A program made the position numbers and the translations under genes. 64,000 bases of DNA from Clostridia bacterium. Its GTDB lineage: Bacteria > Bacillota > Clostridia > Christensenellales > CAG-314. Below, piece by piece: positions 1 to 64,000 of this stretch. Location: NCBI GenBank assembly GCA_028703495.1, contig JAQVMT010000003.1:1-64000 (forward strand). The letters run 5' to 3'. Position 1 is the first letter of the stretch, and each line of letters begins with the position of its first letter. The notes beneath the pieces were generated by a model. The model ran no database searches and had not been told where the DNA came from. It saw nothing but the letters and a program-made list of their open reading frames with translations.

Positions 1-1
1 T

Positions 2-85
2 GTGCTTGCATACTCCTACGACTCCGTGATGTACGGTGCTAACGTTACAACCGCGCAAACCACCTCGGTTTTCAAGTTGGACTAA
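2..85 (+). CDS. 3' end of an unidentified protein gene (partial)
   Basis: An open frame enters from the left edge and stops with TAA at 83-85, giving a C-terminal tail that ends in TTSVFKLD. A good intrinsic terminator follows 73 bp later, which supports a real gene end here. The frame is only 27 codons long, so its family cannot be named. Confidence 0.45.
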   Translation: MLAYSYDSVMYGANVTTAQTTSVFKLD

Positions 86-158
86 CACGACGTTGCGAAT
101 TGGCGATTATGCTTGCGTTGCAACCGAAACTTGCGATGTAAGGCATTGTAATAAACGT

Positions 159-192
159 AAAGAATGGGTTACCCGAGGGTAGCCCTTTCTTT
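159..192 (+). terminator. Hairpin terminator after the partial gene
   Basis: The arms AAAGAATGGGTTACCC and GGGTAGCCCTTTCTTT pair with two mismatches around a short loop. The outer A/T pairs make it usable in either direction. Confidence 0.6.
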
Positions 193-350
193 AATGGTAA
201 GTGCGAAGCTTATCTTTAATATAATACCAAAACGGCGCAACAATCCCGAAGCCATCAATCTCTAATTGAGAAGCTATTCAGCATGTACTCACCCGAAGGA
301 GCAAAGCTTTGCTGCCGTGTGAGGTTTGGATAGAGCAATCGAACGCGCCG

Positions 351-577
351 ACATGGAAAGCTGTCGTGCTGTTACTCCTACGATTGCGATGGATTATGCA
401 GGTAGATAACCTACGCGACGACATGGAAAGCTGTCGTGCTGTTATTCCTACGATTGCTATGGATTATGCAGGTAGATAACCTACGCGACGACATGGAAAG
501 CTGTCGTGCTGTTACTCCTACGATTGCGATGGATTATGCAGGTAGATAACCTACGCGACGACATAGAAAGCAGCTAT
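351..577. repeat. 70-bp tandem repeat, three full copies and a partial fourth
   Basis: The unit starting ACATGGAAAGCTGTCGTGCT begins at 351, 421, 491 and 561, an exact 70-bp period. The three full copies differ at only a few positions. The fourth diverges after about 10 bases and runs into the sequence just before the ogg start. Each unit holds a small AGGT/ACCT palindrome. The rest of 193-350 shows no gene. Confidence 0.85.
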
Positions 578-599
578 GCTGCCTAAAACAGTAAAATAA

Positions 600-1487
600 A
601 TGATAGAAATAAACGACACAAAAAACTTTGAAATCGACAGTATATTAACCTGTGGGCAGGTCTTTCGCTTCCGCCCCTTGCCGACAGATGAAATGTCTGT
701 CGTTTTAAAATCAATCGGTGCGGAGGCGGCAAGCCGTGAAGGAATGCTCTTGCGGGCAAAGTGCTACGAGCTTTTTGCGGGAGATAAGCACGCGACAATC
801 GTGCAAGCCTCGTCCGTTGCTTATATTTTCGGCGATGACGGGTATTTTGCTGATTACTTCGATTTGGCTTCCGACTATTCGAGCTTGGGGGAGGAGGTAT
901 TGCAGGCTTTTCCCAAAATCCAAGCTGCTTTGGAGTTCGGAAAAGGCATTCGCATTCTCAAACAGGAGCTAAAGGAAACGGTCATCTCCTTCATTATGTC
1001 GCAGAATAACAACATAAAGCGCATTCAAGCCACCATAGAGAGGCTTTGCGTGGCATTGGGGACAAAGACCGAGTGCGGCTTTGCCTTCCCGACGGGCAAA
1101 CAGCTGGCTTGTGCCGACCGCGCTTTCTATGATTCTATCGGTTGCGGATACCGATCGCGCTACCTTGTTGAGGTCGTTAATGCGATGAACGAGGGCTTTT
1201 TTGACGGCTTCGAGCGGCTTGACACGCCGAAAGCCAAGGAAAAGCTATTGTCGCTTTGCGGAGTGGGCGAAAAGGTGGCAAACTGCATATTGCTTTTCGG
1301 ACTTCACCGAATGGATGTATGCCCGATAGACACATGGATGAAAACTGCGTACACATATTGCACAGGACTACCGCCGACATCGTTTCCGCAAATGCATGCT
1401 TTCTTTGGCGCAACCTTCGGCAGCAACGCAGGCTATGCCCAACAACTACTGTTCAATTATCTCCGCAACGGAAATACGAGCAGATAG
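600..1487 (+). CDS. ogg: 8-oxoguanine DNA glycosylase/AP lyase, OGG1-type
   Basis: A 295-aa base-excision repair enzyme expected to remove 8-oxoguanine from DNA and nick the abasic site. The N-terminal OGG domain begins with the family-typical CGQVFRF motif near residue 18. A helix-hairpin-helix GPD domain follows: GVGEKVANC at about residues 220-228 carries the probable Schiff-base lysine, and PIDTW near residue 243 carries the conserved aspartate. Length matches bacterial OGG proteins of the Clostridium type. No convincing Shine-Dalgarno sequence precedes the ATG, which sits directly after the 70-bp repeat array. It appears to be monocistronic. Confidence 0.88.
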   Translation: MIEINDTKNFEIDSILTCGQVFRFRPLPTDEMSVVLKSIGAEAASREGMLLRAKCYELFAGDKHATIVQASSVAYIFGDDGYFADYFDLASDYSSLGEEVLQAFPKIQAALEFGKGIRILKQELKETVISFIMSQNNNIKRIQATIERLCVALGTKTECGFAFPTGKQLACADRAFYDSIGCGYRSRYLVEVVNAMNEGFFDGFERLDTPKAKEKLLSLCGVGEKVANCILLFGLHRMDVCPIDTWMKTAYTYCTGLPPTSFPQMHAFFGATFGSNAGYAQQLLFNYLRNGNTSR

Positions 1488-1747
1488 CTTATAGCAGGAA
1501 GTGAGCACAAACTTTCGCAAAGGGCTTGACTGTGGGCAAATAGGGTTAGGTCATTTGCTTCGATGATTGACCGAGGTTATTAATTTTGTAGTATGGTTGT
1601 ATAACGGAAACGAGTATCCGGTATACTATTTGCGCCAAACGAGGCAAATGCGGAGCGATAAGAAATCACAAAAAGGAAATGCGGTAGGGCAGGTGTTCGA
1701 TATTACTGTGAAAACTAAAAAAAAACGCAAAAAAAGCGAAAAAACAG
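1488..1747. other. Intergenic stretch before the tRNA operon, no supported gene
   Basis: The only long frame here (1567-1764) starts at TTG without a ribosome site and ends in a lysine-rich low-complexity run caused by A-tracts. I see no other coding or RNA signal up to the tRNA promoter. Confidence 0.6.
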
Positions 1748-1776
1748 TTGACAGTTTGGGCTAAATTATGTATTAT
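1748..1776 (+). promoter_or_regulatory. tRNA operon promoter
   Basis: TTGACA (1748-1753) and TATTAT (1771-1776) are separated by exactly 17 bp, 30 bp upstream of tRNA-Pro. The position and near-consensus sequence fit the promoter of the whole tRNA cluster. Confidence 0.75.
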
Positions 1777-1805
1777 TAGTAGGCTATTGATTTGGTTGCG
1801 CAAAT

Positions 1806-1881
1806 CGGGGTGTAGCGCAGTTGGTAGCGCGCATGGTTTGGGACCATGGGGCCGGGAGTTCAAGTCTCTTCACCCCGACCA
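1806..1881 (+). tRNA. tRNA-Pro (TGG)
   Basis: The acceptor arms CGGGGTG and CACCCCG pair fully, the anticodon loop shows TGG, and ACCA is encoded. The 76-nt length and TTCAAGT T-loop are normal. First gene of the cluster. Confidence 0.95.
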
Positions 1882-1891
1882 GCCATCAAGA

Positions 1892-1968
1892 GGGCCTTTA
1901 GCTCAGTTGGTTAGAGCGGTCGGCTCATAACCGATTGGTCCGGGGTTCGAGTCCCTGAAGGCCCACCA
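1892..1968 (+). tRNA. tRNA with CAT anticodon (Ile2-lysidine type or Met)
   Basis: A cloverleaf with acceptor arms GGGCCTT/AAGGCCC and anticodon loop CTCATAA, with encoded CCA. The C4-G69 and C5-G68 acceptor pairs are features used by TilS to recognise tRNA-Ile(CAU). This therefore may be the lysidine-modified isoleucine tRNA rather than elongator methionine. Sequence alone leaves both open. Confidence 0.93.
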
Positions 1969-2092
1969 CCGATTCCCGTTTTGTAAGCTTACATTTGCGG
2001 AAGTGCTTACGAAAAAGTCAATTTTCCGTGTTTTATCGAGATTTTCGTCGATTTCTTATAAGGAAACGGCAGTAAATTTCGGTGGTATGTTT

Positions 2093-2169
2093 GGTCCGGT
2101 AGTTCAGTTGGTTAGAACGCCAGCCTGTCACGTTGGAGGTCGAGGGTTCGAGTCCCTTCCGGATCGCCA
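2093..2169 (+). tRNA. tRNA-Asp (GTC)
   Basis: Acceptor arms GGTCCGG/CCGGATC (one G-T pair), anticodon GTC in the loop CTGTCAC, encoded GCCA end, 77 nt. Confidence 0.95.
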
Positions 2170-2173
2170 CTAA

Positions 2174-2208
2174 GTCGGCATAGCTACGCATTTGCTATAG
2201 CTATGCCG
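2174..2208. repeat. Perfect 12-bp hairpin between tRNA-Asp and tRNA-Phe
   Basis: TCGGCATAGCTA and TAGCTATGCCGA are exact inverted copies around an 11-nt loop. No U-run follows, so it is more likely a processing or spacer structure than a terminator. Confidence 0.6.
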
Positions 2209-2239
2209 ATATTATACGGAAAGCAGAAGCGGGCAAAAT

Positions 2240-2315
2240 GCTTCGGTAGCTCAGTTGGTAGAGCAGGGGACTGAAAATCCCCGTGTCGGTGGTTCAAGTC
2301 CGCCCCGAAGCACCA
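2240..2315 (+). tRNA. tRNA-Phe (GAA)
   Basis: Acceptor arms GCTTCGG/CCGAAGC, anticodon loop CTGAAAA with GAA, encoded ACCA, 76 nt. Confidence 0.95.
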
Positions 2316-2517
2316 TTGCTTGCGAGCAAGCGGAAAACGGCAGAGGCTTGCAAACGCGAAGGGTTTAGCCGTGAAGCAAGCGGAAATATCGTGTTTGTGT
2401 ATAAACCTCTTGAGGGTAGCCTGTTATAAATCCGCGATTGCGAAGCTCGCCGAGACTAACTTCAAGGCGGGGGGAAAGTGTCGTTTCGGCAACGGGGAAA
2501 AGACGACTGCGAAATAT

Positions 2518-2594
2518 GCTGGTGTAGCTCAATCAGGCAGAGCAATTGATTTGTAATCAATAGGTTGTTGGTTCGATTCCGATCACCAGCTCCA
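2518..2594 (+). tRNA. tRNA-Thr (TGT)
   Basis: Acceptor arms GCTGGTG/CACCAGC, anticodon stem ATTGA/TCAAT around TTTGTAA, encoded TCCA, 77 nt. The 202-bp spacer before it holds no supported gene. Confidence 0.94.
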
Positions 2595-2617
2595 AAATAA
2601 ATAATCATTTTGAAAAT

Positions 2618-2702
2618 GGGAAGATTCCCGAGCGGCCAAAGGGAGCAGACTGTAAATCTGTTGTCGACGACTACGGTGGTTCGAATCCACCTCTTCCCAC
2701 CA
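2618..2702 (+). tRNA. tRNA-Tyr (GTA)
   Basis: Class II tRNA of 85 nt with a long variable arm. Acceptor arms are GGGAAGA/TCTTCCC and the anticodon loop CTGTAAA gives GTA. ACCA is encoded. Last gene of the cluster. Confidence 0.95.
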
Positions 2703-2708
2703 TAAAAG

Positions 2709-2755
2709 TACTGTTATTTTGATACAAAATATGTATCCGATAACAGTATTTTTTT
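2709..2755 (+). terminator. tRNA operon terminator
   Basis: TACTGTTAT (2709-2717) pairs with ATAACAGTA (2740-2748), followed directly by a run of T residues. Confidence 0.8.
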
Positions 2756-2878
2756 ATGCTTTTTAAGGCTTTTTAGTGGCAAAACAGGCGATTTGTGCGT
2801 TTTTGCTATTTTCTTTGGTTAGTTGTCGACCGTTTTTGCCACTCGGCAGACGTTTTGACTGTTCGGCATACAAAGGGC

Positions 2879-2975
2879 AATCGTCAATTTATGGTAGCAA
2901 TCGTTCAATTATTGGGGGTAATCGTTCAATTTATCCCCCAATCGTTCATTTTATGGGGTAATCGTTCAATTATTG
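2879..2975. repeat. Five phased AATCGTTCAATTTAT repeats upstream of the R-M operon
   Basis: Near-identical AATCG(T)TCAATT elements start at 2879, 2899, 2920, 2940 and 2960, a spacing of 20-21 bp or two helical turns. The spacers alternate GGGGG and CCCCC, so the middle units can also pair as an inverted repeat (ATTGGGGG/CCCCCAAT). The repeats end about 140 bp before the first methyltransferase. The rest of 2756-3113 has no supported gene. An iteron-like operator is the simplest reading. Confidence 0.75.
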
Positions 2976-3113
2976 TTCTCAGGAAACGTTAAATATGTAA
3001 TAAATCTTTGTTAACAAAATGTTTACAGGAACAATCCACAAATGGGCGTCAAATACTTGACGCCATAAAGCGGACGTGGTATAATAAAGAAAAATAAGTG
3101 GAGAACTATTTGC

Positions 3114-4514
3114 ATGGTTGAAATTAGTAATTTTAAGCTATGGCTAACTGAGCATAAGAACTATATTCCTAAGACAATTAGTAATACCGCTTCAAGGCTA
3201 AAGAGAGCGGACAGCATACTCGGTTGGTATAACGATGATATTTATCTTTTTCGTCTTGAGCAAACCGATGGATATCAAGCATTATCGTGTGATGTTCGTT
3301 CTCAGATTAAGCGTGCTGTCAAATTGTATAGCGAATACGTTAATGAAAATCAACCTCAGAGTACAAAAAGCTCAAGGAGAAAGACTATGAATATTCTATC
3401 ACTTTTTGCCAACATAGGTGTTGCAGAAGCGTACCTAAAAGACATGGGATTTAATGTTGTTGTGGCAAATGAACTTATAGAACGACGCGCAATATTATAT
3501 TCAAAAATTTACCCTGAAACACATATGGTGTGTGGAGATATAACAAGCAAAAAAGTTTTTGATGGAATTGTGCAGGAGGCTATTGATAAAAATGTCGATA
3601 TTATTATGGCTACACCGCCTTGCCAAGGAATGAGTACCGTAGGTCAGATGCAGGCAGATGATATTAGGAACAGACTTGTTTGTCAAGTTGTGGAGGCGGT
3701 AAAAGAGATTAATCCGAAATACGTAATGATAGAAAACGTTCCAGCGTTTTTTACGACTGAAATAGTTGTGGGTAATGATAAAATTCTTATACCTGAGCTT
3801 CTCAATAAAGAGCTTGGAGATAAATACGTTATTAAAAAAGCTATCATTGACACAAAGGATTACTCTGTTCCGCAAACAAGGGAGAGGGCTATAGTATTGA
3901 TGACTCGTATTGACCAAACAAAAGTTTGGACTGTACCGGATAAGGACGGAGTTATAATAACAATGAGGGATGTGATCGGTGATATACCAAAACTTGACCC
4001 GTATATAACGGATGTGGATGAGAAGGAACTGTTAGAAATTGTTCCTCATTATTATGAAAGAGAAGCTGTGGCGTTGCAAATCTCTAAATGGCATACACCG
4101 CCGCATCATATAAAAAGACAGGTTGTTGCGATGCAGCACACTCCTTCAGGGCAAACTGCTTTTGATAATGAAGTATACTACCCTATAAGAGCGGATGGTA
4201 AGCCAGTTAAAGGTTTTCATAATACTTATAAACGACAGAACTGGGATGCTCCGGCTTATACCGTCACTATGGATAACAGGAAAATTTCATCTCAAAATAA
4301 TGTTCATCCAGGAAGAGTGGAATACATTGACAAGGATGGTCAAGAGATATATTCAGATGCAAGAGCCTTAACTCTTTATGAATTGATGAAAATAATGTCA
4401 ATCCCTGATACTTGGCCTGTTCCAGAAGACACTTCAGAAGCCTTTCTTAGGCGAATTATAGGAGAGGGCATTCCTCCTGTGTTTGTCAAAAAAGTGTTTG
4501 AAAAACTGCTATAG
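3114..4514 (+). CDS. DNA (cytosine-5)-methyltransferase 1 of a LlaJI/BsuMI-like R-M system
   Basis: A 466-aa protective methylase. Residues 1-90 form a helical extension of unknown role. The catalytic core starts near residue 92 with SLFANIGVAEAY (motif I, with FAN replacing the usual FxG). It continues with TPPCQGMS near 168-175 holding the catalytic cysteine, an ENVP motif, a QTRER motif VIII and a C-terminal GEGIPP motif X. The first ATG has a GGAGAA site nine bases upstream. A second in-frame ATG at 3387 has its own AAGGAGAAAGACT site and would give the core alone. It heads the operon, 11 bp before methylase 2. Paired m5C methylases ahead of McrBC-like genes are the hallmark of LlaJI and BsuMI. 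Confidence 0.9.
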   Translation: MVEISNFKLWLTEHKNYIPKTISNTASRLKRADSILGWYNDDIYLFRLEQTDGYQALSCDVRSQIKRAVKLYSEYVNENQPQSTKSSRRKTMNILSLFANIGVAEAYLKDMGFNVVVANELIERRAILYSKIYPETHMVCGDITSKKVFDGIVQEAIDKNVDIIMATPPCQGMSTVGQMQADDIRNRLVCQVVEAVKEINPKYVMIENVPAFFTTEIVVGNDKILIPELLNKELGDKYVIKKAIIDTKDYSVPQTRERAIVLMTRIDQTKVWTVPDKDGVIITMRDVIGDIPKLDPYITDVDEKELLEIVPHYYEREAVALQISKWHTPPHHIKRQVVAMQHTPSGQTAFDNEVYYPIRADGKPVKGFHNTYKRQNWDAPAYTVTMDNRKISSQNNVHPGRVEYIDKDGQEIYSDARALTLYELMKIMSIPDTWPVPEDTSEAFLRRIIGEGIPPVFVKKVFEKLL

Positions 4515-4525
4515 GAGAGAAAGTA

Positions 4526-5680
4526 ATGAGTAAACTCAAAGGGCTGTCTTTATTTGCTAATGTTGGAATAGCAGAAGCATATATGAAAGATATTGATGTT
4601 GAAATAAAGGTGGCAAATGAAATCGATGTAGAGAGAGCCCGTTTTTATCAAGACATATATAAAGAAACTCACATGATTTGCGGAGATATTACCGATGATA
4701 AAGTCAGAACACAAATTGTAAAAGAATCAATATCGAATGGTGTTGATTTTGTTATGGCAACACCTCCGTGCCAAGGAATGAGCGAAGCAGGTCTGAGATT
4801 GGAGTTTGATAGTCGAAATCAGTTGGTTTGGTATGCTATTGATGTTATCAAACGAATCAAACCTAAATTTGCGTTTCTTGAAAATGTGCCAAAACAGTTA
4901 ACCACAAAAATTCGTCTTGGTAACGAAATATTGTTAATACCAGAATATATTAAGCGAGAATTGAGCGAGGACTACACCTTTAACAACGAAACACTAATAA
5001 TGGCAAAAGACCATGGTGTCCCACAGCTTAGAGAGAGGAACATTTTTTTATTAGTGAGAAAGGACCAAGATGTTGTGTGGGAATTTCCTAAAAAACTACC
5101 AGAAATAACACTTGAAGATGCGATAGGTTCTTTGCCAAGTCTTGACCCTCTTCTTCGAGAAGGAATGGATGAAACCCTTAAGCATTTTCCTGAATATGAG
5201 AAGAAGAGACAAGCTGGACTATCCGTTTCTAAGTGGCATTATCCTCCAAAACACTCATGGAAACAAGTGGAATGGATGTTACATACTCCAACTGGAAAAT
5301 CTGCAATATATAACGATGAATTTTACCCGCAAAAAGCAGATGGTACTCCAGTAAAAGCACATCATAATTACTACAGAAGAATGAAGTGGAATATGCCTTG
5401 TCGTACGGTGACGCAAAATAATGGTGTAATATCGTCATTGGCATGTGTCCACCCTGGGAAACCATATAGCAGTCAAAATGGAGAAATACTATATAGCGAT
5501 CCAAGGGTTTTAACAATATATGAATTGCTAATTGTAATGTCACTTCCGTTGGACTGGCCAATTCCTGAATGGGCAGAAGAAACTTTTATACGAAAAGTAT
5601 TTGGTGAAGGTATCCCTTCAATGCTTGTAAAAGAGATTATGATGGTTTTGTTGAAACAAATCACAAAGGAGAATGACTAA
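4526..5680 (+). CDS. DNA (cytosine-5)-methyltransferase 2 of the same R-M system
   Basis: A 384-aa m5C methylase related to its neighbour across the whole core but lacking the 90-aa extension. Motif I is SLFANVGIAEAY, the catalytic loop is TPPCQGMS near residue 82, followed by ENVP, QLRER and a terminal GEGIPS. In LlaJI-type systems two methylases modify the two strands of an asymmetric site, and the divergence between these two would fit that role (inference). GGAGAGAAAG precedes the ATG. The stop region carries the ribosome site of mcrB. Confidence 0.92.
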   Translation: MSKLKGLSLFANVGIAEAYMKDIDVEIKVANEIDVERARFYQDIYKETHMICGDITDDKVRTQIVKESISNGVDFVMATPPCQGMSEAGLRLEFDSRNQLVWYAIDVIKRIKPKFAFLENVPKQLTTKIRLGNEILLIPEYIKRELSEDYTFNNETLIMAKDHGVPQLRERNIFLLVRKDQDVVWEFPKKLPEITLEDAIGSLPSLDPLLREGMDETLKHFPEYEKKRQAGLSVSKWHYPPKHSWKQVEWMLHTPTGKSAIYNDEFYPQKADGTPVKAHHNYYRRMKWNMPCRTVTQNNGVISSLACVHPGKPYSSQNGEILYSDPRVLTIYELLIVMSLPLDWPIPEWAEETFIRKVFGEGIPSMLVKEIMMVLLKQITKEND

Positions 5681-5681
5681 T

Positions 5682-8558
5682 ATGGGGAAAATTGTAATGC
5701 CAAAGAACAGTGCGTTACTTAACGAGATAGAGTCAGTACTAAAAATTTATTATGAGGAAGGCGACTGGCTCTCTAATGATACGTACAAGAGAAAGCTCAT
5801 GGCGATAATCGGAGATGATCAATACTCGTCATCTTATACAAAGAAAGCTCAGATTACTTCCTATTTTGGATTTACAATCTGGGAGGACATAAATAATACG
5901 CATTCTATGCGACGCATAACGACTAACGGAATAAAGTTTTATAGGTCTTTATTGGAGAAGGATTACGATGCAATAAGAGAGGAACTTCTTGTTTCTTTGG
6001 AAACCGTATCTTTTGGCCGAAACAACTATGGTTGTCCAGATAGTAATTCCGATATAGAACCGCCGTGTGTGTTTGTAAGGGCAAGTATGGATTTGGGGTA
6101 CCTTACATATAAAGAATTTGCCTATATTCTATGGAAATTGGAAGATTGTGGCGGAAATTATACGGATACTATTGAAGAAATAAAACAGTTGCGTTCCTCG
6201 TATTCGTTTTCATTAGACAAGGAAGCTATGAAATATACGGATTGTAAGCCCATTATGGTCTTGGTTCGTTGGGGATTTTTATACGAAAAGGACGATGCAA
6301 CAGGAGCAAAACAGATTATAGTTCATCCTGATGTTTTGAAAAAATTTGAAGCGCGGTTAAAAAATTTAAAAGTTTATAATATAGACAAAGCACCATTTTT
6401 AGATGTAGCAATCACTACAGATTCTATCTCTCGTTATAGAGGTATGCCGCTTTCGGTCGAGGATAGAATAATTGCTAAATACAACGAGATAAAAGATTCA
6501 CTTCCTGATTTTGAAAAGTATTATAAGGAGTTCTGTGATAAGTTTTCGCCAGAAATGCTACAGTGCGTAGAAGGGGAGGAATTGTTAAAATACATATTTT
6601 TGTCTGGTGATAACAAGGATAATATGTGCTGGTGGTTGGAATTCAATCAGCCGATACACGAGTATTTTGGTAGCATCAAGAGTGGAACGGCTTGTAAATA
6701 TGGCCTGTTTTTCAGTAAAGAAAAGGGTGCGTGGGTTACTGGCTCCTCGCAGAAACCCATTATTTTGTCTATTGAAGAAGCAATTGCCCTTGGAACTGAT
6801 ATGCGAGACAAGATTGTCGCCGCTGCGAAATATATCTCTCAATTAGGGAAAATATCGTCAGTTGAAGAATATATCGTCATCGACAAAAAAGTTAATGAAA
6901 TTATCGGGGACGCAAATAAGGTGTGGCTACAAAAGTATTTTCATATGATATTTCCGCATCTTTTTGCAACATTCACAAATGATGCATGGCAGAACCACGT
7001 ATTGTTTTCATGCGGCTTAACACCCAAGGAAGGACGATATGTTCGTAGTGGGCAGATAAGCCTTTTTGCTACGGGATTGGGTATAAGTAATGCGGCTTTC
7101 GCTCAAGTCGTATATCAATTGTTCGGTGGAATAAAGCATTTTTATCGTTTAGGAACAAGCGATGCAAGTGCAAATTATTTCTCTGAGTGGCAAGCAGAAA
7201 AATATGCTGCTGTCGGTTGGACAGGACTTGGAGATTTATCTACACTAACAGATAAAGGGGAACTAAAAAAAGATGCCATCCTCGAAAAGATGACAGAGGA
7301 TTATTACCCTGAAGACGGCAGAACTGCATCCAAAAAAGCGGGCGAAATATGCACATTCTTTAACACAAATACTGAAGATTCTTATTTTGTTGCGATGGAT
7401 GGAAAAACTCTTCTTGCACTTGGTAAAGTAAGCGGTGAATACTATTTTGATGCGTCAAAGCCTTTGGGCCACTGTAAATCAGTTGAGTGGCTTCACTGTT
7501 TCAAAAATGAAGAATTACCTACGACGGAAGGTTTGCGGACGGCTTGTTTTGAGATTGATGATAACGAAAATATGTTGTTTTTATACAATGCTCTAAATGA
7601 AAACAATGCAGTCTTTAATGATGAGGTAGAATCAGAAATTGAAGAGGAGATAACCAAAATGATAGAGAGAAAGCCAAGAGTGCATAAAACGCACGATTTA
7701 AACTGTATAATTTATGGTGCACCTGGCACTGGAAAAACATACTCTACGGCAGAATATGCTATTGATGTATGTGAAAATAAGAAAACAGAATTTAGGCAGC
7801 TTTCAAAGGAAGAGCGTATCGAGCTAATGAAGAAGTACGAGCAGCTTGTGTCTGATGGCAGAGTTGTCTTTACTACTTTCCATCAAAGTTTTGGCTATGA
7901 GGACTTTATACAGGGTCTTCGGCCTGATACAAAATCCGATGGTATGAAGTTTAAAACGGTTGACGGTGTATTTAAGAAAATTGCTGATAAAGCAATGATG
8001 GATACTGAAAACGACTATGTAATGATAATTGACGAAATTAACCGTGGAAATATATCTAAAATTTTTGGAGAGCTTATTACGCTTATCGAAGATGACAAAC
8101 GGTGGGGTGAAGCAAATCAATTAAGTGCTATTCTTCCATCCGGTCAAAGGTTTGCGGTTCCAAATAACCTTTATATTGTCGGTACGATGAATTCCGCTGA
8201 TAAATCCATTTCTCTAATTGATACGGCATTACGTCGCCGTTTTGCGTTCGTTGAAAAAGCACCAGATGCAAGTATTATTACTAATCCAAAAATAAAAGCT
8301 GTTCTAATTAAACTGAATACATACATAAAAAGTGAATTGCGTAGTACTGATTTACTTATCGGACATGCATTTTTTATAGGCAAAGAAGAATCTGATCTTG
8401 GTGAGGTGATGAATAATCACATCATTCCCTTGCTGTATGAGTACTTTTTCGACGATGAAAACAAAGTAAAGAAAGCACTTGATTGCTTGGATGGGACACA
8501 ATATGAAATTGATAAAGACTATCCTGGCAGAATTCGTATAAAGGCAAAAGTTGAATGA
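5682..8558 (+). CDS. mcrB: McrB-type AAA+ GTPase restriction subunit
   Basis: A 958-aa motor subunit. The N-terminal 650 residues are a large, poorly recognisable region presumably used for DNA recognition. The C-terminal AAA+ domain has Walker A GAPGTGKT near residue 678. It also has a Walker B/McrB signature IDEINRGNISKIFGE, the TMNSADKS sensor and an arginine-rich RRRFAF element. McrB proteins use GTP to drive translocation with McrC. The ATG at 5682 is preferred because AAAGGAG lies ten bases upstream; the track start at 5673 would leave one base. It overlaps mcrC by four bases, indicating translational coupling. Confidence 0.9.
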   Translation: MGKIVMPKNSALLNEIESVLKIYYEEGDWLSNDTYKRKLMAIIGDDQYSSSYTKKAQITSYFGFTIWEDINNTHSMRRITTNGIKFYRSLLEKDYDAIREELLVSLETVSFGRNNYGCPDSNSDIEPPCVFVRASMDLGYLTYKEFAYILWKLEDCGGNYTDTIEEIKQLRSSYSFSLDKEAMKYTDCKPIMVLVRWGFLYEKDDATGAKQIIVHPDVLKKFEARLKNLKVYNIDKAPFLDVAITTDSISRYRGMPLSVEDRIIAKYNEIKDSLPDFEKYYKEFCDKFSPEMLQCVEGEELLKYIFLSGDNKDNMCWWLEFNQPIHEYFGSIKSGTACKYGLFFSKEKGAWVTGSSQKPIILSIEEAIALGTDMRDKIVAAAKYISQLGKISSVEEYIVIDKKVNEIIGDANKVWLQKYFHMIFPHLFATFTNDAWQNHVLFSCGLTPKEGRYVRSGQISLFATGLGISNAAFAQVVYQLFGGIKHFYRLGTSDASANYFSEWQAEKYAAVGWTGLGDLSTLTDKGELKKDAILEKMTEDYYPEDGRTASKKAGEICTFFNTNTEDSYFVAMDGKTLLALGKVSGEYYFDASKPLGHCKSVEWLHCFKNEELPTTEGLRTACFEIDDNENMLFLYNALNENNAVFNDEVESEIEEEITKMIERKPRVHKTHDLNCIIYGAPGTGKTYSTAEYAIDVCENKKTEFRQLSKEERIELMKKYEQLVSDGRVVFTTFHQSFGYEDFIQGLRPDTKSDGMKFKTVDGVFKKIADKAMMDTENDYVMIIDEINRGNISKIFGELITLIEDDKRWGEANQLSAILPSGQRFAVPNNLYIVGTMNSADKSISLIDTALRRRFAFVEKAPDASIITNPKIKAVLIKLNTYIKSELRSTDLLIGHAFFIGKEESDLGEVMNNHIIPLLYEYFFDDENKVKKALDCLDGTQYEIDKDYPGRIRIKAKVE

Positions 8559-9931
8559 ACACAATCGAGTTCAAAAAAATAAAGACAGCGCATCTCCCGA
8601 CAAAATGGCAGAGTAAAAATATGATTGAAAGACTTGAGCAGTTTTTGCAAGCAAACTGGGAACAGCGGTCCGTCTTTTATATGGATAATGTTGTTACAAG
8701 TCGGCAACAGTTTATTAATTTCGATGTAAGCGGAGGAATAAAAACCAACAACTATATCGGAACGATTTGTTATGAAGGCGAAACATTAAACATTTTTCCT
8801 AAAGTATATAAGCTTGATGAGGATGATGATGAGACCGATACATGGAACACCGATGACCTTATTCATAATCTTGTCAATTGGTTGAATTATTGCGAAAAGC
8901 TCGAATATCCGTTTATTACGATAGATAGTGCATTATCGAGTACAACCAATCTGTTTGAGTTACTTGTAACTATTTTTGCTCATTATGTAAAGCGTGCATT
9001 AGATATTGCACCGTATCGTTGCTATGAGGATACTGCGGAGGTCGGTCAGTTAGTAAAAGGGAAAATTGATTTTAATCAGTATGTGACAAGGCAAATTCCA
9101 ACGGGTAACTGGCACAAGGTTCCATATGTTTATTCAAATTTTGTCTTTGATAACAAATTGAATCGCATAATTAAAAGTACATGTAAAATGCTCTTTAATG
9201 CGACTACGGAAAAGAGTAGCAAAGAACTATTACGTAATTTACTATTGAGGCTCGGCGATGTTTCAGATGAGAATTGTATGCCGTCAGACTGCGATCGCAT
9301 TCGTTTGAGTAAATTGCATAAGAGATATATTATATTACTTAGTTTGTGCAAAATGTTTCTGTTAAATAGGACAAGTACATATGAAATGGGTTCATCTCAG
9401 TCATATTGCTTTTTATTCCCGGCGGAATTGCTGTTTGAAGGTTTTGTTGGTGGTTTCGTGAAAGAGATGCTTGAGGGTGAAGCAAAGGTTAAATGTCAAG
9501 CAAGCGACCAGTATTTGGCAGACCTTGTTGTAGACGGAGAACTAATCGGACAGGCCTTTAATCTAAAAGAAGATATTCTGATTGAAACTGCTGATGCAGT
9601 AATTGTACTTGATACAAAATATAAAGAAATCGACCATTTTGATAGAATAAAAACAGACTTGAATAGAAAGCTGGGTATAAGCGATGCTGATATGAAACAA
9701 ATGGCGGTTTATGCGGTCAAACGGAACGCTAAAAAGCTATTTCTTCTTTATCCGCTATACCGTCAAGAAGAATTGGAGAGCGTGTCGGTTGTGTACAATA
9801 TCAAATGGGACGAGCAAGATTCACGGAAGACTGTGCCGCTTGAGATACTAAAAATCCCCTTCGTTTTTGATAGCGATGATGGTGTAACGATTGAAAAACT
9901 AAAAAGTGTACTTGAAAAGATAACAGCATAA
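8555..9931 (+). CDS. mcrC: McrC-type nuclease subunit
   Basis: A 458-aa partner of McrB. The N-terminal part holds the McrC-family NIFPKVYK region near residue 85. The C-terminal PD-(D/E)XK nuclease shows an aspartate in VVDGEL near residue 325 and LDTKYKE near 352, whose DTK fits the catalytic D-TxK pattern. The 4-bp overlap with mcrB gives coupled expression. In this operon the complex would cut DNA lacking the methylation made by the two upstream enzymes, unlike the methylation-dependent E. coli McrBC. That polarity is inferred from the LlaJI/BsuMI layout. Confidence 0.88.
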   Translation: MNTIEFKKIKTAHLPTKWQSKNMIERLEQFLQANWEQRSVFYMDNVVTSRQQFINFDVSGGIKTNNYIGTICYEGETLNIFPKVYKLDEDDDETDTWNTDDLIHNLVNWLNYCEKLEYPFITIDSALSSTTNLFELLVTIFAHYVKRALDIAPYRCYEDTAEVGQLVKGKIDFNQYVTRQIPTGNWHKVPYVYSNFVFDNKLNRIIKSTCKMLFNATTEKSSKELLRNLLLRLGDVSDENCMPSDCDRIRLSKLHKRYIILLSLCKMFLLNRTSTYEMGSSQSYCFLFPAELLFEGFVGGFVKEMLEGEAKVKCQASDQYLADLVVDGELIGQAFNLKEDILIETADAVIVLDTKYKEIDHFDRIKTDLNRKLGISDADMKQMAVYAVKRNAKKLFLLYPLYRQEELESVSVVYNIKWDEQDSRKTVPLEILKIPFVFDSDDGVTIEKLKSVLEKITA

Positions 9932-9980
9932 TCAAGCATTTTTTTGAGTGCGATGGTAATATTGCATTTAGGAGGAAAAT

Positions 9981-10862
9981 ATGGCAAAACAAAAGAAAAT
10001 TAAAAGTCCTACGCAAATTGAGTTGATGGAGCCGGTGTATTCTGCTTTGGTAGAACTTGGTGGCTCTGCCACAATCGATGAAATTCGTGAAAAAGTTATT
10101 GATATGCTTCACCTTTCTGAAGAAATTATTGATGAGCCACATATTAATAACCCACAACAGACAGAATTGGAATATCAATTGGCATGGGCACGGACTCGAC
10201 TTAAAAAATATGGCGCAATTACAAACAGCGCACGTGGAATATGGATGATATCGCAGGCTTTTTCTGGCAAAACATCAATATCAAAAGACGAAGTCAACGA
10301 GTACTTGAAAACCTTGAAAATATCAGATGGAAAAATGACGGAAGCCGAAGTGGCTCAAAATGATGACGACCCAACGAATGATAATATCGGCATCCCAGAA
10401 GAATTAGAACCGTGGAAAACAGAACTTGCAGAAACGCTACATAATATGAATCCGTTTGCATTCGAGCGGTTATCTATGCTTCTTTTACGAGAGTGCGGAT
10501 TCTCGCAAGTAACAGTTACCAAAAAGACAGGGGACGGAGGAATCGACGGAACTGGAAAATTACGAATAAATGGAATATTCAGTTTTAATGTTGCATTTCA
10601 ATGCAAAAGATTTGTGGGAAGTGTTTCCGCTGGGGATATTCGGGATTTTCGTGGTTCATTAACTACCGATATCGAAAAAGGAGTGCTTATTACTACGGGT
10701 ACTTTTACAAAAGCCGCACGTGACGAAGCTACGAATGCAGGCAAACAACAAATCGACTTAATAGACGGCGAGGAGTTTATAAATAAGTTAATCGAGTATA
10801 GACTCGGTGTAACTGAAAAAAAGATATTTGAGGTCGACAAAACTTTTTTTGAAAAGGTATAA
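9981..10862 (+). CDS. Mrr-like restriction endonuclease
   Basis: A 293-aa nuclease with an N-terminal winged-helix domain (Mrr_N-like, residues 8-95), an acidic linker and a C-terminal Mrr catalytic domain. The core shows FERLSMLLLRECGF, then GDGGIDG near residue 188 and QCKR near 206, matching the D-QxK nuclease signature. An AGGAGG site precedes the ATG. It lies 49 bp after mcrC, in the position where BsuMI carries a third restriction gene, so it is probably part of the same system. It could instead be an independent type IV enzyme. Confidence 0.87.
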   Translation: MAKQKKIKSPTQIELMEPVYSALVELGGSATIDEIREKVIDMLHLSEEIIDEPHINNPQQTELEYQLAWARTRLKKYGAITNSARGIWMISQAFSGKTSISKDEVNEYLKTLKISDGKMTEAEVAQNDDDPTNDNIGIPEELEPWKTELAETLHNMNPFAFERLSMLLLRECGFSQVTVTKKTGDGGIDGTGKLRINGIFSFNVAFQCKRFVGSVSAGDIRDFRGSLTTDIEKGVLITTGTFTKAARDEATNAGKQQIDLIDGEEFINKLIEYRLGVTEKKIFEVDKTFFEKV

Positions 10863-10904
10863 TTGTTGATATGCGATATAAAAAGCATATCGCAAAGGAT
10901 ATGA

Positions 10905-11297
10905 GTGAAAATGAAGCGAAAAGTTACGGTAGGAAAAATAATAGGAACAGTTATTTGCAGTCTTATTTTTATAGGCGGCATTATTGTAATTGCTCTGAAT
11001 ATTGATGCCGAGACTGCTTTTCCTACCATAGGCGGAATACTGCTTGTTGCTTTCGGCGGAGGTTGTCTACTTAGCATTTGGTTTCCTCTTGACGGGGCAT
11101 CAAAGACAAACGTAAGAATTGAAACAAGCGAGGAACGTGCGGAACGAAAGGCACAGCTAAAGGCTGCGAGAGATATTGCTATTGCGGCGATGCTTGTTGA
11201 TGATGAAATTCGGTCGAGAAAAAAGAAAGATAAAAAAGAAAATGTCTGGGAAGATAATTCCGAAGACAACGATGACGCTGACCCAGATAACTGGTAA
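10905..11297 (+). CDS. Small two-helix membrane protein
   Basis: A 130-aa protein of unknown function. Two hydrophobic segments (about residues 11-31 and 40-60) are followed by a long charged cytoplasmic tail rich in Lys, Glu and Asp. The start may be GTG at 10905 or ATG at 10911, behind AAAGGAT. It follows the R-M genes in the same direction after a 42-bp gap, so it may share their transcript. No family recognised. Confidence 0.7.
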   Translation: MKMKRKVTVGKIIGTVICSLIFIGGIIVIALNIDAETAFPTIGGILLVAFGGGCLLSIWFPLDGASKTNVRIETSEERAERKAQLKAARDIAIAAMLVDDEIRSRKKKDKKENVWEDNSEDNDDADPDNW

Positions 11298-11318
11298 ATA
11301 AAAATAGAGGAGAAGTTT

Positions 11319-11543
11319 ATGACAACTATATCTTATACAATTTCAAAGTCAGGTACTACGGGGGACAGAGGTGTCGCAGTAAAGGGAGAGACTGAATTTA
11401 TTATCAGAGAGCTTCAAAACAGTTGGAAACTAAAAAGTGGCTCTGCTGTGGTTAAAGTGGAGATGGTATACAGTAAGAAGGATTTTACCACTTTTGACTC
11501 CTTAAAAGAAGAATTGAAGAAGCAAGGTTATGAGATAAAGTGA
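11319..11543 (+). CDS. Hypothetical 74-aa soluble protein
   Basis: A GAGGAGAAG ribosome site precedes the ATG. The product has no membrane segment or signal and is a compact alpha/beta-looking protein with a lysine-rich C-terminus. It overlaps the next gene by four bases (GTGA), which argues for real coupled translation. No family recognised. Confidence 0.65.
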   Translation: MTTISYTISKSGTTGDRGVAVKGETEFIIRELQNSWKLKSGSAVVKVEMVYSKKDFTTFDSLKEELKKQGYEIK

Positions 11544-12004
11544 CAGAGGATAATGCAAAACTCATAGAGAAGAAAAAACATGATAAAAAGGTTATGACTT
11601 GGTTTTCGGTCGTAACTGGAGTTAGCGCGGCTGTTTTTCTGACTGTCGGACTTGTTATGGATGTAAATGGTAGTACTTATGCCGATGGAGTTCTTGCATT
11701 TTTTGTGTGTTGTCTTCTCTTTTGTGTTATGGGCATTATTATCATTTTGTTCATATCAAGGGCAATAAAGTATATTGAGCATCCCGAGTTAAAAGTAGCA
11801 AGAGATGAAAAACGTGCTAAATCGAAAGTTGGGTCATATTTTCGTAATGAAAACGGCGACAAAATGGTTTCATACAGTCACGATAGCTTGGTTAAGTCAA
11901 AGGAATATAGGACAAATCCATATACCGATGAGATTGAAGAAGACGATGGCTTGAGTATGGAAGAAATAGACTTTTTCGAGTCAGATATATATGACGATAA
12001 ATAG
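11540..12004 (+). CDS. Hypothetical two-helix membrane protein
   Basis: A 154-aa protein starting at GTG within the stop of the preceding gene. Two strongly hydrophobic segments lie at about residues 20-42 and 50-75, followed by a charged tail with a very acidic end. The architecture resembles the 10905 product (two helices then a charged tail), but the sequences are not obviously related. Function unknown. Confidence 0.68.
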   Translation: MTEDNAKLIEKKKHDKKVMTWFSVVTGVSAAVFLTVGLVMDVNGSTYADGVLAFFVCCLLFCVMGIIIILFISRAIKYIEHPELKVARDEKRAKSKVGSYFRNENGDKMVSYSHDSLVKSKEYRTNPYTDEIEEDDGLSMEEIDFFESDIYDDK

Positions 12005-12013
12005 GAGGGGAAT

Positions 12014-13891
12014 ATGAAAAAGAGTGTAATAATTTTTCTATCGCTAATTATGGTAGTGACATTGTGCATCGGACTGACGGCTTGTGGAAATACGGGCATA
12101 ACAGTCTCGGTTACATTTATGGTTAAAGGTGAACAATATCATACCACCTCTACAGCACAAGGCACAATGCCTACGCTCCCGGCAGACCCCACCAAAGATG
12201 GATATACATTTGATGCGTGGTATTTTGATGATGAGGTATGGGAAAAACCATTGACCGCGCAGTCGTTCCTTGACCTTCCGATAAAAGAGAATATGACCAT
12301 TACGGTCTACGCTCGTTTTACGCAGCAAGGCGATAATCCTGACCCAGGTACCAACCCCGGAACGGAGGAGCCTTCAACTCAAGAATTAACGTTTGATGAG
12401 GCGATAGCGATTTGTAAATCGGACGGACCACTGTATTATCAATTCTCGGCAAGCATTTCAGGTCAAACAGTAGCCAATATGGAAGGCTATGCTTCCAATA
12501 CAGAAGTGATTGCAAAGAATACAGCTCCAGTTGGAGATGAACCGGATTTCTTTTATTATTGTGATGCGGCTACCGGAAAAATCTATGAGGTTGACAAAAT
12601 CAACCAAAGGCTAATACAAAGCAGCGATCGCTTTTCTCAAATTGGTTTGCCGATAATAACGGGAGAGGGGACGGCAAGTACCGTATCCTATGATTCGAAA
12701 ATATACGAGACTATGGATTTTGAGGTCGCAACCGATGTTTCTGTTCGTTTTTTGAAAGAGGATAATAAAGTTAAGTATATATTTTTAATAAAAAGCCCTG
12801 ATACGATAGTATATTCGAATATCGTTATTGCGAGTAGTCTCCCGACGACAAGCGAACTGTATGGCGTAGGTGATTATGAGAAAATCGATTGGCTTGCGAT
12901 TCAACAAAAAACCAATGCTATGTCTCCCGCTTTGACGATGGGGAACACTTATCATTTCAAACCGGTCGAACCATCCTCGCTTGTAGTAGGAAATATCATA
13001 CTCGTTAGCAGGGTAATTGATTCGCAATTAGTCCAACTTATCTCACGAATTGTCGAAATAATGGGGAGCGGAGCAACGCTGTCGTTCGTGCTGAAAGCCG
13101 ATGCCAATGCCCTTGCGGACAGTGAATCATACTCCGCTGACAAGGTTTTAGGTATACTGGTTGAGTCCGAGAATGGTTCTTCGGGGACACCTGGCGGAAG
13201 TGGTAGCACAGGGCAGAATCCAGCCGATGAGAATCAAGAATTATTTATTGCGAAAGAAACAGCCCATGAGGATTTGGATACTTATGCACAAGAAAAAAAG
13301 GAAAGAGTATCTACCGACTATCAATTGGACATTGATGGCGAAGTACGAACAGCAAAATCTACAATTGCGGTTGAGCTATCTATTGAGGGCATAGATGCGG
13401 AGCTTGCTCGTTCGAAATATAGGATTGATATTATTGTTTTGAATGATGGTCACGCAAAGCGGGTGCAAACCATCACTACCGAATGCGATACACAAATTAG
13501 TTATTATCAAGGGGAGGTGTCTCGTTATATTGGAGATATGTATACCGGGATCGAGACGGAGTACAATCAAGAGTTATCAGCTTTAAACACCGAATCGCAA
13601 CAAGCCTCCATAGAATACGATAAGCAAATAAAAGCGGCCAAAACCCAATATGGCAATCCTCTGCCTGAATCGATTCTGATGCAGATACAGACTACCTATA
13701 ATAATAAGGTCAATTCGATAACATCACGCAGGAATGAACTGAACCGCCTATGGAATAACAGGTTGGCCGCAGAGTCTGCAAACGATGAGGTTGCAACCTG
13801 GACGGCAACAAAGACAACAAGGATAAACGAGGAAAACTCTGCATATAACACAGAAAAGCAACGAATCCAAAACTTGATAAATGCGCTTTGA
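12014..13891 (+). CDS. Lipoprotein with an InlB-type B repeat
   Basis: A 625-aa secreted lipoprotein. The signal peptide ends in the lipobox LTAC (Cys near residue 24), so the mature protein is anchored by a lipid. Residues 30-105 match the Listeria-Bacteroides (Flg_new/InlB B) repeat, with the typical GYTFDAWY motif. A Pro/Gly/Thr-rich linker follows, then a globular middle. The last 170 residues are rich in Gln, Glu and Asn and look coiled-coil. GGAGGGGAAT gives a strong start. It closes the gene string after the R-M system; binding partner unknown. Confidence 0.8.
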   Translation: MKKSVIIFLSLIMVVTLCIGLTACGNTGITVSVTFMVKGEQYHTTSTAQGTMPTLPADPTKDGYTFDAWYFDDEVWEKPLTAQSFLDLPIKENMTITVYARFTQQGDNPDPGTNPGTEEPSTQELTFDEAIAICKSDGPLYYQFSASISGQTVANMEGYASNTEVIAKNTAPVGDEPDFFYYCDAATGKIYEVDKINQRLIQSSDRFSQIGLPIITGEGTASTVSYDSKIYETMDFEVATDVSVRFLKEDNKVKYIFLIKSPDTIVYSNIVIASSLPTTSELYGVGDYEKIDWLAIQQKTNAMSPALTMGNTYHFKPVEPSSLVVGNIILVSRVIDSQLVQLISRIVEIMGSGATLSFVLKADANALADSESYSADKVLGILVESENGSSGTPGGSGSTGQNPADENQELFIAKETAHEDLDTYAQEKKERVSTDYQLDIDGEVRTAKSTIAVELSIEGIDAELARSKYRIDIIVLNDGHAKRVQTITTECDTQISYYQGEVSRYIGDMYTGIETEYNQELSALNTESQQASIEYDKQIKAAKTQYGNPLPESILMQIQTTYNNKVNSITSRRNELNRLWNNRLAAESANDEVATWTATKTTRINEENSAYNTEKQRIQNLINAL

Positions 13892-13983
13892 TTTCCTTAT
13901 AATTATCATGGAGGAATAAAAATTGGCAAACGCAAGAGAAATTTGATTCTAAGAAAAAGCAACTGCTCGGCTTCTAATAAGGG

Positions 13984-14026
13984 AAAAAGAGGTTTGTACT
14001 ACATTTTAGTACAGACCTCTTTTTTT
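13984..14026. terminator. Bidirectional terminator between convergent gene groups
   Basis: AAAAAGAGGTTTGTACT pairs almost fully with AGTACAGACCTCTTTTT around ACATTTT. A-run and T-run flanks let it stop transcripts from both the lipoprotein gene and the minus-strand repressor operon. Its core TGTACTAAAATGTAGTAC (minus strand) recurs at 29361. Confidence 0.8.
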
Positions 14027-14034
14027 AACTCAAT

Positions 14035-14304
14035 CTATTTTCTTTCAACGAACCATCGTCCAAGATTATTCCCGGTTATGTCGGGGTTTCGCTCAAAGAA
14101 CAAGTATTTTTCTTGCCCGCCTACCATTATGGTGTATCGGTCGCCTTGCCCGCCGGCACGAACAGCTGGAGCTTGTCGAACTTTCAATACGCGGTCTATA
14201 TCAAACTCTCTTCCGTCCTCCCATATTAGCACACGGGGGAATAAAGTCCCGTCAGAACGAAAGTCAGCTTTAACAGACACATATACTTTAATCGGATTCG
14301 TCAT
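14035..14304 (-). CDS. Small protein of the ImmA/repressor operon
   Basis: An 89-aa protein, last gene of the three-gene minus-strand operon, overlapping the ImmA gene by 17 bp. It has no membrane segment and reads as a small beta-rich domain. It lies immediately before the shared terminator. I do not recognise the family. Its conserved-looking place beside an ImmA/XRE pair and a Y-family polymerase suggests a role in the same damage-inducible module (inference). Confidence 0.68.
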   Translation of the reverse strand: MTNPIKVYVSVKADFRSDGTLFPRVLIWEDGREFDIDRVLKVRQAPAVRAGGQGDRYTIMVGGQEKYLFFERNPDITGNNLGRWFVERK

Positions 14305-14842
14305 CTTTCGGCACCTCTATACTGCGGAGAAAATTGCTGTTTGCCATAAGTGGTGGATCTATAAGTTTATAGCCTTTCCTTTTCATAACTCGGAATTTGA
14401 AATCGAGAAGCTCTGCCGGAACGCATAAAATCGAAGCTGCGCCGAAGAAAGAAACATCCTGATTTAGCGTTTCAAACACATCATTGTCATCAAGTAGGAG
14501 TTCTGCTGCAAAAAGGTTAGCCTCGTATTCCATATGCGAGGTTTCGTCAAATAAAGAAAACTCGTGGAACGCATGTAGTCCGGTAGAACGTCGGTGCATA
14601 ACAGCGTGTCCCAACTCATGTGCAAGAATAATCTTTTGGATTATTAATGGTAAATCTCTGTTGAGAGTAATGGTTCTTATACGACAGTTTTCCATAAAGA
14701 AACCTTTGCAAGCATCAGGAGCATTACCCATAGAAGTATATAAGACAATGACGCCCATTGCTTTACTGAGAGCAAATGGGTCGGATTCGTCGTAATGCTT
14801 TTTTACAGCGGCAACAGTTTTGCTGATTTGGTCGATATACAT
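14288..14842 (-). CDS. ImmA/IrrE-family metallopeptidase
   Basis: A 184-aa zinc peptidase with HELGHAVMH at residues 75-83, the HExxH zinc and catalytic motif of the ImmA/IrrE family. Such proteins cleave or inactivate a partner XRE repressor to relieve repression. A ribosome site AAAAAGGAGG precedes the start. The partner repressor is encoded just upstream on the same strand, so this is probably the anti-repressor protease of the 15326 repressor. Confidence 0.87.
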   Translation of the reverse strand: MYIDQISKTVAAVKKHYDESDPFALSKAMGVIVLYTSMGNAPDACKGFFMENCRIRTITLNRDLPLIIQKIILAHELGHAVMHRRSTGLHAFHEFSLFDETSHMEYEANLFAAELLLDDNDVFETLNQDVSFFGAASILCVPAELLDFKFRVMKRKGYKLIDPPLMANSNFLRSIEVPKDDESD

Positions 14843-14897
14843 TTAGATAACCTCCTTTTTAAAGTTAAATAATGCGAGGGGATACCTTAAAACGAGA

Positions 14898-15326
14898 TTA
14901 TTTCTTTCGTCCGAATTTCTCTTTTGCAGCTTCTTTTGAGGCAATATACGCTTTCATTATGGCTTCAAAGAACTCGTCTTTTTGGTCTTGCGACAGTTCG
15001 CCTCCAGCGAAGAGGGCGGCATTGTCTTGTAAAAGCGTATTAACGTCTTTAGCACCCTTTGAACCATATCTTGAACGGGCATCTTCTATAAAACCGTCCT
15101 TTCCGATATCTTCCATAGGGTTCTCACAATTGTCGTCAGAAAGGTACTTTACGGAAACCTTTAATGCTTTTGCCAAATTAAGCATTGTTGATTGGCGAGG
15201 GAACTTATCGCCTCTCTCATAGGAAAGAATTGTACGGAGGCTAACTCCTGCCGCTTTACCGAGTCCCGATTGGGAGAATCCCAATTCGGCTCTTGCAGTT
15301 TTTACCTTATCAGAAAAGGTCATCAT
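14898..15326 (-). CDS. XRE-family repressor with HTH domain
   Basis: A 142-aa DNA-binding protein. Residues 5-62 form a classic Cro/CI helix-turn-helix (GFSQSGLGKAAGVSLRTILS). The C-terminal half is probably the dimerisation and ImmA-sensitive part. It is first in the minus-strand operon and faces the divergent polymerase gene across a 207-bp region full of AAGTTC repeats. It likely represses both directions. A consensus promoter drives it. Confidence 0.87.
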   Translation of the reverse strand: MMTFSDKVKTARAELGFSQSGLGKAAGVSLRTILSYERGDKFPRQSTMLNLAKALKVSVKYLSDDNCENPMEDIGKDGFIEDARSRYGSKGAKDVNTLLQDNAALFAGGELSQDQKDEFFEAIMKAYIASKEAAKEKFGRKK

Positions 15327-15389
15327 GACTTATCATACTCCTTTAAAAATGCTTTTTATGAAAAAGTTCCATAAAGTTCATATTTTTGT

Positions 15390-15418
15390 TTGACAATAGT
15401 TCTATAAAGTGCTATTCT
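15390..15418 (+). promoter_or_regulatory. Promoter toward the Y-family polymerase gene
   Basis: TTGACA (15390-15395) and TATTCT (15413-15418) with a 17-bp spacer that contains one AGTTC operator half-site. It lies about 115 bp upstream of the polymerase start. Confidence 0.6.
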
Positions 15419-15450
15419 CTTGATGCGAACAAATGCGAACTTACGCACTT

Positions 15451-15479
15451 ATTATAGCAGTGAATTATGAACTTGTCAA
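15451..15479 (-). promoter_or_regulatory. Consensus promoter of the repressor/ImmA operon
   Basis: On the minus strand TTGACA (15479-15474) and TATAAT (15456-15451) are spaced by exactly 17 bp, a perfect sigma-A promoter. Operator repeats lie on both sides. Confidence 0.85.
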
Positions 15480-15533
15480 TCAAAAGTTCGCAAAAGTTCG
15501 CAAAAGTTCAATATTTTTTGTGATGGTGCTAAA

Positions 15534-16778
15534 ATGGAGAGCTGTAGAGCAATATTGCATAGCGATTTGAATTCTTTTTATGCTTCCGTAGAGACTATGT
15601 TGAATCCAAGTCTGCGCGGGAAGGCTGTAGCCGTTTGTGGCTGCACAGAGGATAGACATGGTATAGTACTTGCTAAATCTGACAAAGCAAAGAAAGCCGG
15701 AGTCAAAACCGGGATGGTTAATTGGGAAGCTCAAAGATTATGCAAGGATTTGATTATTGTTCCACCGCAGTATGACCAATACCTCAAGTACTCCAAGTTG
15801 ACGAGAAGTATTTATGAACGATATACCGATGAGGTAGAAGGCTTCGGTATGGATGAGTGTTGGCTTGATGTTACTCACAGTCAAAGAGCATTTGGCAGCC
15901 CGATGACTATGGCGGAAGAAATCCGACAAAGTGTGAAGGAAGAGTTAGGCTTGACAGTCAGTATAGGAGTATCTTTTAATAAGATATTTGCCAAACTCGG
16001 TTCCGACATGAAAAAACCCGATGCGATTACAGAAATAACAGCGAATGATTTTCGAGATAAAGTATGGAGTTTGAGTGCTTCGGAGATGGTTTATTGTGGT
16101 CCTGCCACGACCAAAAAACTCGCACGATATGGAATCAGAACAATAGGAGAAGTTGCAAATACAGACCCAGCATTCTTACAACGGTTGCTTGGTGTAAACG
16201 GAGTAGCGCTTTGGACTTATGCAAATGGGACCGATAAATCACGGGTGATGAGGAAGGATTTTGTTTCACCGATTAAATCCATAGGACACGGCATCACATG
16301 TGTATCAGATCTTGAAAATGAAATGGAGGTAGCAAAAGTTATTCTTGCATTGAGTCAAGATATAGGACATCGACTTCGAGTCCACGAACTCTGTGCAAAG
16401 ACAGTACAAGTGGCTGTGAGAGGTAATGACCTGTTTGGTTCACAGTTTCAATGCAAGCTGCCTATGCGTACGCAAGTATCATCAGATATTGCAAAGGTCG
16501 CATTAAGAGCTTTCCAAGAAAACTATAAATGGAACACAAAGGTCAGAGCTGTTACTGTAAGAGCGGTAGAACTTGTACCGAAGGACTCAACAGAGCAGCT
16601 GACAGTCTTTTCCGATTGTGCAGCACGGGATAAAATGACAAGATTGGAAGAGACCATTGACAAAATAAGAGAGCGATACGGAAAAAACCCGATAACGCAT
16701 GCGGCATTGCTCGGTGATATTAAAATGCCTACAGACGGGAGGGAGAAAGTCAAAATGCCTGGGTTAATGTATCATTAA
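15534..16778 (+). CDS. Y-family translesion DNA polymerase (DinB/UmuC type)
   Basis: A 414-aa error-prone polymerase. The palm has HSDLNSFYASVE at residues 9-20 with the first catalytic Asp. MDECWLDVT near residue 102 corresponds to the SIDE(A/C)FLD motif. Finger, thumb and little-finger regions follow. QLTVF near residue 360 resembles the beta-clamp-binding QLxLF motif. Length is normal. Divergent from the XRE/ImmA operon and under the shared operator array, it is probably induced after DNA damage through ImmA action on the repressor (inference). Confidence 0.9.
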   Translation: MESCRAILHSDLNSFYASVETMLNPSLRGKAVAVCGCTEDRHGIVLAKSDKAKKAGVKTGMVNWEAQRLCKDLIIVPPQYDQYLKYSKLTRSIYERYTDEVEGFGMDECWLDVTHSQRAFGSPMTMAEEIRQSVKEELGLTVSIGVSFNKIFAKLGSDMKKPDAITEITANDFRDKVWSLSASEMVYCGPATTKKLARYGIRTIGEVANTDPAFLQRLLGVNGVALWTYANGTDKSRVMRKDFVSPIKSIGHGITCVSDLENEMEVAKVILALSQDIGHRLRVHELCAKTVQVAVRGNDLFGSQFQCKLPMRTQVSSDIAKVALRAFQENYKWNTKVRAVTVRAVELVPKDSTEQLTVFSDCAARDKMTRLEETIDKIRERYGKNPITHAALLGDIKMPTDGREKVKMPGLMYH

Positions 16779-16816
16779 AAAAACTAAAATATTTTTACTT
16801 TTTCTATAAAAAAGCC

Positions 16817-16845
16817 TTGACAACTGAAATTCTATAGGTTATAAT
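16817..16845 (+). promoter_or_regulatory. Consensus promoter of the second XRE/ImmA pair
   Basis: TTGACA (16817-16822), 17-bp spacer, TATAAT (16840-16845). A TTAGC-N6-GCTAA palindrome at 16858-16873, at the expected transcription start, is a likely operator for the 17018 regulator. The rest of 16874-17004 shows no gene. Confidence 0.83.
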
Positions 16846-17017
16846 ATTGTCAACAAGTTAGCAAACACGCTAATGTGTAAACGAAAAACTTGTATGAATA
16901 AAAGTCACCCAAGTGAAAGTAGAATGCCCAAAGAATAAATGCAAATAATAATGATATGATTATCGAAAAGAAAAGCAAAATGAAAGCAGGGCGAAATTAA
17001 AAGAAAAGGTGAATATA

Positions 17018-17395
17018 ATGGAAACGAATCAGTACACAAATTTTGGAGACTTCTTGCAAAAGAAGCGTGAAGAGAAAACGATTACTCTTCGTAAGATGGC
17101 AGAGATCTTGGGATTTTCACCCGCATTTATGAGTGATGTGGAGAAAGGCAGAAGAAATCCTCCCGAAATGGAAAAGCTGGAGCAGATATCAAGGACACTC
17201 TGCTTAACCGAAGAAGAAAAAGCGGTGATGCTTGACCTTGCGGGAAAAATGAGGAATTCAGTTGCACCGGACCTTCCTACTTACATTATGGAAAGGGACT
17301 ATGTTTCGGCTGCATTAAGAACTGCCCGCGACTTAGATGCTGGTGAAGAGGAATGGAAGAAGTTTGTGGAAGAACTAAAAAATAGGAAGAGGTAA
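17018..17395 (+). CDS. XRE-family transcriptional regulator
   Basis: A 125-aa protein with an HTH at about residues 5-60 (GFSPAFMSDVEKGRR is the recognition region). The ATG at 17018 is chosen because AAAGGTGA lies six bases upstream, whereas the GTG at 17009 is inside that site. The next gene is an ImmA-like peptidase, so this is a second repressor/anti-repressor pair. Its position at the left of the replication module suits a prophage lysogeny switch. Confidence 0.85.
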   Translation: METNQYTNFGDFLQKKREEKTITLRKMAEILGFSPAFMSDVEKGRRNPPEMEKLEQISRTLCLTEEEKAVMLDLAGKMRNSVAPDLPTYIMERDYVSAALRTARDLDAGEEEWKKFVEELKNRKR

Positions 17396-17403
17396 TCTTA
17401 TTA

Positions 17404-18168
17404 ATGTACACACCTTCGTTTAGAGTATCGAATACGAATATACCTATCGTCAGCAAAGATGAGTTGGATGTTTTCGGCGAACGTTTTGTTATGGATTTTC
17501 AGCCAGAAGCAATTACGCATCCCCAGCCGATTAATATAGAGGAATTTGTCGAGTATTATTTGAAAATGACGATGGATTACCAGTATTTGTCGCACAACGG
17601 AATCTACTTAGGCATGACGGTGTTTAACGACACAAATAAAGTGGCGGTGTATTCACCTGAAACAAAAAGGGCTGAATACATAAGTGCAAAAGCAAGGACG
17701 GTCATCATAGATAACAGCCTTTTAGAGGAAAATAAAGAACATAGATATCGTTTTACTCTTGGACACGAAGGGTCGCATGAGATATTACATTCTGTTGTTT
17801 TTGGTTATAATCCTGACCAAGTTTCTTTTTTTACGGAACAGCCATATCCCATGATTCAGTGTAGGGTGGATTTAGGGCATTACTCAAATAAGCCTGTTAA
17901 CCAGTGGACAGACCATGAGCGTATGGAGTGGCAAGCGAATTTTTTGTCGTCTGCTATCCTTATGCCGAAAAGTGGAATAATGGCGATTGGAAATAGTTTT
18001 GCAAAGAAACGAGACATAACTACAAAGATGAAAATGGTGGGAACGGTAGTAAATACATACAATGTATCGCCGGATGCCGCCAGAAACAGGCTAAAGAGAT
18101 TCGGATATTTGGCAGCCGATGACGATTCTGATTATAGTCTAAGTACAGCTATTTTACGCACGGTATAA
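17404..18168 (+). CDS. ImmA/IrrE-family metallopeptidase
   Basis: A 254-aa zinc peptidase, longer than the 14842 homologue. LGHEGSHE near residue 120 gives the HExxH motif. The region around it is unlike the other ImmA in the window, so the two pairs are not a recent duplication. It begins 8 bp after the XRE gene and probably inactivates that regulator. A terminator follows. Confidence 0.85.
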   Translation: MYTPSFRVSNTNIPIVSKDELDVFGERFVMDFQPEAITHPQPINIEEFVEYYLKMTMDYQYLSHNGIYLGMTVFNDTNKVAVYSPETKRAEYISAKARTVIIDNSLLEENKEHRYRFTLGHEGSHEILHSVVFGYNPDQVSFFTEQPYPMIQCRVDLGHYSNKPVNQWTDHERMEWQANFLSSAILMPKSGIMAIGNSFAKKRDITTKMKMVGTVVNTYNVSPDAARNRLKRFGYLAADDDSDYSLSTAILRTV

Positions 18169-18174
18169 AAATTA

Positions 18175-18204
18175 TCAGCGGGATTCCGCCCGTTGATTTT
18201 TTTT
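18175..18204 (+). terminator. Terminator after the XRE/ImmA pair
   Basis: TCAGCGGG pairs with CCCGTTGA (one G-T pair) around ATTCCG, followed by eight T residues. Confidence 0.8.
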
Positions 18205-18267
18205 AAGGTTGGTGTTAACAAAGTTGCTAACAGGTTAACAAGAAAAATTTATGATAGGAGGTGCTTC

Positions 18268-18444
18268 ATGATGCAGTGTGAATATACGGGTAAGCAATGC
18301 GACGCGGAACATTGCGAATTTGATTATAAAGACTGGCAACTGTTGAAAATAATCAAAAAGGCAGTTGAGAAGGGGCATAATGCAGAAGTAAAGAAACAAA
18401 ACGGGCAATATGTAGTCTATGAAGTAAAAAAACAGAAGATGTAA
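18268..18444 (+). CDS. Small cysteine-containing protein
   Basis: A 58-aa ORF starting at ATG 18268, eight bases after a strong AGGAGGTG. The track start at 18193 lies inside the preceding terminator and is unlikely. Three cysteines and a histidine (CEYTGKQCDAEHC) near the start could bind a metal. The C-terminal half is basic. No family recognised; probably an early prophage gene. Confidence 0.65.
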   Translation: MMQCEYTGKQCDAEHCEFDYKDWQLLKIIKKAVEKGHNAEVKKQNGQYVVYEVKKQKM

Positions 18445-18478
18445 CAGCCATCGATAAATTGGTATCGGTGAAGGACCA

Positions 18479-18529
18479 AGCGGGGTCGGTAATCTTGCGA
18501 AGAGCATGGATTACTGACCTCGCTTTTTT
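18479..18529 (+). terminator. Strong terminator after the small ORF
   Basis: AGCGGGGTCGGTAATC (18479-18494) pairs with GATTACTGACCTCGCT (18509-18524), followed by six T residues. Confidence 0.85.
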
Positions 18530-18567
18530 AGTAAAGAAATAAAAAATAATATATCTCGCCCTGATAT

Positions 18568-18716
18568 GCATTAAAGGGCAAACGGATATGACATACCACC
18601 AGAGCATTTCGCTTCGGGAAAGTATGTGTGTACCCTTCCTTTAATGCGACCTTTTTGGGCAGTTGTAGGCTTGGGTACTCGAAAAAGTATTCAGGTCTTT
18701 TTTCATATCCGTTTGC
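18568..18716 (+). ncRNA. Interleaved RNA fold with a terminator, upstream of the sigma-like gene
   Basis: Helix A is GCATTAAAGG (18568-18577) with CCTTTAATGC (18638-18647). Helix B is a perfect 14-bp pairing, GCAAACGGATATGA (18578-18591) with TCATATCCGTTTGC (18703-18716). Because B starts inside A and ends outside it, the two make a pseudoknot or compete. Helix C (ACATAC/GTATGT) lies inside A. GACCT...AGGTC followed by six T (18648-18703) forms a terminator starting directly after A and ending at B. This looks like a conditional attenuator. Family unknown to me. Confidence 0.5.
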
Positions 18717-18751
18717 TTTTAGTGCTTCTTCGGCGGGGAAGGAGCAAAAAA

Positions 18752-19144
18752 ATGAAAATCACTTATGAATTTGCAGACGGAACAATCAGCACGGTTGAGG
18801 TCGATGAGGAACTCGGAGCATATATTACGGCTTCGAGGCGCGAAGAGAAAAACTGCGACAGGAAGAACAGATACCACTGTTATTCACTCGACCATATCGA
18901 TTACGAGGGGTTGGAGTATGCGGAAAAGCAAAGTACGGAGGACAAGCTCGAAGACAAAACATCGGAGGAGCGGGTGCAGGCTTTCTTGGCGACTTTATCT
19001 GACGCGCAAAGGCGCAGAGCCGAAATGCTTCTGGACGGTATGTCCGCACGTGAAATTGCTTTGAGCGAAGGCGTCGGACATACGGCTATAAACGACTCCA
19101 TAAAACTCATCAGAAAAAAATTTAAAACTTTTTTCGGAAAATGA
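18752..19144 (+). CDS. Sigma-70 region-4-like regulator
   Basis: A 130-aa protein whose C-terminal 70 residues form a helix-turn-helix like sigma region 4 (MSAREIALSEGVGHTAINDS), preceded by an acidic and charged N-terminal part. The ATG at 18752 has GAAGGAG at proper spacing; the longer track frame from 18626 runs through the RNA fold and lacks a site. Its stop codon overlaps a TGACTGTCCAAAA promoter-like element that occurs again at 62153. It is a candidate for the factor that uses that element. Confidence 0.75.
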   Translation: MKITYEFADGTISTVEVDEELGAYITASRREEKNCDRKNRYHCYSLDHIDYEGLEYAEKQSTEDKLEDKTSEERVQAFLATLSDAQRRRAEMLLDGMSAREIALSEGVGHTAINDSIKLIRKKFKTFFGK

Positions 19145-19181
19145 CTGTCCAAAAGGCTGTTCTTTTCTCCGTATATTGAAG
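19142..19181 (+). promoter_or_regulatory. TGACTGTCCAAAA-N11-TCTCCGTATA element, copy 1
   Basis: Thirteen identical bases, an 11-bp variable spacer and sixteen bases with one difference are shared with 62153-62192. The blocks sit where -35 and -10 boxes would lie (TGTCCA-18-CGTATA). It precedes the replication module. Confidence 0.6.
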
Positions 19182-19220
19182 AGCAGCAAACGAGGACGCT
19201 CTTTGAAGGAGGAACAGAAG

Positions 19221-19427
19221 ATGAAACACAATCTAAAAATCAGTGTTTCCAAGAAGCCGCAAACGGACGGACTTGTTTCCTGTAAAGCCGTGATGGTCAA
19301 AGAGCGAATGTTAAAAAGGCTTTTCGGAACAAGCGAACGGGTAATGGTCATAGTGCCGGGAGATATGACCGGGGACATTACCATTTGCGAGGTTGAAAGC
19401 AAAGGAGGTGATACAAGTGCCACCTAA
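19221..19427 (+). CDS. Hypothetical 68-aa protein
   Basis: The ATG at 19221 follows GAAGGAGGAAC; the longer track start is unsupported. The protein is basic in its first half and beta-rich, with no membrane segment. It overlaps the DUF2800 gene by 11 bases and opens the replication module. No family recognised. Confidence 0.65.
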   Translation: MKHNLKISVSKKPQTDGLVSCKAVMVKERMLKRLFGTSERVMVIVPGDMTGDITICEVESKGGDTSAT

Positions 19428-20556
19428 CAGTCACGCAGTGCTTTCGGCGTCAAGCTCGCATCGTTGGCTCAATTGCAATCCGTCAGCAAGATTGGAGTTG
19501 GAGTTCGAGGACAGAGGTACATCGGCGGCATCGGAAGGAACGGCCGCACACGCTTTGTGCGAACACAAACTCAAACGCAGACTTAAACTCCGCTCCGACA
19601 GACCGACGTCAAGTTGGGACAGCGACGAGATGGAAGGGTACACGGACGATTATGCCGATTTCGTAATGGAACAGGTAATCAAGGAACGCAGAAGAGACGC
19701 AGACACACAAGTTCTTATTGAACAGAGACTCGACTTTTCCTGTTTTGTTCCCGACGGTTTCGGAACGGGAGACTGCATCATCGTAAGCAAAGGCAGACTG
19801 CACATCATTGACTTTAAATACGGACAAGGCGTGCTTGTCGAAGCGGAAGACAATCCGCAAATGAAGCTGTACGCACTGGGTGCTATCAGGCAGTTCGGAG
19901 AGCAGTACGAAATCAAAAAAGTCAAGATGACGATTTTTCAGCCACGACGGGAGAATGTCAGCACATGGGAAACCACGGCGGCAAAGCTCAAACGCTGGGC
20001 GGAAAAAGACCTCAAACCGAAAGCGGAGAAAGCATACAAGGGCGAAGGACATTACTGTCCGGGCGAATGGTGTCTATTTTGCAAGGCGGCGGTCAAGTGT
20101 AGGGCAAGAGCCGAAGAAAAGCTGCGAATCGCACAAGGCGAATTTAAACTTCCTCCGCTCCTTACCGACGGTGAAATCGAGAGCGTTCTTGCAAAGCTCG
20201 CCGACATCAAAAAGTGGGCGGAAGAAATACAGGAATACGCACTCGCACAGGCTCTCGGCGGAAAAGAGTGGGCAGGCTTCAAACTTGTCGAAGGCAGATC
20301 TGTCAGAAAGTATGCCGATGAAGAAGAGGTGGCAAAGGCAGCGAAATCTGCAGGGTACAAGGACATTTACAAACAGTCCCTTATAACGATTACCGAAATG
20401 GAAAAGTTGATGGGAAAAACAGACTTCAACAAAGTCCTGGGCGGGTTAATAGTAAAACCGCAAGGCAAACCGACGCTCGTTCCCGATACGGACAAGCGTC
20501 CTGCAATCAGCGTATCGGCAAAAAACGAATTTAACGAAATAAAAGGAGAATTTTAA
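19417..20556 (+). CDS. DUF2800 protein, predicted RecB-like nuclease
   Basis: A 379-aa phage replication-recombination protein. The N-terminal half has the PD-(D/E)XK pattern of RecB/Cas4-like nucleases: an acidic GDCIIV, then IIDFKYGQG near residue 135 and QMKLYALGA. A cysteine-rich CPGEWCLFCKAAVKC near residue 212 resembles the metal-binding region of such nucleases. GTG 19417 is preferred because AAAGGAGGTG lies seven bases upstream. Next to a DUF2815 protein, it likely forms a processing pair for DNA ends. Confidence 0.82.
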   Translation: MPPNSHAVLSASSSHRWLNCNPSARLELEFEDRGTSAASEGTAAHALCEHKLKRRLKLRSDRPTSSWDSDEMEGYTDDYADFVMEQVIKERRRDADTQVLIEQRLDFSCFVPDGFGTGDCIIVSKGRLHIIDFKYGQGVLVEAEDNPQMKLYALGAIRQFGEQYEIKKVKMTIFQPRRENVSTWETTAAKLKRWAEKDLKPKAEKAYKGEGHYCPGEWCLFCKAAVKCRARAEEKLRIAQGEFKLPPLLTDGEIESVLAKLADIKKWAEEIQEYALAQALGGKEWAGFKLVEGRSVRKYADEEEVAKAAKSAGYKDIYKQSLITITEMEKLMGKTDFNKVLGGLIVKPQGKPTLVPDTDKRPAISVSAKNEFNEIKGEF

Positions 20557-20558
20557 CA

Positions 20559-21107
20559 ATGGCAAATTCAAAGACAAAAGTAGTAACAGGTGTAGTAAGA
20601 CTTTCTTATGCGAGCGTATGGGAACCGAAAGCGGTAAACGAGGGTGCAACTCCCAAGTACAGCGTTTCGCTTATCATTCCCAAGAGCGATACGGAAACGC
20701 TCGCAAAAATCAATGCGGCAATCGACGCAGCGATTGAAGAGGGTATCGGCAAGTTCGGCGGCAAAAAGCCTAACAAGGCGGCAATTAAACTTCCGCTCCG
20801 TGACGGAGACGTTGAAAGAGACGACGAAGCGTATTCAAATTCTTACTTTGTAAATGCGAACAGCGTAACTGCGCCGCAAGTGGTGGATATCAGAGTCCAG
20901 CCTATATTGGACAGAAGCGAGGTTTACAGCGGAGTATACGCAAGGGTGTCAATCAGTTTCTATGCGTTCAACAGCAACGGGAATAAGGGTATCGCTTGCG
21001 GACTCGGAAATATCCAGAAGGTCAAGGACGGCGAGCCGTTGGGCGGTAAAACGGACGCAAGTAAAGACTTTGACGAGTTGTCGGACGACGAATTACTCGG
21101 CTTCTAA
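20559..21107 (+). CDS. DUF2815 family, predicted single-strand DNA-binding protein
   Basis: A 182-aa OB-fold-like protein with the DUF2815 start (VRLSYASVWEPKA) and an acidic C-terminus ending DELLGF, like the acidic tip of SSB proteins. It directly follows the DUF2800 nuclease and precedes the DNA polymerase, the standard order in this phage replication module. Confidence 0.83.
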   Translation: MANSKTKVVTGVVRLSYASVWEPKAVNEGATPKYSVSLIIPKSDTETLAKINAAIDAAIEEGIGKFGGKKPNKAAIKLPLRDGDVERDDEAYSNSYFVNANSVTAPQVVDIRVQPILDRSEVYSGVYARVSISFYAFNSNGNKGIACGLGNIQKVKDGEPLGGKTDASKDFDELSDDELLGF

Positions 21108-21164
21108 GGGCAAACGGCGGGGCGACGGGGCAACCTATCGCCCTTTAGCCGAAAGGAAGGTGTT

Positions 21165-23114
21165 ATGAAAACAATATCAATCGATATAGAAACTTTTTCC
21201 GATGCGGACTTAACAAAGGCGGGTGTTTACCGTTATGCCGAAAGTCCCGACTTTGACATACTGCTTTTCGGCTATGCCGTTGACGGCGGCGAAGTTCGGG
21301 TAATCGATATTGCATCAGGCGAGAAAATACCGTCGGAAATAATCTCGGCGCTTACGGATAAAACAGTCAAAAAGTATGCGTTCAACGCTCAATTTGAAAG
21401 GGTGTGCCTATCTCGCTTTTTAGGGTATCCGACAGGCGAGTATCTAAAACCCGAATCGTGGTACTGCACTATGGTTTGGGCGGCGACGCTCGGACTTCCT
21501 TTGTCGCTTGAAAAAGTAGGTGAAGTGTTGGGTTTGGAAAAACAGAAGCTCACGGTAGGTAAAGAACTAATCCGATTCTTTTGTAAGCCTTGCGAGCTGA
21601 ACCTCGTTAATGGCGGAAGGACAAGAAACTATCCTTCGTATAACCGAGAGCGTTGGGAGCAGTTCAAAGCATACAACAAACGCGACGTCGAAACGGAAAT
21701 GGAAATACAGAAACGGTTGTCCGCTTTTCCTGTGTTGGAGAGCGAGTGGGACAACTACCACATAGACCAACGCATAAACGATTTAGGCATTGCGCTCGAT
21801 ACGGACTTTGTAGAACACGCAATAAAGTGCGATGAAGTTAATACGGGCATCAGTCAGGAAAAAGCAAAAACGCTGACGGGCATAGACAATCCGAACTCTC
21901 CCGCACAGTTAAAAGCGTGGCTTGTGGAGCAAGGACAATCGGTTGATTCGCTTTCAAAGGCAGAGGTCAACAGATTGTTGCAAGACGCAACGGGAAACAT
22001 TGAAGAAATACTGAAGTTGCGTCAGGAGCTTGCCAAGTCAAGCGTCAAGAAATATATCGCAATGAAAAATGTAGTGGGAGCAGACGGAAGAGCCAGGGGG
22101 CTTATCCAGTTTTACGGAGCGAATCGAACGGGGCGGTATTCAGGCAGATTAATACAGGTTCAGAATCTCCCGCAAAACCATCTCAAAGACTTAGGCGGTG
22201 CGAGGAGTTGCGTCAAGAGCGACGACTACAACGGCATTGAAAGCAAACACGGCAACATTGCGACGGTTCTCTCCGAGCTTATCCGTACTGCGTTTGTCCC
22301 GAAAGCCGGACACCGATTTATCGTGTCGGACTTCTCGGCAATCGAGGCGAGGGTTATCGCTTGGTACGCAAAGGAGCAATGGAGACTTGACGTGTTTGAA
22401 AAAGGCGGCGACATCTACTGTGCTTCGGCAAGTCAAATGTTTAAGGTTCCCGTAGAAAAGAACGGAGTAAACGGACATCTAAGGCAAAAGGGAAAGATAG
22501 CGGAATTGGCACTTGGCTACGGCGGCTCTGTCGGAGCATTAAAAGCAATGGGCGCTATTGCACTCGGACTGAAAGAAGATGAACTGAAACCGCTTGTTAC
22601 GGCATGGCGCAATTCAAACCCGTTTATAACCAAGTTTTGGTGGGCGGTTGATGGTGCGGTCAAATATGTTGTGTCAAGCAGAAAACCGTACTCGGCATAC
22701 GGACTGACCTTTTCATACGAGAAAGGGATTCTGTTTATTGAGCTGCCGTCAGGCAGACGTCTTGCCTACGTAAAACCGAGAATGGGAGTAAACAATTTCG
22801 GCAGCGACTGCGTGACGTATGAAGGACTCGGCGGCGCAAAAAAGTGGGAACGCATCGAGAGCTACGGACCGAAGTTTGTGGAGAATATCGTTCAGGCAAC
22901 TGCAAGGGATATCTTGGCGGAAGCAATGCGAAGATTAAGCGCGGCGGGATACCGAATAACGATGCATGTTCACGATGAAGTGGTGCTTGAAGTGCCGATT
23001 GGCTTTTCGAGTGTAGAAGAAGTTAGCGAGATTATGGGTGTTACACCGCTTTGGGCGGAAGGACTGAAACTTCGTGCGGACGGTTATGAGTGCGATTTTT
23101 ATAAAAAGGAGTGA
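21165..23114 (+). CDS. Phage family A DNA polymerase
   Basis: A 649-aa polymerase I-type enzyme. Residues 1-190 form a 3'-5' exonuclease-like domain beginning ISIDIETFS. The polymerase domain has motif A DFSAIEARV near residue 387 and motif C MHVHDEVVLEV near 603, both with the catalytic aspartates. There is no 5' nuclease domain, as usual for phage versions. It overlaps the next gene by four bases. Confidence 0.92.
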   Translation: MKTISIDIETFSDADLTKAGVYRYAESPDFDILLFGYAVDGGEVRVIDIASGEKIPSEIISALTDKTVKKYAFNAQFERVCLSRFLGYPTGEYLKPESWYCTMVWAATLGLPLSLEKVGEVLGLEKQKLTVGKELIRFFCKPCELNLVNGGRTRNYPSYNRERWEQFKAYNKRDVETEMEIQKRLSAFPVLESEWDNYHIDQRINDLGIALDTDFVEHAIKCDEVNTGISQEKAKTLTGIDNPNSPAQLKAWLVEQGQSVDSLSKAEVNRLLQDATGNIEEILKLRQELAKSSVKKYIAMKNVVGADGRARGLIQFYGANRTGRYSGRLIQVQNLPQNHLKDLGGARSCVKSDDYNGIESKHGNIATVLSELIRTAFVPKAGHRFIVSDFSAIEARVIAWYAKEQWRLDVFEKGGDIYCASASQMFKVPVEKNGVNGHLRQKGKIAELALGYGGSVGALKAMGAIALGLKEDELKPLVTAWRNSNPFITKFWWAVDGAVKYVVSSRKPYSAYGLTFSYEKGILFIELPSGRRLAYVKPRMGVNNFGSDCVTYEGLGGAKKWERIESYGPKFVENIVQATARDILAEAMRRLSAAGYRITMHVHDEVVLEVPIGFSSVEEVSEIMGVTPLWAEGLKLRADGYECDFYKKE

Positions 23115-23560
23115 GAGAGATGCGAAAACCTAATTATTTTAACAAAGAAGGCTATCCCGATCCCACGCACTATTATGCCGAACTGCACATGATGCAAGAA
23201 GAGCAGAAGCGAAAAGACGAACTGTATTCTTTCAGACCTATCGTCTATATCTGCTCGCCGTATGCGGGAGATATAAAAGAAAACGTAAGGAATGCCAGAC
23301 GCTATTCGAGGTTTGCGGTAAAGAAAGGATATTTGCCCATAGCTCCGCACTTACTGTTTCCGCAATTCTTAAACGATGCCGACGCACACGAGCGTGAGGT
23401 TGGGATTTATATGGGACTCGTTATGCTGACGAAGTGCGTTGAATTATGGGTATTCGGCGAGAAGATATCGGAAGGAATGAAACGAGAGATACAGAAAGCA
23501 AAATGGCGGAATATTAAAATCCGTTATTTTACAAGCGATTTACAGGAGGAAATAAAATGA
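23111..23560 (+). CDS. DUF4406 protein, nucleoside 2-deoxyribosyltransferase-like
   Basis: A 149-aa protein. After a charged N-terminal 45 residues, the domain YICSPYAGDIKENVRNARRY matches the DUF4406/deoxyribosyltransferase fold, with a later PHLLFPQFL segment. Members are thought to act on nucleotides. Both ends overlap neighbouring replication genes by four bases, so it is translated in step with the polymerase and primase. Confidence 0.78.
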   Translation: MREMRKPNYFNKEGYPDPTHYYAELHMMQEEQKRKDELYSFRPIVYICSPYAGDIKENVRNARRYSRFAVKKGYLPIAPHLLFPQFLNDADAHEREVGIYMGLVMLTKCVELWVFGEKISEGMKREIQKAKWRNIKIRYFTSDLQEEIK

Positions 23561-25674
23561 TAAATCCGTTTAGGGGTTACGTAAAAACAAAAGACAAAAG
23601 TCCCTGTCAGAAGTTTGGGAACGGTGAGCCGTTGCTGTCTGTCGAAGAAGCCGACAAGCTGGCGGAATACGCAGGGATACTTAACGGGGAATTTACGGTA
23701 AAGGATGTTGACGAAAACGGCGAAGCAGAGAGGCTGTATAGGCTTGTTACCGACCTTAATCTGAACTGTCGGATATATAAGACGACCAGAGGGTTGCACT
23801 TTATGTTCAAAAGCAGTTCGTATTGCACGAAAGGAGTCGTGAAAGCCATAGATGCTCTCGGTTTCACCTTTGACGTTCGGACGGGAAAGAATATGTACGT
23901 CGTACTGAAAAGCAAAGGTGTTTTGCGGGAAATAATCCGAGATTTTGACGAGAGCAGAGCAATAACGGAGTTTCCGAAATATCTGTCACCGATACGAAAC
24001 GGTCAGAAGTTTACGGGGATGGGCGACGGTGACGGCAGAAACGCGGCATTGTTCAGACAGTCCGCAATACTGCTGAAAAGCGGGTTTACTCCAACCGAAG
24101 TCAAAGCGATTCTCGGATACATAAACAATTATGCCTTTGATTCACCGCTTCCCGATGACGAAATGAAGAAACTGACCAGGAAGGAGGCGCTTGAAAACTT
24201 TGTCGCTGTTTCATCGGCCGCCGAGGATTTTGGCAGTCCGCTAAAACCGAAAAGCCTTAACGATGTGGGCATGGCGGAGTTGTTCGTTTCAGAATACAGA
24301 AGCGAAATACGCTATAATCCTTCAACCGGGTGGCTTGTATGGAACGGAGTGCAGTGGGAAATGTCGGAGCTGAAAGCATCGCAGAAATATATGGAGTTCA
24401 TCAAGCGTGTATTTGAAGCGGCAAAAAAAGATGTGCATGATGCGTATCAGGCTTGCGGTGAGGACGCTATGGAGAACGGCGAGAAAAAGGCAAATACCAA
24501 AAACGACGATAACATAAAGGAAGCTCTTGCATATTACAAATTCATCAACAAAATGTGCGACGGCGGAAAAATTAACTCCGTTATGAACGTATCAAAGAGC
24601 TTTTTGGAAATTGAGATAAAAGAGTTAGACAGCAATCCGTTTGAACTCAATACCCCGGCAGGCATTATCGATTTGAAAACAGGCGTGGTATATCCGCACA
24701 TGTCGGAATCGTTCTGTACGAAGATGACGAAGGTTGCCCCGGATACAAACGGCGAACAGATGTGGTCGGAGTGCCTGGATTTAGTATCGCAGCAAGACGA
24801 AAACTTTAAGAATTACTTACAAATTGTAGCCGGTGCGATTGCTATCGGCAAGGTTTATCACGAGGCGCTTATCATCGCTTTCGGTGACGGCGCTAACGGA
24901 AAAAGCACGGTGTTTAACTCGATTTATGAGGTGCTTGGCGACTATGCGGGTAAGATTCCTGCGGAAGCATTGACCACAAGAGCAAAGAATATAAAAGTCG
25001 ACTTAGCGGAGCTGCTTGGCAAGAGGTTTGTTTTGGCATCGGAAACGGAAGAAGGGCAAAGGCTTTCTACCAGTATGCTTAAGCAGATAGCGAGCGTGGA
25101 CAGCATAACGGGCGAGAAGAAATACCATGACCCGTTTACTTTCGTGCCGACACACACCACGGTGCTATATACCAACCATCTGCCACGAGTGGGAAGCAAT
25201 GATAAAGGCACATGGCGACGGCTTGTTGTTGCGCCGTTTAACGCAAATATTGTTAATCCGAGAGCTGACTACGGCGAGGAGCTTATAGAAAAAGCAAGCG
25301 GAGCAATTCTGAAATGGATAGTTAACGGCGCAAAAAAGTTTATCGACGGTGATTTTAAGTTGCCAGACTGTCAAAAAGTGAACGATGCCGTTGGTAAATA
25401 CAGAGAAGAGAACGATTGGATGGGTGCTTTTCTTGATGAGTGCTGCATTGTCGGCGAACTTGAAACTTGCGGCGGTGGAGTTCTTTATAAGACCTATCGG
25501 GCATGGGCAACCGAAACAGGCGAATATGTAAGAAGGAATCGAGATTTTGCGGATGCGTTGCGTTTGGCGGGGTTTTCGGTAAAAAGGACAAAGAAAGGAA
25601 TATTCTGGGGTGGATTGTCGTTAGCTGCAAATCGTGATTACGGAACTACTCCCGAAGAGGACTTTTTGAAATGA
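23557..25674 (+). CDS. D5/P4-type primase-helicase
   Basis: A 705-aa replication protein. The first 240 residues resemble a primase/polymerase-like and zinc-poor N-terminal region. The D5_N domain follows (SLNDVGMAELFVSEY near 235). The C-terminal superfamily 3 helicase has Walker A FGDGANGKST near residue 441 and TNHLPRVGSNDKGTWRR near 538. It would unwind and prime the phage origin. A strong inverted repeat lies just downstream. Confidence 0.88.
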   Translation: MINPFRGYVKTKDKSPCQKFGNGEPLLSVEEADKLAEYAGILNGEFTVKDVDENGEAERLYRLVTDLNLNCRIYKTTRGLHFMFKSSSYCTKGVVKAIDALGFTFDVRTGKNMYVVLKSKGVLREIIRDFDESRAITEFPKYLSPIRNGQKFTGMGDGDGRNAALFRQSAILLKSGFTPTEVKAILGYINNYAFDSPLPDDEMKKLTRKEALENFVAVSSAAEDFGSPLKPKSLNDVGMAELFVSEYRSEIRYNPSTGWLVWNGVQWEMSELKASQKYMEFIKRVFEAAKKDVHDAYQACGEDAMENGEKKANTKNDDNIKEALAYYKFINKMCDGGKINSVMNVSKSFLEIEIKELDSNPFELNTPAGIIDLKTGVVYPHMSESFCTKMTKVAPDTNGEQMWSECLDLVSQQDENFKNYLQIVAGAIAIGKVYHEALIIAFGDGANGKSTVFNSIYEVLGDYAGKIPAEALTTRAKNIKVDLAELLGKRFVLASETEEGQRLSTSMLKQIASVDSITGEKKYHDPFTFVPTHTTVLYTNHLPRVGSNDKGTWRRLVVAPFNANIVNPRADYGEELIEKASGAILKWIVNGAKKFIDGDFKLPDCQKVNDAVGKYREENDWMGAFLDECCIVGELETCGGGVLYKTYRAWATETGEYVRRNRDFADALRLAGFSVKRTKKGIFWGGLSLAANRDYGTTPEEDFLK

Positions 25675-25684
25675 GTTTGGGGTT

Positions 25685-25786
25685 GGTGTAGGATGATGAA
25701 TGATAAATTAGTAAATTTACTTATGAAAATAAAGAAAAAAAGAAAATATAGAAAAGTTTATGTTTTATCCTTCATTATCCTACACC
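25685..25786. repeat. 23-bp inverted repeat, possible phage origin
   Basis: GGTGTAGGATGATGAATGATAAA (25685-25707) and its inverse (25764-25786) match at 21 of 23 positions. The 56 bp between them is very A-rich. This lies between the primase-helicase and the VRR nuclease. An easily melted centre flanked by a long inverted repeat would suit an origin or a regulator site. Confidence 0.6.
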
Positions 25787-25808
25787 ACCGAATTTAAGAG
25801 GTGGCAAA

Positions 25809-26090
25809 ATGCGAGAAAAGTTAATAGAAAGCAAACTTGTAAAGGGAATTAAAAGTCGTGGAGGACTGTGTTTGAAGTTCGTATCGCCATCTTTTAACGG
25901 GGTCCCAGACAGGCTGGTGTTAATGCCAAACGGAAGGATGGCATTCGTGGAAACAAAGGCAACGGGCAAAACGCTACGTGCTTTACAGGAAAGACGAAAA
26001 AAACAATTAGAGATACTTGGTTTTAAGGTGTACTGCCTTAACGACGAAAACAGTGTGGAGGAGGTTATAAATGAAATACAATCCGTATGA
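25809..26090 (+). CDS. VRR-NUC domain nuclease
   Basis: A 93-aa single-domain nuclease. GVPDRLVLMPNG followed by FVETKA near residues 35-55 is the VRR-NUC catalytic signature (D...ExK). It overlaps the helicase gene by 20 bp. In phages these stand-alone domains act with a SNF2-type helicase on branched DNA. Confidence 0.88.
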   Translation: MREKLIESKLVKGIKSRGGLCLKFVSPSFNGVPDRLVLMPNGRMAFVETKATGKTLRALQERRKKQLEILGFKVYCLNDENSVEEVINEIQSV

Positions 26091-27423
26091 GTATCAGGAA
26101 TATGCCACGAGGTTTATAGAAAAGAACGAGGTCGCAGCGATTTTTCTGGAATGCGGACTTGGCAAGAGCGTTATAACCTTGACGGCAATAAAAAACTTAA
26201 CTGCAAAAGGAAAGGTACATAAGGTACTGGTAATCGCGCCGCTTCGGGTGGCAAAAAACACCTGGCCCGACGAAATCGAAAAGTGGGAGCATTTGAAAGG
26301 TCTGACTTATTCTGTGGCAATAGGCACGGCAAGCGAAAGAGTAACGGCTTTGAAGCGAAATGCTATGGTGACGATAATCAACCGAGAAAATGTGGAATGG
26401 CTGATAGCGAAAAGCGGAGTCAAATTCGATTACGATATGGTTGTGGTGGACGAGCTGTCGTCGTTCAAATCGTATAAGGCAAAGCGGTTCAGATACCTGT
26501 TGAAGGCAAGACCGTCGATTGAAAGAATCGTAGGCCTTACGGGAACACCGTCAAGCAACGGGCTGATGGATTTGTGGGCAGAATTCAGACTGCTGGATAT
26601 GGGCGAAAGGCTCGGCAGATACATAACCCGTTACCGTGAAGGCTACTTTACACCCGATAAGCGGAACGCACAAGTGGTGTTTTCGTATAAGCCGTTGCCG
26701 GGAGCGGAAGAGCGGATATACGGGAAGATAAGTGACATCACCATTTCGATGAAAGCGAAGGACTACATAAAAATGCCCGAACTCATCACGAATAACGTTC
26801 TTGTCGAAATGCCGGAGAGGGAAAAGAGTGTATACGATATGCTTAAGTCCGATCTGGTGGTGGATGTTAAAGGTGTCGAAATCGATGCGGTTAACGCCGC
26901 AGTGCTGTCGAACAAACTGCTGCAGATGGCAAACGGCGCAATCTACGGAGACGCGGGAAAGGTGATTCCGATACACGATGAAAAGTTAGACGCTTTGGAA
27001 GACCTGATAGAAAGCGCAAACGGCAAATCCGTACTTGTGGCATATTGGTTCAAACACGATTTGACGAGGATAAAAGCAAGGTTCCCGTTTATCAGAGAGA
27101 TCAAGACGTCTAAAGACATAAGCGATTGGAATAGCGGTGTAATTCAGGTAGGACTTATTCATCCGGCATCGGCAGGACACGGACTGAATTTACAGACGGG
27201 CGGTTCAACGCTGATTTGGTTCGGACTTACTTGGAGTTTGGAGCTGTACCAACAGACGAACGCAAGACTTTACAGGCAAGGGCAGAAGAATACGGTGGTA
27301 ATACACCATATCCTGACAAAGGGAACGATGGACGAACGGGTGCTGAAAGCGGTCGGACAAAAAGAAAAAACGCAGAACGCTTTAATTGATGCGGTTAAGG
27401 CGGAGCTTGTGAGGTGTGCATAA
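26071..27423 (+). CDS. SNF2-type DEAD/DEAH helicase
   Basis: A 450-aa superfamily 2 enzyme. Walker A is ECGLGKS near residue 30, the DEAH-equivalent box is VVDELSSFKS near 128, and TGTPSSNGLMDLW near 155 is motif III. The C-terminal lobe has YRQGQKN near 411. A GGAGGAGGT site precedes the ATG. It likely works with the VRR nuclease encoded just upstream. Confidence 0.9.
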   Translation: MKYNPYEYQEYATRFIEKNEVAAIFLECGLGKSVITLTAIKNLTAKGKVHKVLVIAPLRVAKNTWPDEIEKWEHLKGLTYSVAIGTASERVTALKRNAMVTIINRENVEWLIAKSGVKFDYDMVVVDELSSFKSYKAKRFRYLLKARPSIERIVGLTGTPSSNGLMDLWAEFRLLDMGERLGRYITRYREGYFTPDKRNAQVVFSYKPLPGAEERIYGKISDITISMKAKDYIKMPELITNNVLVEMPEREKSVYDMLKSDLVVDVKGVEIDAVNAAVLSNKLLQMANGAIYGDAGKVIPIHDEKLDALEDLIESANGKSVLVAYWFKHDLTRIKARFPFIREIKTSKDISDWNSGVIQVGLIHPASAGHGLNLQTGGSTLIWFGLTWSLELYQQTNARLYRQGQKNTVVIHHILTKGTMDERVLKAVGQKEKTQNALIDAVKAELVRCA

Positions 27424-27641
27424 TGGCAATAGAGAGTTTTCAGGATTTGGCTAATGCAATAGTTATCCAAGCCGTCAAGGACTATAGGGGAGCAATGCGG
27501 GTACTGAAGAGGTATCCGAGAAACACAACGGCAAAAGCCATACGGAAGGAAACCGAGTCGTTTTTCCTTTCCGAGTGGTTTAGGACATTAACGAATGTGG
27601 ATGGAGCGAGGCTGCTTGGCAAACTTCAAAAGGAGGGATGA
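27423..27641 (+). CDS. Hypothetical 72-aa phage protein
   Basis: The ATG overlaps the helicase stop codon (TAATG). The product is a small helical, basic protein with no known motif. Such genes commonly sit between the helicase and the DUF1492 regulator. The longer track start is not needed. Confidence 0.68.
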   Translation: MAIESFQDLANAIVIQAVKDYRGAMRVLKRYPRNTTAKAIRKETESFFLSEWFRTLTNVDGARLLGKLQKEG

Positions 27642-27642
27642 T

Positions 27643-28053
27643 ATGACGGCTTATGAATATTTGAGCCAGTGCTATTATCTGGACAGACAAATCAAATACG
27701 ACCTTATGGAGCTTGAAGAGTTGCGGGAGCTGTCGGCTTCAATATCGTCATCGAACTTCGGAGAAAAGGTCAGCGGCACTAAAAGCACGGACGCGCCTTT
27801 TGTTAGAGCGTTGGAGCGGCTGTGGGAAAAGGAAGAAAAAATCAACGACGAAATTATCCGTCTTACTAAATTGAAGGAAGAGATACAGGAAACAATCAAC
27901 CGATTAAAGGACAGAGATGAAAGGTTTATTCTTCTTTACAGATATATGCAGCGTATGAAGTATCAGGACATTGCCCTTGAACTCAACCTTTCTGAACGGA
28001 CGGTGCGTCGCTTACATAACCGTGCTTTAGGAAAGATTGTCGTAAATCAGTAA
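27643..28053 (+). CDS. DUF1492/ArpU-like late regulator
   Basis: A 136-aa protein with a long central coiled coil (about residues 50-90) and a C-terminal sigma region-4-like HTH (MKYQDIALELNLSERTVRRLH). ATG 27643 follows AAAAGGAGGGATG at good spacing, unlike the track start. ArpU-type proteins at this place control late genes of Gram-positive phages. Four 10-bp repeats and a -10 box follow the gene at once, fitting that role. Confidence 0.8.
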   Translation: MTAYEYLSQCYYLDRQIKYDLMELEELRELSASISSSNFGEKVSGTKSTDAPFVRALERLWEKEEKINDEIIRLTKLKEEIQETINRLKDRDERFILLYRYMQRMKYQDIALELNLSERTVRRLHNRALGKIVVNQ

Positions 28054-28063
28054 AAGTTGCCTC

Positions 28064-28127
28064 CGTTGACCGCTGTTGACCGCTAATGTCCGTTGATGTC
28101 CGCTTGGCTTTTATGATATGATATAAT
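28064..28127 (+). promoter_or_regulatory. Probable activator-dependent late promoter
   Basis: Four 10-bp units of the form TGTTGACCGC / TGATGTCCGC run from 28064 to 28103. A TATAAT box lies at 28122-28127. No good -35 box stands 17 bp upstream of it (TCCGCT), but the repeats end exactly there, the geometry expected for an activator that replaces -35 recognition. Confidence 0.6.
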
Positions 28128-28201
28128 TGCGAAAATAGAATATGAAAAGGCACAAGGCTTAGGGATAACGCTCAAGGTCTTTTTGATTGAAAAGAATGGA
28201 C

Positions 28202-28233
28202 AAAAAAACACGGCTCTTTACTGAACCGTGTTT
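28202..28233. terminator. Terminator of the minus-strand toxin-antitoxin operon
   Basis: AAAACACGG and CCGTGTTTT pair around CTCTTTACTGAA. The A-run on the plus strand supplies a U-run for the minus-strand transcript. It may also attenuate plus-strand reading. Confidence 0.78.
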
Positions 28234-28255
28234 TCTCTTGCTAAGAAAATTGGGA

Positions 28256-28633
28256 TTATTGGTTGTGTGAGATAATCCAATCAAGCAGTTGTTCGTAAGA
28301 AGAACATCCTGATGCAAGTTTGAGAATCGTATCCGACAATTCCTTTTGCGAATAAGTGAGAGTAATACCATTGAGGGACAGAAAAACAAGCATTGCATGG
28401 GTTCCAATCCGTTTATTTCCATCAATAAACGGGTGGTTTTGAATTAAACCGCAAGCTAATCTTGCAGCCTTTTGGAGTAAAGACGGAAAGAGTTCAACGT
28501 TGTCAAACGTCTGGAGTGGGGCAGCCAATGCAGAATCGAGTAATCCGTCATCACGAAGGCCATCACTTCCGCCTGTTTCTTGGATAAGTTCGCTATGCAA
28601 GAAAACAATTTGTTCTTTTGAAAGATAAATCAT
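28256..28633 (-). CDS. doc: Doc/Fic-family toxin
   Basis: A 125-aa death-on-curing type toxin. The Fic core HPFIDGNKR near residues 67-75 matches HPFx(D/E)GNxR, the active site that in Doc phosphorylates EF-Tu. The upstream antitoxin gene overlaps by four bases. The pair is transcribed against the phage genes and lies between the DUF1492 gene and the packaging region. Confidence 0.92.
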   Translation of the reverse strand: MIYLSKEQIVFLHSELIQETGGSDGLRDDGLLDSALAAPLQTFDNVELFPSLLQKAARLACGLIQNHPFIDGNKRIGTHAMLVFLSLNGITLTYSQKELSDTILKLASGCSSYEQLLDWIISHNQ

Positions 28634-28881
28634 TTGGCTAATTCCTTGTATGCTTCACGGTTTGTTTCGATTAATTGTTTTGAAACAGCCAAAAGTGTGT
28701 CATCTGATGCCATAGACAGGTTGGAACGCTTGATTTCAAAAGGTATGCGTTGTTCGCGTACCGCTTGTTTTGCGAACATAGTAAGAGCAGTAGAAAGGTT
28801 AATACCTAAATCGGAAAACAGCTCATCTGCTTGTTTTTTAAGTTGTTCATCCATACGGATAGTAACATTAACAGTAGCCAT
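28630..28881 (-). CDS. RelB/DinJ-type antitoxin
   Basis: An 83-aa antitoxin with the N-terminal ribbon-helix-helix of the RelB/DinJ family (VTIRMDEQLKKQADELF). The C-terminal part would block the toxin. Doc is classically paired with a Phd antitoxin, so a DinJ-like partner is a mixed arrangement. AGGAGG precedes the start. Confidence 0.88.
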   Translation of the reverse strand: MATVNVTIRMDEQLKKQADELFSDLGINLSTALTMFAKQAVREQRIPFEIKRSNLSMASDDTLLAVSKQLIETNREAYKELAK

Positions 28882-28910
28882 AAAAGTACCTCCTAATTAT
28901 TTTCAATAAT

Positions 28911-28939
28911 ATTATATGCTATTGCACTGCATTTGTCAA
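28911..28939 (-). promoter_or_regulatory. Consensus promoter of the toxin-antitoxin operon
   Basis: Minus-strand TTGACA (28939-28934), 17-bp spacer and TATAAT (28916-28911). An ATAATATTAT palindrome overlapping the -10 box is a candidate autoregulatory site. Confidence 0.85.
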
Positions 28940-28997
28940 CTATATTCTGTGCAAAATATGTGCAAAATATTCTAAAGCCAATAAAAGGAAAGATAAA

Positions 28998-29357
28998 ATG
29001 CCAAAGAAACCAAGAAAACCGTGTGCGTTCCCAGGCTGTCCGAACTTAACGGACAAAAGGTACTGCGCCGAACACGAAAAGGTGATAAACGATAGATACA
29101 ACAAGTACGAGCGACCTTATGACTCTTCCGTGCGTTACGGAAAAGAGTGGAAGCGAATACGCAACCATTACATCAAACAACATCCCTTGTGCGAGGAGTG
29201 TAAAAGGAACGGAAAGCTGACAGTGGCAACGGAAGTTCATCATATTGTTCCGCTTGGTAACGGCGGTACGCACGACGATAAAAATTTGATGTCGCTGTGC
29301 AAGCCGTGCCACTCAAGAATAACGGCTGAGTCGGGAGATAGGTGGAGTAGAAAGTAG
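28998..29357 (+). CDS. HNH endonuclease of the packaging module
   Basis: A 119-aa HNH nuclease. Cys pairs CEEC and CKPC bracket the EVHHIVPLGNGGTHDDKNL core near residues 77-95. An N-terminal zinc-ribbon-like CAFPGCPN precedes it. HNH proteins beside the terminase stimulate cohesive-end cutting in HK97-like phages, and the gene stands directly before the presumed cos region and terS. Confidence 0.9.
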   Translation: MPKKPRKPCAFPGCPNLTDKRYCAEHEKVINDRYNKYERPYDSSVRYGKEWKRIRNHYIKQHPLCEECKRNGKLTVATEVHHIVPLGNGGTHDDKNLMSLCKPCHSRITAESGDRWSRK

Positions 29358-29490
29358 GTTTGTACTAAAATGTAGTACTGACCAAAATGTAATAAAAAAT
29401 CGCAAAAATGTAATACAAACCTCCGTAGGGGCGGGGGCGGTTAAATCTCTGCGACTGATTTTTTCAGCAGCGGGCGTGGGGTGCCACGCA
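29356..29490. other. Likely packaging (cos) region
   Basis: AGGTTTGTA (29356-29364) and TACAAACCT (29414-29422) form an inverted repeat around three AAAATGTARTA direct repeats. A G-rich run and a GCGTGG/CCACGC hairpin (29474-29489) follow. The place between HNH and TerS genes is where cos sites occur in related phages. Confidence 0.5.
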
Positions 29491-29534
29491 CAAAAAAAGC
29501 AAATTCAAATGGGTAATTAAGGAGTAAGTAAAAA

Positions 29535-30086
29535 ATGCCTACAAAATCAAATAATTTAGGCGGTCAAGGTGGGGCAAGAGTGGGTGCCGGACGCAAGAAA
29601 AAGGCTCTATCCGAGAAAATCGAAGCGGATAATCCAAGCGGAAGAAAACTCACTGTTCTTGATATCCCAGACATCGAAGGAGTGGAAATGCCAAAGCCAA
29701 ACGAAATACTTTCTGCTGCCCAGCGTGACGGGAAGGACTTTCAGGCAAAGTTAATCTTTGAGGAAACCTGGCTCTGGCTTCAGAAAATCGGATGCCAAGG
29801 CGCAGTATCCAAGCAGCTCATCGAACGATATGCCATGTGCGCTGCTCGTTGGATTCAATGCGAGCAGATGACCAATGAACTTGGTTTTCTTTCCAAGCAT
29901 CCGACAACGGGCAAGCCTATCCCGTCCCCGTTTATTAATATCGGCATCAGTTACATGAATCAAGCAATTCGGCAATGGAACGAAATATATCAAATCGTTA
30001 AGGAGAATTGCACAGCAGATTACAGCGGTGCAAATCCGCAGGACGATTTAATGGAAAAACTGCTCCGTGCCAGAAAAGGCAGCTGA
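29535..30086 (+). CDS. Terminase small subunit, P27 family
   Basis: A 183-aa DNA-packaging protein. The Gly-rich basic start (GGQGGARVGAGRKKK) and the helical body with an INIGISYMNQA region match P27-type small terminases. An AAGGAGTAAG site precedes it. It would bind the repeats just upstream and hand DNA to the large subunit, which here lies 12 kb away because of inserted genes. Confidence 0.87.
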   Translation: MPTKSNNLGGQGGARVGAGRKKKALSEKIEADNPSGRKLTVLDIPDIEGVEMPKPNEILSAAQRDGKDFQAKLIFEETWLWLQKIGCQGAVSKQLIERYAMCAARWIQCEQMTNELGFLSKHPTTGKPIPSPFINIGISYMNQAIRQWNEIYQIVKENCTADYSGANPQDDLMEKLLRARKGS

Positions 30087-30398
30087 TTACTTCTTCTTAT
30101 ACGAGTAATCTTCCGCTCCGTTAATGTATTTTGCAAAGTCGATGCGGTATATACCTTCATCGGCGCAGCCGAAAAGCATATGACCTGCCCAACCGATGTA
30201 GTTGAAGGTCATATTGTTGTTCATGGCAATGATGTCATCACGCAGTTTCTTCGGGATTTTCGAGTTGCCACTCCACAAAAAACCTTCGGCAGTGGCTTGC
30301 TTAACAAAAATATCCCATACGGCTGTGTTCGCAAAGTACAGATATACTCGGCGGTCAAGGTTCAGAAGGTTAGTTAGTGTTCTTTCATTCGATTTCAT
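30087..30398 (-). CDS. Unknown 103-aa protein under SAM riboswitch control
   Basis: A small soluble protein with no recognised motif. A basic N-terminus is followed by an aromatic-rich body (YLYFANTAVWDIF). Reality is supported by the strong ribosome site AACGGAGGATTTC, a consensus promoter and a complete SAM riboswitch upstream. It ends exactly where terS ends, convergent to it. Expression should rise when SAM is scarce. A link to SAM or methylation metabolism of the phage is inferred from this control and from the divergent metK, not from the protein itself. Confidence 0.78.
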   Translation of the reverse strand: MKSNERTLTNLLNLDRRVYLYFANTAVWDIFVKQATAEGFLWSGNSKIPKKLRDDIIAMNNNMTFNYIGWAGHMLFGCADEGIYRIDFAKYINGAEDYSYKKK

Positions 30399-30436
30399 AA
30401 AAAGAAATCCTCCGTTAAAAATTCCTACGGAGAGAT

Positions 30437-30575
30437 AAAAAACAATCCCATCGTAAACGACAGGATTGCATGGTTCAATATAAACCCCATCGTTTCAGCC
30501 TTTAGCACCTTGCCGTTTGGTAGGTTGCTGTGTGGTCGTTGGGGCTGTCCCTCGCACACTCTCTATAGGTTGAAA
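30437..30575 (-). promoter_or_regulatory. SAM riboswitch (SAM-I clan) with attenuator
   Basis: Minus-strand aptamer 30575-30493: P1 TTTCAACCT/AGGCTGAAA, then AGAG, GAGGGACAGCCCC, a kink-turn-like CGA, P2 TGTG/CACA, the invariant GCAACC, a short P3 and GGTGCTAA. These are the conserved elements of S-box RNAs. A hairpin CAATCC...GGATTG followed by six U (30468-30437) is the terminator. AACGATGGGGTT, which begins in the 3' strand of P1, can instead pair with AATCCTGTCGTT of the terminator. SAM binding should therefore turn the gene off. Confidence 0.87.
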
Positions 30576-30577
30576 TA

Positions 30578-30606
30578 ATTGTAGCACAGGACAATTGATT
30601 TGTCAA
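30578..30606 (-). promoter_or_regulatory. Promoter of the riboswitch transcript
   Basis: Minus-strand TTGACA (30606-30601), 17-bp spacer, TACAAT (30583-30578). The aptamer starts three bases after the -10 box. Confidence 0.85.
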
Positions 30607-30629
30607 ATAAGAATTAAGGAGATAAACGC

Positions 30630-31412
30630 ATGTATGAAAAAGTAAACCCTTGCCATCCCGACAAGATTGCCGACAGAATTGCCGGAGCGATTGTGGATTT
30701 GGCATACAAAAAGGAAAACAGTCCAAAGGTCGCTGTGGAGGTTTTAATCGGACACGGCACGTGCCACATTATTGTGGAAACTTCCGTTTGCAATGACATA
30801 GGCGAGATTGAATCAATCGTGCATAGAATTGCCGGGGACGTTGCTGTTGACTATGTTGAAGTTCCTCAAGACGTATTTCTTGCAGAAAATCAGAGTCAAG
30901 AAATCCGCTGCGGAGATAACGGTATCTTTAAAGGTATGCCACTCACGGCAGAGCAAAAGACACTCTCTCAAACGGCGCGAGATATTTTCGGTAAGTACAG
31001 ATGCGACGGAAAATACATTGCCGACGGCGAACGTTTGATTATCTGCCAGAGCAACGCAAGAACGGAAGATTTGAAAGCGGAATATCCGACGGCAGAAATT
31101 AATCCTATCGGTGATTGGCTCGGTGGAACGGACGTCGATACGGGAGCTACGAATAGGAAGCTCGGTTCGGATATGGCAGACAGCGTAACAGGCGGCGGAC
31201 TGCATGGTAAAGACCTTTCAAAGGCAGATGTCAGCGTAAATATTTACGCTTGGATAAAAGCTCAGAGAACAAGACAGCCTGTGGAATTCTGTTGTGCAAT
31301 CGGCGACAAAACAATCGACGGGAAACCTTACGGAGAAATCGTAGAAATTGCTCGTGAGTTTGTCCGGCAGCAGGGCGGATTTGAGAAATTTGCCGAGTGG
31401 GGATTGTTTTAA
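30630..31412 (+). CDS. metK: Phage S-adenosylmethionine synthetase, short form
   Basis: A 260-aa enzyme expected to make SAM from methionine and ATP. HPDKIADRIAGAIVD at residues 9-23 is the MetK ATP/methionine site. CGDNGIFKG near 94 corresponds to the GAGDQG loop. GGGLHGKD near residue 190 is the phosphate-binding motif with its lysine. Cellular MetK has about 380-400 residues, so the central part is much reduced. AAGGAGATAAACGC gives the start. It supplies SAM next to three phage methyltransferase-type genes. Confidence 0.85.
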   Translation: MYEKVNPCHPDKIADRIAGAIVDLAYKKENSPKVAVEVLIGHGTCHIIVETSVCNDIGEIESIVHRIAGDVAVDYVEVPQDVFLAENQSQEIRCGDNGIFKGMPLTAEQKTLSQTARDIFGKYRCDGKYIADGERLIICQSNARTEDLKAEYPTAEINPIGDWLGGTDVDTGATNRKLGSDMADSVTGGGLHGKDLSKADVSVNIYAWIKAQRTRQPVEFCCAIGDKTIDGKPYGEIVEIAREFVRQQGGFEKFAEWGLF

Positions 31413-31433
31413 AGAAAAAAACTTTAAAAAAGT

Positions 31434-31473
31434 GTCATAAAATATTGACTTTGATTTTTTCTTTTGATATAAT
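31434..31473 (+). promoter_or_regulatory. Cargo promoter 1 with shared 16-bp motif
   Basis: GTCATAAAATATTGAC (31434-31449) overlaps the -35 box TTGACT (31445-31450). TATAAT follows after 17 bp (31468-31473). The 16-bp motif is repeated exactly at 36735. It drives the nucleotidyltransferase cassette. Confidence 0.82.
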
Positions 31474-31530
31474 ACAACGATTTATCGGTGAACGATAAAT
31501 GGAGGCATGGGAAAAAAGGAGAGTTGTTTT

Positions 31531-32190
31531 ATGTACGATTTTGTCGACAGCGCTGAGATAAAACCATATAAGTCATTTTGCGCAAAGACTATGGAGCAGT
31601 TGAGAGATACATTGCGAGAAGAAAATGATATCAATTCGCAATTCTATCTCATTGGCAGTGGAGCAAAAAATCTTGTTACTCAAAACGAAAATGAACCGTA
31701 TGATTTAGATTATAATCTATTAATTCTTACCGCACCGCAAGAGTATTGGAATGATTTAAAGAGGCTAAAAGACGAAGTAAGAAACACCTTAAATCAGATT
31801 GTGGGAAAGACTTTGTTTTCAGATGGTCAGGATTCCACTTCGGTCATAACATCAAAATTGCATTTTACGGAAAATGAGGGAGTGGAATTTAGCTTTGATA
31901 TTGGAATACTTGCGGAGAATAAAAACGGTAATTTGTGTCGATTGATTCACGAAAAGAACAGATATGGGTTCACTAACCAAGATAGGTTCTATTGGAATGA
32001 ATGTCCGTCGTCGCATAATGTGAAAGAAATTGCCGACATACTTAAAGAACATAATTTGTGGGAAGAAGTAAGACAAACATATTTGGATAAAAAGAATATG
32101 TATCTAAGAAGGAATGATAGAGACCATCCGTCATTTGTTGTTTATGTAGAAACTGTAAATGAAGTATACGTCAAGCATGGGGGGAAGTAA
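31531..32190 (+). CDS. Nucleotidyltransferase-fold protein (cargo)
   Basis: A 219-aa protein with the polymerase-beta superfamily pattern: GSGAKNLV near residue 45, DLDYNLLI near 60 giving two metal-binding aspartates, and a third candidate in FSFDIGIL near 118. It is too short for a standard CBASS cyclase, and no MNT/HEPN partner is seen. ATG 31531 follows AAAGGAGAG; the track start at 31507 is too close to its GGAGG. It has its own promoter, is followed within three bases by the NPNN ORF, and a terminator closes the cassette. Substrate unknown; a defence or toxin role is only a suggestion. Confidence 0.72.
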   Translation: MYDFVDSAEIKPYKSFCAKTMEQLRDTLREENDINSQFYLIGSGAKNLVTQNENEPYDLDYNLLILTAPQEYWNDLKRLKDEVRNTLNQIVGKTLFSDGQDSTSVITSKLHFTENEGVEFSFDIGILAENKNGNLCRLIHEKNRYGFTNQDRFYWNECPSSHNVKEIADILKEHNLWEEVRQTYLDKKNMYLRRNDRDHPSFVVYVETVNEVYVKHGGK

Positions 32191-32192
32191 TT

Positions 32193-32369
32193 ATGAGTAA
32201 AGGCGGCGGTGTTTCAGGTTATACTCATACACAACAGCAATTAGACGATTATGCCAATCAGCATAATCCTAACAATGATGCCTATCAAGATGACTGGGAT
32301 AATCACTCGAATCAGTGCAACCCTAATAACGATGAGTATTGGCATAGTCGGGAAGACGATGATAAATAA
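32193..32369 (+). CDS. NPNN-repeat small protein
   Basis: A 58-aa ORF missed by the track, with ATG after GGGGGAAG. The motif HNPNNDAYQDDWDNHSNQ is followed by CNPNNDEYW, so the protein is two copies of an Asn/Asp/Tyr-rich unit of about 18 residues after a Gly-rich start. It is coupled to the nucleotidyltransferase gene (2-bp gap) and probably is its partner. Function unknown. Confidence 0.72.
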   Translation: MSKGGGVSGYTHTQQQLDDYANQHNPNNDAYQDDWDNHSNQCNPNNDEYWHSREDDDK

Positions 32370-32389
32370 ATACTGAAGGTTCATTTGAG

Positions 32390-32419
32390 ACCGTCCTTAT
32401 TACAAAGGGCGGTTTTTTT
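32390..32419 (+). terminator. Terminator of the nucleotidyltransferase cassette
   Basis: ACCGTCCTT and AAGGGCGGT pair around ATTACA, followed by seven T. The junction sequence ATGCCCTTTTTTGGAGG begins immediately afterward. Confidence 0.83.
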
Positions 32420-32436
32420 ATGCCCTTTTTTGGAGG
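32420..32436 (+). repeat. Cargo junction repeat, copy 1
   Basis: ATGCCCTTTTTTGGAGG directly follows the terminator T-run and provides the ribosome site of the methylase. Related copies occur at 42186, 44214 and 55326. Confidence 0.65.
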
Positions 32437-32440
32437 AAAA

Positions 32441-33700
32441 ATGTCGAGAACAACAACTCAAATGGAATTGGTGCCTATTGCAAAGTTGGTGCCGTATATA
32501 AATAATGCCCGAACACACTCGGTGGAACAGATAAACAAACTGCGTTCATCACTTCGTGAGTTTGGGTTTATTAATCCCGTCATTATCGATAAAGATTTCG
32601 GGATTATTGCCGGACACGGCAGAGTCATTGCGGCGCGGGAAGAGGGTATAGAAAAAGTGCCGTGCGTCTTTGTGGATTATCTGACCGAGGCACAAAAGAA
32701 AGCATATATTCTTGCGGATAACCGTATGGCTTTGGATGCCGGATGGGACGAAGAATTGTTAAAGGTTGAAATAGAAGCATTGCGAGGCGAGGCTTTCGAT
32801 ATCGGGTTGACGGGTTTTGACGAAAAAGAACTGTCAGACCTATTCAAAGATACAGACACCGATGTAAAAGATGACGATTATGATTTGACAACCGCTCTTG
32901 AAAAAGCGTCTTTCGTGGAAAGGGGCGATGTTTGGGTGGTAGGAAGGCATAGGCTAATGTGCGGAGACGCGACTAATCCCGACGACGTCAAAACGCTAAT
33001 GGACGGGAAACGTGCAAACCTAATATTGACAGACCCTCCGTATGGTGTTTCTTTCAAGAGTTCAAGCGGACTGACGATTCAAAACGACAGTATAAAGGAC
33101 GATGAGTTTTACAATTTTCTATATGCTGCCTTCAAAAATATGGTCGACTGTTTGGAGCCTGGCGGAAGTGCCTACGTCTTTCACGCAGATACGGAAGGAC
33201 TCAATTTTCGCAAAGCCTTTATAGCTGCGGGACTGCATTTGGCGGGTTGCTGTATTTGGGTAAAGAACAGCCTGGTTCTTGGACGGTCGGATTATCAGTG
33301 GCAGCACGAGCCTATTCTATACGGTTTTCTGCAGAACGGTAAGCACAACTGGTATTCGGACAGAAAGCAGACTACCATTTGGAATTTTGACAAGCCGAAA
33401 CGCAACGAAAATCATCCAACGAGTAAACCGCTTGACCTCTTGGGGTATCCGCTAAAAAACTCGTCGCAGGAAAATTCAATTGTACTCGATACATTTGGCG
33501 GAAGCGGTTCAACGCTTATGGCGGCGGACCAGGCAAACCGAATCTGTTACACGATGGAACTCGATGAAAAATATGCTTCGGTTATCCTTCGTAGGTATGT
33601 TGACGGAACGGGTGATTCGGAAAACGTGTATGTTGTTCGAAACGGCGAAAAAATCATGTACTCGGATATCGTCAAGGAAGTAGAAACAGCAAATGGATAA
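32441..33700 (+). CDS. ParB-like nuclease/DNA N4/N6 methyltransferase fusion
   Basis: A 419-aa protein. Residues 1-130 are a ParB-N/Srx-like domain (GFINPVIIDKDFGIIAGHGR). The methylase has the DPPYGVSF motif IV near residue 200 and DTFGGSGST motif I near 350, the order of beta-class enzymes. It would modify phage DNA at adenine N6 or cytosine N4. ATG 32441 follows GGAGGAAAA; the track start lies in the cargo junction. It overlaps the PAPS reductase-like gene by eight bases. Confidence 0.9.
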   Translation: MSRTTTQMELVPIAKLVPYINNARTHSVEQINKLRSSLREFGFINPVIIDKDFGIIAGHGRVIAAREEGIEKVPCVFVDYLTEAQKKAYILADNRMALDAGWDEELLKVEIEALRGEAFDIGLTGFDEKELSDLFKDTDTDVKDDDYDLTTALEKASFVERGDVWVVGRHRLMCGDATNPDDVKTLMDGKRANLILTDPPYGVSFKSSSGLTIQNDSIKDDEFYNFLYAAFKNMVDCLEPGGSAYVFHADTEGLNFRKAFIAAGLHLAGCCIWVKNSLVLGRSDYQWQHEPILYGFLQNGKHNWYSDRKQTTIWNFDKPKRNENHPTSKPLDLLGYPLKNSSQENSIVLDTFGGSGSTLMAADQANRICYTMELDEKYASVILRRYVDGTGDSENVYVVRNGEKIMYSDIVKEVETANG

Positions 33701-34499
33701 ACAGGAATATCATGTAGTGTCTTTCTCCGGCGGAAAGGATTCCACGGCTATGCTACTCAAAATGCTCGAACTGGGTATGAAAGTTGATTGTATTCTTTTC
33801 TGTGATACAGGTTTGGAGTTCCCAGATATGTACACGCATATTGAGCAGGTCGAAAAACACATAAATCGTAAGATTACGATAGTCAAGGCAAAGGAAGATT
33901 ATGAGTATCTTATGCTTGAAAAGCCGATAAAACGCAAGCAAGAAGCACAGCTCACTTTGCGTTACGGATTTCAACCTAAAGGTTACGGATGGGCGGGACC
34001 GAAGATGCGGTGGTGTACGGAAAAGTTAAAATCTCAACCGAGGGAACGATTCTTGCGCGAACTAAGAAAGGAGTATGACATAATCGAGTATGTCGGACTT
34101 GCGGCAGATGAAGGGTATAGGCTTAAAAGGCTCGTTAACCAACGTGAGAATCACAGGCATCCTTTAATTGACTGGGAAATGACCGAAGCCGATTGTTTGC
34201 AGTTTTGTTACGAAAGAGGATTTACTTGGAACGGTTTATACAAGTATTTTGATAGGGTTAGCTGTTGGTGCTGTCCTCTGCAAAGCCTAACGGATTTGCG
34301 AATACTATATAAGCACTTTCCTGACCTTTGGGCAAAGCTCAAAGAATGGGATGATAAAACCTGGCGGGATTTCAAAACAGATTACAGTGTAGCAAAGCTT
34401 GCTGCAAGGTTTGATTTAGAAGAAGAATTTATAAGAGACGGAAGACCCATTAACAATAGGGTCTTTTTTGATGCTCTAAAGGAGCGAATGAATGGATAA
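33693..34499 (+). CDS. PAPS reductase/DndC-like sulfurtransferase
   Basis: A 268-aa ATP pyrophosphatase-fold enzyme. SFSGGKDST near residues 10-18 is the PP-loop. SCWCCPLQS near residue 190 is a cysteine cluster often seen in these phage and DndC-like proteins. It is nested by overlaps between two DNA methyltransferase genes. That setting suggests a role in DNA base or backbone modification rather than sulfate assimilation (inference); no DndD/E partner is present. Confidence 0.83.
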   Translation: MDKQEYHVVSFSGGKDSTAMLLKMLELGMKVDCILFCDTGLEFPDMYTHIEQVEKHINRKITIVKAKEDYEYLMLEKPIKRKQEAQLTLRYGFQPKGYGWAGPKMRWCTEKLKSQPRERFLRELRKEYDIIEYVGLAADEGYRLKRLVNQRENHRHPLIDWEMTEADCLQFCYERGFTWNGLYKYFDRVSCWCCPLQSLTDLRILYKHFPDLWAKLKEWDDKTWRDFKTDYSVAKLAARFDLEEEFIRDGRPINNRVFFDALKERMNG

Positions 34500-36684
34500 A
34501 AAACAACTAACGCTCGGCAGTCTGTTTGACGGGTCGGGCGGTTTTCCGCTTGGCGGTATTCTCTCCGGCATCACTCCCAAGTGGGCATCGGAGATAGAAC
34601 CGTTTGCAATTAGGGTAACAACGAAAAGAATGCCGTTTGTAAAACACTACGGCGACATTAGCGAAATGGACGGCGCAACGGTTGAGCCTGTTGACATCAT
34701 AACCTTCGGTTCGCCTTGCCAGGATATGAGTGTGGCGGGAAAGCGGAGCGGACTTGACGGAAGCAGGTCGAGCTTATTTTACGAAGCCGTCAGAATAATA
34801 AAGGAAATGAGGAGAGCAACTAATGGAAAATATCCAAGATATATCGTCTGGGAAAACGTGCCGGGAGCATTCTCAAGCAACAACGGTCAAGACTTCAAAG
34901 CGGTCCTTGACTCGCTCATCGGTATCGTTGAAGCGGATGCCGAGGTGCCTATGCCTGAAAAAGACGAATGGCCATATGCAGACTGCTACGTGGGAGACGG
35001 ATGGAGTCTTGCGTACAGAGTTTTTGACGCTCAATACTGGGGAGTTCCCCAGCGTCGTCGCAGAATCTACCTTGTCGCAGATTTTGCAGGTAGGTGTGCC
35101 GGAGACATACTATTTAAGTCCGAGGGCTTGTCAGGGTATTCTTCGGAGAGCTTCCGTTCGTGGCAAAGAACTGCCGATGATACTCAAAGCGGCACTTTTG
35201 AAACAGGCTTCGGCTTTGACGGTTACAACGGAGCAGTAGATGCAAAAGCGGCAACGCTCGGTGTGAACTGCGGAATATCATCCGGGCGAAACGGAGTTGT
35301 CCTGAACGACCAGGGTGGCAACCGTATGGACGTAACGGAAGAGGTAACAAGTACACTTCGAGCCGAGGCACATCATCCACCATGCGTCTTGGAAGCTGCC
35401 GGATTCTGTACCGAACATTCGGCAAAGAGCAGAAGCATCGGCTACGAAGAAGAAACATCACCGACTCTCCGTGCGGGGGTTGTTCCCGCTGCTGTTGCAG
35501 TGGAGAATCATCCTACTGACGGACGGGTGAAAATACAAAAGGACGATAAAGTTCAAACATTGACTTCACGTATGGGAACGGGCGGGATGAATGTTCCGCT
35601 TGTGCTTAAAATTCGTAGCGGTTGTGAGGGTGGTGGTAAGGGTGCGCTTATCCAAAAAGACAAATCTGCTACGCTTTCTTGCAACAACGACCAAACATTG
35701 TTTGAGCCGAGTAGTTGGGATGGAAGTCAAGTCGCTCCTACACTGACAAAGCAGAATGCGGGCGGAAACCAAAGGATGCCTGACAAAGATAATTTCAATT
35801 GCGTATTAGAGCCTTTCGGAATATCGGCAAAGGACAGCAACGCAATGAAGTCGTCCAATCCGAGAAGCGGCATATATAAGGCAAAGACGTCGAGAACGGT
35901 TGACACGAGCGGAGGAAATCCCGCTTGCAATCAAGGCGGTATCGCTGTAGTTTGCGTAGACCAAGGCGGCGGAAAGTCAGGCTGCAACATTTCTGTTGAA
36001 CAAACTCCGACATTGACTTGTACTCACGGCGGTGAACCCGCAATCTGCATTCAAGGTTCTATGATTGGACGGAAAGATGAAAACGGACCGCAAGGTAATG
36101 GCATCAATGAAGATAAGTCTTTTACACTCAATGCCACCGACAGACACGCTGTGTATGCTATGACGACAGGCAGCTTTCAGCAAGTGGAAGAGGACAAATC
36201 TCCGACGCTTATGGCACGGGATTATAAAGACCCGAATGCTGTGTGTTACGGAATCGGCAGAGATACGTTTAACCAGGGGAAAAACGCAAAGTTCGCTCCC
36301 TCGTTTAAGGAAGAGTGTCAGCCGACCTTAGTTGCAAAAGGTCCCGGCGCAGTCTTGAACTCGGCAGAAGCACAGTATACAGTCAGGCGGTTGACTCCAA
36401 CCGAATGTGCGAGACTGCAAGGCTTCCCTGATTGGTGGTGCAAGAGCCTCGGAACAGAAAAGCCAACTGATGAAGAAGTATATTTTTGGTACAAGGTATT
36501 TGAAAAGCATAGAAAAATTACGGGGGTAGGAAAAGCGAAGACGGATAAACAAATTCGAAACTGGCTCTTAAGTCCTCACTCGGATTCGGCAGAATATAAA
36601 CTCTGGGGAAACGGTGTCGCTCTGCCTTGCGTATTGTTCGTGCTTTTCGGGATTGTTTGGGCGAATGCAAAGAATGAAAAGTAA
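34492..36684 (+). CDS. Phage DNA cytosine-5 methyltransferase with long target domain
   Basis: A 730-aa enzyme, about twice the usual length. Motif I is SLFDGSGGFPLGG at residues 9-21. FGSPCQDMS near 75 holds the catalytic Cys, WENVPGAF near 120 is motif VI and PQRRRRIYL near 188 is motif VIII. Residues 230-620 are a large insert of repeated short motifs (DQGG, SPTLMARD, PTLTC), then RRLTPTECARLQGFPD and the C-terminal end. It fits a phage m5C enzyme that may recognise several targets. It overlaps the preceding gene by eight bases. Confidence 0.9.
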   Translation: MDKKQLTLGSLFDGSGGFPLGGILSGITPKWASEIEPFAIRVTTKRMPFVKHYGDISEMDGATVEPVDIITFGSPCQDMSVAGKRSGLDGSRSSLFYEAVRIIKEMRRATNGKYPRYIVWENVPGAFSSNNGQDFKAVLDSLIGIVEADAEVPMPEKDEWPYADCYVGDGWSLAYRVFDAQYWGVPQRRRRIYLVADFAGRCAGDILFKSEGLSGYSSESFRSWQRTADDTQSGTFETGFGFDGYNGAVDAKAATLGVNCGISSGRNGVVLNDQGGNRMDVTEEVTSTLRAEAHHPPCVLEAAGFCTEHSAKSRSIGYEEETSPTLRAGVVPAAVAVENHPTDGRVKIQKDDKVQTLTSRMGTGGMNVPLVLKIRSGCEGGGKGALIQKDKSATLSCNNDQTLFEPSSWDGSQVAPTLTKQNAGGNQRMPDKDNFNCVLEPFGISAKDSNAMKSSNPRSGIYKAKTSRTVDTSGGNPACNQGGIAVVCVDQGGGKSGCNISVEQTPTLTCTHGGEPAICIQGSMIGRKDENGPQGNGINEDKSFTLNATDRHAVYAMTTGSFQQVEEDKSPTLMARDYKDPNAVCYGIGRDTFNQGKNAKFAPSFKEECQPTLVAKGPGAVLNSAEAQYTVRRLTPTECARLQGFPDWWCKSLGTEKPTDEEVYFWYKVFEKHRKITGVGKAKTDKQIRNWLLSPHSDSAEYKLWGNGVALPCVLFVLFGIVWANAKNEK

Positions 36685-36734
36685 GCATAAAACGAAGGAT
36701 TGATGGTTATAATAGAAAATAATCACAAAACAGC

Positions 36735-36774
36735 GTCATAAAATATTGACAAACTGCCGTTCCAATGGTATAAT
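36735..36774 (+). promoter_or_regulatory. Cargo promoter 2 with shared 16-bp motif
   Basis: GTCATAAAATATTGAC (36735-36750) overlaps TTGACA (36746-36751). TATAAT follows after 17 bp (36769-36774). The same 16-bp motif stands at 31434. Confidence 0.85.
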
Positions 36775-36796
36775 ATCCGTGAAGTGAGGTGACGAG

Positions 36797-37480
36797 ATGA
36801 AAAACGAATTGATTATCTATCACGGCTCAGAGCATATAATAGAAAAGCCGCAGTACGGAATAGGAAAGCCGACTAATGATTACGGCTTAGGTTTTTATTG
36901 TACTGAATATTTGGATTTGGCAAAAGAGTGGGCATGCGAAAGTACTCACGGAGGGTATGCGAATAAATACTTACTAAACACGACGGGACTGAAAATTCTT
37001 GACCTTAACAGTTCAAAGTTCTGTATTGTGCATTGGATTTCAGTGCTGCTTAAAAATCGTGTTTTTACGATAGACAGCGAAATCGCAAATGAGGCAATGA
37101 AGTATATAACAGAGAACTTTACAGTCAATACCGAGGGGTACGATGTCATTAAGGGTTACCGTGCGGATGATTCGTATTTTACTTATGCGAAAGATTTTTT
37201 GCAGAACACAATATCGGTGCGTAGATTAAAACAGGTTATGAAGCTTGGAAATCTCGGAAATCAGATAGTGCTTGTTTCAAAGGAGTCCTTTTCGCATTTG
37301 ACGTATCTCGGATACGAAGAGGCACCGCAAGCAATAAACTTTCCATTAAGGAAGAAAAGAGACGAACTTGCACGGTTAGCGTATTTATCTAATAAAACGG
37401 ACGGATTTAAGGCTGATGACATACTGATGATTGATATTATAAGAGGAGGTATGAAAGCAGATGATAAACGCTTACAATAA
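36797..37480 (+). CDS. DUF3990 protein, predicted ADP-ribosyltransferase-like toxin
   Basis: A 227-aa protein. YHGSEHIIEKPQYG at the start and DYGLGFYCTEYLDLAKEWA near residue 28-46 are typical DUF3990 motifs, a family related to ADP-ribosyltransferases (His and Tyr of the fold visible). GGTGACGAG gives the start. It overlaps by 20 bp with a gene ending in an HTH domain, a likely antitoxin, and has its own promoter. A toxin-antitoxin or phage-exclusion pair is probable but unproven. Confidence 0.75.
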   Translation: MKNELIIYHGSEHIIEKPQYGIGKPTNDYGLGFYCTEYLDLAKEWACESTHGGYANKYLLNTTGLKILDLNSSKFCIVHWISVLLKNRVFTIDSEIANEAMKYITENFTVNTEGYDVIKGYRADDSYFTYAKDFLQNTISVRRLKQVMKLGNLGNQIVLVSKESFSHLTYLGYEEAPQAINFPLRKKRDELARLAYLSNKTDGFKADDILMIDIIRGGMKADDKRLQ

Positions 37481-38072
37481 ACTTTATCTTAATTCGGTTA
37501 TGCATAACGTTGGTGGAATATTCGATATCGCCGTTAATGCGGAGCAATTGGATGCAGATGATTTTGCAGAGATGTTTGCCGAGTCGCAGGTAGCAAAAGA
37601 AATTGAAGCCGCCGCTCCCAATTACCTCGTGGGTAAATCTTCAACCGAAATGCTATCGGAGATTCTCGACAAAGAAAGCCAATATGTAACTATTCCGATG
37701 AACCGCTCGCCTGAGTATTGGGGTGGATGGGTACTTGCCTATACTCAATGGTCATTGCGTAAATCATTCAAAGAAATATTATCTGCGATTTCTTTTTCTC
37801 GGATAGTGTCGTTATATAATCCGTACCATGAAGCGGACGAAGGAAAGACGGTTGATTTAATAAGGAAATTATTTCCGACAGAATCAGCATTGAAGCGAAT
37901 TCGCACAACGAGAAAGTTAAGTCAAACGCAACTTGCAGAAATAAGCGGAGTAAAGCTTCGCAGTATTCAATGCTACGAACAAGGCGATACGGATATAGCC
38001 AAAGCGCAAGGGGAAACCCTACACGCTTTAGCAACAGCACTTGATTGCAGTATTGAAGATTTGCTTGGATAA
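37461..38072 (+). CDS. HTH protein, probable antitoxin of the DUF3990 gene
   Basis: A 203-aa protein. The first 130 residues are a helical domain of unknown family that probably binds the toxin. Residues 140-200 are a Cro/CI HTH (LSQTQLAEISGVKLRSIQCYEQ). The order, with partner domain first and HTH last, and the 20-bp overlap with the DUF3990 gene point to an autoregulating pair. Confidence 0.75.
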   Translation: MINAYNKLYLNSVMHNVGGIFDIAVNAEQLDADDFAEMFAESQVAKEIEAAAPNYLVGKSSTEMLSEILDKESQYVTIPMNRSPEYWGGWVLAYTQWSLRKSFKEILSAISFSRIVSLYNPYHEADEGKTVDLIRKLFPTESALKRIRTTRKLSQTQLAEISGVKLRSIQCYEQGDTDIAKAQGETLHALATALDCSIEDLLG

Positions 38073-38089
38073 ACAGATGGTGATATTGT

Positions 38090-38770
38090 ATGGAGAAAAA
38101 AACAGTGATTAAGAAATACAGTGTTCTGTGGACTATCGTTGTGCTTGTACTCGTAATATCCTTGTCTGCTTGCGGAAGCGATAATAACGATGCTAATGAA
38201 GAGGCTGAAATAATAGAAAAAAAGTATACCATCACTCAACCGCTTTTTGAATTAACAGATGAGAAAATCATTTCGGATATTACAGAAATGGCTACTTTCT
38301 TTGGTTTAGAAAACGTAAAAGTTGAAATAACAGACACACGGGACGGAAGAGAGCTTTATTTGAAGGGTGAATTACTTAATAATTCTATAAAAAATGAAGA
38401 ATTAAGACACAGTAACGATTTCTTTGTAATATTTGGCGGTTCGCAACTGATGAACGACGTGTTATACTGGTACGACATGCGAAGTTTACCGATGATTTCA
38501 CAAGAGGAAGACTACTATTGTGTTTATGTTGATTTTGATAAAGAGGCAACGTCGGCCAGTCAGAAAACTGCAATGGAATATTCTACGTCAGTTCAAACCG
38601 TGCAAGAGGGCAAAGAAGTCGTTCAAGCTCTTGGCAGTTTTGATGTAACGGAGAAAACTTCTGCTGGCCACATTTTAGTGTGTAAATCGAATGATTCTGC
38701 AAAAACAGCAAAAATCAATAAGATGATAAGCATTGCGTTCTATTCAATGATATTGCAGCCGAAAAACTAA
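38090..38770 (+). CDS. Prophage-encoded lipoprotein
   Basis: A 226-aa lipoprotein. A charged start, a hydrophobic stretch and the lipobox LSAC (Cys near residue 26) predict lipid anchoring outside the membrane. The mature part is of unknown family. Lipoproteins in Gram-positive prophages can block DNA entry of related phages, so superinfection exclusion is possible but only inferred. A strong terminator follows. Confidence 0.75.
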   Translation: MEKKTVIKKYSVLWTIVVLVLVISLSACGSDNNDANEEAEIIEKKYTITQPLFELTDEKIISDITEMATFFGLENVKVEITDTRDGRELYLKGELLNNSIKNEELRHSNDFFVIFGGSQLMNDVLYWYDMRSLPMISQEEDYYCVYVDFDKEATSASQKTAMEYSTSVQTVQEGKEVVQALGSFDVTEKTSAGHILVCKSNDSAKTAKINKMISIAFYSMILQPKN

Positions 38771-38790
38771 TTGATTTTTTCTTCTAACGA

Positions 38791-38820
38791 AACCGTTCTT
38801 TTATTAAGAGCGGTTTTTTT
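38791..38820 (+). terminator. Terminator after the lipoprotein gene
   Basis: AACCGTTCTT and AAGAGCGGTT pair around TTATT, followed by seven T. Confidence 0.85.
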
Positions 38821-38848
38821 ATGCGAAAAATGCAACCTTTAGCGAAAA

Positions 38849-38890
38849 TGACTTGATTTATTTTCCGTTTAGAGTGATATATAGACACAA
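38849..38890 (+). promoter_or_regulatory. TTTAGAG promoter-like element, copy 1 (divergent)
   Basis: GACTTGATTTATTTTCCGTTTAGAGTGATATATAG aligns with the copies at 39359, 41055, 41420 and 62734. TTGATT and GATATA are 17 bp apart. It precedes the DUF4314 gene. Confidence 0.55.
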
Positions 38891-38909
38891 CCATTAACGG
38901 AGGTAATAT

Positions 38910-39305
38910 ATGAAAAGAACGCTGTCAGATAATTTTATCAACGAACTGAAAAAGTTTTATTCGCCTGGAACAAAAGTCAAGCTCATCAAGATGGATGACG
39001 TCCAGGCACCGCCAATCGGTACAATCGGAGTGGTTGAGTCGGTGGACGATATCGGGACGATTCACATCAAGTGGGAAAACGGCTCAACACTCGGCGCAGC
39101 TTTTGGCGAGGACAAGGTTGAAGCCTTGGAAAAGGTGAAGACCGTTTGCTACCATCAAGAGCAAATATGGAATAGCCGAAATGAGGCTATTGACTATTTT
39201 TACAAAGGGATGAGCTGTTCCGAAGGCTGTGAAAAAGAGCGTTATACGAAGGTTTATATGGAGCTTTTGGACGGAAAAAGCATCTGTACAGACTCGGATT
39301 TTTAG
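38910..39305 (+). CDS. DUF4314 domain protein
   Basis: A 131-aa protein. Residues 15-70 (PGTKVKLIKMDDVQAPP, then GTIGVVESVDDIG and IHIKWENG) form a small SH3-like beta barrel of the DUF4314 family common in phages and mobile elements. The remaining part is unknown, with two Cys. GGAGGTAATAT precedes the ATG. Function unknown. Confidence 0.72.
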   Translation: MKRTLSDNFINELKKFYSPGTKVKLIKMDDVQAPPIGTIGVVESVDDIGTIHIKWENGSTLGAAFGEDKVEALEKVKTVCYHQEQIWNSRNEAIDYFYKGMSCSEGCEKERYTKVYMELLDGKSICTDSDF

Positions 39306-39358
39306 CCTAAAAAAGCTCAAAAATAAATAAATAATTATCGATAATAGTGGCGAAATTG

Positions 39359-39400
39359 ACTGGATATATATGTGTTTTAGAGTTAATATACACATACAAA
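39359..39400 (+). promoter_or_regulatory. TTTAGAG promoter-like element, copy 2
   Basis: GACTGGATATATATGTG then TTTAGAGTTAATATACACATAC. TGGATA and TAATAT are 17 bp apart, with the conserved TTTAGAG block inside the spacer. It precedes the amidoligase gene. Confidence 0.65.
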
Positions 39401-39418
39401 AACCGAAGGAGAACCACT

Positions 39419-40360
39419 ATGAACGACAAGGTTAAAAAGCAAATCGAAGAGATGAAGAAGCAGACAATCGGTGTTGAAATCGAAATGGCAAACATCACCA
39501 GAAAGAAAGCGATAACGGTCATTGCAAAATACTTTAACACTGAAAGAACGGTAAACCACGATGGCGGCGGATACGATGCTTGGAGTTGCCTCGATACGGA
39601 CGGAAGAAGATGGACGATAACAAGGGACGTAAGTATAAAAGCCAGAACGGATGAAGAAAAAGCCGAACTTGCCACACCGATACTTACCTATGCCGACATC
39701 GAACCCTTACAGGAGATTGCAAGAAGCCTCCGCAAGGCGGGTGCGGTTTCAAACCCTGAACACGGATGCGGAGTTCACGTTCACATCGGCGCAAACGGAC
39801 ACAATGCAAAAACGCTGCGCAACCTTGCAAACATTATGGCAAGCCACGAGGGTCTGCTTACAGAAAGTCTTAACCTTGACAGACACAGAATCAGCGAGTA
39901 TTGCAGAACGGTTAATCCCGACTTCCTTAAAAAGCTAAACAAAAGAAAACCTACTACGATGTCAGGCTTAGCAGACCTTTGGTACGAAGGAACATACCGC
40001 TCAAGAACGCAACACTACAACGAAAGCAGATACCATATGCTAAACCTACACGCAACCTTTACAAAGGGAACGGTAGAATTCAGACTTTTCCAATTCGACA
40101 ACCCTTCCGCAGAAAAGAAGGGTGGCATACACGCAGGACAGCTGAAAAGCTACATACAACTTTGCTTAGCCCTTTCTGAAATGGCAAAGGAAGTAACCAA
40201 AGCAAGCAGCATTCCTCAGCAGAACGAAAATCCGAAGTACGCAATGAGAACTTGGTTGCTTAGACTTGGCTTTATCGGAAACGAATTTACAACCGCAAGA
40301 GAAATGCTTACACAAAACTTGAGCGGTGATGCGGCTTTCAGAAGCGGCAGAGCTTGCTAA
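39419..40360 (+). CDS. Amidoligase-family enzyme
   Basis: A 313-aa ATP-dependent ligase of the glutamine-synthetase-like amidoligase family (PF12224 type). TIGVEIEM near residue 15 and CGVHVHIGA near 118 carry the metal-binding Glu and His residues. RYHMLNLH and TVEFRLFQF near 205-225 complete the pattern. ATG 39419 is chosen for its GAAGGAGAAC site. It is coupled with a gamma-glutamylcyclotransferase gene, an association described for this superfamily and linked to peptide tagging or novel amide bonds. Confidence 0.85.
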   Translation: MNDKVKKQIEEMKKQTIGVEIEMANITRKKAITVIAKYFNTERTVNHDGGGYDAWSCLDTDGRRWTITRDVSIKARTDEEKAELATPILTYADIEPLQEIARSLRKAGAVSNPEHGCGVHVHIGANGHNAKTLRNLANIMASHEGLLTESLNLDRHRISEYCRTVNPDFLKKLNKRKPTTMSGLADLWYEGTYRSRTQHYNESRYHMLNLHATFTKGTVEFRLFQFDNPSAEKKGGIHAGQLKSYIQLCLALSEMAKEVTKASSIPQQNENPKYAMRTWLLRLGFIGNEFTTAREMLTQNLSGDAAFRSGRAC

Positions 40361-40373
40361 GGGGGTGCAGAAG

Positions 40374-40844
40374 ATGAAATACTATTTAGCATACGGAAGC
40401 AACCTAAACGTTGAGCAAATGCGTTTCAGATGCCCGACATCAAAGGTCGTCGGAACAGCGGTCATCAATGGATACGAATTATTGTTTAAAGGAAGCAAAA
40501 CAGGCTCGTACCTAACAATAGAAAAGTGTGAAGGCGAATATGTGCCTGTCGGTGTCTGGGAAGTAACCGAGCGTGACGAAAAGAACCTTGACAGATATGA
40601 GGGGTATCCGAGCTTTTATTACAAGACGGAATTGGAAGTGGTCTTAAAGATGCCAACGGGAAAACGAAAGAGAATCAATGCTTTTGTTTACATAATGCAC
40701 GAGTCGCATTCGTTGGGACTTCCGACCCCGTATTATGTCAGGACTTGTGTAATTGGCTATGACGCATTTGGTTTCAAGCAAAGCCATTTGATGAAAGCAA
40801 TAGAAAAATCCAAAGGAGAAGTTAAAAATGAAAGAACCGATTAA
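40374..40844 (+). CDS. Gamma-glutamylcyclotransferase-like protein
   Basis: A 156-aa AIG2/GGCT-fold protein. LAYGSNLN near residues 5-12 is the substrate-binding loop, and DRYEGYPSFY near 72 carries the catalytic Glu. Such enzymes release gamma-glutamyl groups. Placed after the amidoligase, it may remove or recycle the glutamyl unit added by that enzyme. It overlaps the next gene by 17 bp. Confidence 0.87.
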   Translation: MKYYLAYGSNLNVEQMRFRCPTSKVVGTAVINGYELLFKGSKTGSYLTIEKCEGEYVPVGVWEVTERDEKNLDRYEGYPSFYYKTELEVVLKMPTGKRKRINAFVYIMHESHSLGLPTPYYVRTCVIGYDAFGFKQSHLMKAIEKSKGEVKNERTD

Positions 40845-41028
40845 AACGATTTGTCCGAAGTGCAACAAGGAGTATGTTGGCTGTCCAAGCCTGTCGAGGG
40901 TGGATAACGAAACGCTTATTTGTCCTGATTGCGGTACGAGAGAGGCACTTGAAAGCATAGGAGTTTCAACCGATGAAATCGAAAAAATCATCGGAATCAT
41001 TGATGAAAACAGACCTAAAAATACTTAA
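40828..41028 (+). CDS. Small zinc-ribbon protein
   Basis: A 66-aa protein. CPKC and CPDC pairs 23 residues apart form a zinc ribbon. The C-terminal half is helical and acidic. AAGGAGAAG precedes the ATG. It probably binds a protein or nucleic acid; the partner is unknown. Confidence 0.72.
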   Translation: MKEPIKTICPKCNKEYVGCPSLSRVDNETLICPDCGTREALESIGVSTDEIEKIIGIIDENRPKNT

Positions 41029-41054
41029 TAAATCTTTGAAATACCTCGCAAAAT

Positions 41055-41095
41055 GACTGGATATATATCTCGTTTAGAGTTAATATACACATACA
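41055..41095 (+). promoter_or_regulatory. TTTAGAG promoter-like element, copy 3
   Basis: GACTGGATATATATCTCG then TTTAGAGTTAATATACACATAC, nearly identical to the copy at 41420. Confidence 0.65.
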
Positions 41096-41119
41096 AAAAG
41101 CGAAGGAGAACAAAGAAAA

Positions 41120-41302
41120 ATGAAGAAATACGAAAAGAAAATAGCGGCAATCAAAACGGAAAACGAGTTCAAAGCGGCGGTTATTGAAATAAGCCAAGCG
41201 ACCAGCGACTACAAAATCAGCTGGGAAACGTTTATGAAACTACGCAGCGAGCTTAAGGCATTAAGGCTTAAAAAAGGTTTTGAATGGGGCGCAGGCATCT
41301 AA
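41120..41302 (+). CDS. Hypothetical 60-aa helical protein
   Basis: A lysine-rich small protein predicted mostly helical. GAAGGAGAAC lies upstream and the gene follows its own copy of the TTTAGAG element, which supports expression. No family recognised. Confidence 0.62.
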   Translation: MKKYEKKIAAIKTENEFKAAVIEISQATSDYKISWETFMKLRSELKALRLKKGFEWGAGI

Positions 41303-41419
41303 AAGAAAAAGTCAAAATATTGCATAAAAGAGAAGAGTCGCAAGGCTCTTTTCTTCGTTTCCGGGCGCAAAAAATCGGTAAAAAATAACTATATTTATAT
41401 TCAATATAGTGGCGAAAAT

Positions 41420-41461
41420 GACTGGATATATATCTCGTTTAGAGTTAATATACACATACAA
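41420..41461 (+). promoter_or_regulatory. TTTAGAG promoter-like element, copy 4
   Basis: GACTGGATATATATCTCG then TTTAGAGTTAATATACACATAC. It precedes three small genes. Confidence 0.65.
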
Positions 41462-41482
41462 AAACCAAAGGAGCAAACGAGA

Positions 41483-41671
41483 ATGAAAAGCATTACAAAG
41501 AACGAAGAAAAGAAACTCGCCGCCATCGCCGAGAAATGCATACCTGCACTTGAAGGGAGGTGCGACCTTAAACAAAAGTTTTCAGACGAACAAGACTTTT
41601 TTGAAACCTCGGTATGGAGCCTGGAAGCAGCACTTATAGCAGCCTACGAACTTGGAAAACAAAGCAAATAA
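41483..41671 (+). CDS. Small protein resembling DUF6900
   Basis: A 62-aa protein, acidic and helical, with AALIAAYELGKQ near the C-terminus, a pattern I associate with DUF6900. AAAGGAGCAAACG precedes the ATG. First of three small genes in the last part of the accessory block. Confidence 0.65.
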   Translation: MKSITKNEEKKLAAIAEKCIPALEGRCDLKQKFSDEQDFFETSVWSLEAALIAAYELGKQSK

Positions 41672-41684
41672 GGAGATAACGAAA

Positions 41685-41876
41685 ATGCCAAACCTTTACA
41701 AATTTTACGAACTGATTAACCGCAACGCTTTAGTCACCTTGACAAACCCGAAGCTCGACACGACCTACTTTGAAGGAAGCCTCAAGGACATCCCCGACAC
41801 CTACAACGATTGGAAAGTTAAAGACTTTTGCGTATCCAATTCAGGAGATTTCCTGTTTGAAATTGTCGAGAAATAA
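41685..41876 (+). CDS. Hypothetical 63-aa protein
   Basis: ATG 41685 follows AAGGAGATAAC; the track start at 41652 overlaps the previous gene without a site. It reads as a small alpha/beta protein (ELINRNALVTL). No family recognised. Confidence 0.62.
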   Translation: MPNLYKFYELINRNALVTLTNPKLDTTYFEGSLKDIPDTYNDWKVKDFCVSNSGDFLFEIVEK

Positions 41877-41890
41877 GGAGGAAACGAAAA

Positions 41891-42115
41891 ATGTGGAAAA
41901 AAGGAAGCGTCAGAGTAAACGGCATTGTATATCTTTACTGGATAAAGGTGTACGACGTGGGAAGCGAATTCGGAATCGACGGAGGCAAGATTTCAAAAAT
42001 CACTATGAAGCGAGGAGACAAGGAAGTCTGTAATTACGACAGAGGTTGGGACATTCAGCCAACTGACGCAAATGACAAATTAGCATTGGAGTTGATACTT
42101 CATAGCGAAAACTAA
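41891..42115 (+). CDS. Hypothetical 74-aa protein (DUF7678-like)
   Basis: AAGGAGGAAACG precedes the ATG. The product is beta-rich with a GRVNGI-like start and a GWDIQPTD segment near residue 53. It resembles a small family found with amidoligase genes in gut mobile elements, but this is from memory of the pattern and not checked. Confidence 0.6.
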   Translation: MWKKGSVRVNGIVYLYWIKVYDVGSEFGIDGGKISKITMKRGDKEVCNYDRGWDIQPTDANDKLALELILHSEN

Positions 42116-42163
42116 AACAATAAAAACAAGTTGAGCAGAAGCCGCAAGGCTCTGTTCCTCGTT

Positions 42164-42185
42164 ACAGCCGTAGGGCTGTTTTTTT
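42164..42185 (+). terminator. Terminator of the 5.3-kb accessory block
   Basis: ACAGCC and GGGCTGT pair around a short loop, followed by seven T. A second GC-rich hairpin (GAGCAGAAGCC...) stands just before it. Confidence 0.78.
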
Positions 42186-42203
42186 ATGCTCATTTTTAGG
42201 AGG
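42186..42203 (+). repeat. Cargo junction repeat, copy 2
   Basis: ATGCTCATTTTTAGGAGG follows the terminator and supplies the ribosome site of terL. Confidence 0.65.
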
Positions 42204-42213
42204 AGATGGCAAT

Positions 42214-43815
42214 TTGAGAAAACTTAAAAAGTATGTGCCGACTAAGTTCAAAGCCAAAGACTCCCAATACAATAAAATGGCGGCTGATTATGCCGTGAAC
42301 TTTATCGAATGCCTATGCCATACAAAAGGCACATGGGCGGGAAAGAAATTTGAGCTTATAGATTGGCAAGAGCAAATAATCCGAGATATTTTCGGTATCT
42401 TAAAACCGAACGGATACCGACAATTCAATACGGCATACATAGAAATACCGAAAAAGCAAGGCAAGTCGGAACTTGCGGCAGCGGTGGCACTACTACTTTG
42501 CTGTGGTGACGGTGAAGAGCGCGCCGAAGTTTACGGCTGTGCCGCCGACAGGGGACAGGCTTCGATTGTATTCGAGGTGGCGGCGGATATGGTCCGAATG
42601 TGTCCGGCACTGAATCGAAGAGTAAAAATCTTGGCTGCGACAAAAAGAATAGTGTACCTTCCGACAAACAGTTTTTACCAGGTACTGTCGGCGGAAGCAT
42701 ACAGCAAGCACGGTTTCAATATTCACGGTGTAGTTTTTGACGAACTGCATACGCAACCGAATCGAAAGCTGTTTGACGTTATGACAAAAGGTTCAGGCGA
42801 TGCGAGAATGCAACCGCTATATTTCCTGATCACAACAGCGGGAACAGATACACATTCCATTTGCTACGAAACGCATCAAAAAGCAAAGGACATTATTGAC
42901 GGCAGAAAAGTCGATGCGACATTCTATCCTGTCATTTATGGTGCTGATGAAAACGACGACTGGACAAGTCAGGCTGTATGGAAAAAAGCCAACCCGTCGC
43001 TTGGTATCACTGTCGGAATAGATAAGGTAAAAGCAGCTTGCGAATCGGCAAAGCAAAATCCCGCCGAGGAGAATTCTTTTCGGCAACTGCGTCTAAACCA
43101 GTGGGTAAAACAGGCGGTTCGTTGGATGCCGATGGACAAGTGGGATAAATGCGAAGCCGCTATTGACGAAAGCGAACTTGAAGGGCGGGTGTGTTACGGA
43201 GGGCTTGACCTTTCGTCTACTACGGATATTACAGCTTTCGTTTTAGTTTTTCCGCCTACCGATGAAGACGGGAATTATGTAGTTCTTCCGTATTTTTGGA
43301 TACCGGAGGATAACATAACCTTGCGCGTCAACAGAGACCACGTTCCGTATGATATTTGGAAGCAACAAGGGTATCTGCAAACGACGGAAGGCAATGTCGT
43401 TCACTACGCATATATCGAGAAGTTCATTGAACAACTCGGAGAAAAATACAACATAAAAGAAATCGCATTCGACCGATGGGGAGCAGTACAGATGGTTCAA
43501 AATCTTGAGGGAATGGGCTTCACTGTCGTTCCTTTCGGACAAGGTTTTAAGGATATGAGTCCTCCGACGAAAGAATTGATGAAACTCGTTTTGAGCGGAA
43601 AACTCGCCCACAGCGGGCATCCTGTCCTGCACTGGATGATGGACAACGTCTGTGCGAGAACGGACCCGGCGGGCAATATTAAATTGGATAAAGAAAAGTC
43701 TACGGAAAAGATAGACGGCGCCGTCGCAACCGTAATGGCTCTTGACAGAGCAATCAGGTGCGGTTCGGACAATTCGGCATCGGTATATGACGACCGTGGA
43801 ATTTTATTTATATAG
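42214..43815 (+). CDS. Terminase large subunit
   Basis: A 533-aa packaging motor, Terminase_1 family. PKKQGKSELAA near residue 75 is Walker A and GVVFDELH near 173 is Walker B. The nuclease has GGLDLSSTTDITAF near 330 with the first catalytic Asp and FDRWGA near 417. The start is TTG, 11 bases after AGGAGGAG. It pairs with the P27-type TerS 12 kb upstream. Confidence 0.92.
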   Translation: MRKLKKYVPTKFKAKDSQYNKMAADYAVNFIECLCHTKGTWAGKKFELIDWQEQIIRDIFGILKPNGYRQFNTAYIEIPKKQGKSELAAAVALLLCCGDGEERAEVYGCAADRGQASIVFEVAADMVRMCPALNRRVKILAATKRIVYLPTNSFYQVLSAEAYSKHGFNIHGVVFDELHTQPNRKLFDVMTKGSGDARMQPLYFLITTAGTDTHSICYETHQKAKDIIDGRKVDATFYPVIYGADENDDWTSQAVWKKANPSLGITVGIDKVKAACESAKQNPAEENSFRQLRLNQWVKQAVRWMPMDKWDKCEAAIDESELEGRVCYGGLDLSSTTDITAFVLVFPPTDEDGNYVVLPYFWIPEDNITLRVNRDHVPYDIWKQQGYLQTTEGNVVHYAYIEKFIEQLGEKYNIKEIAFDRWGAVQMVQNLEGMGFTVVPFGQGFKDMSPPTKELMKLVLSGKLAHSGHPVLHWMMDNVCARTDPAGNIKLDKEKSTEKIDGAVATVMALDRAIRCGSDNSASVYDDRGILFI

Positions 43816-43828
43816 AATATATTGCGGC

Positions 43829-43857
43829 TTGTATTTAGTTGAATATTCTGGTATAAT
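43829..43857 (+). promoter_or_regulatory. Cargo promoter 3
   Basis: TTGTAT (43829-43834), 17-bp spacer, TATAAT (43852-43857), 20 bp before the 92-aa gene. Confidence 0.68.
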
Positions 43858-43877
43858 AAAAGAAAACGAGGTTGAAT

Positions 43878-44156
43878 ATGGATAAAAAAGAAAGTTCGAA
43901 AAAAACCATTGATGCGGAAAACGTCAAACTCTATCCCGTTTTAACAGTTGAAAATGAAAAAGCAGATAATGGTCAAGTTCCTTCTGAGGGAACTGGTTGT
44001 AAAATGGCATTCCCGATTACAGATGGATTTGATGAGACAGAGAAAAATAGAATTAAGGAAAAATTGAAGAATCCAGAAGCAAGAAAAAGAATTCTTGAAG
44101 TAAATAAAAAAATTATGGAGTCTTTAGATTCCCAGAAAGAGCAAGGCGACAACTAA
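43878..44156 (+). CDS. Hypothetical 92-aa cargo protein
   Basis: A charged, lysine- and glutamate-rich soluble protein with a predicted helical C-terminal half. ATG 43878 follows CGAGG at six bases; the track start at TTG 43872 is unlikely. It interrupts the otherwise constant terL-portal order, with its own promoter and terminator, so it is a cargo (moron) gene. No family recognised. Confidence 0.68.
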   Translation: MDKKESSKKTIDAENVKLYPVLTVENEKADNGQVPSEGTGCKMAFPITDGFDETEKNRIKEKLKNPEARKRILEVNKKIMESLDSQKEQGDN

Positions 44157-44184
44157 TAAAGTAAAATAACGAAAACTGATTAGA

Positions 44185-44212
44185 GCATCTATCGAATGGT
44201 AGGTGCTTTTAT
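44185..44212 (+). terminator. Terminator of the 92-aa cargo gene
   Basis: GCATCTA and TAGGTGC pair (one G-T) around TCGAATGG, followed by four T and more T-rich sequence. Confidence 0.68.
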
Positions 44213-44213
44213 T

Positions 44214-44231
44214 ATGTCAATTTTTAGGAGG
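44214..44231 (+). repeat. Cargo junction repeat, copy 3
   Basis: ATGTCAATTTTTAGGAGG follows the terminator and gives the portal gene its ribosome site. Confidence 0.65.
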
Positions 44232-44235
44232 GATT

Positions 44236-45549
44236 ATGGGTTTGTTGAAAAGTTTATTCCATTCAAGGGATAAGCCTCAGAATAGAACGGCGGGAAGTGC
44301 CTACGCATTTTTAATGGGCGGTTCCACAAGCGGAAAAGCAGTAACCGAACGAAGCTCAATGCAGATGACGGCGGTCTATTCGTGTGTGAGAATATTGGCG
44401 GAAGCAATAGCGGGTTTACCTTTGCACTTATACAGATATAAGTCGGGTGGCGGAAAAGAAAAGGCTATTGACCTTCCGCTTTATCATTTACTGCACGATG
44501 AGCCAAACCCTGAAATGTCGTCATTTGTTTTTAGAGAAACGTTAATGACGCATTTACTCTTATGGGGTAATGCATACGCTCAAATCATAAGAAACGGCAA
44601 GGGCGAGGTCATTGCACTGTATCCGCTGATGCCAAACAAGATGACTGTGGAGCGTGACGAAAACGGCGAACTGTATTATGAGTACAGCCACAGCACCGAA
44701 GAAGCAAACACGATGAAAGGCGATACCGTCAGACTAAAAACGACAGACGTATTGCATATTCCCGGACTTGGTTTTGACGGTCTTGTCGGTTACTCTCCGA
44801 TAGCGATGGCAAAGAATGCAATCGGAATGGCGATAGCCTGCGAGGAGTACGGGGCGAAGTTTTTTGCAAACGGCGCTGCACCGAGCGGTGTACTTGAACA
44901 CCCAGGAGTAATCAAAGACCCGCAAAGAGTCAGAGAGGCTTGGCAAGGACAATTCGGCGGTTCGGCAAATGCAAATAAGATAGCGGTTTTGGAAGAAGGC
45001 ATGAAGTATACTCCTATTTCCATATCGCCCGAACAAGCTCAGTTCTTAGAAACAAGAAAATTTCAGATAAACGAAATAGCTCGTATTTTCAGAGTGCCTC
45101 CGCACATGGTGGGAGACCTTGAAAAGTCGAGCTTTTCTAATATTGAGCAACAGAGTCTTGAGTTTGTGAAATATACACTCGACCCGTGGGTAATAAGGTG
45201 GGAACAATCGCTGTCGAGAACCTTGTTTACGAAAGACGAAAAGAAAGATTTGTTTTTCAAATTCAATGTCGAAGGTCTGCTTCGGGGTGACTATCAGAGC
45301 CGTATGAACGGTTACGCTACGGCAAGGCAGAACGGGTGGATGTCGGCAAACGATATAAGAGAGCTTGAAAACCTCGACAGAATACCCGAAGAGGAAGGCG
45401 GCGATTTGTACCTTATAAACGGCAGTATGCTTCCGCTCATCAATGCGGGCGCTTTTGCAAATAAACAAAATAACAAGGAGGAAACGGATAACAATGAAGA
45501 AGTTTTGGAAGTGGAAAAATCAGAATCCAAAACCGAGCGAAGACGGTGA
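44236..45549 (+). CDS. HK97-type portal protein
   Basis: A 437-aa head-vertex protein. VYSCVRILAEAIAGLPLHLY near residue 50 and AYAQIIRNGKGEVIALYPL near 115 are typical of HK97-like portals, as is IARIFRVPPHMVGDLE near 288. ATG 44236 follows AGGAGGGATT. It overlaps the protease gene by 56 bp. Confidence 0.92.
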   Translation: MGLLKSLFHSRDKPQNRTAGSAYAFLMGGSTSGKAVTERSSMQMTAVYSCVRILAEAIAGLPLHLYRYKSGGGKEKAIDLPLYHLLHDEPNPEMSSFVFRETLMTHLLLWGNAYAQIIRNGKGEVIALYPLMPNKMTVERDENGELYYEYSHSTEEANTMKGDTVRLKTTDVLHIPGLGFDGLVGYSPIAMAKNAIGMAIACEEYGAKFFANGAAPSGVLEHPGVIKDPQRVREAWQGQFGGSANANKIAVLEEGMKYTPISISPEQAQFLETRKFQINEIARIFRVPPHMVGDLEKSSFSNIEQQSLEFVKYTLDPWVIRWEQSLSRTLFTKDEKKDLFFKFNVEGLLRGDYQSRMNGYATARQNGWMSANDIRELENLDRIPEEEGGDLYLINGSMLPLINAGAFANKQNNKEETDNNEEVLEVEKSESKTERRR

Positions 45550-46258
45550 ACTTGTGAGCGAGAGAGTTCTTGAACTGTACGGTACGATTGCCGAGGAAAG
45601 TTGGTTTGACGATGACATCACTCCGAGAATGTTCAAAGACGAGCTGATGAGTGGAGACGGACCAATAACCATTTGGATAAACTCTCCCGGCGGCGATTGC
45701 ATTGCGGCAAGTCAGATTTATGCGATGCTTATGGACTACAAGGGTGAGGTCACAGTAAAAATCGACGGTTTGGCGGCGTCTGCCGCATCGGTTATTGCTA
45801 TGGCGGGAACGAAAATTTTGATGGCACCTACGGCTATGATGATGATTCACAATCCTATAACTATGGCATTCGGCGACCACGGCGATATGGAAAAAGCGAT
45901 TGATATGCTTGCCGAAGTTAAGGAAGCAATCATTAACGCTTACGAAATTAAGACGGGGCAGTCGAGAGCGAAACTCTCACACATGATGGATGAAGAAACT
46001 TGGATGAACGCAAACAAGGCTATTGAGCTTGGTTTTGTCGATGATATTCTCACCGATGAAAAAAACAGCACGGAAATTCCCGCTTATGCTTTTTCGGGAA
46101 TGAGAGTTGCGAACTTACTCGTCAATAAACTGACGGCAAAAGTTAAAGCGAAAGAGAAAAGCACAGACACCGATTCAAAAGACGAATCGAAAAACGGTCG
46201 TTCCGTAGACGTACTTATGGACCGACTTATTTTAATTAAAAATCAAATTGGAGGATAA
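45494..46258 (+). CDS. ClpP-like prohead protease
   Basis: A 254-aa serine protease that matures the capsid. NSPGGDCIAASQIY near residue 57, GLAASAASVIAMAG near 90-103 with the catalytic Ser, and MMIHNP near 117 with the His match ClpP-type head proteases. ATG 45494 follows AAGGAGG. It stands in the standard order portal, protease, capsid. Confidence 0.9.
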   Translation: MKKFWKWKNQNPKPSEDGELVSERVLELYGTIAEESWFDDDITPRMFKDELMSGDGPITIWINSPGGDCIAASQIYAMLMDYKGEVTVKIDGLAASAASVIAMAGTKILMAPTAMMMIHNPITMAFGDHGDMEKAIDMLAEVKEAIINAYEIKTGQSRAKLSHMMDEETWMNANKAIELGFVDDILTDEKNSTEIPAYAFSGMRVANLLVNKLTAKVKAKEKSTDTDSKDESKNGRSVDVLMDRLILIKNQIGG

Positions 46259-46262
46259 CAAA

Positions 46263-47468
46263 ATGACAATTCTTGAACTGCGTGAAAAACGCGCAAAAGC
46301 GTGGGAAGCTGCGAAGCAATTTCTCGATTCCCACAGAAACGAAACGGGCATTCTTTCAGCGGAAGACGATGCCATTTACACCAAAATGGAGGGCGATATT
46401 ACGGCTCTCGGCAAGGAAATCAACCGTATGGTTGAGCTTGAAAAGCTGAACAACGAAATGGTGAAACCCACCAGCACTCCGCTTACGGCAAAGCCTGAAA
46501 GCGCAAAGGTTGATACCAAAGTAGGCAGAGCATCAGACGAGTACAAAAAGGCTTTCTGGAATACGGTAAGAAAGCGTGACTCGGTCGAGGTTTTGAACGC
46601 TCTCCAGGTCGGCACTGAAACCGAAGGCGGCTATTTTGTTCCCGACGAGTTTGAACGCACCCTTATCAGTTCTTTGGAGGCGGAGAACATTATCCGTAAA
46701 CACGCACACGTATTCCAGACCTCGTCCGGTTCGCATAAAATCCCTGTTGTATCTACAAAAGGAACTGCGACCTGGATTGATGAAGAAGGCGCGATTACGG
46801 AAAGCGACGATGCTTTCGGACAGACTCTTATCGGGGCGCATAAAATTGCGACTCTTATTAAGGTTTCGGAGGAGCTTTTACAGGATTCGGCTTTTGACCT
46901 CGAAGGCTATTTCAAAAAGGAATTTGCCCGCAGAATCGGCAACGCTGAGGAGTCGGCATTCCTTACGGGCAACGGCACGGGCAAACCTACGGGTATTCTT
47001 GCCGCAACAGGCGGTGCTGATTTGGGCATTACTGCGGCTTCGGCAACGGCGATTACTGCGGACGAGCTTATAGATTTGTTCTATTCGCTTAAAGTTCCTT
47101 ACCGTAAAAATGCGATTTGGGTACTTAACGATTCTACCATTAAGGCAATCCGTAAACTCAAAGACCAGAATGGTCAGTATTTGTGGCAGCCTGCTTTGCG
47201 CGACGGTGAGTTCGATACTGTTCTCGGTAAGAGAATATTTACTTCTCCGTATGCGCCTGAAATCGCAAGCGGTGCAAAGTCCATTGCTTTCGGTGACTTC
47301 TCTTACTACTGGATTGGCGACCGCCAGGGCATAACTTTTAGAAGACTCAACGAGCGTTACGCAGAAAACGGTCAGGTAGGCTTTATTGCTTCCAAGAGGG
47401 TTGACGGAAAATTGATTCTTCCTGAAGCAATCAAAGTTCTTAAGATGAAGGCAACTTCGGGTACTTAA
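46263..47468 (+). CDS. HK97-type major capsid protein
   Basis: A 401-aa capsid protein. Residues 1-95 form a coiled-coil scaffold-like delta domain. The body begins near SDEYKKAFWN. TEGGYFVPDEF near 120 and SEELLQDSAFDLEGY near 200 are characteristic of the family, together with GNGTGKPTGIL near 240. The N-terminal part is presumably removed by the protease encoded upstream. Confidence 0.93.
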   Translation: MTILELREKRAKAWEAAKQFLDSHRNETGILSAEDDAIYTKMEGDITALGKEINRMVELEKLNNEMVKPTSTPLTAKPESAKVDTKVGRASDEYKKAFWNTVRKRDSVEVLNALQVGTETEGGYFVPDEFERTLISSLEAENIIRKHAHVFQTSSGSHKIPVVSTKGTATWIDEEGAITESDDAFGQTLIGAHKIATLIKVSEELLQDSAFDLEGYFKKEFARRIGNAEESAFLTGNGTGKPTGILAATGGADLGITAASATAITADELIDLFYSLKVPYRKNAIWVLNDSTIKAIRKLKDQNGQYLWQPALRDGEFDTVLGKRIFTSPYAPEIASGAKSIAFGDFSYYWIGDRQGITFRRLNERYAENGQVGFIASKRVDGKLILPEAIKVLKMKATSGT

Positions 47469-47485
47469 TAAGGAGGGCGGCGGCG

Positions 47486-47797
47486 ATGAACGAATTATTG
47501 CAGAAGGTTAAACAGAACTTGATTCTTGCCCATAATGCGGACGATGCTTTGATTAACGGTTTTATTGTCGCCGCCGTTTCCTATGCGGAAAGTTATCAGC
47601 ATCTTGCTGAAGGCTATTATACGGAAAACACAATGAATCCTACAACGGAACAAGCCGTCATTATGCTTGCAAGTCATTTTTATGAAAGCAGAGACGGCTC
47701 AACCGGAGGCTTTTTCGAGGATAACGTACAGGCAAGCAGTCAGGTGTGGAACACAGTAAATATGCTGTTGCGTTTTGACAGAAATTGGAAGGTGTAA
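47486..47797 (+). CDS. Head-tail connector, gp6-like
   Basis: A 103-aa helical protein after the capsid gene. The pattern VKQNLILAHNADDALINGFIVAA at the start and FDRNW at the end fits the HK97 gp6/DUF3199-type connector. GGAGGGCGGCG precedes the ATG. Confidence 0.82.
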   Translation: MNELLQKVKQNLILAHNADDALINGFIVAAVSYAESYQHLAEGYYTENTMNPTTEQAVIMLASHFYESRDGSTGGFFEDNVQASSQVWNTVNMLLRFDRNWKV

Positions 47798-47798
47798 A

Positions 47799-48134
47799 AT
47801 GAGCTTTGGAAAAATGAACGGCTTTGCCGACATCATAAGGATGCAAAAGGTGCAGGACACCGAAGGTTTTACACACACGGAAGATGTGGTATTGGCTTCT
47901 GTTAGGGTATACAGAGAAGGCAGACATGGTTCGGTGCGGTGGGCAAATCTCGCCGCTTTTTCTTCGGCAACAGACCTTTTTCGTTTTCGATATATTCCCG
48001 ATATAACTTTGAAAATCGGCGATTATCTCGTCAGCGACGGCGGACGGTTTGAAATCGTATCGGTCGAAAATGTCAAGGGAAAAGGTATGTATATAGAAGT
48101 ACTTGCCAAGAAAGTGGAGGCGGTCGATGGCTAA
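47799..48134 (+). CDS. Head closure protein (SPP1 gp16-like)
   Basis: A 111-aa beta-rich protein with the typical shape of head-closure proteins: a start region ADIIRMQKVQDTEGF, RVYREGRHGSVRW near 35 and a C-terminal GRFEIVSVENVKGKGMYIE. ATG 47799 follows GGAAGGTG. Confidence 0.8.
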   Translation: MSFGKMNGFADIIRMQKVQDTEGFTHTEDVVLASVRVYREGRHGSVRWANLAAFSSATDLFRFRYIPDITLKIGDYLVSDGGRFEIVSVENVKGKGMYIEVLAKKVEAVDG

Positions 48135-48552
48135 ATGTGCAGTAGAGATGCCCGAAGAGTTTTTGCAGAAGATATCCAAGCTCGGAAGTAAAACGGATGA
48201 AATTGTAAGCGAAGTCTTAAAAGCGGGCGGAGAAATAGTCCTGGAAAAAGTAAAAAAGAATTTGTCCGATGTCGTCGGAAAAGCAGAAGACAGCCGTTCT
48301 ACGGGAGAACTTGAAGCTTCGCTCGGCCTTTCAACTGTCAAACAAGACAGAGATGGAAAAAGCAATATAAAAATTGGCTTTTCAGAACCGAGATCAGACG
48401 GAGACAGCAATGCGAAAATAGCAAATATTTTAGAGTACGGTAGGCAAGGGCAACCCGCAAGACCTTTTTTGAAACCCGCCAAAACGGCAAGTAAGAATGC
48501 CTGCATCGAAGCAATGAAAGTAAAACTGACAAACGAGGTGGATAAGCTATGA
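48127..48552 (+). CDS. HK97 gp10-family neck protein
   Basis: A 141-aa protein with helical start and the gp10-like segment NAKIANILEYGRQGQPARPFLKPA near residues 97-120. It overlaps the genes on both sides by a few bases. ATG 48127 follows GTGGAGGCGG. Confidence 0.83.
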   Translation: MAKCAVEMPEEFLQKISKLGSKTDEIVSEVLKAGGEIVLEKVKKNLSDVVGKAEDSRSTGELEASLGLSTVKQDRDGKSNIKIGFSEPRSDGDSNAKIANILEYGRQGQPARPFLKPAKTASKNACIEAMKVKLTNEVDKL

Positions 48553-49559
48553 GTTCATACAGATGGATTCCTTGGGAACAGCCTGTTTTGAAAGGAAATA
48601 AGGACTACGGCGAAGTTTATGCAAGCTCAACCAATTCTCAGTCAACATCTTATGCTTGGAAAGCTTTAGACGGCATCAAAGAAGGGACAAACACCTCTTG
48701 GGAAGCAACGAGAGATGCGTGTCCGGCAACGTGGCTATGGGAATTACCTGTTACGCTGCGAATTGAGAAATTGGTTTTATACAATAAATACTCAGGCTAT
48801 ACCAATGTAACGAAGGATGTAGCCGTATATACGGACGCAGAACAGCAAGTTAAAATTGGAGAAGCCACTTTCAGCGACGTACCTTTTTCAACGGTAGAAT
48901 TCAATTTCAGTGAACCCGTTGTAACGGATACTCTTTGCATTGTTTGTATAAACGGACACTATTCGCCGGGAAGTTATGTCGGACTCGGAGAGGTTGAGAT
49001 TACTGCCGAGGAGGGTGTAGTTCAATACCTTGTTAAGTATGTGGATTGGAACGGAACTGTTGTAAAATCTGCAACAGTTGACAAAGGAGCCGCAGTTGAA
49101 CCACCGCCGAACCCGACCAGAAAGGGATACACTTTTTTAGGTTGGGACGCAACGAGTGAAATAGTCGTCTCGGATATGCTGATAGCGGCGATATACGAAA
49201 GAATCCCGACAGATGATAATTTCTTGCTTACCACATTAGTTAATCTTATCGGCGGACTTAATATTCCGATTGAAACGGGAGTGTTTAAGAACAAAGCACC
49301 CGACAAATATGTGGTATTAACACCGCTTTCAGACAATTACGGAGTGTTTGCAGACAACCGTCCGAATACAGAAACGCAAGAGGTAAGGATTTCTGTTTTT
49401 GTAAAAGGAAACTACCTCAAAACAAAAAATACAATTGCCCGTGCCTTACTTGACGCAGATATTACCGTTACAGACAAGCGGTATATAGGCTACGAGAATG
49501 ATACGGAGTATCACCACTATGCCATAGACGTGGCGAAAAACTATGAAATGGAGGAATAA
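48549..49559 (+). CDS. Tail terminator fused to discoidin-like and InlB-B domains
   Basis: A 336-aa mosaic. Residues 1-158 resemble an F5/8 type C (discoidin) carbohydrate-binding domain (YAWKALDGIKEGTNTSWE, later GLGEVEITAE). Residues 160-222 match an InlB B repeat (RKGYTFLGWD). Only the last 110 residues (TTLVNLIGGLNIPIETGVF to HHYAIDVAKNYEME) look like the tail-completion/terminator protein expected at this place. It is much longer than usual terminators of about 130 residues. The added domains would be displayed at the neck. Confidence 0.75.
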   Translation: MSSYRWIPWEQPVLKGNKDYGEVYASSTNSQSTSYAWKALDGIKEGTNTSWEATRDACPATWLWELPVTLRIEKLVLYNKYSGYTNVTKDVAVYTDAEQQVKIGEATFSDVPFSTVEFNFSEPVVTDTLCIVCINGHYSPGSYVGLGEVEITAEEGVVQYLVKYVDWNGTVVKSATVDKGAAVEPPPNPTRKGYTFLGWDATSEIVVSDMLIAAIYERIPTDDNFLLTTLVNLIGGLNIPIETGVFKNKAPDKYVVLTPLSDNYGVFADNRPNTETQEVRISVFVKGNYLKTKNTIARALLDADITVTDKRYIGYENDTEYHHYAIDVAKNYEMEE

Positions 49560-49565
49560 ATAAAA

Positions 49566-50165
49566 ATGGCAACAATCGGTCTTGATAAACTATATTATGC
49601 AAAGATTACCGAGGACGCAGACGGAAACGAAACCTACGGAAATCCTGCGCAGCTTGCAAAAGCAATTTCGGCAGATCTGTCGGTAGAGCTTGCTGAAGCA
49701 ACGCTGTATGCGGATGACGGAGCTTCCGAAGTCGTCAAAGAGTTTAAGTCGGGAACGCTTTCCCTCGGTATCGACGATATCGGAGCTACAGCGGCATCGG
49801 ATTTGACGGGTGCGACAATCGACCAAAATCATGTGCTTGTTTCGACTTCTGAGGACGGAGGAACACCCGTTGCGATTGGCTTTCGTGCAAAGAAGTCAAA
49901 CGGAAAGTATAGGTATTTCTGGCTATACAGAGTTATCTTCGGCATTCCGGCTACAAACCTTGCAACGAAAGGTGACAGCATAACTTTCTCTACTCCCACT
50001 ATTGAAGGAACTGTTATCCGCAGAAACAAAGCGGATACGGCAGGCAAGCATCCTTGGAAGGCAGAAGTGACGGAAAGCGAGAATACGGCAACGATTATTG
50101 GCGCTTGGTACAATGCTGTTTACGAGCCTGTGTATCAGGCTGCGGAAAACAACGCAAACACATAA
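49566..50165 (+). CDS. Major tail protein
   Basis: A 199-aa tube protein of the phi13 type. ATIGLDKLYYAKITEDADGNETYG at the start, a central SGTLSLGIDDIG, and FRAKKSNGKYRYFWLYRVIF near 100 are characteristic. GGAGGAATAAATAAAA precedes the ATG. It lies just before the frameshifted chaperone genes. Confidence 0.9.
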   Translation: MATIGLDKLYYAKITEDADGNETYGNPAQLAKAISADLSVELAEATLYADDGASEVVKEFKSGTLSLGIDDIGATAASDLTGATIDQNHVLVSTSEDGGTPVAIGFRAKKSNGKYRYFWLYRVIFGIPATNLATKGDSITFSTPTIEGTVIRRNKADTAGKHPWKAEVTESENTATIIGAWYNAVYEPVYQAAENNANT

Positions 50166-50177
50166 GGAGACTAACAT

Positions 50178-50552
50178 ATGGAAAATGAAAGAAGCGCCAT
50201 AATTAAAGTAGGCGATAAAGAATACGAACTGCTTTTGACTACAAAAGCAACAAAGGAAATTGCAGGCAGATACGGCGGTCTTGAAAATTTGGGTGATAAG
50301 CTCTTAAAAAGCGAGAACTTTGAAATGGCTATCGGTGAAATCGTATGGCTGATTACGTTACTTGCAAATCAGACGATTCTTATCTTTAACCTTACGCACA
50401 AGGAAGAGCCGAAAGAACTCTTAACAGAGGATGAAGTGGAACTGTTAACCACACCATTTGACCTTGCGGGGTATAAATCGGCGATAACGGAAGCCTTATA
50501 TAAGGGAACGAAAAGGAACATCGAAAGCGAGGAAGATTCAAAAAACGTGTAG
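50178..50552 (+). CDS. Tail assembly chaperone, short form (gpG-like)
   Basis: A 124-aa protein between tube and tape-measure genes. The KEIAGRYGGLENLGDKLL region near residue 30 matches gpG-type chaperones. The stop at 50550-50552 is bypassed in a fraction of cases by a -1 slip to give the long form. The short form is expected in excess. Confidence 0.87.
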   Translation: MENERSAIIKVGDKEYELLLTTKATKEIAGRYGGLENLGDKLLKSENFEMAIGEIVWLITLLANQTILIFNLTHKEEPKELLTEDEVELLTTPFDLAGYKSAITEALYKGTKRNIESEEDSKNV

Positions 50553-50749
50553 GTCGGGTAAGCGATGAAGAGTTGTTTACCCGACTTCTTTATTATGGTT
50601 TGGCGCACCTTCGCTTAACACAGAGCGAGGTGTGGCTGATGCCGTTCGGCTTACTGCTTGATTTATGGGAATGTCATAAACAGTATAACGGCATTTCAAA
50701 ACCGAAAGAAATAAAAACAATCGACGATATTATTCCGAGTGGGATATAA
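50540..50749 (+). CDS. -1 frameshift extension of the tail chaperone (gpGT-like)
   Basis: The heptamer A AAA AAC at 50540-50546 is in phase with the gpG frame. After a -1 slip, translation continues CGT GTA GGT... to TAA at 50747-50749, adding about 67 residues (SDEELFTRLLYYGLAH and WLMPFGLLLDLW). Six bases after the heptamer a perfect 9-bp stem GTCGGGTAA/TTACCCGAC (50553-50585) is placed to stall the ribosome. The fused protein would link tube monomers to the tape measure, as in lambda. Confidence 0.87.
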   Translation, partial: KKRVGRVSDEELFTRLLYYGLAHLRLTQSEVWLMPFGLLLDLWECHKQYNGISKPKEIKTIDDIIPSGI

Positions 50750-50775
50750 ATTAACGAACGGGGAGGTGAAGTTGC

Positions 50776-53511
50776 ATGGCGGATAATTTCGGACTTAAAA
50801 TCGGTCTGGACGGCGAGAAAGAGTTTAAAAAAGCACTTGCGGATATCAATTCGCAGTTCAAAGTTTTAGGCTCCGAGATGCAACTTATAGAATCCGAGTT
50901 CGGGAAAAACAGTACATCTGTTGAGGGACTAACAGCCAAGAATCAGCTTCTTGCAAAGGAGATTGAAAGTCAAAAAAGCAAGATTGAAACTTTGCAAAGC
51001 GCACTGAAAAATGCAAGCGAGTCATTCGGTGAAAACGATAAACGCACTCAGGCTTGGCAGATACAGTTAAACAATGCAAAAGCGGCGCTCAATAATATGG
51101 AGCGTGAGCTTGACAGCAATAATGATGCTCTGAGAAAAGCGGCGGATAATCTTGAGGACGCAGAAAAAGAAGCCGATGATTTCGGTGACGAAGTAGAAGA
51201 CGCCGGGGAGCAGAGTGAGGACGCAGGTGGCAAATTCAGCGGTCTTGGTGCGACGTGTAAAGCTGTGGCGGCATCGCTTGCCGTTGCCTTTGCCGCCGTT
51301 TCTGCGGCCGCTGTTGCCGCCGGTAAAGCCCTTGTGAACATGACTACGGAAGGTGCTGCGTATGCCGACTCCGTATTAACCGAATCGACCGTAACAGGAA
51401 TTGCAACCGATAAATTACAAGAATATATGTATGCCGCAGAGCTTGTCGATGTTTCAACCGAAACGTTGACAAAGTCAATGGCTAAACAGATTAAATCGAT
51501 GAAAGCCGTTCAGGACGGTACGAAATTATCTGTCGATGCCTATGACAAACTCGGAGTTAGCGTTCTTGATGCCGAAGGGAATCTAAGGGACGGCGATACT
51601 GTATATTGGGAAGTAATCGACGCATTGGGAAAGCTCGAAAATGAAACTGAGCGTGATGCCCTCGCTATGCAGATTCTCGGTAAGTCCGCGCAAGAACTGA
51701 ATCCGCTTATTACAGCGGGTGCAGAGAGAATGAACGAACTCGGCATACAGGCAAGAGAGGCTGGGTATGTTATCGGCGATGATATGCTCAATGCTTACGG
51801 TAAGCTTGATGACGAGATACAGTATTTATCTGTCGGCGCAACGGCGGCAAAGAACGCACTGGGAACTGTGCTTTTGCCCGTACTTACCGACCTTGCGGGT
51901 GAGGGTGTAGACCTTCTCGGCGAGTTTTCGAGAGGCATAGCAAATTCTAACGGTGATATCGGAGCAATGTCCGACGTTATCGGAGATATTCTTCCGAAGG
52001 CACTTAATTCGGTAATGAAGTATGTGCCTGAGCTGTTGGAGGTTATAGGTGAGATTGTCGGCTCGCTTGGTTCAGCGATAGTAGATAACCTTCCGCTTAT
52101 AGTGGAATCGGCAACGCAGATTGTCTTTTCTATCGTTAACGGACTTATAGCCGCACTTCCGCAGATAGCCGACGGAGCTTTACAGTTAGTTCTCGGATTG
52201 GTAGACGGCATTCTCAATCAATTGCCGCTATTACTTACTGCGGCAGTTCAGGTTGTTGTTACGCTTGCAAAAGGCATAGGAAAAGCACTTCCGAAACTGA
52301 TACCGACAATAGTATCGGTAGTGATGGAAGTTTGCACAACGTTAATAAAGAACCTACCGCTTATTTTGGATGCTGCACTTCAACTAATCGTTGGCTTGGC
52401 AAAAGGAATACTTGATGCGATACCGGTACTTATCGAAGCTTTGCCAGAACTGATTAATTCCATAATCGAATATTTTATGGGAGCGATTCCGCAAATAATC
52501 GATGCCGGGATACAATTAATCACTTCATTGGTATCGGCACTTCCGACAATTATCGAAGCCATTGTTAGCGTTATTCCGCAAATCATCACTGGTATTCTCA
52601 ATGCGATATTGTCGGCTATTCCGTTACTAATCGACGCAGGTATAAGGCTAATCACTTCTTTAATTGGTGCTTTGCCTGAGATAATCATTACCGTTGTCGA
52701 GGCTATACCGCAAATAATAAACAGTATTATTACGGCTGTAATAGAAGCTATACCGCTTTTAATCCAAGCCGGTTTTACGCTCATTACTTCTTTAATCGGT
52801 GCTTTGCCGGAGATAATCACTGCGATTGTTGAGGCTATACCCGAAATTATCAACGGCATAATAAACGCTTTACTTGGGAATATAGGATTGCTGATTGAAG
52901 CCGGTATTCAATTATTCATGGCTTTAATCACGAATTTGCCTACGATAATCATAGAGCTTGTAAAGGCCGTTCCGCAAATCCTGTCGGCATTGATTGGTGC
53001 ATTCGGTAAAGGCATCGGTTCTTTTGTAGAAATAGGAGCAAATCTTGTAAAAGGGTTATGGGAAGGAATAAAGAGCCTTGCTTCCTGGATATGGGATAAG
53101 GTTTCGAGTTGGGCATCCGACCTTTGGGACGGGATATGCAGTTTCTTCGGAATTCATTCGCCGTCAAAGAAGATGCAGTGGATTGGCGATATGATGATGG
53201 AGGGGTTGGCAAGCGGAATCGATGAGTCGGCAGGTGAGGCAATAAAGTCTGCTTCCGATATGAGTCGAGATCTGAATTCTGTATTTGATGACCTTTCTGC
53301 CGATCTGACAGCTGCTGTTCCACAGAATATAGACGTGAGCGGAGTGCGAAGTCAAGATTTTTCGGCAACCAATGCCGGAAATCCATTCACAATTCAGCTT
53401 AGTATTACGAACTTCAATAATTACAGAAGTGAGGATATAAATGAGCTTACGAACGAAATAATGCAGACGGCGGGAGCATTTATGAAACGCAAGGAGGTGG
53501 TGCTTGGATGA
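50776..53511 (+). CDS. Tape measure protein
   Basis: A 911-aa protein that sets tail length. Residues 1-135 are coiled-coil, and a hydrophobic segment lies near 155-185. From about residue 410 to 740 there is a long run of amphipathic/hydrophobic repeats of the type EAIPQIINxIIxAxIEAIPLLIxAG, each about 38 residues. The C-terminal part includes FFGIHSPSKKM near 795, common in these proteins. GGGGAGGTGAAG precedes the ATG. Confidence 0.92.
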   Translation: MADNFGLKIGLDGEKEFKKALADINSQFKVLGSEMQLIESEFGKNSTSVEGLTAKNQLLAKEIESQKSKIETLQSALKNASESFGENDKRTQAWQIQLNNAKAALNNMERELDSNNDALRKAADNLEDAEKEADDFGDEVEDAGEQSEDAGGKFSGLGATCKAVAASLAVAFAAVSAAAVAAGKALVNMTTEGAAYADSVLTESTVTGIATDKLQEYMYAAELVDVSTETLTKSMAKQIKSMKAVQDGTKLSVDAYDKLGVSVLDAEGNLRDGDTVYWEVIDALGKLENETERDALAMQILGKSAQELNPLITAGAERMNELGIQAREAGYVIGDDMLNAYGKLDDEIQYLSVGATAAKNALGTVLLPVLTDLAGEGVDLLGEFSRGIANSNGDIGAMSDVIGDILPKALNSVMKYVPELLEVIGEIVGSLGSAIVDNLPLIVESATQIVFSIVNGLIAALPQIADGALQLVLGLVDGILNQLPLLLTAAVQVVVTLAKGIGKALPKLIPTIVSVVMEVCTTLIKNLPLILDAALQLIVGLAKGILDAIPVLIEALPELINSIIEYFMGAIPQIIDAGIQLITSLVSALPTIIEAIVSVIPQIITGILNAILSAIPLLIDAGIRLITSLIGALPEIIITVVEAIPQIINSIITAVIEAIPLLIQAGFTLITSLIGALPEIITAIVEAIPEIINGIINALLGNIGLLIEAGIQLFMALITNLPTIIIELVKAVPQILSALIGAFGKGIGSFVEIGANLVKGLWEGIKSLASWIWDKVSSWASDLWDGICSFFGIHSPSKKMQWIGDMMMEGLASGIDESAGEAIKSASDMSRDLNSVFDDLSADLTAAVPQNIDVSGVRSQDFSATNAGNPFTIQLSITNFNNYRSEDINELTNEIMQTAGAFMKRKEVVLG

Positions 53512-54239
53512 ACGGGTTTGAATACAACGGTGTATCCTCTTTGTCAATGGGCATAAAAATTATATCGAAAGATATATATTCCGCTCCGAAGTACGATTTG
53601 AAGTTTCAGTCGATACCCGGAAGAGACGGGGAGTTAATATTGCCGAATGGACGGTTTCCGAATTCATCTGTATCGTATTCTTGTTTTCTTCCCGCAAAAA
53701 GCATAGAGGAGTTAACAGAGAAGATAACTGCGGTCAAGGCTTGGTTATACACCGAGCCGGACAGATACCATACGCTTTCAGATACGTACGACGTGCAGTT
53801 TTTCAGATATGCAGTGTTTAACAATAAGTTGGATATAGTCGACCAATGCAAAAGAATAGGAGTTTTTACCATTAATTTTTCTTGTAAACCATATCGCTAC
53901 TTGCTTTTGGGCCAGATAAAAACAACCTATACAGAGTCGGGTTTTGTGCTTACGAATCCGTATCCGTTTGCCACAAAACCGTACATAAAAATAAATGGCA
54001 GAGGGAGTGGTAGACTTGTAATTCAATCGGCGCAGCATAATGACATATGGAGTTTCTCTACGCTTAACGGATATACGGAGTGCGACAGCGAGCTGATGAA
54101 TTTTTACCACGATACCGAACCGAAAAACGATACGGTCGAAGGCGACGGATTTCCGCTATTACATCCGGGTGAAAACGCCATAACTTTTGATGGTGGTATC
54201 GAAAGCGTGGAAATAAAACCGAGATGGCAGACCATATGA
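53508..54239 (+). CDS. Distal tail protein (Dit)
   Basis: A 243-aa baseplate hub component. FEYNGVSSLSMGIKI at the start, PGRDGELILPNGRF near 43-57 and CKPYRYLLLG near 128 match Dit/phage tail family proteins. It overlaps the tape-measure gene by four bases. A cargo cassette separates it from its usual neighbour, the tail-associated endopeptidase. Confidence 0.88.
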   Translation: MNGFEYNGVSSLSMGIKIISKDIYSAPKYDLKFQSIPGRDGELILPNGRFPNSSVSYSCFLPAKSIEELTEKITAVKAWLYTEPDRYHTLSDTYDVQFFRYAVFNNKLDIVDQCKRIGVFTINFSCKPYRYLLLGQIKTTYTESGFVLTNPYPFATKPYIKINGRGSGRLVIQSAQHNDIWSFSTLNGYTECDSELMNFYHDTEPKNDTVEGDGFPLLHPGENAITFDGGIESVEIKPRWQTI

Positions 54240-54268
54240 TTGAAAAATAGCGAAATTTGTGTTATACT
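54240..54268 (+). promoter_or_regulatory. Cargo promoter 4
   Basis: TTGAAA (54240-54245), 17-bp spacer, TATACT (54263-54268), beginning at the end of the Dit gene. A CTCTACAAAT/ATTTGTGGAG hairpin (54271-54294) follows in the leader. Confidence 0.75.
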
Positions 54269-54330
54269 TACTCTACAAATCGGAATTTGTGGAGTTGTTC
54301 ACGAAAAATAAACCGATAAAGGAGAATCTT

Positions 54331-55137
54331 ATGAGCACAAAATCTTTTGATGGAGTGGCTGATACATTGTTTATTCCACTTGCTGCAAGGGTAGCGGCTT
54401 CGACTAAATTTCCGGAATACTTCTGTGATAAAAAGTCTCTTGAACTTGCCGATATAGATGCGGTAAAAAGAATCAATGCGAAGAGCAACGAGTATACCAT
54501 GCTTGCGTCTATTTCGAGGTACTACTGTATTGACCGTTTTGCGACAACTTTTATTCAGAAAAACAAAGAATGCGGTATTGTATGTCTCGGCGTTGGATTG
54601 GAAACGATGAATTACCGTGTGACAAGCGCCGGAGTACACTATTATCAGGTGGATTTCCCGTCAGTAATTGAAAATCGAAGCAAGGTTTTGGGAGAAGCAG
54701 AGAACGAAACATTGATCGGGTGCGACATTACGGATATACGTTGGACGGAACAGGTTGATAAGACAAAGCCGCTCATGTTGATTGCCTCAGGCGTTTTTCA
54801 GTATTTCAAAGAAGAGGCAGTACTTAAGTTTATTTCCGACATGAAAAGGACCTTCCCAGGTGCGGAACTGGTGTTTGACGCTACGAACGAAGTCGGAATC
54901 CGCTATGCGCAAAAGTACGTGAAAAAGACCGGTAACACAAGTGCCATGATGTATTTTTTCATCAATGATGCCGCAGCTTTTGCTGAACAAGCAGGAGTTA
55001 GACTTCTTGAGAGCCGCGGTTTCTATGCTGAAACGCGGAAAATTATCGGCAAAAAAACTGGTTTATACACAAGGATTGCAATGAAAGTTGCAGATGATAA
55101 AAAACGCACAATTCTAATAAAAGTAAAGCTGATATAG
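54331..55137 (+). CDS. LCMT-like class I SAM methyltransferase (cargo)
   Basis: A 268-aa methyltransferase of the leucine-carboxymethyltransferase/TcmP type. CLGVGLETMNYR near residue 90 is the SAM-binding loop. YYQVDFPSVIENRSKVL near 110 holds the acidic residue for the ribose. LMLIASGVFQYF near 150 follows. The substrate is unknown; relatives methylate small molecules or protein C-termini. ATG 54331 follows AAAGGAGAAT. Own promoter and terminator mark it as a cargo gene inside the tail operon. Confidence 0.83.
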   Translation: MSTKSFDGVADTLFIPLAARVAASTKFPEYFCDKKSLELADIDAVKRINAKSNEYTMLASISRYYCIDRFATTFIQKNKECGIVCLGVGLETMNYRVTSAGVHYYQVDFPSVIENRSKVLGEAENETLIGCDITDIRWTEQVDKTKPLMLIASGVFQYFKEEAVLKFISDMKRTFPGAELVFDATNEVGIRYAQKYVKKTGNTSAMMYFFINDAAAFAEQAGVRLLESRGFYAETRKIIGKKTGLYTRIAMKVADDKKRTILIKVKLI

Positions 55138-55296
55138 CGCGGAGTCTGTAGACAAATTTGATTTTTGGAGTTGTTTACTAAAATATAAGGTATCAGAAGT
55201 GATAAAATAAAAGCCAAGCTACGGAGATTTTAAGAGTCATTCAAAATGATAGAATGTAATCGACAAATTCTAATTTGTGTAACTAATGAATATAAA

Positions 55297-55325
55297 GGCA
55301 ATTCTACAAAGGATTGTCTTTTTTT
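55297..55325 (+). terminator. Terminator of the methyltransferase cassette
   Basis: GGCAAT and ATTGTC pair (with an imperfect inner TCT/AGG) and are followed by seven T. Confidence 0.7.
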
Positions 55326-55343
55326 ATGCCCATTTTTAGGAGG
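55326..55343 (+). repeat. Cargo junction repeat, copy 4
   Basis: ATGCCCATTTTTAGGAGG follows the terminator and carries the ribosome site for the tail endopeptidase gene. Confidence 0.65.
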
Positions 55344-55353
55344 TGGTAGAGGT

Positions 55354-57180
55354 GTGATTCCTGTTTTATATAAGGCAAATGCAACGAGTTTTTCAACATA
55401 CGGCATCGGCGCACTTGCCGATGTAATATCGTGCGAGGTAACGGAAGAGCGAAACGGTATTTACGAATGCATATTGAAATACCCGATTACGGGAGCGAAT
55501 TATGCAGAGATTAAAAAAGAAAGGCTTATAAAAGCCAAACCGAATGATACTTCCGCACCACAGGCATTCCGTATTTATAGGATTACGACACCTATTAACG
55601 GAATAGTAACCGTTTATGCGCAGCATATTTCGTATGACCTTTCTGCGATAGCAACGACACCGTGGGCGAGCGACCCAATAACACCGCAACTTGCCGTAGA
55701 GCACACTTTTGAAAATGCTTTGACCTCTCACAATTTTAGTTTTCGTACTGATTACACCGAGCCGAAAGCATTTACGGTAACTAAGCCTAAAAGTCTACGA
55801 GCGGTGCTTGGGGGAGAGTCAGGTTCGCTTTTGGATATGTGGGGCGGCGAGTTCGAGTGGGACAATTTCAATGTGATACACCATCATGGGCGCGGACGTA
55901 ACAATGGAGTGGTCATTGAATACGGAAAAAACCTTACAAACCTTGAACATGATGCGGATAACAGCGATGTTTATACGGATTTGTTACCGTTTGCTGTTGT
56001 TACGGATGAGTCGGAAAACGAAACTGTCATTACGTTGTCGGAGCAGATTTTACCGATAGCGTCGAGTAACACGCAACGAAAGACGCTCATTAAGGATTTT
56101 ACCGATAGCTTTGAAACGGATACTGTGATAACTGAAGAACTATTGAGAGAAAAAGCTCAAAAGTATCTGCAGAATAACCCACTCGGTGTGGAAGCGCCGA
56201 CGCTTAAAATTTCCTTTGAAGCATTGTGGAAGCAACCCGAATATGCTGCTGTTTTGGAGCGGGTGTCTTTATGCGATACTGTAAAGGTTAGACATTCAGA
56301 GCTTGGGGTGTCGGTGCATTCGAAAGTAATAAAGACTGTTTACGACAGCCTTGCGGAAAAGTATGTATCCATTACACTTGGCAACGCAAAAGCAAGTTTA
56401 CTTTCTGCCGTTAGTGAGACAAAAACTGCGGTAGAGAGCATAACGCACAAAGTCGACAGATTTCCGAGTTTAATGACTTCGGCGATAGGTTCGGCAACAA
56501 AGCTCATTACAGGTCAGAAGGGCGGATATGTAGTCCTACAAGGCGATAGTGAAACAAGCCAACCGTATGAGCTGCTTATACTTGATAAACCGAGCATAGA
56601 AGAAGCTGTCAATGTTTGGCGATGGAATGTTGGGGGCTTGGGATTTTCTTCCCACGGATATAACGGATCTTTTGAAACGGCTATAACGAGCGACGGTCAG
56701 ATAGTAGCCGATTTTATCACAACGGGTTCTCTCGTTGCAAATATCATTAAGGCGGGAGTTTTGTCTTCGCAAGACGGCTCATCGTTCTGGAACCTGGAAA
56801 CGGGCGAAGTTGTTATGAGAGCATACGCAACAACATCATCCGTAACAGAAACGAATTCCCGTATTGACGAAATAGAAGAACAGAAAATGTACCGTTTGGT
56901 TATTTCATCGACCAACGGCAACATCTTCAAAAACAACAATATTCAAACTACGCTGCAAGCAATGGTGTTTTCCTGGGATGAAAACATAACAGACCAACTT
57001 GATGACAATCAGTTTATTTGGACGAGAGTGTCAGAAGATACTGCGGCCGACAGCGAGTGGAACGATAGGCACTTCGGCGGAACGAAATCTGTCAAAATAA
57101 ACACAGACGATGTCAAAGTAAGAGCCACTTTTTTCTGTGACCTTATTGACACAACTACAAGAAAAAGTTTACTCGGATGA
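55354..57180 (+). CDS. Tail-associated endopeptidase-like protein (Tal)
   Basis: A 608-aa baseplate protein. Residues 1-370 resemble the prophage endopeptidase tail family (GIYECILKYPITGANY near 30, WGGEFEWDNFNVIHHHGR near 160). A SESTKTAVESITHKVD-like helical region follows. Near residue 540 there is an Ig-like segment (NGNIFKNNN) repeated in the next gene. GTG 55354 is used because AGGAGGTGG stands nine bases upstream. The longer track start runs through the cargo terminator. Confidence 0.82.
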   Translation: MIPVLYKANATSFSTYGIGALADVISCEVTEERNGIYECILKYPITGANYAEIKKERLIKAKPNDTSAPQAFRIYRITTPINGIVTVYAQHISYDLSAIATTPWASDPITPQLAVEHTFENALTSHNFSFRTDYTEPKAFTVTKPKSLRAVLGGESGSLLDMWGGEFEWDNFNVIHHHGRGRNNGVVIEYGKNLTNLEHDADNSDVYTDLLPFAVVTDESENETVITLSEQILPIASSNTQRKTLIKDFTDSFETDTVITEELLREKAQKYLQNNPLGVEAPTLKISFEALWKQPEYAAVLERVSLCDTVKVRHSELGVSVHSKVIKTVYDSLAEKYVSITLGNAKASLLSAVSETKTAVESITHKVDRFPSLMTSAIGSATKLITGQKGGYVVLQGDSETSQPYELLILDKPSIEEAVNVWRWNVGGLGFSSHGYNGSFETAITSDGQIVADFITTGSLVANIIKAGVLSSQDGSSFWNLETGEVVMRAYATTSSVTETNSRIDEIEEQKMYRLVISSTNGNIFKNNNIQTTLQAMVFSWDENITDQLDDNQFIWTRVSEDTAADSEWNDRHFGGTKSVKINTDDVKVRATFFCDLIDTTTRKSLLG

Positions 57181-57211
57181 GTAACTAAATAAAATTACAA
57201 GGAGATTTTTT

Positions 57212-58291
57212 ATGAGCAAAGCACAAGGTCAATTTACAATTATTGACTACAATGACGCCTTAACCCTTACAGGGTACATAGGTTCAAGTCTCGCAAAGAC
57301 GCAGATGTATAACCCGGATAACGGAACTTACAACCCGAACTGGGCATCAACCAATCTTGTCCTGACACCGAGTTTGTATGTCATCGGTACAACTACCGAC
57401 CAGATAACTTCATCGGCAGTTACATCGGTTAAATGGTATCAGGGGAATTCAACTACGGCAATTACTTCGACAGGTAACTATGCATTAAGCGGAGCAAAGA
57501 GCCACATTCTTACGGTTAAAGCAAACATTATGGCAGGTGTTCCGGGCGTTGATTTTCGTTGCGTAATTACGTATAAAGATGATTCGACCGGATTATCAAT
57601 CACGCATCCGCTTTCAATCAGTTTTTCAAGAGTTGTAAACGGTGGCGGTATCGTTGATTTGATAGTTACGACACCGAGCGGCAATGTTTTCAAAAACAAC
57701 GAAGTTAATACGCTTACGGCAAAGGCGGAGCTGTGGAGAGGTTCGACTGTAGATACAACAAACGTTACTTATAAATGGGCGATAATGGATTCTTCCGTAA
57801 CAAGCAGCACATCAAGCGGATATGATGCGGCATTTGGTGTTGGTTGGAGAAAACTTACCGATACCACGGGTAAATATACAGGAACGACTACTGCAACAAT
57901 GACAGTCTATGCCGCTGCGGTTGACAGTTATGCTGTTTTTCGCTGTATTGCAACAGATTCGGATTCAGCATCGAATACCTACAATAGCAACTTTACTGAT
58001 GTCGCAACATTTATCGATAACGCAGACCCGATTCAAGTAGTTATTACCTCTACGGGTGGAGATATTTTTAAGAACGGACAAGGTTCTACGGTTTTAAGTG
58101 CGCTTGTATATCAGGCAGGAGTGGAAATCGATACAGCAGGACAAGGCTCTTATGCTTGGACGAAATATAATAAGGACGGCGCAATCGATACTACTTGGGG
58201 AACAAATGGTTCGAAAACGGGAAAAACGCTTTCTGTATCAACGACCGACGTGGCAACAAAGGCAACTTTTATGGTGCTTGTAACTATCTAA
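57212..58291 (+). CDS. Ig-like tail protein
   Basis: A 359-aa beta-rich tail component. At least two Ig-like units are visible, marked by GNVFKNNEVNTLTAKAEL near 158 and GDIFKNGQGSTVLSALVY near 285, each followed by a YKW or YAW tryptophan. The N-terminal YNDALTLTGYIGSS region may attach to the baseplate. AAGGAGATTTTTT precedes the ATG. Probably a surface-binding fibre part. Confidence 0.75.
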   Translation: MSKAQGQFTIIDYNDALTLTGYIGSSLAKTQMYNPDNGTYNPNWASTNLVLTPSLYVIGTTTDQITSSAVTSVKWYQGNSTTAITSTGNYALSGAKSHILTVKANIMAGVPGVDFRCVITYKDDSTGLSITHPLSISFSRVVNGGGIVDLIVTTPSGNVFKNNEVNTLTAKAELWRGSTVDTTNVTYKWAIMDSSVTSSTSSGYDAAFGVGWRKLTDTTGKYTGTTTATMTVYAAAVDSYAVFRCIATDSDSASNTYNSNFTDVATFIDNADPIQVVITSTGGDIFKNGQGSTVLSALVYQAGVEIDTAGQGSYAWTKYNKDGAIDTTWGTNGSKTGKTLSVSTTDVATKATFMVLVTI

Positions 58292-58309
58292 CAATTGGAG
58301 GTGAAACCG

Positions 58310-60157
58310 ATGCGGGCGATATCGCAGTTTACTATATATTCGCTGAATGATGTAATAACTTCCGCAACCGCACCGGTCAACCCGTATTTGGGACAGCTGT
58401 GGGTTGATACTTCCTGTTCGCCGCCAAAGACTAAAGTTTGGAATGGCTCTGTATGGAAAGAGCAGAACGGCACCGATGTGCTTAGCTCCGATATTCAAAC
58501 GCTTACGACCAAAGAGGCAACGCTTGAAACAAACCTAAACGGATTGACCAGCTCAGTTTCGCTGTTAACGCAAGAGGTGGATAACAATACCTCGGACATA
58601 ACAATCATCTCGGAGGATGTGTCCACCTTACAGCAGACAGCAACGACACTTACCGCGGAAGTATCCACAAAAGCGGATAAAGAATACGGGAGTGCATCGT
58701 CTACTTTCGGGTGGTCGCTCACATCAAGCGGCTTTTATCTGTATTCCAATGCAACGACAGTTATGAGCGTCACGACGAGTGGACTTACAGTGAACGGTGC
58801 AATAAATGCAACGAGCGGAACTATGGGCGGAATGACAATTAACGGCTATCTGCGTTTTGGTGGTAATACTTTATATTATATTTCTGCGAATTATAATGAT
58901 TCCAATTATTATATTTACCTTCCGGGTTTTAAAGTAGACAAGGCCAGTACGGCGGTGTTTAGCGGAAAACTTTCAGCTCCGAGCGGAACAATAGGTGGAT
59001 TTACAATTTCTACAAGTGCTATTTATAAGACAAAAACGACTTATAATAGTACAACTAGTGGGGTGTATGTCGGAACAGACGGAATAGGCCTTGGCATAGG
59101 AACATTTTATGTAACTTCTGAGGGAAAACTCTACGCAAACGATGCGGAAATTAGCGGAACGATAATGGCGACAAGTGGAGAAATTGGTGGTTTTTCCATT
59201 GCGAGTAGTTCGCTTTATAGTATAAAAACCGCCTACAGTGACACAACTGCGGGTGTGTATGTTGGGACAGATGGTATTGGACTGGGTGCGGGAACATTTT
59301 ATGTAACTTCCGAGGGATATCTTTATGCGACAAATGGACAGATAGGTGGGTTTTCAATAGGCGCATCTGGACTTACCAATTCAAGTGGCGGTTCATACAT
59401 AGAGATTACAAGTGGAGACTACACGACAAAGCTATCTGCAAATACAGCATATTGTATGTATGATACGGCGGATGGTTGGAAAGGATGGCGGCTTGGACTT
59501 GACCAGATTTCTATCTCTGATTATTCATCGAGTAAGTTTGCCGGAATAAAAATTCTACCCACGTATTTAAAAAGGACAAGTTCGTCTGGATATGGAAATA
59601 CCATTGTCTCCGAGGGGTGTATAACAACAATATCCCCACACATTTATAATGTTGATTCAAGCACTGTAATACGAAACGTAACACCATTTATGGTTGGAAT
59701 ACCGCGAGAAGTACGAGATTCACCATATGCAGCAATGAATGAATGGGGCGCATATTTAAGGTTTGCCGACCATCAAACAGCAGAATTAGTGTATGACAGC
59801 AATTATTCTGGCAAATGGCAAATGAGAAATGTCAGCGGTTCAACTTACAACCTTGTTGATATAGTTCAGCATGTTAATTCGCACAAATTCTATTTTTGGT
59901 ATTACTCGGGTTCGGTGTCAAATGACTCACGTGCGTCAATAACAAAAACAACGCACGGATTGTCAACAGTAACAGGGGCTATTGTGATACCAAGAGAAAA
60001 GAGTATTTATGGAGAAGGAAGCAGTTTGTCGGGAGATAACAATTTAATCAACAAAAGGGCAAATTATGGGGTATATATCAGTGGCACAACGGTTTATGTA
60101 ATTGTCGATACTAACGGGCTGCCAAATGGATTTTATTGTATTATTTTTGGGTATTAA
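58310..60157 (+). CDS. Tail fibre protein with duplicated GTFYVTSEG units
   Basis: A 615-aa fibre. GQLWVDTS near residue 25 is a common phage-fibre start. A coiled coil follows (residues 65-120). Then come repeats: two 70-residue units (TSGVYVGTDGIGLGIGTFYVTSEG and TAGVYVGTDGIGLGAGTFYVTSEG type). The C-terminal 250 residues are a unique, Ser/Tyr-rich receptor-binding candidate. ATG 58310 follows GGAGGTGAAACC. Confidence 0.82.
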   Translation: MRAISQFTIYSLNDVITSATAPVNPYLGQLWVDTSCSPPKTKVWNGSVWKEQNGTDVLSSDIQTLTTKEATLETNLNGLTSSVSLLTQEVDNNTSDITIISEDVSTLQQTATTLTAEVSTKADKEYGSASSTFGWSLTSSGFYLYSNATTVMSVTTSGLTVNGAINATSGTMGGMTINGYLRFGGNTLYYISANYNDSNYYIYLPGFKVDKASTAVFSGKLSAPSGTIGGFTISTSAIYKTKTTYNSTTSGVYVGTDGIGLGIGTFYVTSEGKLYANDAEISGTIMATSGEIGGFSIASSSLYSIKTAYSDTTAGVYVGTDGIGLGAGTFYVTSEGYLYATNGQIGGFSIGASGLTNSSGGSYIEITSGDYTTKLSANTAYCMYDTADGWKGWRLGLDQISISDYSSSKFAGIKILPTYLKRTSSSGYGNTIVSEGCITTISPHIYNVDSSTVIRNVTPFMVGIPREVRDSPYAAMNEWGAYLRFADHQTAELVYDSNYSGKWQMRNVSGSTYNLVDIVQHVNSHKFYFWYYSGSVSNDSRASITKTTHGLSTVTGAIVIPREKSIYGEGSSLSGDNNLINKRANYGVYISGTTVYVIVDTNGLPNGFYCIIFGY

Positions 60158-60159
60158 CA

Positions 60160-60540
60160 ATGAAAGTATATTATTTATTAAACGATAACAACGAAATAAT
60201 TCAAGATGATTATGACAAGTTCAATGAGAATTGTCAAGAAATTGAAAAGTCAGATTATTACATCGTAAATGGATATAACGGTGCAATATTTTTATTGGAG
60301 TATACAAAAACAGAGGAATACGCACAGAAGGCAAAAGCTTTTAAAGAAAAAAGCAATCTTGAATATTTGCGTACAAGACGAGATGAAGAATGTTTCTCGA
60401 TTATTAACAGAGGTACTTTGTGGTACAATCGTCTTACGCAAGTGCAAAAATCTGAATTGGAAATATGGTATAACGAATGGCTTGACGTAACAGAAACGCT
60501 TGTTGTTCCTCAACGACCGATTTGGCTTAAAAATCTATAA
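60160..60540 (+). CDS. Probable tail-fibre assembly chaperone
   Basis: A 126-aa protein directly after the fibre gene (2-bp gap). The C-terminal motif LTQVQKSELEIWYNEW followed by PQRPIWL resembles the end of fibre-assembly and XkdW-like proteins, where LTxEQxxEL...W and a P-xx-W tail are typical. The N-terminal part (YYLLNDNNEII) fits too. Assignment rests on pattern and place. Confidence 0.6.
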   Translation: MKVYYLLNDNNEIIQDDYDKFNENCQEIEKSDYYIVNGYNGAIFLLEYTKTEEYAQKAKAFKEKSNLEYLRTRRDEECFSIINRGTLWYNRLTQVQKSELEIWYNEWLDVTETLVVPQRPIWLKNL

Positions 60541-60559
60541 ACAAATAATGGAGGTTAGA

Positions 60560-60955
60560 ATGAAACTTATAGAAGTACTAAAAGCTCAAGAGCCGTTAAA
60601 ACGACTTATGGAAAAAAGTTTTTCCAATTATGGGGTATTAAGAAACCTTGTAAAACTTAGAAAAACAGTAGCAACGGAGACCGAATTCTATGCAGAACAA
60701 GAAAAAAAGAACATTGAACTATATGCCGAAAAGGGTGATAAAGGTCAACCTGTTTTTCTTTCGGACGGAAGACTAAAATTAAAAGATGTTGATGCAAAGG
60801 TTGCTTTTGAAACAGAGATACGGAAACTAAACGAAACCGAAATAGACAGTATTGTATGCATTAAAATAAAAGAAAGCGATTTTAGGTCAACAGCAGATTT
60901 ACCAACCCCAAGTGATATGCTGGCACTTGAAGCCGTGATTGAATTTGTAGAATAA
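60560..60955 (+). CDS. Hypothetical phage protein (DUF1617-like)
   Basis: A 131-aa protein with a helical, charged N-terminal half and an acidic C-terminus. Its place between fibre and holin genes and the pattern NYGVLRNLVKLRK resemble DUF1617-type proteins. ATG 60560 follows GGAGGTTAGA; the track start at 60500 overlaps the previous gene without a site. Confidence 0.65.
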   Translation: MKLIEVLKAQEPLKRLMEKSFSNYGVLRNLVKLRKTVATETEFYAEQEKKNIELYAEKGDKGQPVFLSDGRLKLKDVDAKVAFETEIRKLNETEIDSIVCIKIKESDFRSTADLPTPSDMLALEAVIEFVE

Positions 60956-60966
60956 GGGGGTGAAGT

Positions 60967-61227
60967 ATGAGTGACACGATTATAACAGTGGCAGCTGTGA
61001 TAACTGCTCTCGGGGTTATCTTCGGAGTGGTGTTTGCGGTATATAAATGGTTTATTAAGCAAGAAAAACAAGACAAAGATATCAAGGAAATTAAGGACGA
61101 GCAGACTTTGTTGACTTATGGCGTGCTTGCTTGTCTGAAGGGTTTGAAAGAACAAGGTTGTGACGGTCCGGTTACTACGGCAATTAATACAATCGAAAAG
61201 CACATTAATAAGCAAGCTCATAAATAA
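60967..61227 (+). CDS. Small membrane protein of the lysis region (XhlA/holin-like)
   Basis: An 86-aa protein with one hydrophobic segment (residues 4-28) and a charged C-terminal part with GVLACLKGLKEQGCDGPV. Its size and place directly before the holin suggest a holin partner. GGGGGTGAAGT precedes the ATG. Confidence 0.72.
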   Translation: MSDTIITVAAVITALGVIFGVVFAVYKWFIKQEKQDKDIKEIKDEQTLLTYGVLACLKGLKEQGCDGPVTTAINTIEKHINKQAHK

Positions 61228-61244
61228 AAGGAGGATACATATTT

Positions 61245-61541
61245 ATGGATAATTTAACAGCAATGAGCGTTCCCGTTATAGTATCGGTGGTTTACGCCCT
61301 TATCGGAGTAATTACAAAAGCGGTCAATAACAGCGAGAAATTCAAACGCTTTATTCCGCTCCTGGCTTTGATTATTGGGGCGGTAATCGGCGGACTGCTG
61401 TTCGTGTTTGAACCGACCATAATCGGGGCGGACAGCGGCTTTTCTGCCGTTCTAATCGGTGGTGCAAGCGGTCTTGCCGCAACTGGTACAGACCAGGTCG
61501 TAAAACAGCTAACTAAAACAGACACCGATAAAAAAGAATAA
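61245..61541 (+). CDS. Phage holin-like protein
   Basis: A 98-aa protein with three hydrophobic segments (about residues 7-25, 38-57 and 62-85) and a charged C-terminal tail, typical of small holins. GGAGGATACATATTT precedes the ATG. No endolysin gene follows; a terminator comes next. Confidence 0.8.
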   Translation: MDNLTAMSVPVIVSVVYALIGVITKAVNNSEKFKRFIPLLALIIGAVIGGLLFVFEPTIIGADSGFSAVLIGGASGLAATGTDQVVKQLTKTDTDKKE

Positions 61542-61564
61542 AATATGGCGAATTCGCCACAGTG

Positions 61565-61602
61565 AAAGCCTACTTAGGGAACGTCCTTGAGTAGGCTTTT
61601 TT
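61565..61602 (+). terminator. Terminator at the end of the late operon
   Basis: AAAGCCTACT and AGTAGGCTTT pair fully, flanking a 15-nt loop, and a T-run follows. From 61603 to 61790 I see no gene. Confidence 0.85.
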
Positions 61603-61758
61603 ATTTATCTTTCGATGTGTTCCTTTTTGACGATTTTGAATATTCGTTTTTATTCCTTTTTCAATCCGAACACTATCATCTTTTGTGATACACGAAAAAC
61701 GTCTTTTTTCTCAATTAATAAAATACTTGTTAAACCTTAATTTTTTGCTCATACTCTT

Positions 61759-61827
61759 TTAGTCCATTGCATTGACCTTGTTTTTGGGGATACAGATCGT
61801 ATAATTAGTTCATTAGAATGGACTAAT
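61759..61827 (+). promoter_or_regulatory. Promoter and operator of the 61845 regulator
   Basis: TATAAT lies at 61800-61805. An almost perfect palindrome ATTAGTTCATT-AG-AATGGACTAAT (61804-61827) overlaps its end, and a further half-site TTAGTCCATT stands at 61759. This suits autoregulation by the HTH protein. Confidence 0.68.
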
Positions 61828-61844
61828 CTAATAGGAGGTGCGTT

Positions 61845-62078
61845 ATGAAATTGAATGATGCTGTTTATATGCGAATTTGCGAATTGTGTAACGAACGTAA
61901 TATTTCGATATATCGCTTGGCAAAAGACGGTGGCATTCAGAAAACCACCTTGTATCAGATTAGAGATTGTCAGACTATAAAGTTAGATACGATTGCGGCG
62001 GTTTGTGAAACATTGAACATATCTTTAGGCGAATTTTTCTCTTCTTCGCTTTTTGATCCGAATACCGTAACAACATAA
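61845..62078 (+). CDS. Small XRE-family regulator
   Basis: A 77-aa Cro-like protein made almost only of an HTH (NISIYRLAKDGGIQKTTLYQI). AGGAGGTGCGTT precedes the ATG. It lies between the lysis genes and the recombinase and has its own operator palindrome and terminator, so it may control the excision region. Confidence 0.85.
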   Translation: MKLNDAVYMRICELCNERNISIYRLAKDGGIQKTTLYQIRDCQTIKLDTIAAVCETLNISLGEFFSSSLFDPNTVTT

Positions 62079-62099
62079 TAAATAAGCTAATATTCACGC

Positions 62100-62135
62100 A
62101 GCCGAGTTCCGTTTTTGGGATTCGGCTCTTTTTTT
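62100..62135 (+). terminator. Terminator after the small regulator
   Basis: AGCCGAGTTCC and GGGATTCGGCT pair around TTTTT, followed by seven T. Confidence 0.83.
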
Positions 62136-62152
62136 ATACTTTTTTTCAATTT

Positions 62153-62192
62153 TGACTGTCCAAAACCACCTTGAAATCTCCGTATAGTGAAG
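62153..62192 (+). promoter_or_regulatory. TGACTGTCCAAAA-N11-TCTCCGTATA element, copy 2
   Basis: Same bipartite element as 19142-19181 with one mismatch in 29 conserved positions. It ends 11 bp before the 62204 gene. Confidence 0.6.
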
Positions 62193-62203
62193 GAGGTAGT
62201 TTT

Positions 62204-62578
62204 ATGACATCTGATGAAAAGAAAGAAATAATTAAATTAAGTAATCAAGGCTTGGGTTATACGAAAATTGCCGGAATATTAAACTTGCCGTGCAATACTG
62301 TCAAAACTCATTTGCGTAGAGAAAAGGGAAAAGAACAGCATATCTGTTTGCATTGCGGAAAAACTATAAATACAACGGCGGCAAAGAAAATAAAAAAATT
62401 CTGCTCTGACAAATGCAGAATGGCTTGGTGGAACGAACACAGAAACGAAGGTAATAAAAAAGCATTTTATACGGTTACCTGCAAGTATTGTGGTAAGGAA
62501 TTCAGAGCATATTCTACAAGCAAACGGCTTTATTGTTCAAGGAGGTGTTATGCAGATGCGAGACGGAAAGATAACTGA
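62204..62578 (+). CDS. HTH and zinc-finger protein
   Basis: A 124-aa protein. Residues 5-45 form a sigma-like HTH (GLGYTKIAGILNLPCNTVKTHL). Two zinc-binding units follow: CLHCGKTI...KFCSDKC and CKYCGKEF...YCSRRC. ATG 62204 follows GAAGGAGG. The pattern is common next to serine recombinases of Clostridia mobile elements. It overlaps the next gene by 29 bp. Confidence 0.77.
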   Translation: MTSDEKKEIIKLSNQGLGYTKIAGILNLPCNTVKTHLRREKGKEQHICLHCGKTINTTAAKKIKKFCSDKCRMAWWNEHRNEGNKKAFYTVTCKYCGKEFRAYSTSKRLYCSRRCYADARRKDN

Positions 62579-62741
62579 GGGAAAAGAAGATTTGCTTTCT
62601 TATAAATTGGCTATGAGTATGGCAGAGAATATGCTTAGTCAGGGAATTATTACGGCTGACGAATTCAACAAAATCGAGCAGAAATTCTGTGTAAAATATT
62701 GTATCAATTTCTCATCAGTATTCCGCCATTTTGCTGGATAA
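62550..62741 (+). CDS. Small SHOCT-like protein
   Basis: A 63-aa protein with ATG after AAGGAGGTGTT. The segment AENMLSQGIITADEFNKIEQKF resembles the short helical SHOCT motif seen near recombinases. The start region is charged. Probable helper of the recombinase or its regulator. Confidence 0.7.
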   Translation: MQMRDGKITEGKEDLLSYKLAMSMAENMLSQGIITADEFNKIEQKFCVKYCINFSSVFRHFAG

Positions 62742-62776
62742 ATACTTCTTTTAGAGGTAATATAGCGATACAAAAA
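62734..62776 (+). promoter_or_regulatory. TTTAGAG promoter-like element, copy 5
   Basis: GCTGGATAAATACTTC then TTTTAGAGGTAATATAGCGATAC. TGGATA and TAATAT are again 17 bp apart. It precedes the recombinase gene. Confidence 0.65.
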
Positions 62777-62787
62777 AGGAGGTTGCT

Positions 62788-64000
62788 ATGGCAAGAGATA
62801 TTCAAATTGTAAAAACCACAAAGGACTATAATGTGGGGTTTAAAAATGTTTGTGCTTATGCGAGAGTATCCAGTGGCAAGGAAGCAATGCTTCATTCTCT
62901 TTCTGCACAGGTAAGCTATTATCAAAACCTTATTAAAAAGAATAGGGAATGGAAATTTTGCGGTGTTTATGCTGATGAAGCCTTAACGGGAACGAAAGAA
63001 ACTCGTGAGAAGTTTCAACTAATGCTCCAAGAATGCAAAAACGGAAATATCGACCTAATAATAACAAAATCGATTTCTCGTTTTGCCAGGAACACTGTAA
63101 CGCTACTTGAAACGGTGCGAGAACTTAAAGATTTAGGTGTAGACATCTATTTCGAGGAACAAAACATTAACACAATGTCAACCGATGGGGAATTGATGCT
63201 GACTATACTCGCATCGTATGCGCAAGAGGAGAGTTTATCGGCAAGCGAGAATATGAAATGGAGGATAAAAAAATTATTTGAGCAGGGATTGATTCCTTCG
63301 GGACGATTGATTGGATATAAATATAAAGAGGGCGCTTTTGAGCTTATTCCGCACGAAGCAGAGATTGTAAAAAGGATTTATAAGATGTATCTTGGCGGTA
63401 TGGGGAAAACTAAAATAGCCAAACAGCTAAATAAAGAAGGGGTATTGACAAGAAACGGACGAACTTGGAGTCCTATGACCTTGCATTGGGTTTTAACAAA
63501 TTATACTTACACGGGAAATCTGCTGTTGCAACGAACATATACGGAAAACCATTTAACAAAAAAGACAAAGCAGAACAAAGGTGAATACCCGATGTACCAT
63601 GTCGAAAATACGCACGAAGCTATCGTTAGCGTGTATGATTTTGAGGCTGTGCAGAAGGAGATGGCAAAACGAGCAGAATTGGTTAAACAAACAGATTCCT
63701 CGCCCAGGAAATGTTATCCATTTACTGGAAAATTACGGTGTGCCGTCTGCGGTAATTATTGTATTCGCAGAACCACGGTTACAAGAAAGATGTGGATTTG
63801 TCACAATTACACTGTCTATGGTAAAGAAAAATGTGCATCAAAACAAATACCTGAGGAAACGCTCGAAAAAGTAACGATTGAGGTTATAGGCAGCTTGGAT
63901 AATTTGAGCGAAATTGATTATATTGATGTTGATAACGGCAATAAGCTGACATATGTGTTTCTGGACGGAAGAAAAGAAGAACGGATATGGAAAGACCGTT
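62788..64000 (+). CDS. Large serine recombinase (integrase), truncated by window end
   Basis: An open frame of at least 404 codons that the track does not list because no stop is reached. The N-terminal catalytic domain has CAYARVSSGKE near residue 25 with the nucleophilic Ser, followed by SISRFARNTVTLLETV near 90. A recombinase domain follows (GKTKIAKQLNKEGV near 210). The zinc ribbon has CAVCGNYC and a later CHNY. AAGGAGG precedes ATG 62788. It most likely integrates and excises the prophage; the attachment site is outside what I can identify. Confidence 0.9.
   Translation, partial: MARDIQIVKTTKDYNVGFKNVCAYARVSSGKEAMLHSLSAQVSYYQNLIKKNREWKFCGVYADEALTGTKETREKFQLMLQECKNGNIDLIITKSISRFARNTVTLLETVRELKDLGVDIYFEEQNINTMSTDGELMLTILASYAQEESLSASENMKWRIKKLFEQGLIPSGRLIGYKYKEGAFELIPHEAEIVKRIYKMYLGGMGKTKIAKQLNKEGVLTRNGRTWSPMTLHWVLTNYTYTGNLLLQRTYTENHLTKKTKQNKGEYPMYHVENTHEAIVSVYDFEAVQKEMAKRAELVKQTDSSPRKCYPFTGKLRCAVCGNYCIRRTTVTRKMWICHNYTVYGKEKCASKQIPEETLEKVTIEVIGSLDNLSEIDYIDVDNGNKLTYVFLDGRKEERIWKDR

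Follow-up and report, generated by a model that had tools for sequence, protein, structure and literature searches.

The question raised by this locus is what an arrangement of interlocking helices around an intrinsic terminator does in front of a small phage gene. Within the window, which is the whole 64,000-nucleotide stretch of the Clostridia bacterium contig JAQVMT010000003.1 that was analysed, a perfect 10-bp helix A (18568-18577 with A' 18638-18647) and a perfect 14-bp helix B (18578-18591 with B' 18703-18716) are found; these and the other elements of the leader are read on the + strand. The initial annotation had described both helices, together with a third helix inside the first and a terminator hairpin with six T between A' and B', and each of these features is present. 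The third helix, formed by ACATAC (18591-18596) and GTATGT (18622-18627), is the stem of a variable apical hairpin (18591-18627). The terminator Z:Z' (18668-18703) has the arms GGCTTGGGTACT (18668-18679) and AGTATTCAGGTC (18686-18697), the loop CGAAAA and a U tract of six T (18698-18703), and it is also recovered by a pattern scan. The inverted repeat B is the sole perfect one of at least 14 bp with an inter-arm spacing of 20-150 nt in the 64 kb, where the expected count is a mean of 0.05 (60 Markov sequences), and the leader folds at -59.9 kcal/mol, compared with -38.3 +/- 3.8 kcal/mol for dinucleotide shuffles (z -5.8).

The helices interlock in the order A-B-A'-B', which had been read as a pseudoknot. 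Both helices are real, but it is more likely that they are parts of two alternative folds than of one standing pseudoknot, because B continues outward into a longer nested helix of about 23 bp, of which it makes up the inner half, between 18568-18591 and 18703-18725. In this longer helix the 5' arm of A pairs alternatively with 18716-18725, an extension that is present in some members of the family only. It had further been proposed that the formation of B competes with A and strands the terminator. The competition between helices is borne out, but B' is transcribed only after the U tract, so that B is without influence on termination at 18703 and would instead govern translation after read-through. 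The competitor of the terminator is the helix Y:Z, between strand Y (GTACCC, 18630-18635) and the core of the terminator arm Z (GGGTAC, 18673-18678), which would be the antiterminator.

The strands X, Y, Z, Z' and X', together with the SD region, thus appear to make two mutually exclusive helix sets, and this assignment is supported by coevolution. In the OFF set, strand X (18578-18591, the 5' arm of B) pairs with Y, along with A:A' and the helix PX (5' arm GCCC 18558-18561, with GGGC 18657-18660), the terminator Z:Z' is formed, and X' (18703-18725, comprising B' and its extension to 18725) pairs with the SD. In the window, X':SD is replaced by a separate SD hairpin (18724-18745), with the arms GCTTCTTC (18724-18731) and GAAGGAGC (18738-18745), which shuts the ribosome site in the OFF fold. 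In the ON set, X pairs with X', this helix enclosing Y:Z, and the SD is free. In most relatives X' overlaps the anti-SD, and the segment that contains X' also pairs with the SD. The sequence also holds the hairpin P0 (ATATC/GATAT, 18551-18567). A leader-peptide attenuator, suggested by ATG CAT TAA at 18567 in the window, was rejected, as L240 is without a start codon at this place and others read through, so that the peptide is not shared.

The gene behind the leader (18752-19144, +) encodes a small protein of 130 residues that matches phrog_11138 at 1.8e-28 and the RNA polymerase sigma factor phrog_1740 at 1.2e-6, in agreement with its earlier description as sigma-like. It is followed by a gene for a 68-aa protein, DUF2800, a phage ssDNA-binding protein (PF10991), DNA polymerase, primase/helicase and SNF2 helicase and, farther downstream, by terminase, portal, Clp protease and capsid. 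Upstream of the leader are an HTH gene, an IrrE-like gene, a terminator-like site (18174-18197), a promoter-like site, a small gene and a gut-2 RNA. The candidate early promoter CTAACA-17-TATGAT (18227-18255, +) is weak, with 9 of 12 matches, and another promoter-like site, at 16817-16845, has 12 of 12; the number of promoter-like sites in the region upstream of the leader equals chance. Two GTTAACAA repeats, at 18214-18221 and 18234-18241, lie by the candidate promoter and could be repressor sites. The phage group Ca. Heliusviridae, which is present in more than 90% of people studied, has nine shared genes (DUF2800, DUF2815, DNA polymerase I, VRR-NUC, SNF2 helicase, terminase, portal, Clp protease and major capsid; PMC9226167). 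This gene set is found in the window prophage, where eight of the nine genes are identified and the VRR-NUC-like ORF (25809-26090) is assigned by eye only. DUF2815 is here presumed to correspond to PF10991. The small early proteins encoded 5' of the leader (18268-18444 in the window; also in L129, L137 and L160) have the C-terminal pattern RGxNxEV+R..xG.xxVxEIxK in common and are possibly one common early protein. A SAM riboswitch (RF00162, 54.6 bits) is found in the phage region at 30484-30571 (-), on the strand that does not carry the early operon.

Relatives of the leader were found through the proteins behind it. A nucleotide search with the window leader gave no full homologue in 151 related genomes and phage records, an exact 19-base pattern search of viral contigs gave no match, and the sigma-like protein alone, used as query, reached only distant relatives. 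The DUF2800 protein as query gave seven viral contigs at 80-84% protein identity, plus more distant ones, and in six of these a leader of the same architecture stands before the sigma-like gene. An alignment of ten sigma-like proteins as query then led to 80 viral and 73 genome loci. Nineteen leaders, from regions 5' of sigma-like genes, were aligned first. The covariance model was made from the OFF helices only, X:X' never being part of it, and it gave additional members at 36-154 bits, including some in loci already collected. Counted with strict filters, which may make the numbers too low, 12 of 396 genomes are positive in an order-level scan with this model (E <= 0.01) and 11 of 399 in a phylum-wide draw (E <= 0.001), the genome of the window being included both times. 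Two named phage records that are deposited under Ca. Heliusvirales also match, PV036413.1 at 165.6 bits and PV036425.1 at 98.1 bits. The final alignment has 42 members (41 distinct), from viral contigs and Bacillota genomes; the alignments A4 and A5, and the segments excised from them, are fitted to the OFF model.

Most matches of the covariance model terminate at a start codon. Behind the leader lie, for the most part, genes for small proteins like sigma-70 region 4, which belong to more than one family (phrog_11138, phrog_13787); the exceptions include L289, with a Rha-type regulator, and L275, with an HTH gene. The leader has immunity genes on one side and replication genes on the other. 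In the deposited annotation of PV036413.1 (L299, 5930-6624), small CDSs are placed within the leader, and the sigma-like gene starts about 100 nt too early, within the RNA element. In L290 (1711-3213) the N-terminus of the sigma-like protein is in frame with an ORF resembling deoxyxylulose-phosphate synthase (IIAIIGDGSMSGGEALEGL), a fusion that may reflect a deletion, a prophage junction or an assembly error. In L281 (646-1503, -) the leader and the sigma-like start are in frame with a primase-like ORF, which looks like an internal prophage deletion.

The two helix sets were compared by a swap test, in which the pairing of each member's segment with its own partner is set against its pairing with the partners of other members. 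In the first 17 sequences every one of the seven helices passes, at z -3.0 to -6.7, and six control pairings fail; the 22 members outside model building again give a pass for all seven (z -3.7 to -7.5). The held-out values are -7.5 for X:X', -7.2 for Z:Z', -6.6 for X:Y, -5.3 for X':SD, -4.1 for Y:Z, -3.8 for A:A' and -3.7 for PX (-3.0 in the first set), with eight control pairings within |z| 2.4; shared ancestry inflates such coevolution measures, and the controls, which share this ancestry, reduce the problem without removing it and include a few that reach |z| 2.2-2.5. Pair counts were compared with shuffles and with slid partners. For X:X' there are 72 double-change cells in all 42 members, against 28 in shuffles and 17-38 with slid partners, which is above every slid version, and in A4, where 20 of the 21 rows are held out, there are 31 against 15. 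X:X', P0 and Y:Z together have 42 double-change cells in the first set (17 shuffled), and the OFF helices have 161 (60 shuffled). X':SD, taken alone, has 86% of its cells paired, and four of its seven pairs show double changes. Since X:X' and X':SD both coevolve, compensatory change maintains the pairing of X' with either partner, yet the two helices are unable to form together. RNAalifold, run on the 19-sequence alignment, recovered P0 only, as a single consensus does not accommodate two competing folds and changes in length; for this reason, partner-swap tests and counts of named structures were used. The covariation among homologues that the initial annotation had named as a check of its proposal is therefore found, being strong for B and weaker for A in the swap tests and pair counts, and the coevolution of exclusive helix sets agrees with its suggestion of a logic like that of a riboswitch or attenuator.

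The predicted energies, which are model values that leave kinetics, proteins and pseudoknots aside, describe the two folds as follows. When the RNA is taken only as far as the U tract, the fold of lowest energy in the window consists of A:A', the hairpin within A:A' and the terminator, and the partition function favours X:Y in 18 of 19 members and has Z:Z' paired in 16 of 19. Terminator pairing is weak in L216, L160 and L227, and L216 is without a clear terminator. In the full-length RNA the ON fold (X:X') is preferred by the window, L153, L156 and L160, L230 is split, and the remaining members stay mostly OFF, with the SD paired with X'. For the window (18540-18780) the ON fold is at -75.8 and the OFF fold at -74.4 kcal/mol, about 1.4 kcal/mol apart. 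The SD bases 18739-18743 are 74-93% unpaired when X:X' is forced, and the unpaired probability of 18738-18743 is 0.00 when A:A' is forced (OFF).

Taken together, it is likely that the element is a cis-acting leader RNA that acts as a bistable switch on termination and on the translation start of the same gene, and the leader is probably an attenuator for both steps together. During transcription, the 5' domain (PX, A:A', X:Y) would fold first and the terminator Z:Z' would then form, OFF being the default state predicted from the energies. In transcripts that slip through, the SD would be covered by X' or, in the window and its nearest relatives, by the separate SD hairpin. When the 5' domain is opened, or the other fold is stabilised, Y would take Z and the polymerase would pass the terminator; after read-through, X would take X' and the SD would be exposed, so that both blocks would be released by one event. 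The regulated step may be this opening or stabilising of the 5' domain, by a metabolite or a protein, and expression of the sigma-like gene, and of the replication genes downstream of it, would start only when the phage exits from quiescence. Should the switch operate in this way, a structured RNA would control the first lytic regulator gene of these temperate phages at termination and translation at once. The family, with 42 members and two exclusive folds, provides a clear model that is open to standard assays, and it invites the question which signal is sensed by the phage.

The window, L123 and L127 have the SD shut by a hairpin of its own, the arms of which are 18724-18731 and 18738-18745 in the window, and only two bases of this hairpin are shared with the ON helix through the extension of X'. 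The P0 loop (18555-18560, CUCGCC) is complementary to the loop of the SD hairpin (18732-18737, GGCGGG), and L127 has a compensatory pair of loops, CUCGUC and GACGGG. It is possible that in this subclade the ON fold opens the SD hairpin by pairing of the P0 loop with the hairpin loop. The coupling in the window subclade would thus depend on the longer ON helix and on this loop-loop pairing, which is based on only three sequences and is, for the window itself, the least secure part of the scheme.

What sets the choice between the folds can be read in several ways. A sharper form of the bistable switch, with the same anatomy, is a ligand riboswitch, in which the conserved 5' domain binds a small molecule that decides the fold; this reading is tentative. 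It agrees with the distribution of conservation, as 22 of the 81 positions of the sensor (5') domain are conserved at >=85%, compared with 3 of 41 terminator positions and none of the 24 in the apical loop, and GGAU (18584-18587, within strand X) is invariant in 42 of 42 members. Such conservation would be as expected for a sensor, but it is no proof of an aptamer, and a protein-binding site would show conservation too. One pathway can be served by different riboswitch classes, and several unrelated leader classes do serve this same gene; a metabolic gene is, however, absent behind the leader. Exclusive structures that control termination or translation, as riboswitches have, are predicted here in silico. 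The leader could even be a new riboswitch class of temperate gut phages, in which the GGAU domain reads a metabolite or second messenger and sets transcription and translation of the sigma-like gene, although this is rather doubtful; if true, the lysogeny decision of a very common human-gut phage group depends in part on an RNA sensor. Control by an RNA-binding protein is also conceivable, again tentatively: such a protein, of phage or host origin and perhaps identical with the sigma-like product, would keep the leader in one of the folds. The position of the leader between an immunity module (HTH and IrrE-like genes) and the replication genes is in line with such control, as are the downstream genes, which are nearly always sigma-like though their sequence families differ. 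One protein would, however, hardly recognise the leaders of several unrelated structures that the same gene family has, and the genes behind the leader in L289 and L275 are other ones.

Three further readings are less probable. RNase III processing frees the SD in the lambda N leader, and the helix X:X' with its extension, which is about 23 bp long in the window and adjoins the ribosome site, could be an RNase III site that frees the SD after read-through in a constitutive leader, the terminator and SD hairpin only damping expression; this is unlikely, since it leaves the coevolution of Y:Z and X:Y unexplained. Phage antitermination leaders, such as the put RNA of HK022, are, like the present leader, structured RNAs that lie early in a phage operon, before terminators. 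The tandem terminators of the window leader (18480-18529 and 18668-18703), with gut-2 between these and the promoter candidate, might suggest such a processive element, by which a modified polymerase ignores downstream terminators, but here the terminator arm Z itself coevolves with strand Y of the leader, which points to local competition and makes a put-like element very improbable. An inverted repeat that is perfect over 14 bp could also act at the DNA level only, as a protein-binding or recombination site. This reading has hardly any probability, as pairing of the arms is maintained by compensatory changes and by G-U pairs, and coevolution in the same strand sense is seen for six other helices.

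The initial annotation knew of no family that matches, and this is upheld by Rfam 15, which at the gathering score has no match in the window element or in 20 loci with members; a closer look at the window and L176 gave no sensible match with E <= 10. A literature search found no description of the leader family, nor of DUF2800 RNA or gut-2 in such phages. The leader family is new as a sequence family, and its kind is known, namely that of attenuators and riboswitch-like leaders. With known riboswitches and attenuators that act on termination or the SD it shares a conserved 5' domain, exclusive downstream helices and the terminator and anti-SD outputs; it differs from these in that a single chain of strands connects both outputs, and in being phage-borne.

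DUF2800 RNA (RF02960) resembles the leader in position, both standing 5' of the DUF2800 gene module. Like the leader, DUF2800 RNA precedes a sigma-like gene and this module (L045), is of similar size, and has a closing helix with its 3' arm after a U run and an adjoining SD hairpin; unlike the leader, it differs in conserved sequence and helices, and there is no mutual covariance-model match. The leader does not reach the gathering score of DUF2800 RNA (60.2 bits), and the best match in its own genome, at 15.7 bits, lies elsewhere. In the DUF2800 RNAs of L045, L155, L161, L172, L236, L241, L265 and L272, an upstream copy of the SD side is seen, for example GGAATGGAGG or GAAACGGAG. This copy could capture the anti-SD (CCTCCATTCC or CTCCGTTTC), in a similar anti-SD exchange, which has been recognised by eye and for which a shuffle test is mixed (mean z -1.8).

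The gut-2 RNA (RF02990; 18446-18493, +) lies directly upstream of the leader in the window and overlaps the terminator at 18480-18529. Its gathering score is reached only at 18446-18493 and not within 18568-18716, and none of the 20 scanned loci with family members has it above the cut-off. It is a separate element from the leader, although both are in the same leader transcript if transcription starts from 18227-18255. Like the leader, gut-2 overlaps a terminator arm; unlike it, gut-2 is a 48-nt element catalogued as an sRNA gene. In the order, gut-2 is matched in two of 297 genomes (18446-18529 in the window; 1501-1548 (-) and following in L298). In both matches an intrinsic terminator includes, within its 5' arm, the 3' arm of the second gut-2 hairpin, and a further leader with a terminator stands behind it; judged from these sequences, gut-2 looks like an attenuator and not like a free sRNA gene. 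The leader family also suggests that DUF2800 RNA and gut-2, which are catalogued but unexplained, are worth re-reading as the same kind of leader control.

Several leader classes of unlike sequence, distinguished by simple patterns, precede the sigma-like gene, and most of these shut the SD in a hairpin. At least three further classes with a terminator and an SD hairpin, which have no Rfam match where scanned, stand before the same gene family: one in L125, L133, L152 and L171 ('CCGCCAGAACGC'), another in L138, L163, L164 and L235 ('CCGAGcaa' and 'ATCGAGCCCTGG'), and another in L148, L170 and L249 ('GAGCCTGACAAGCGGCAC').
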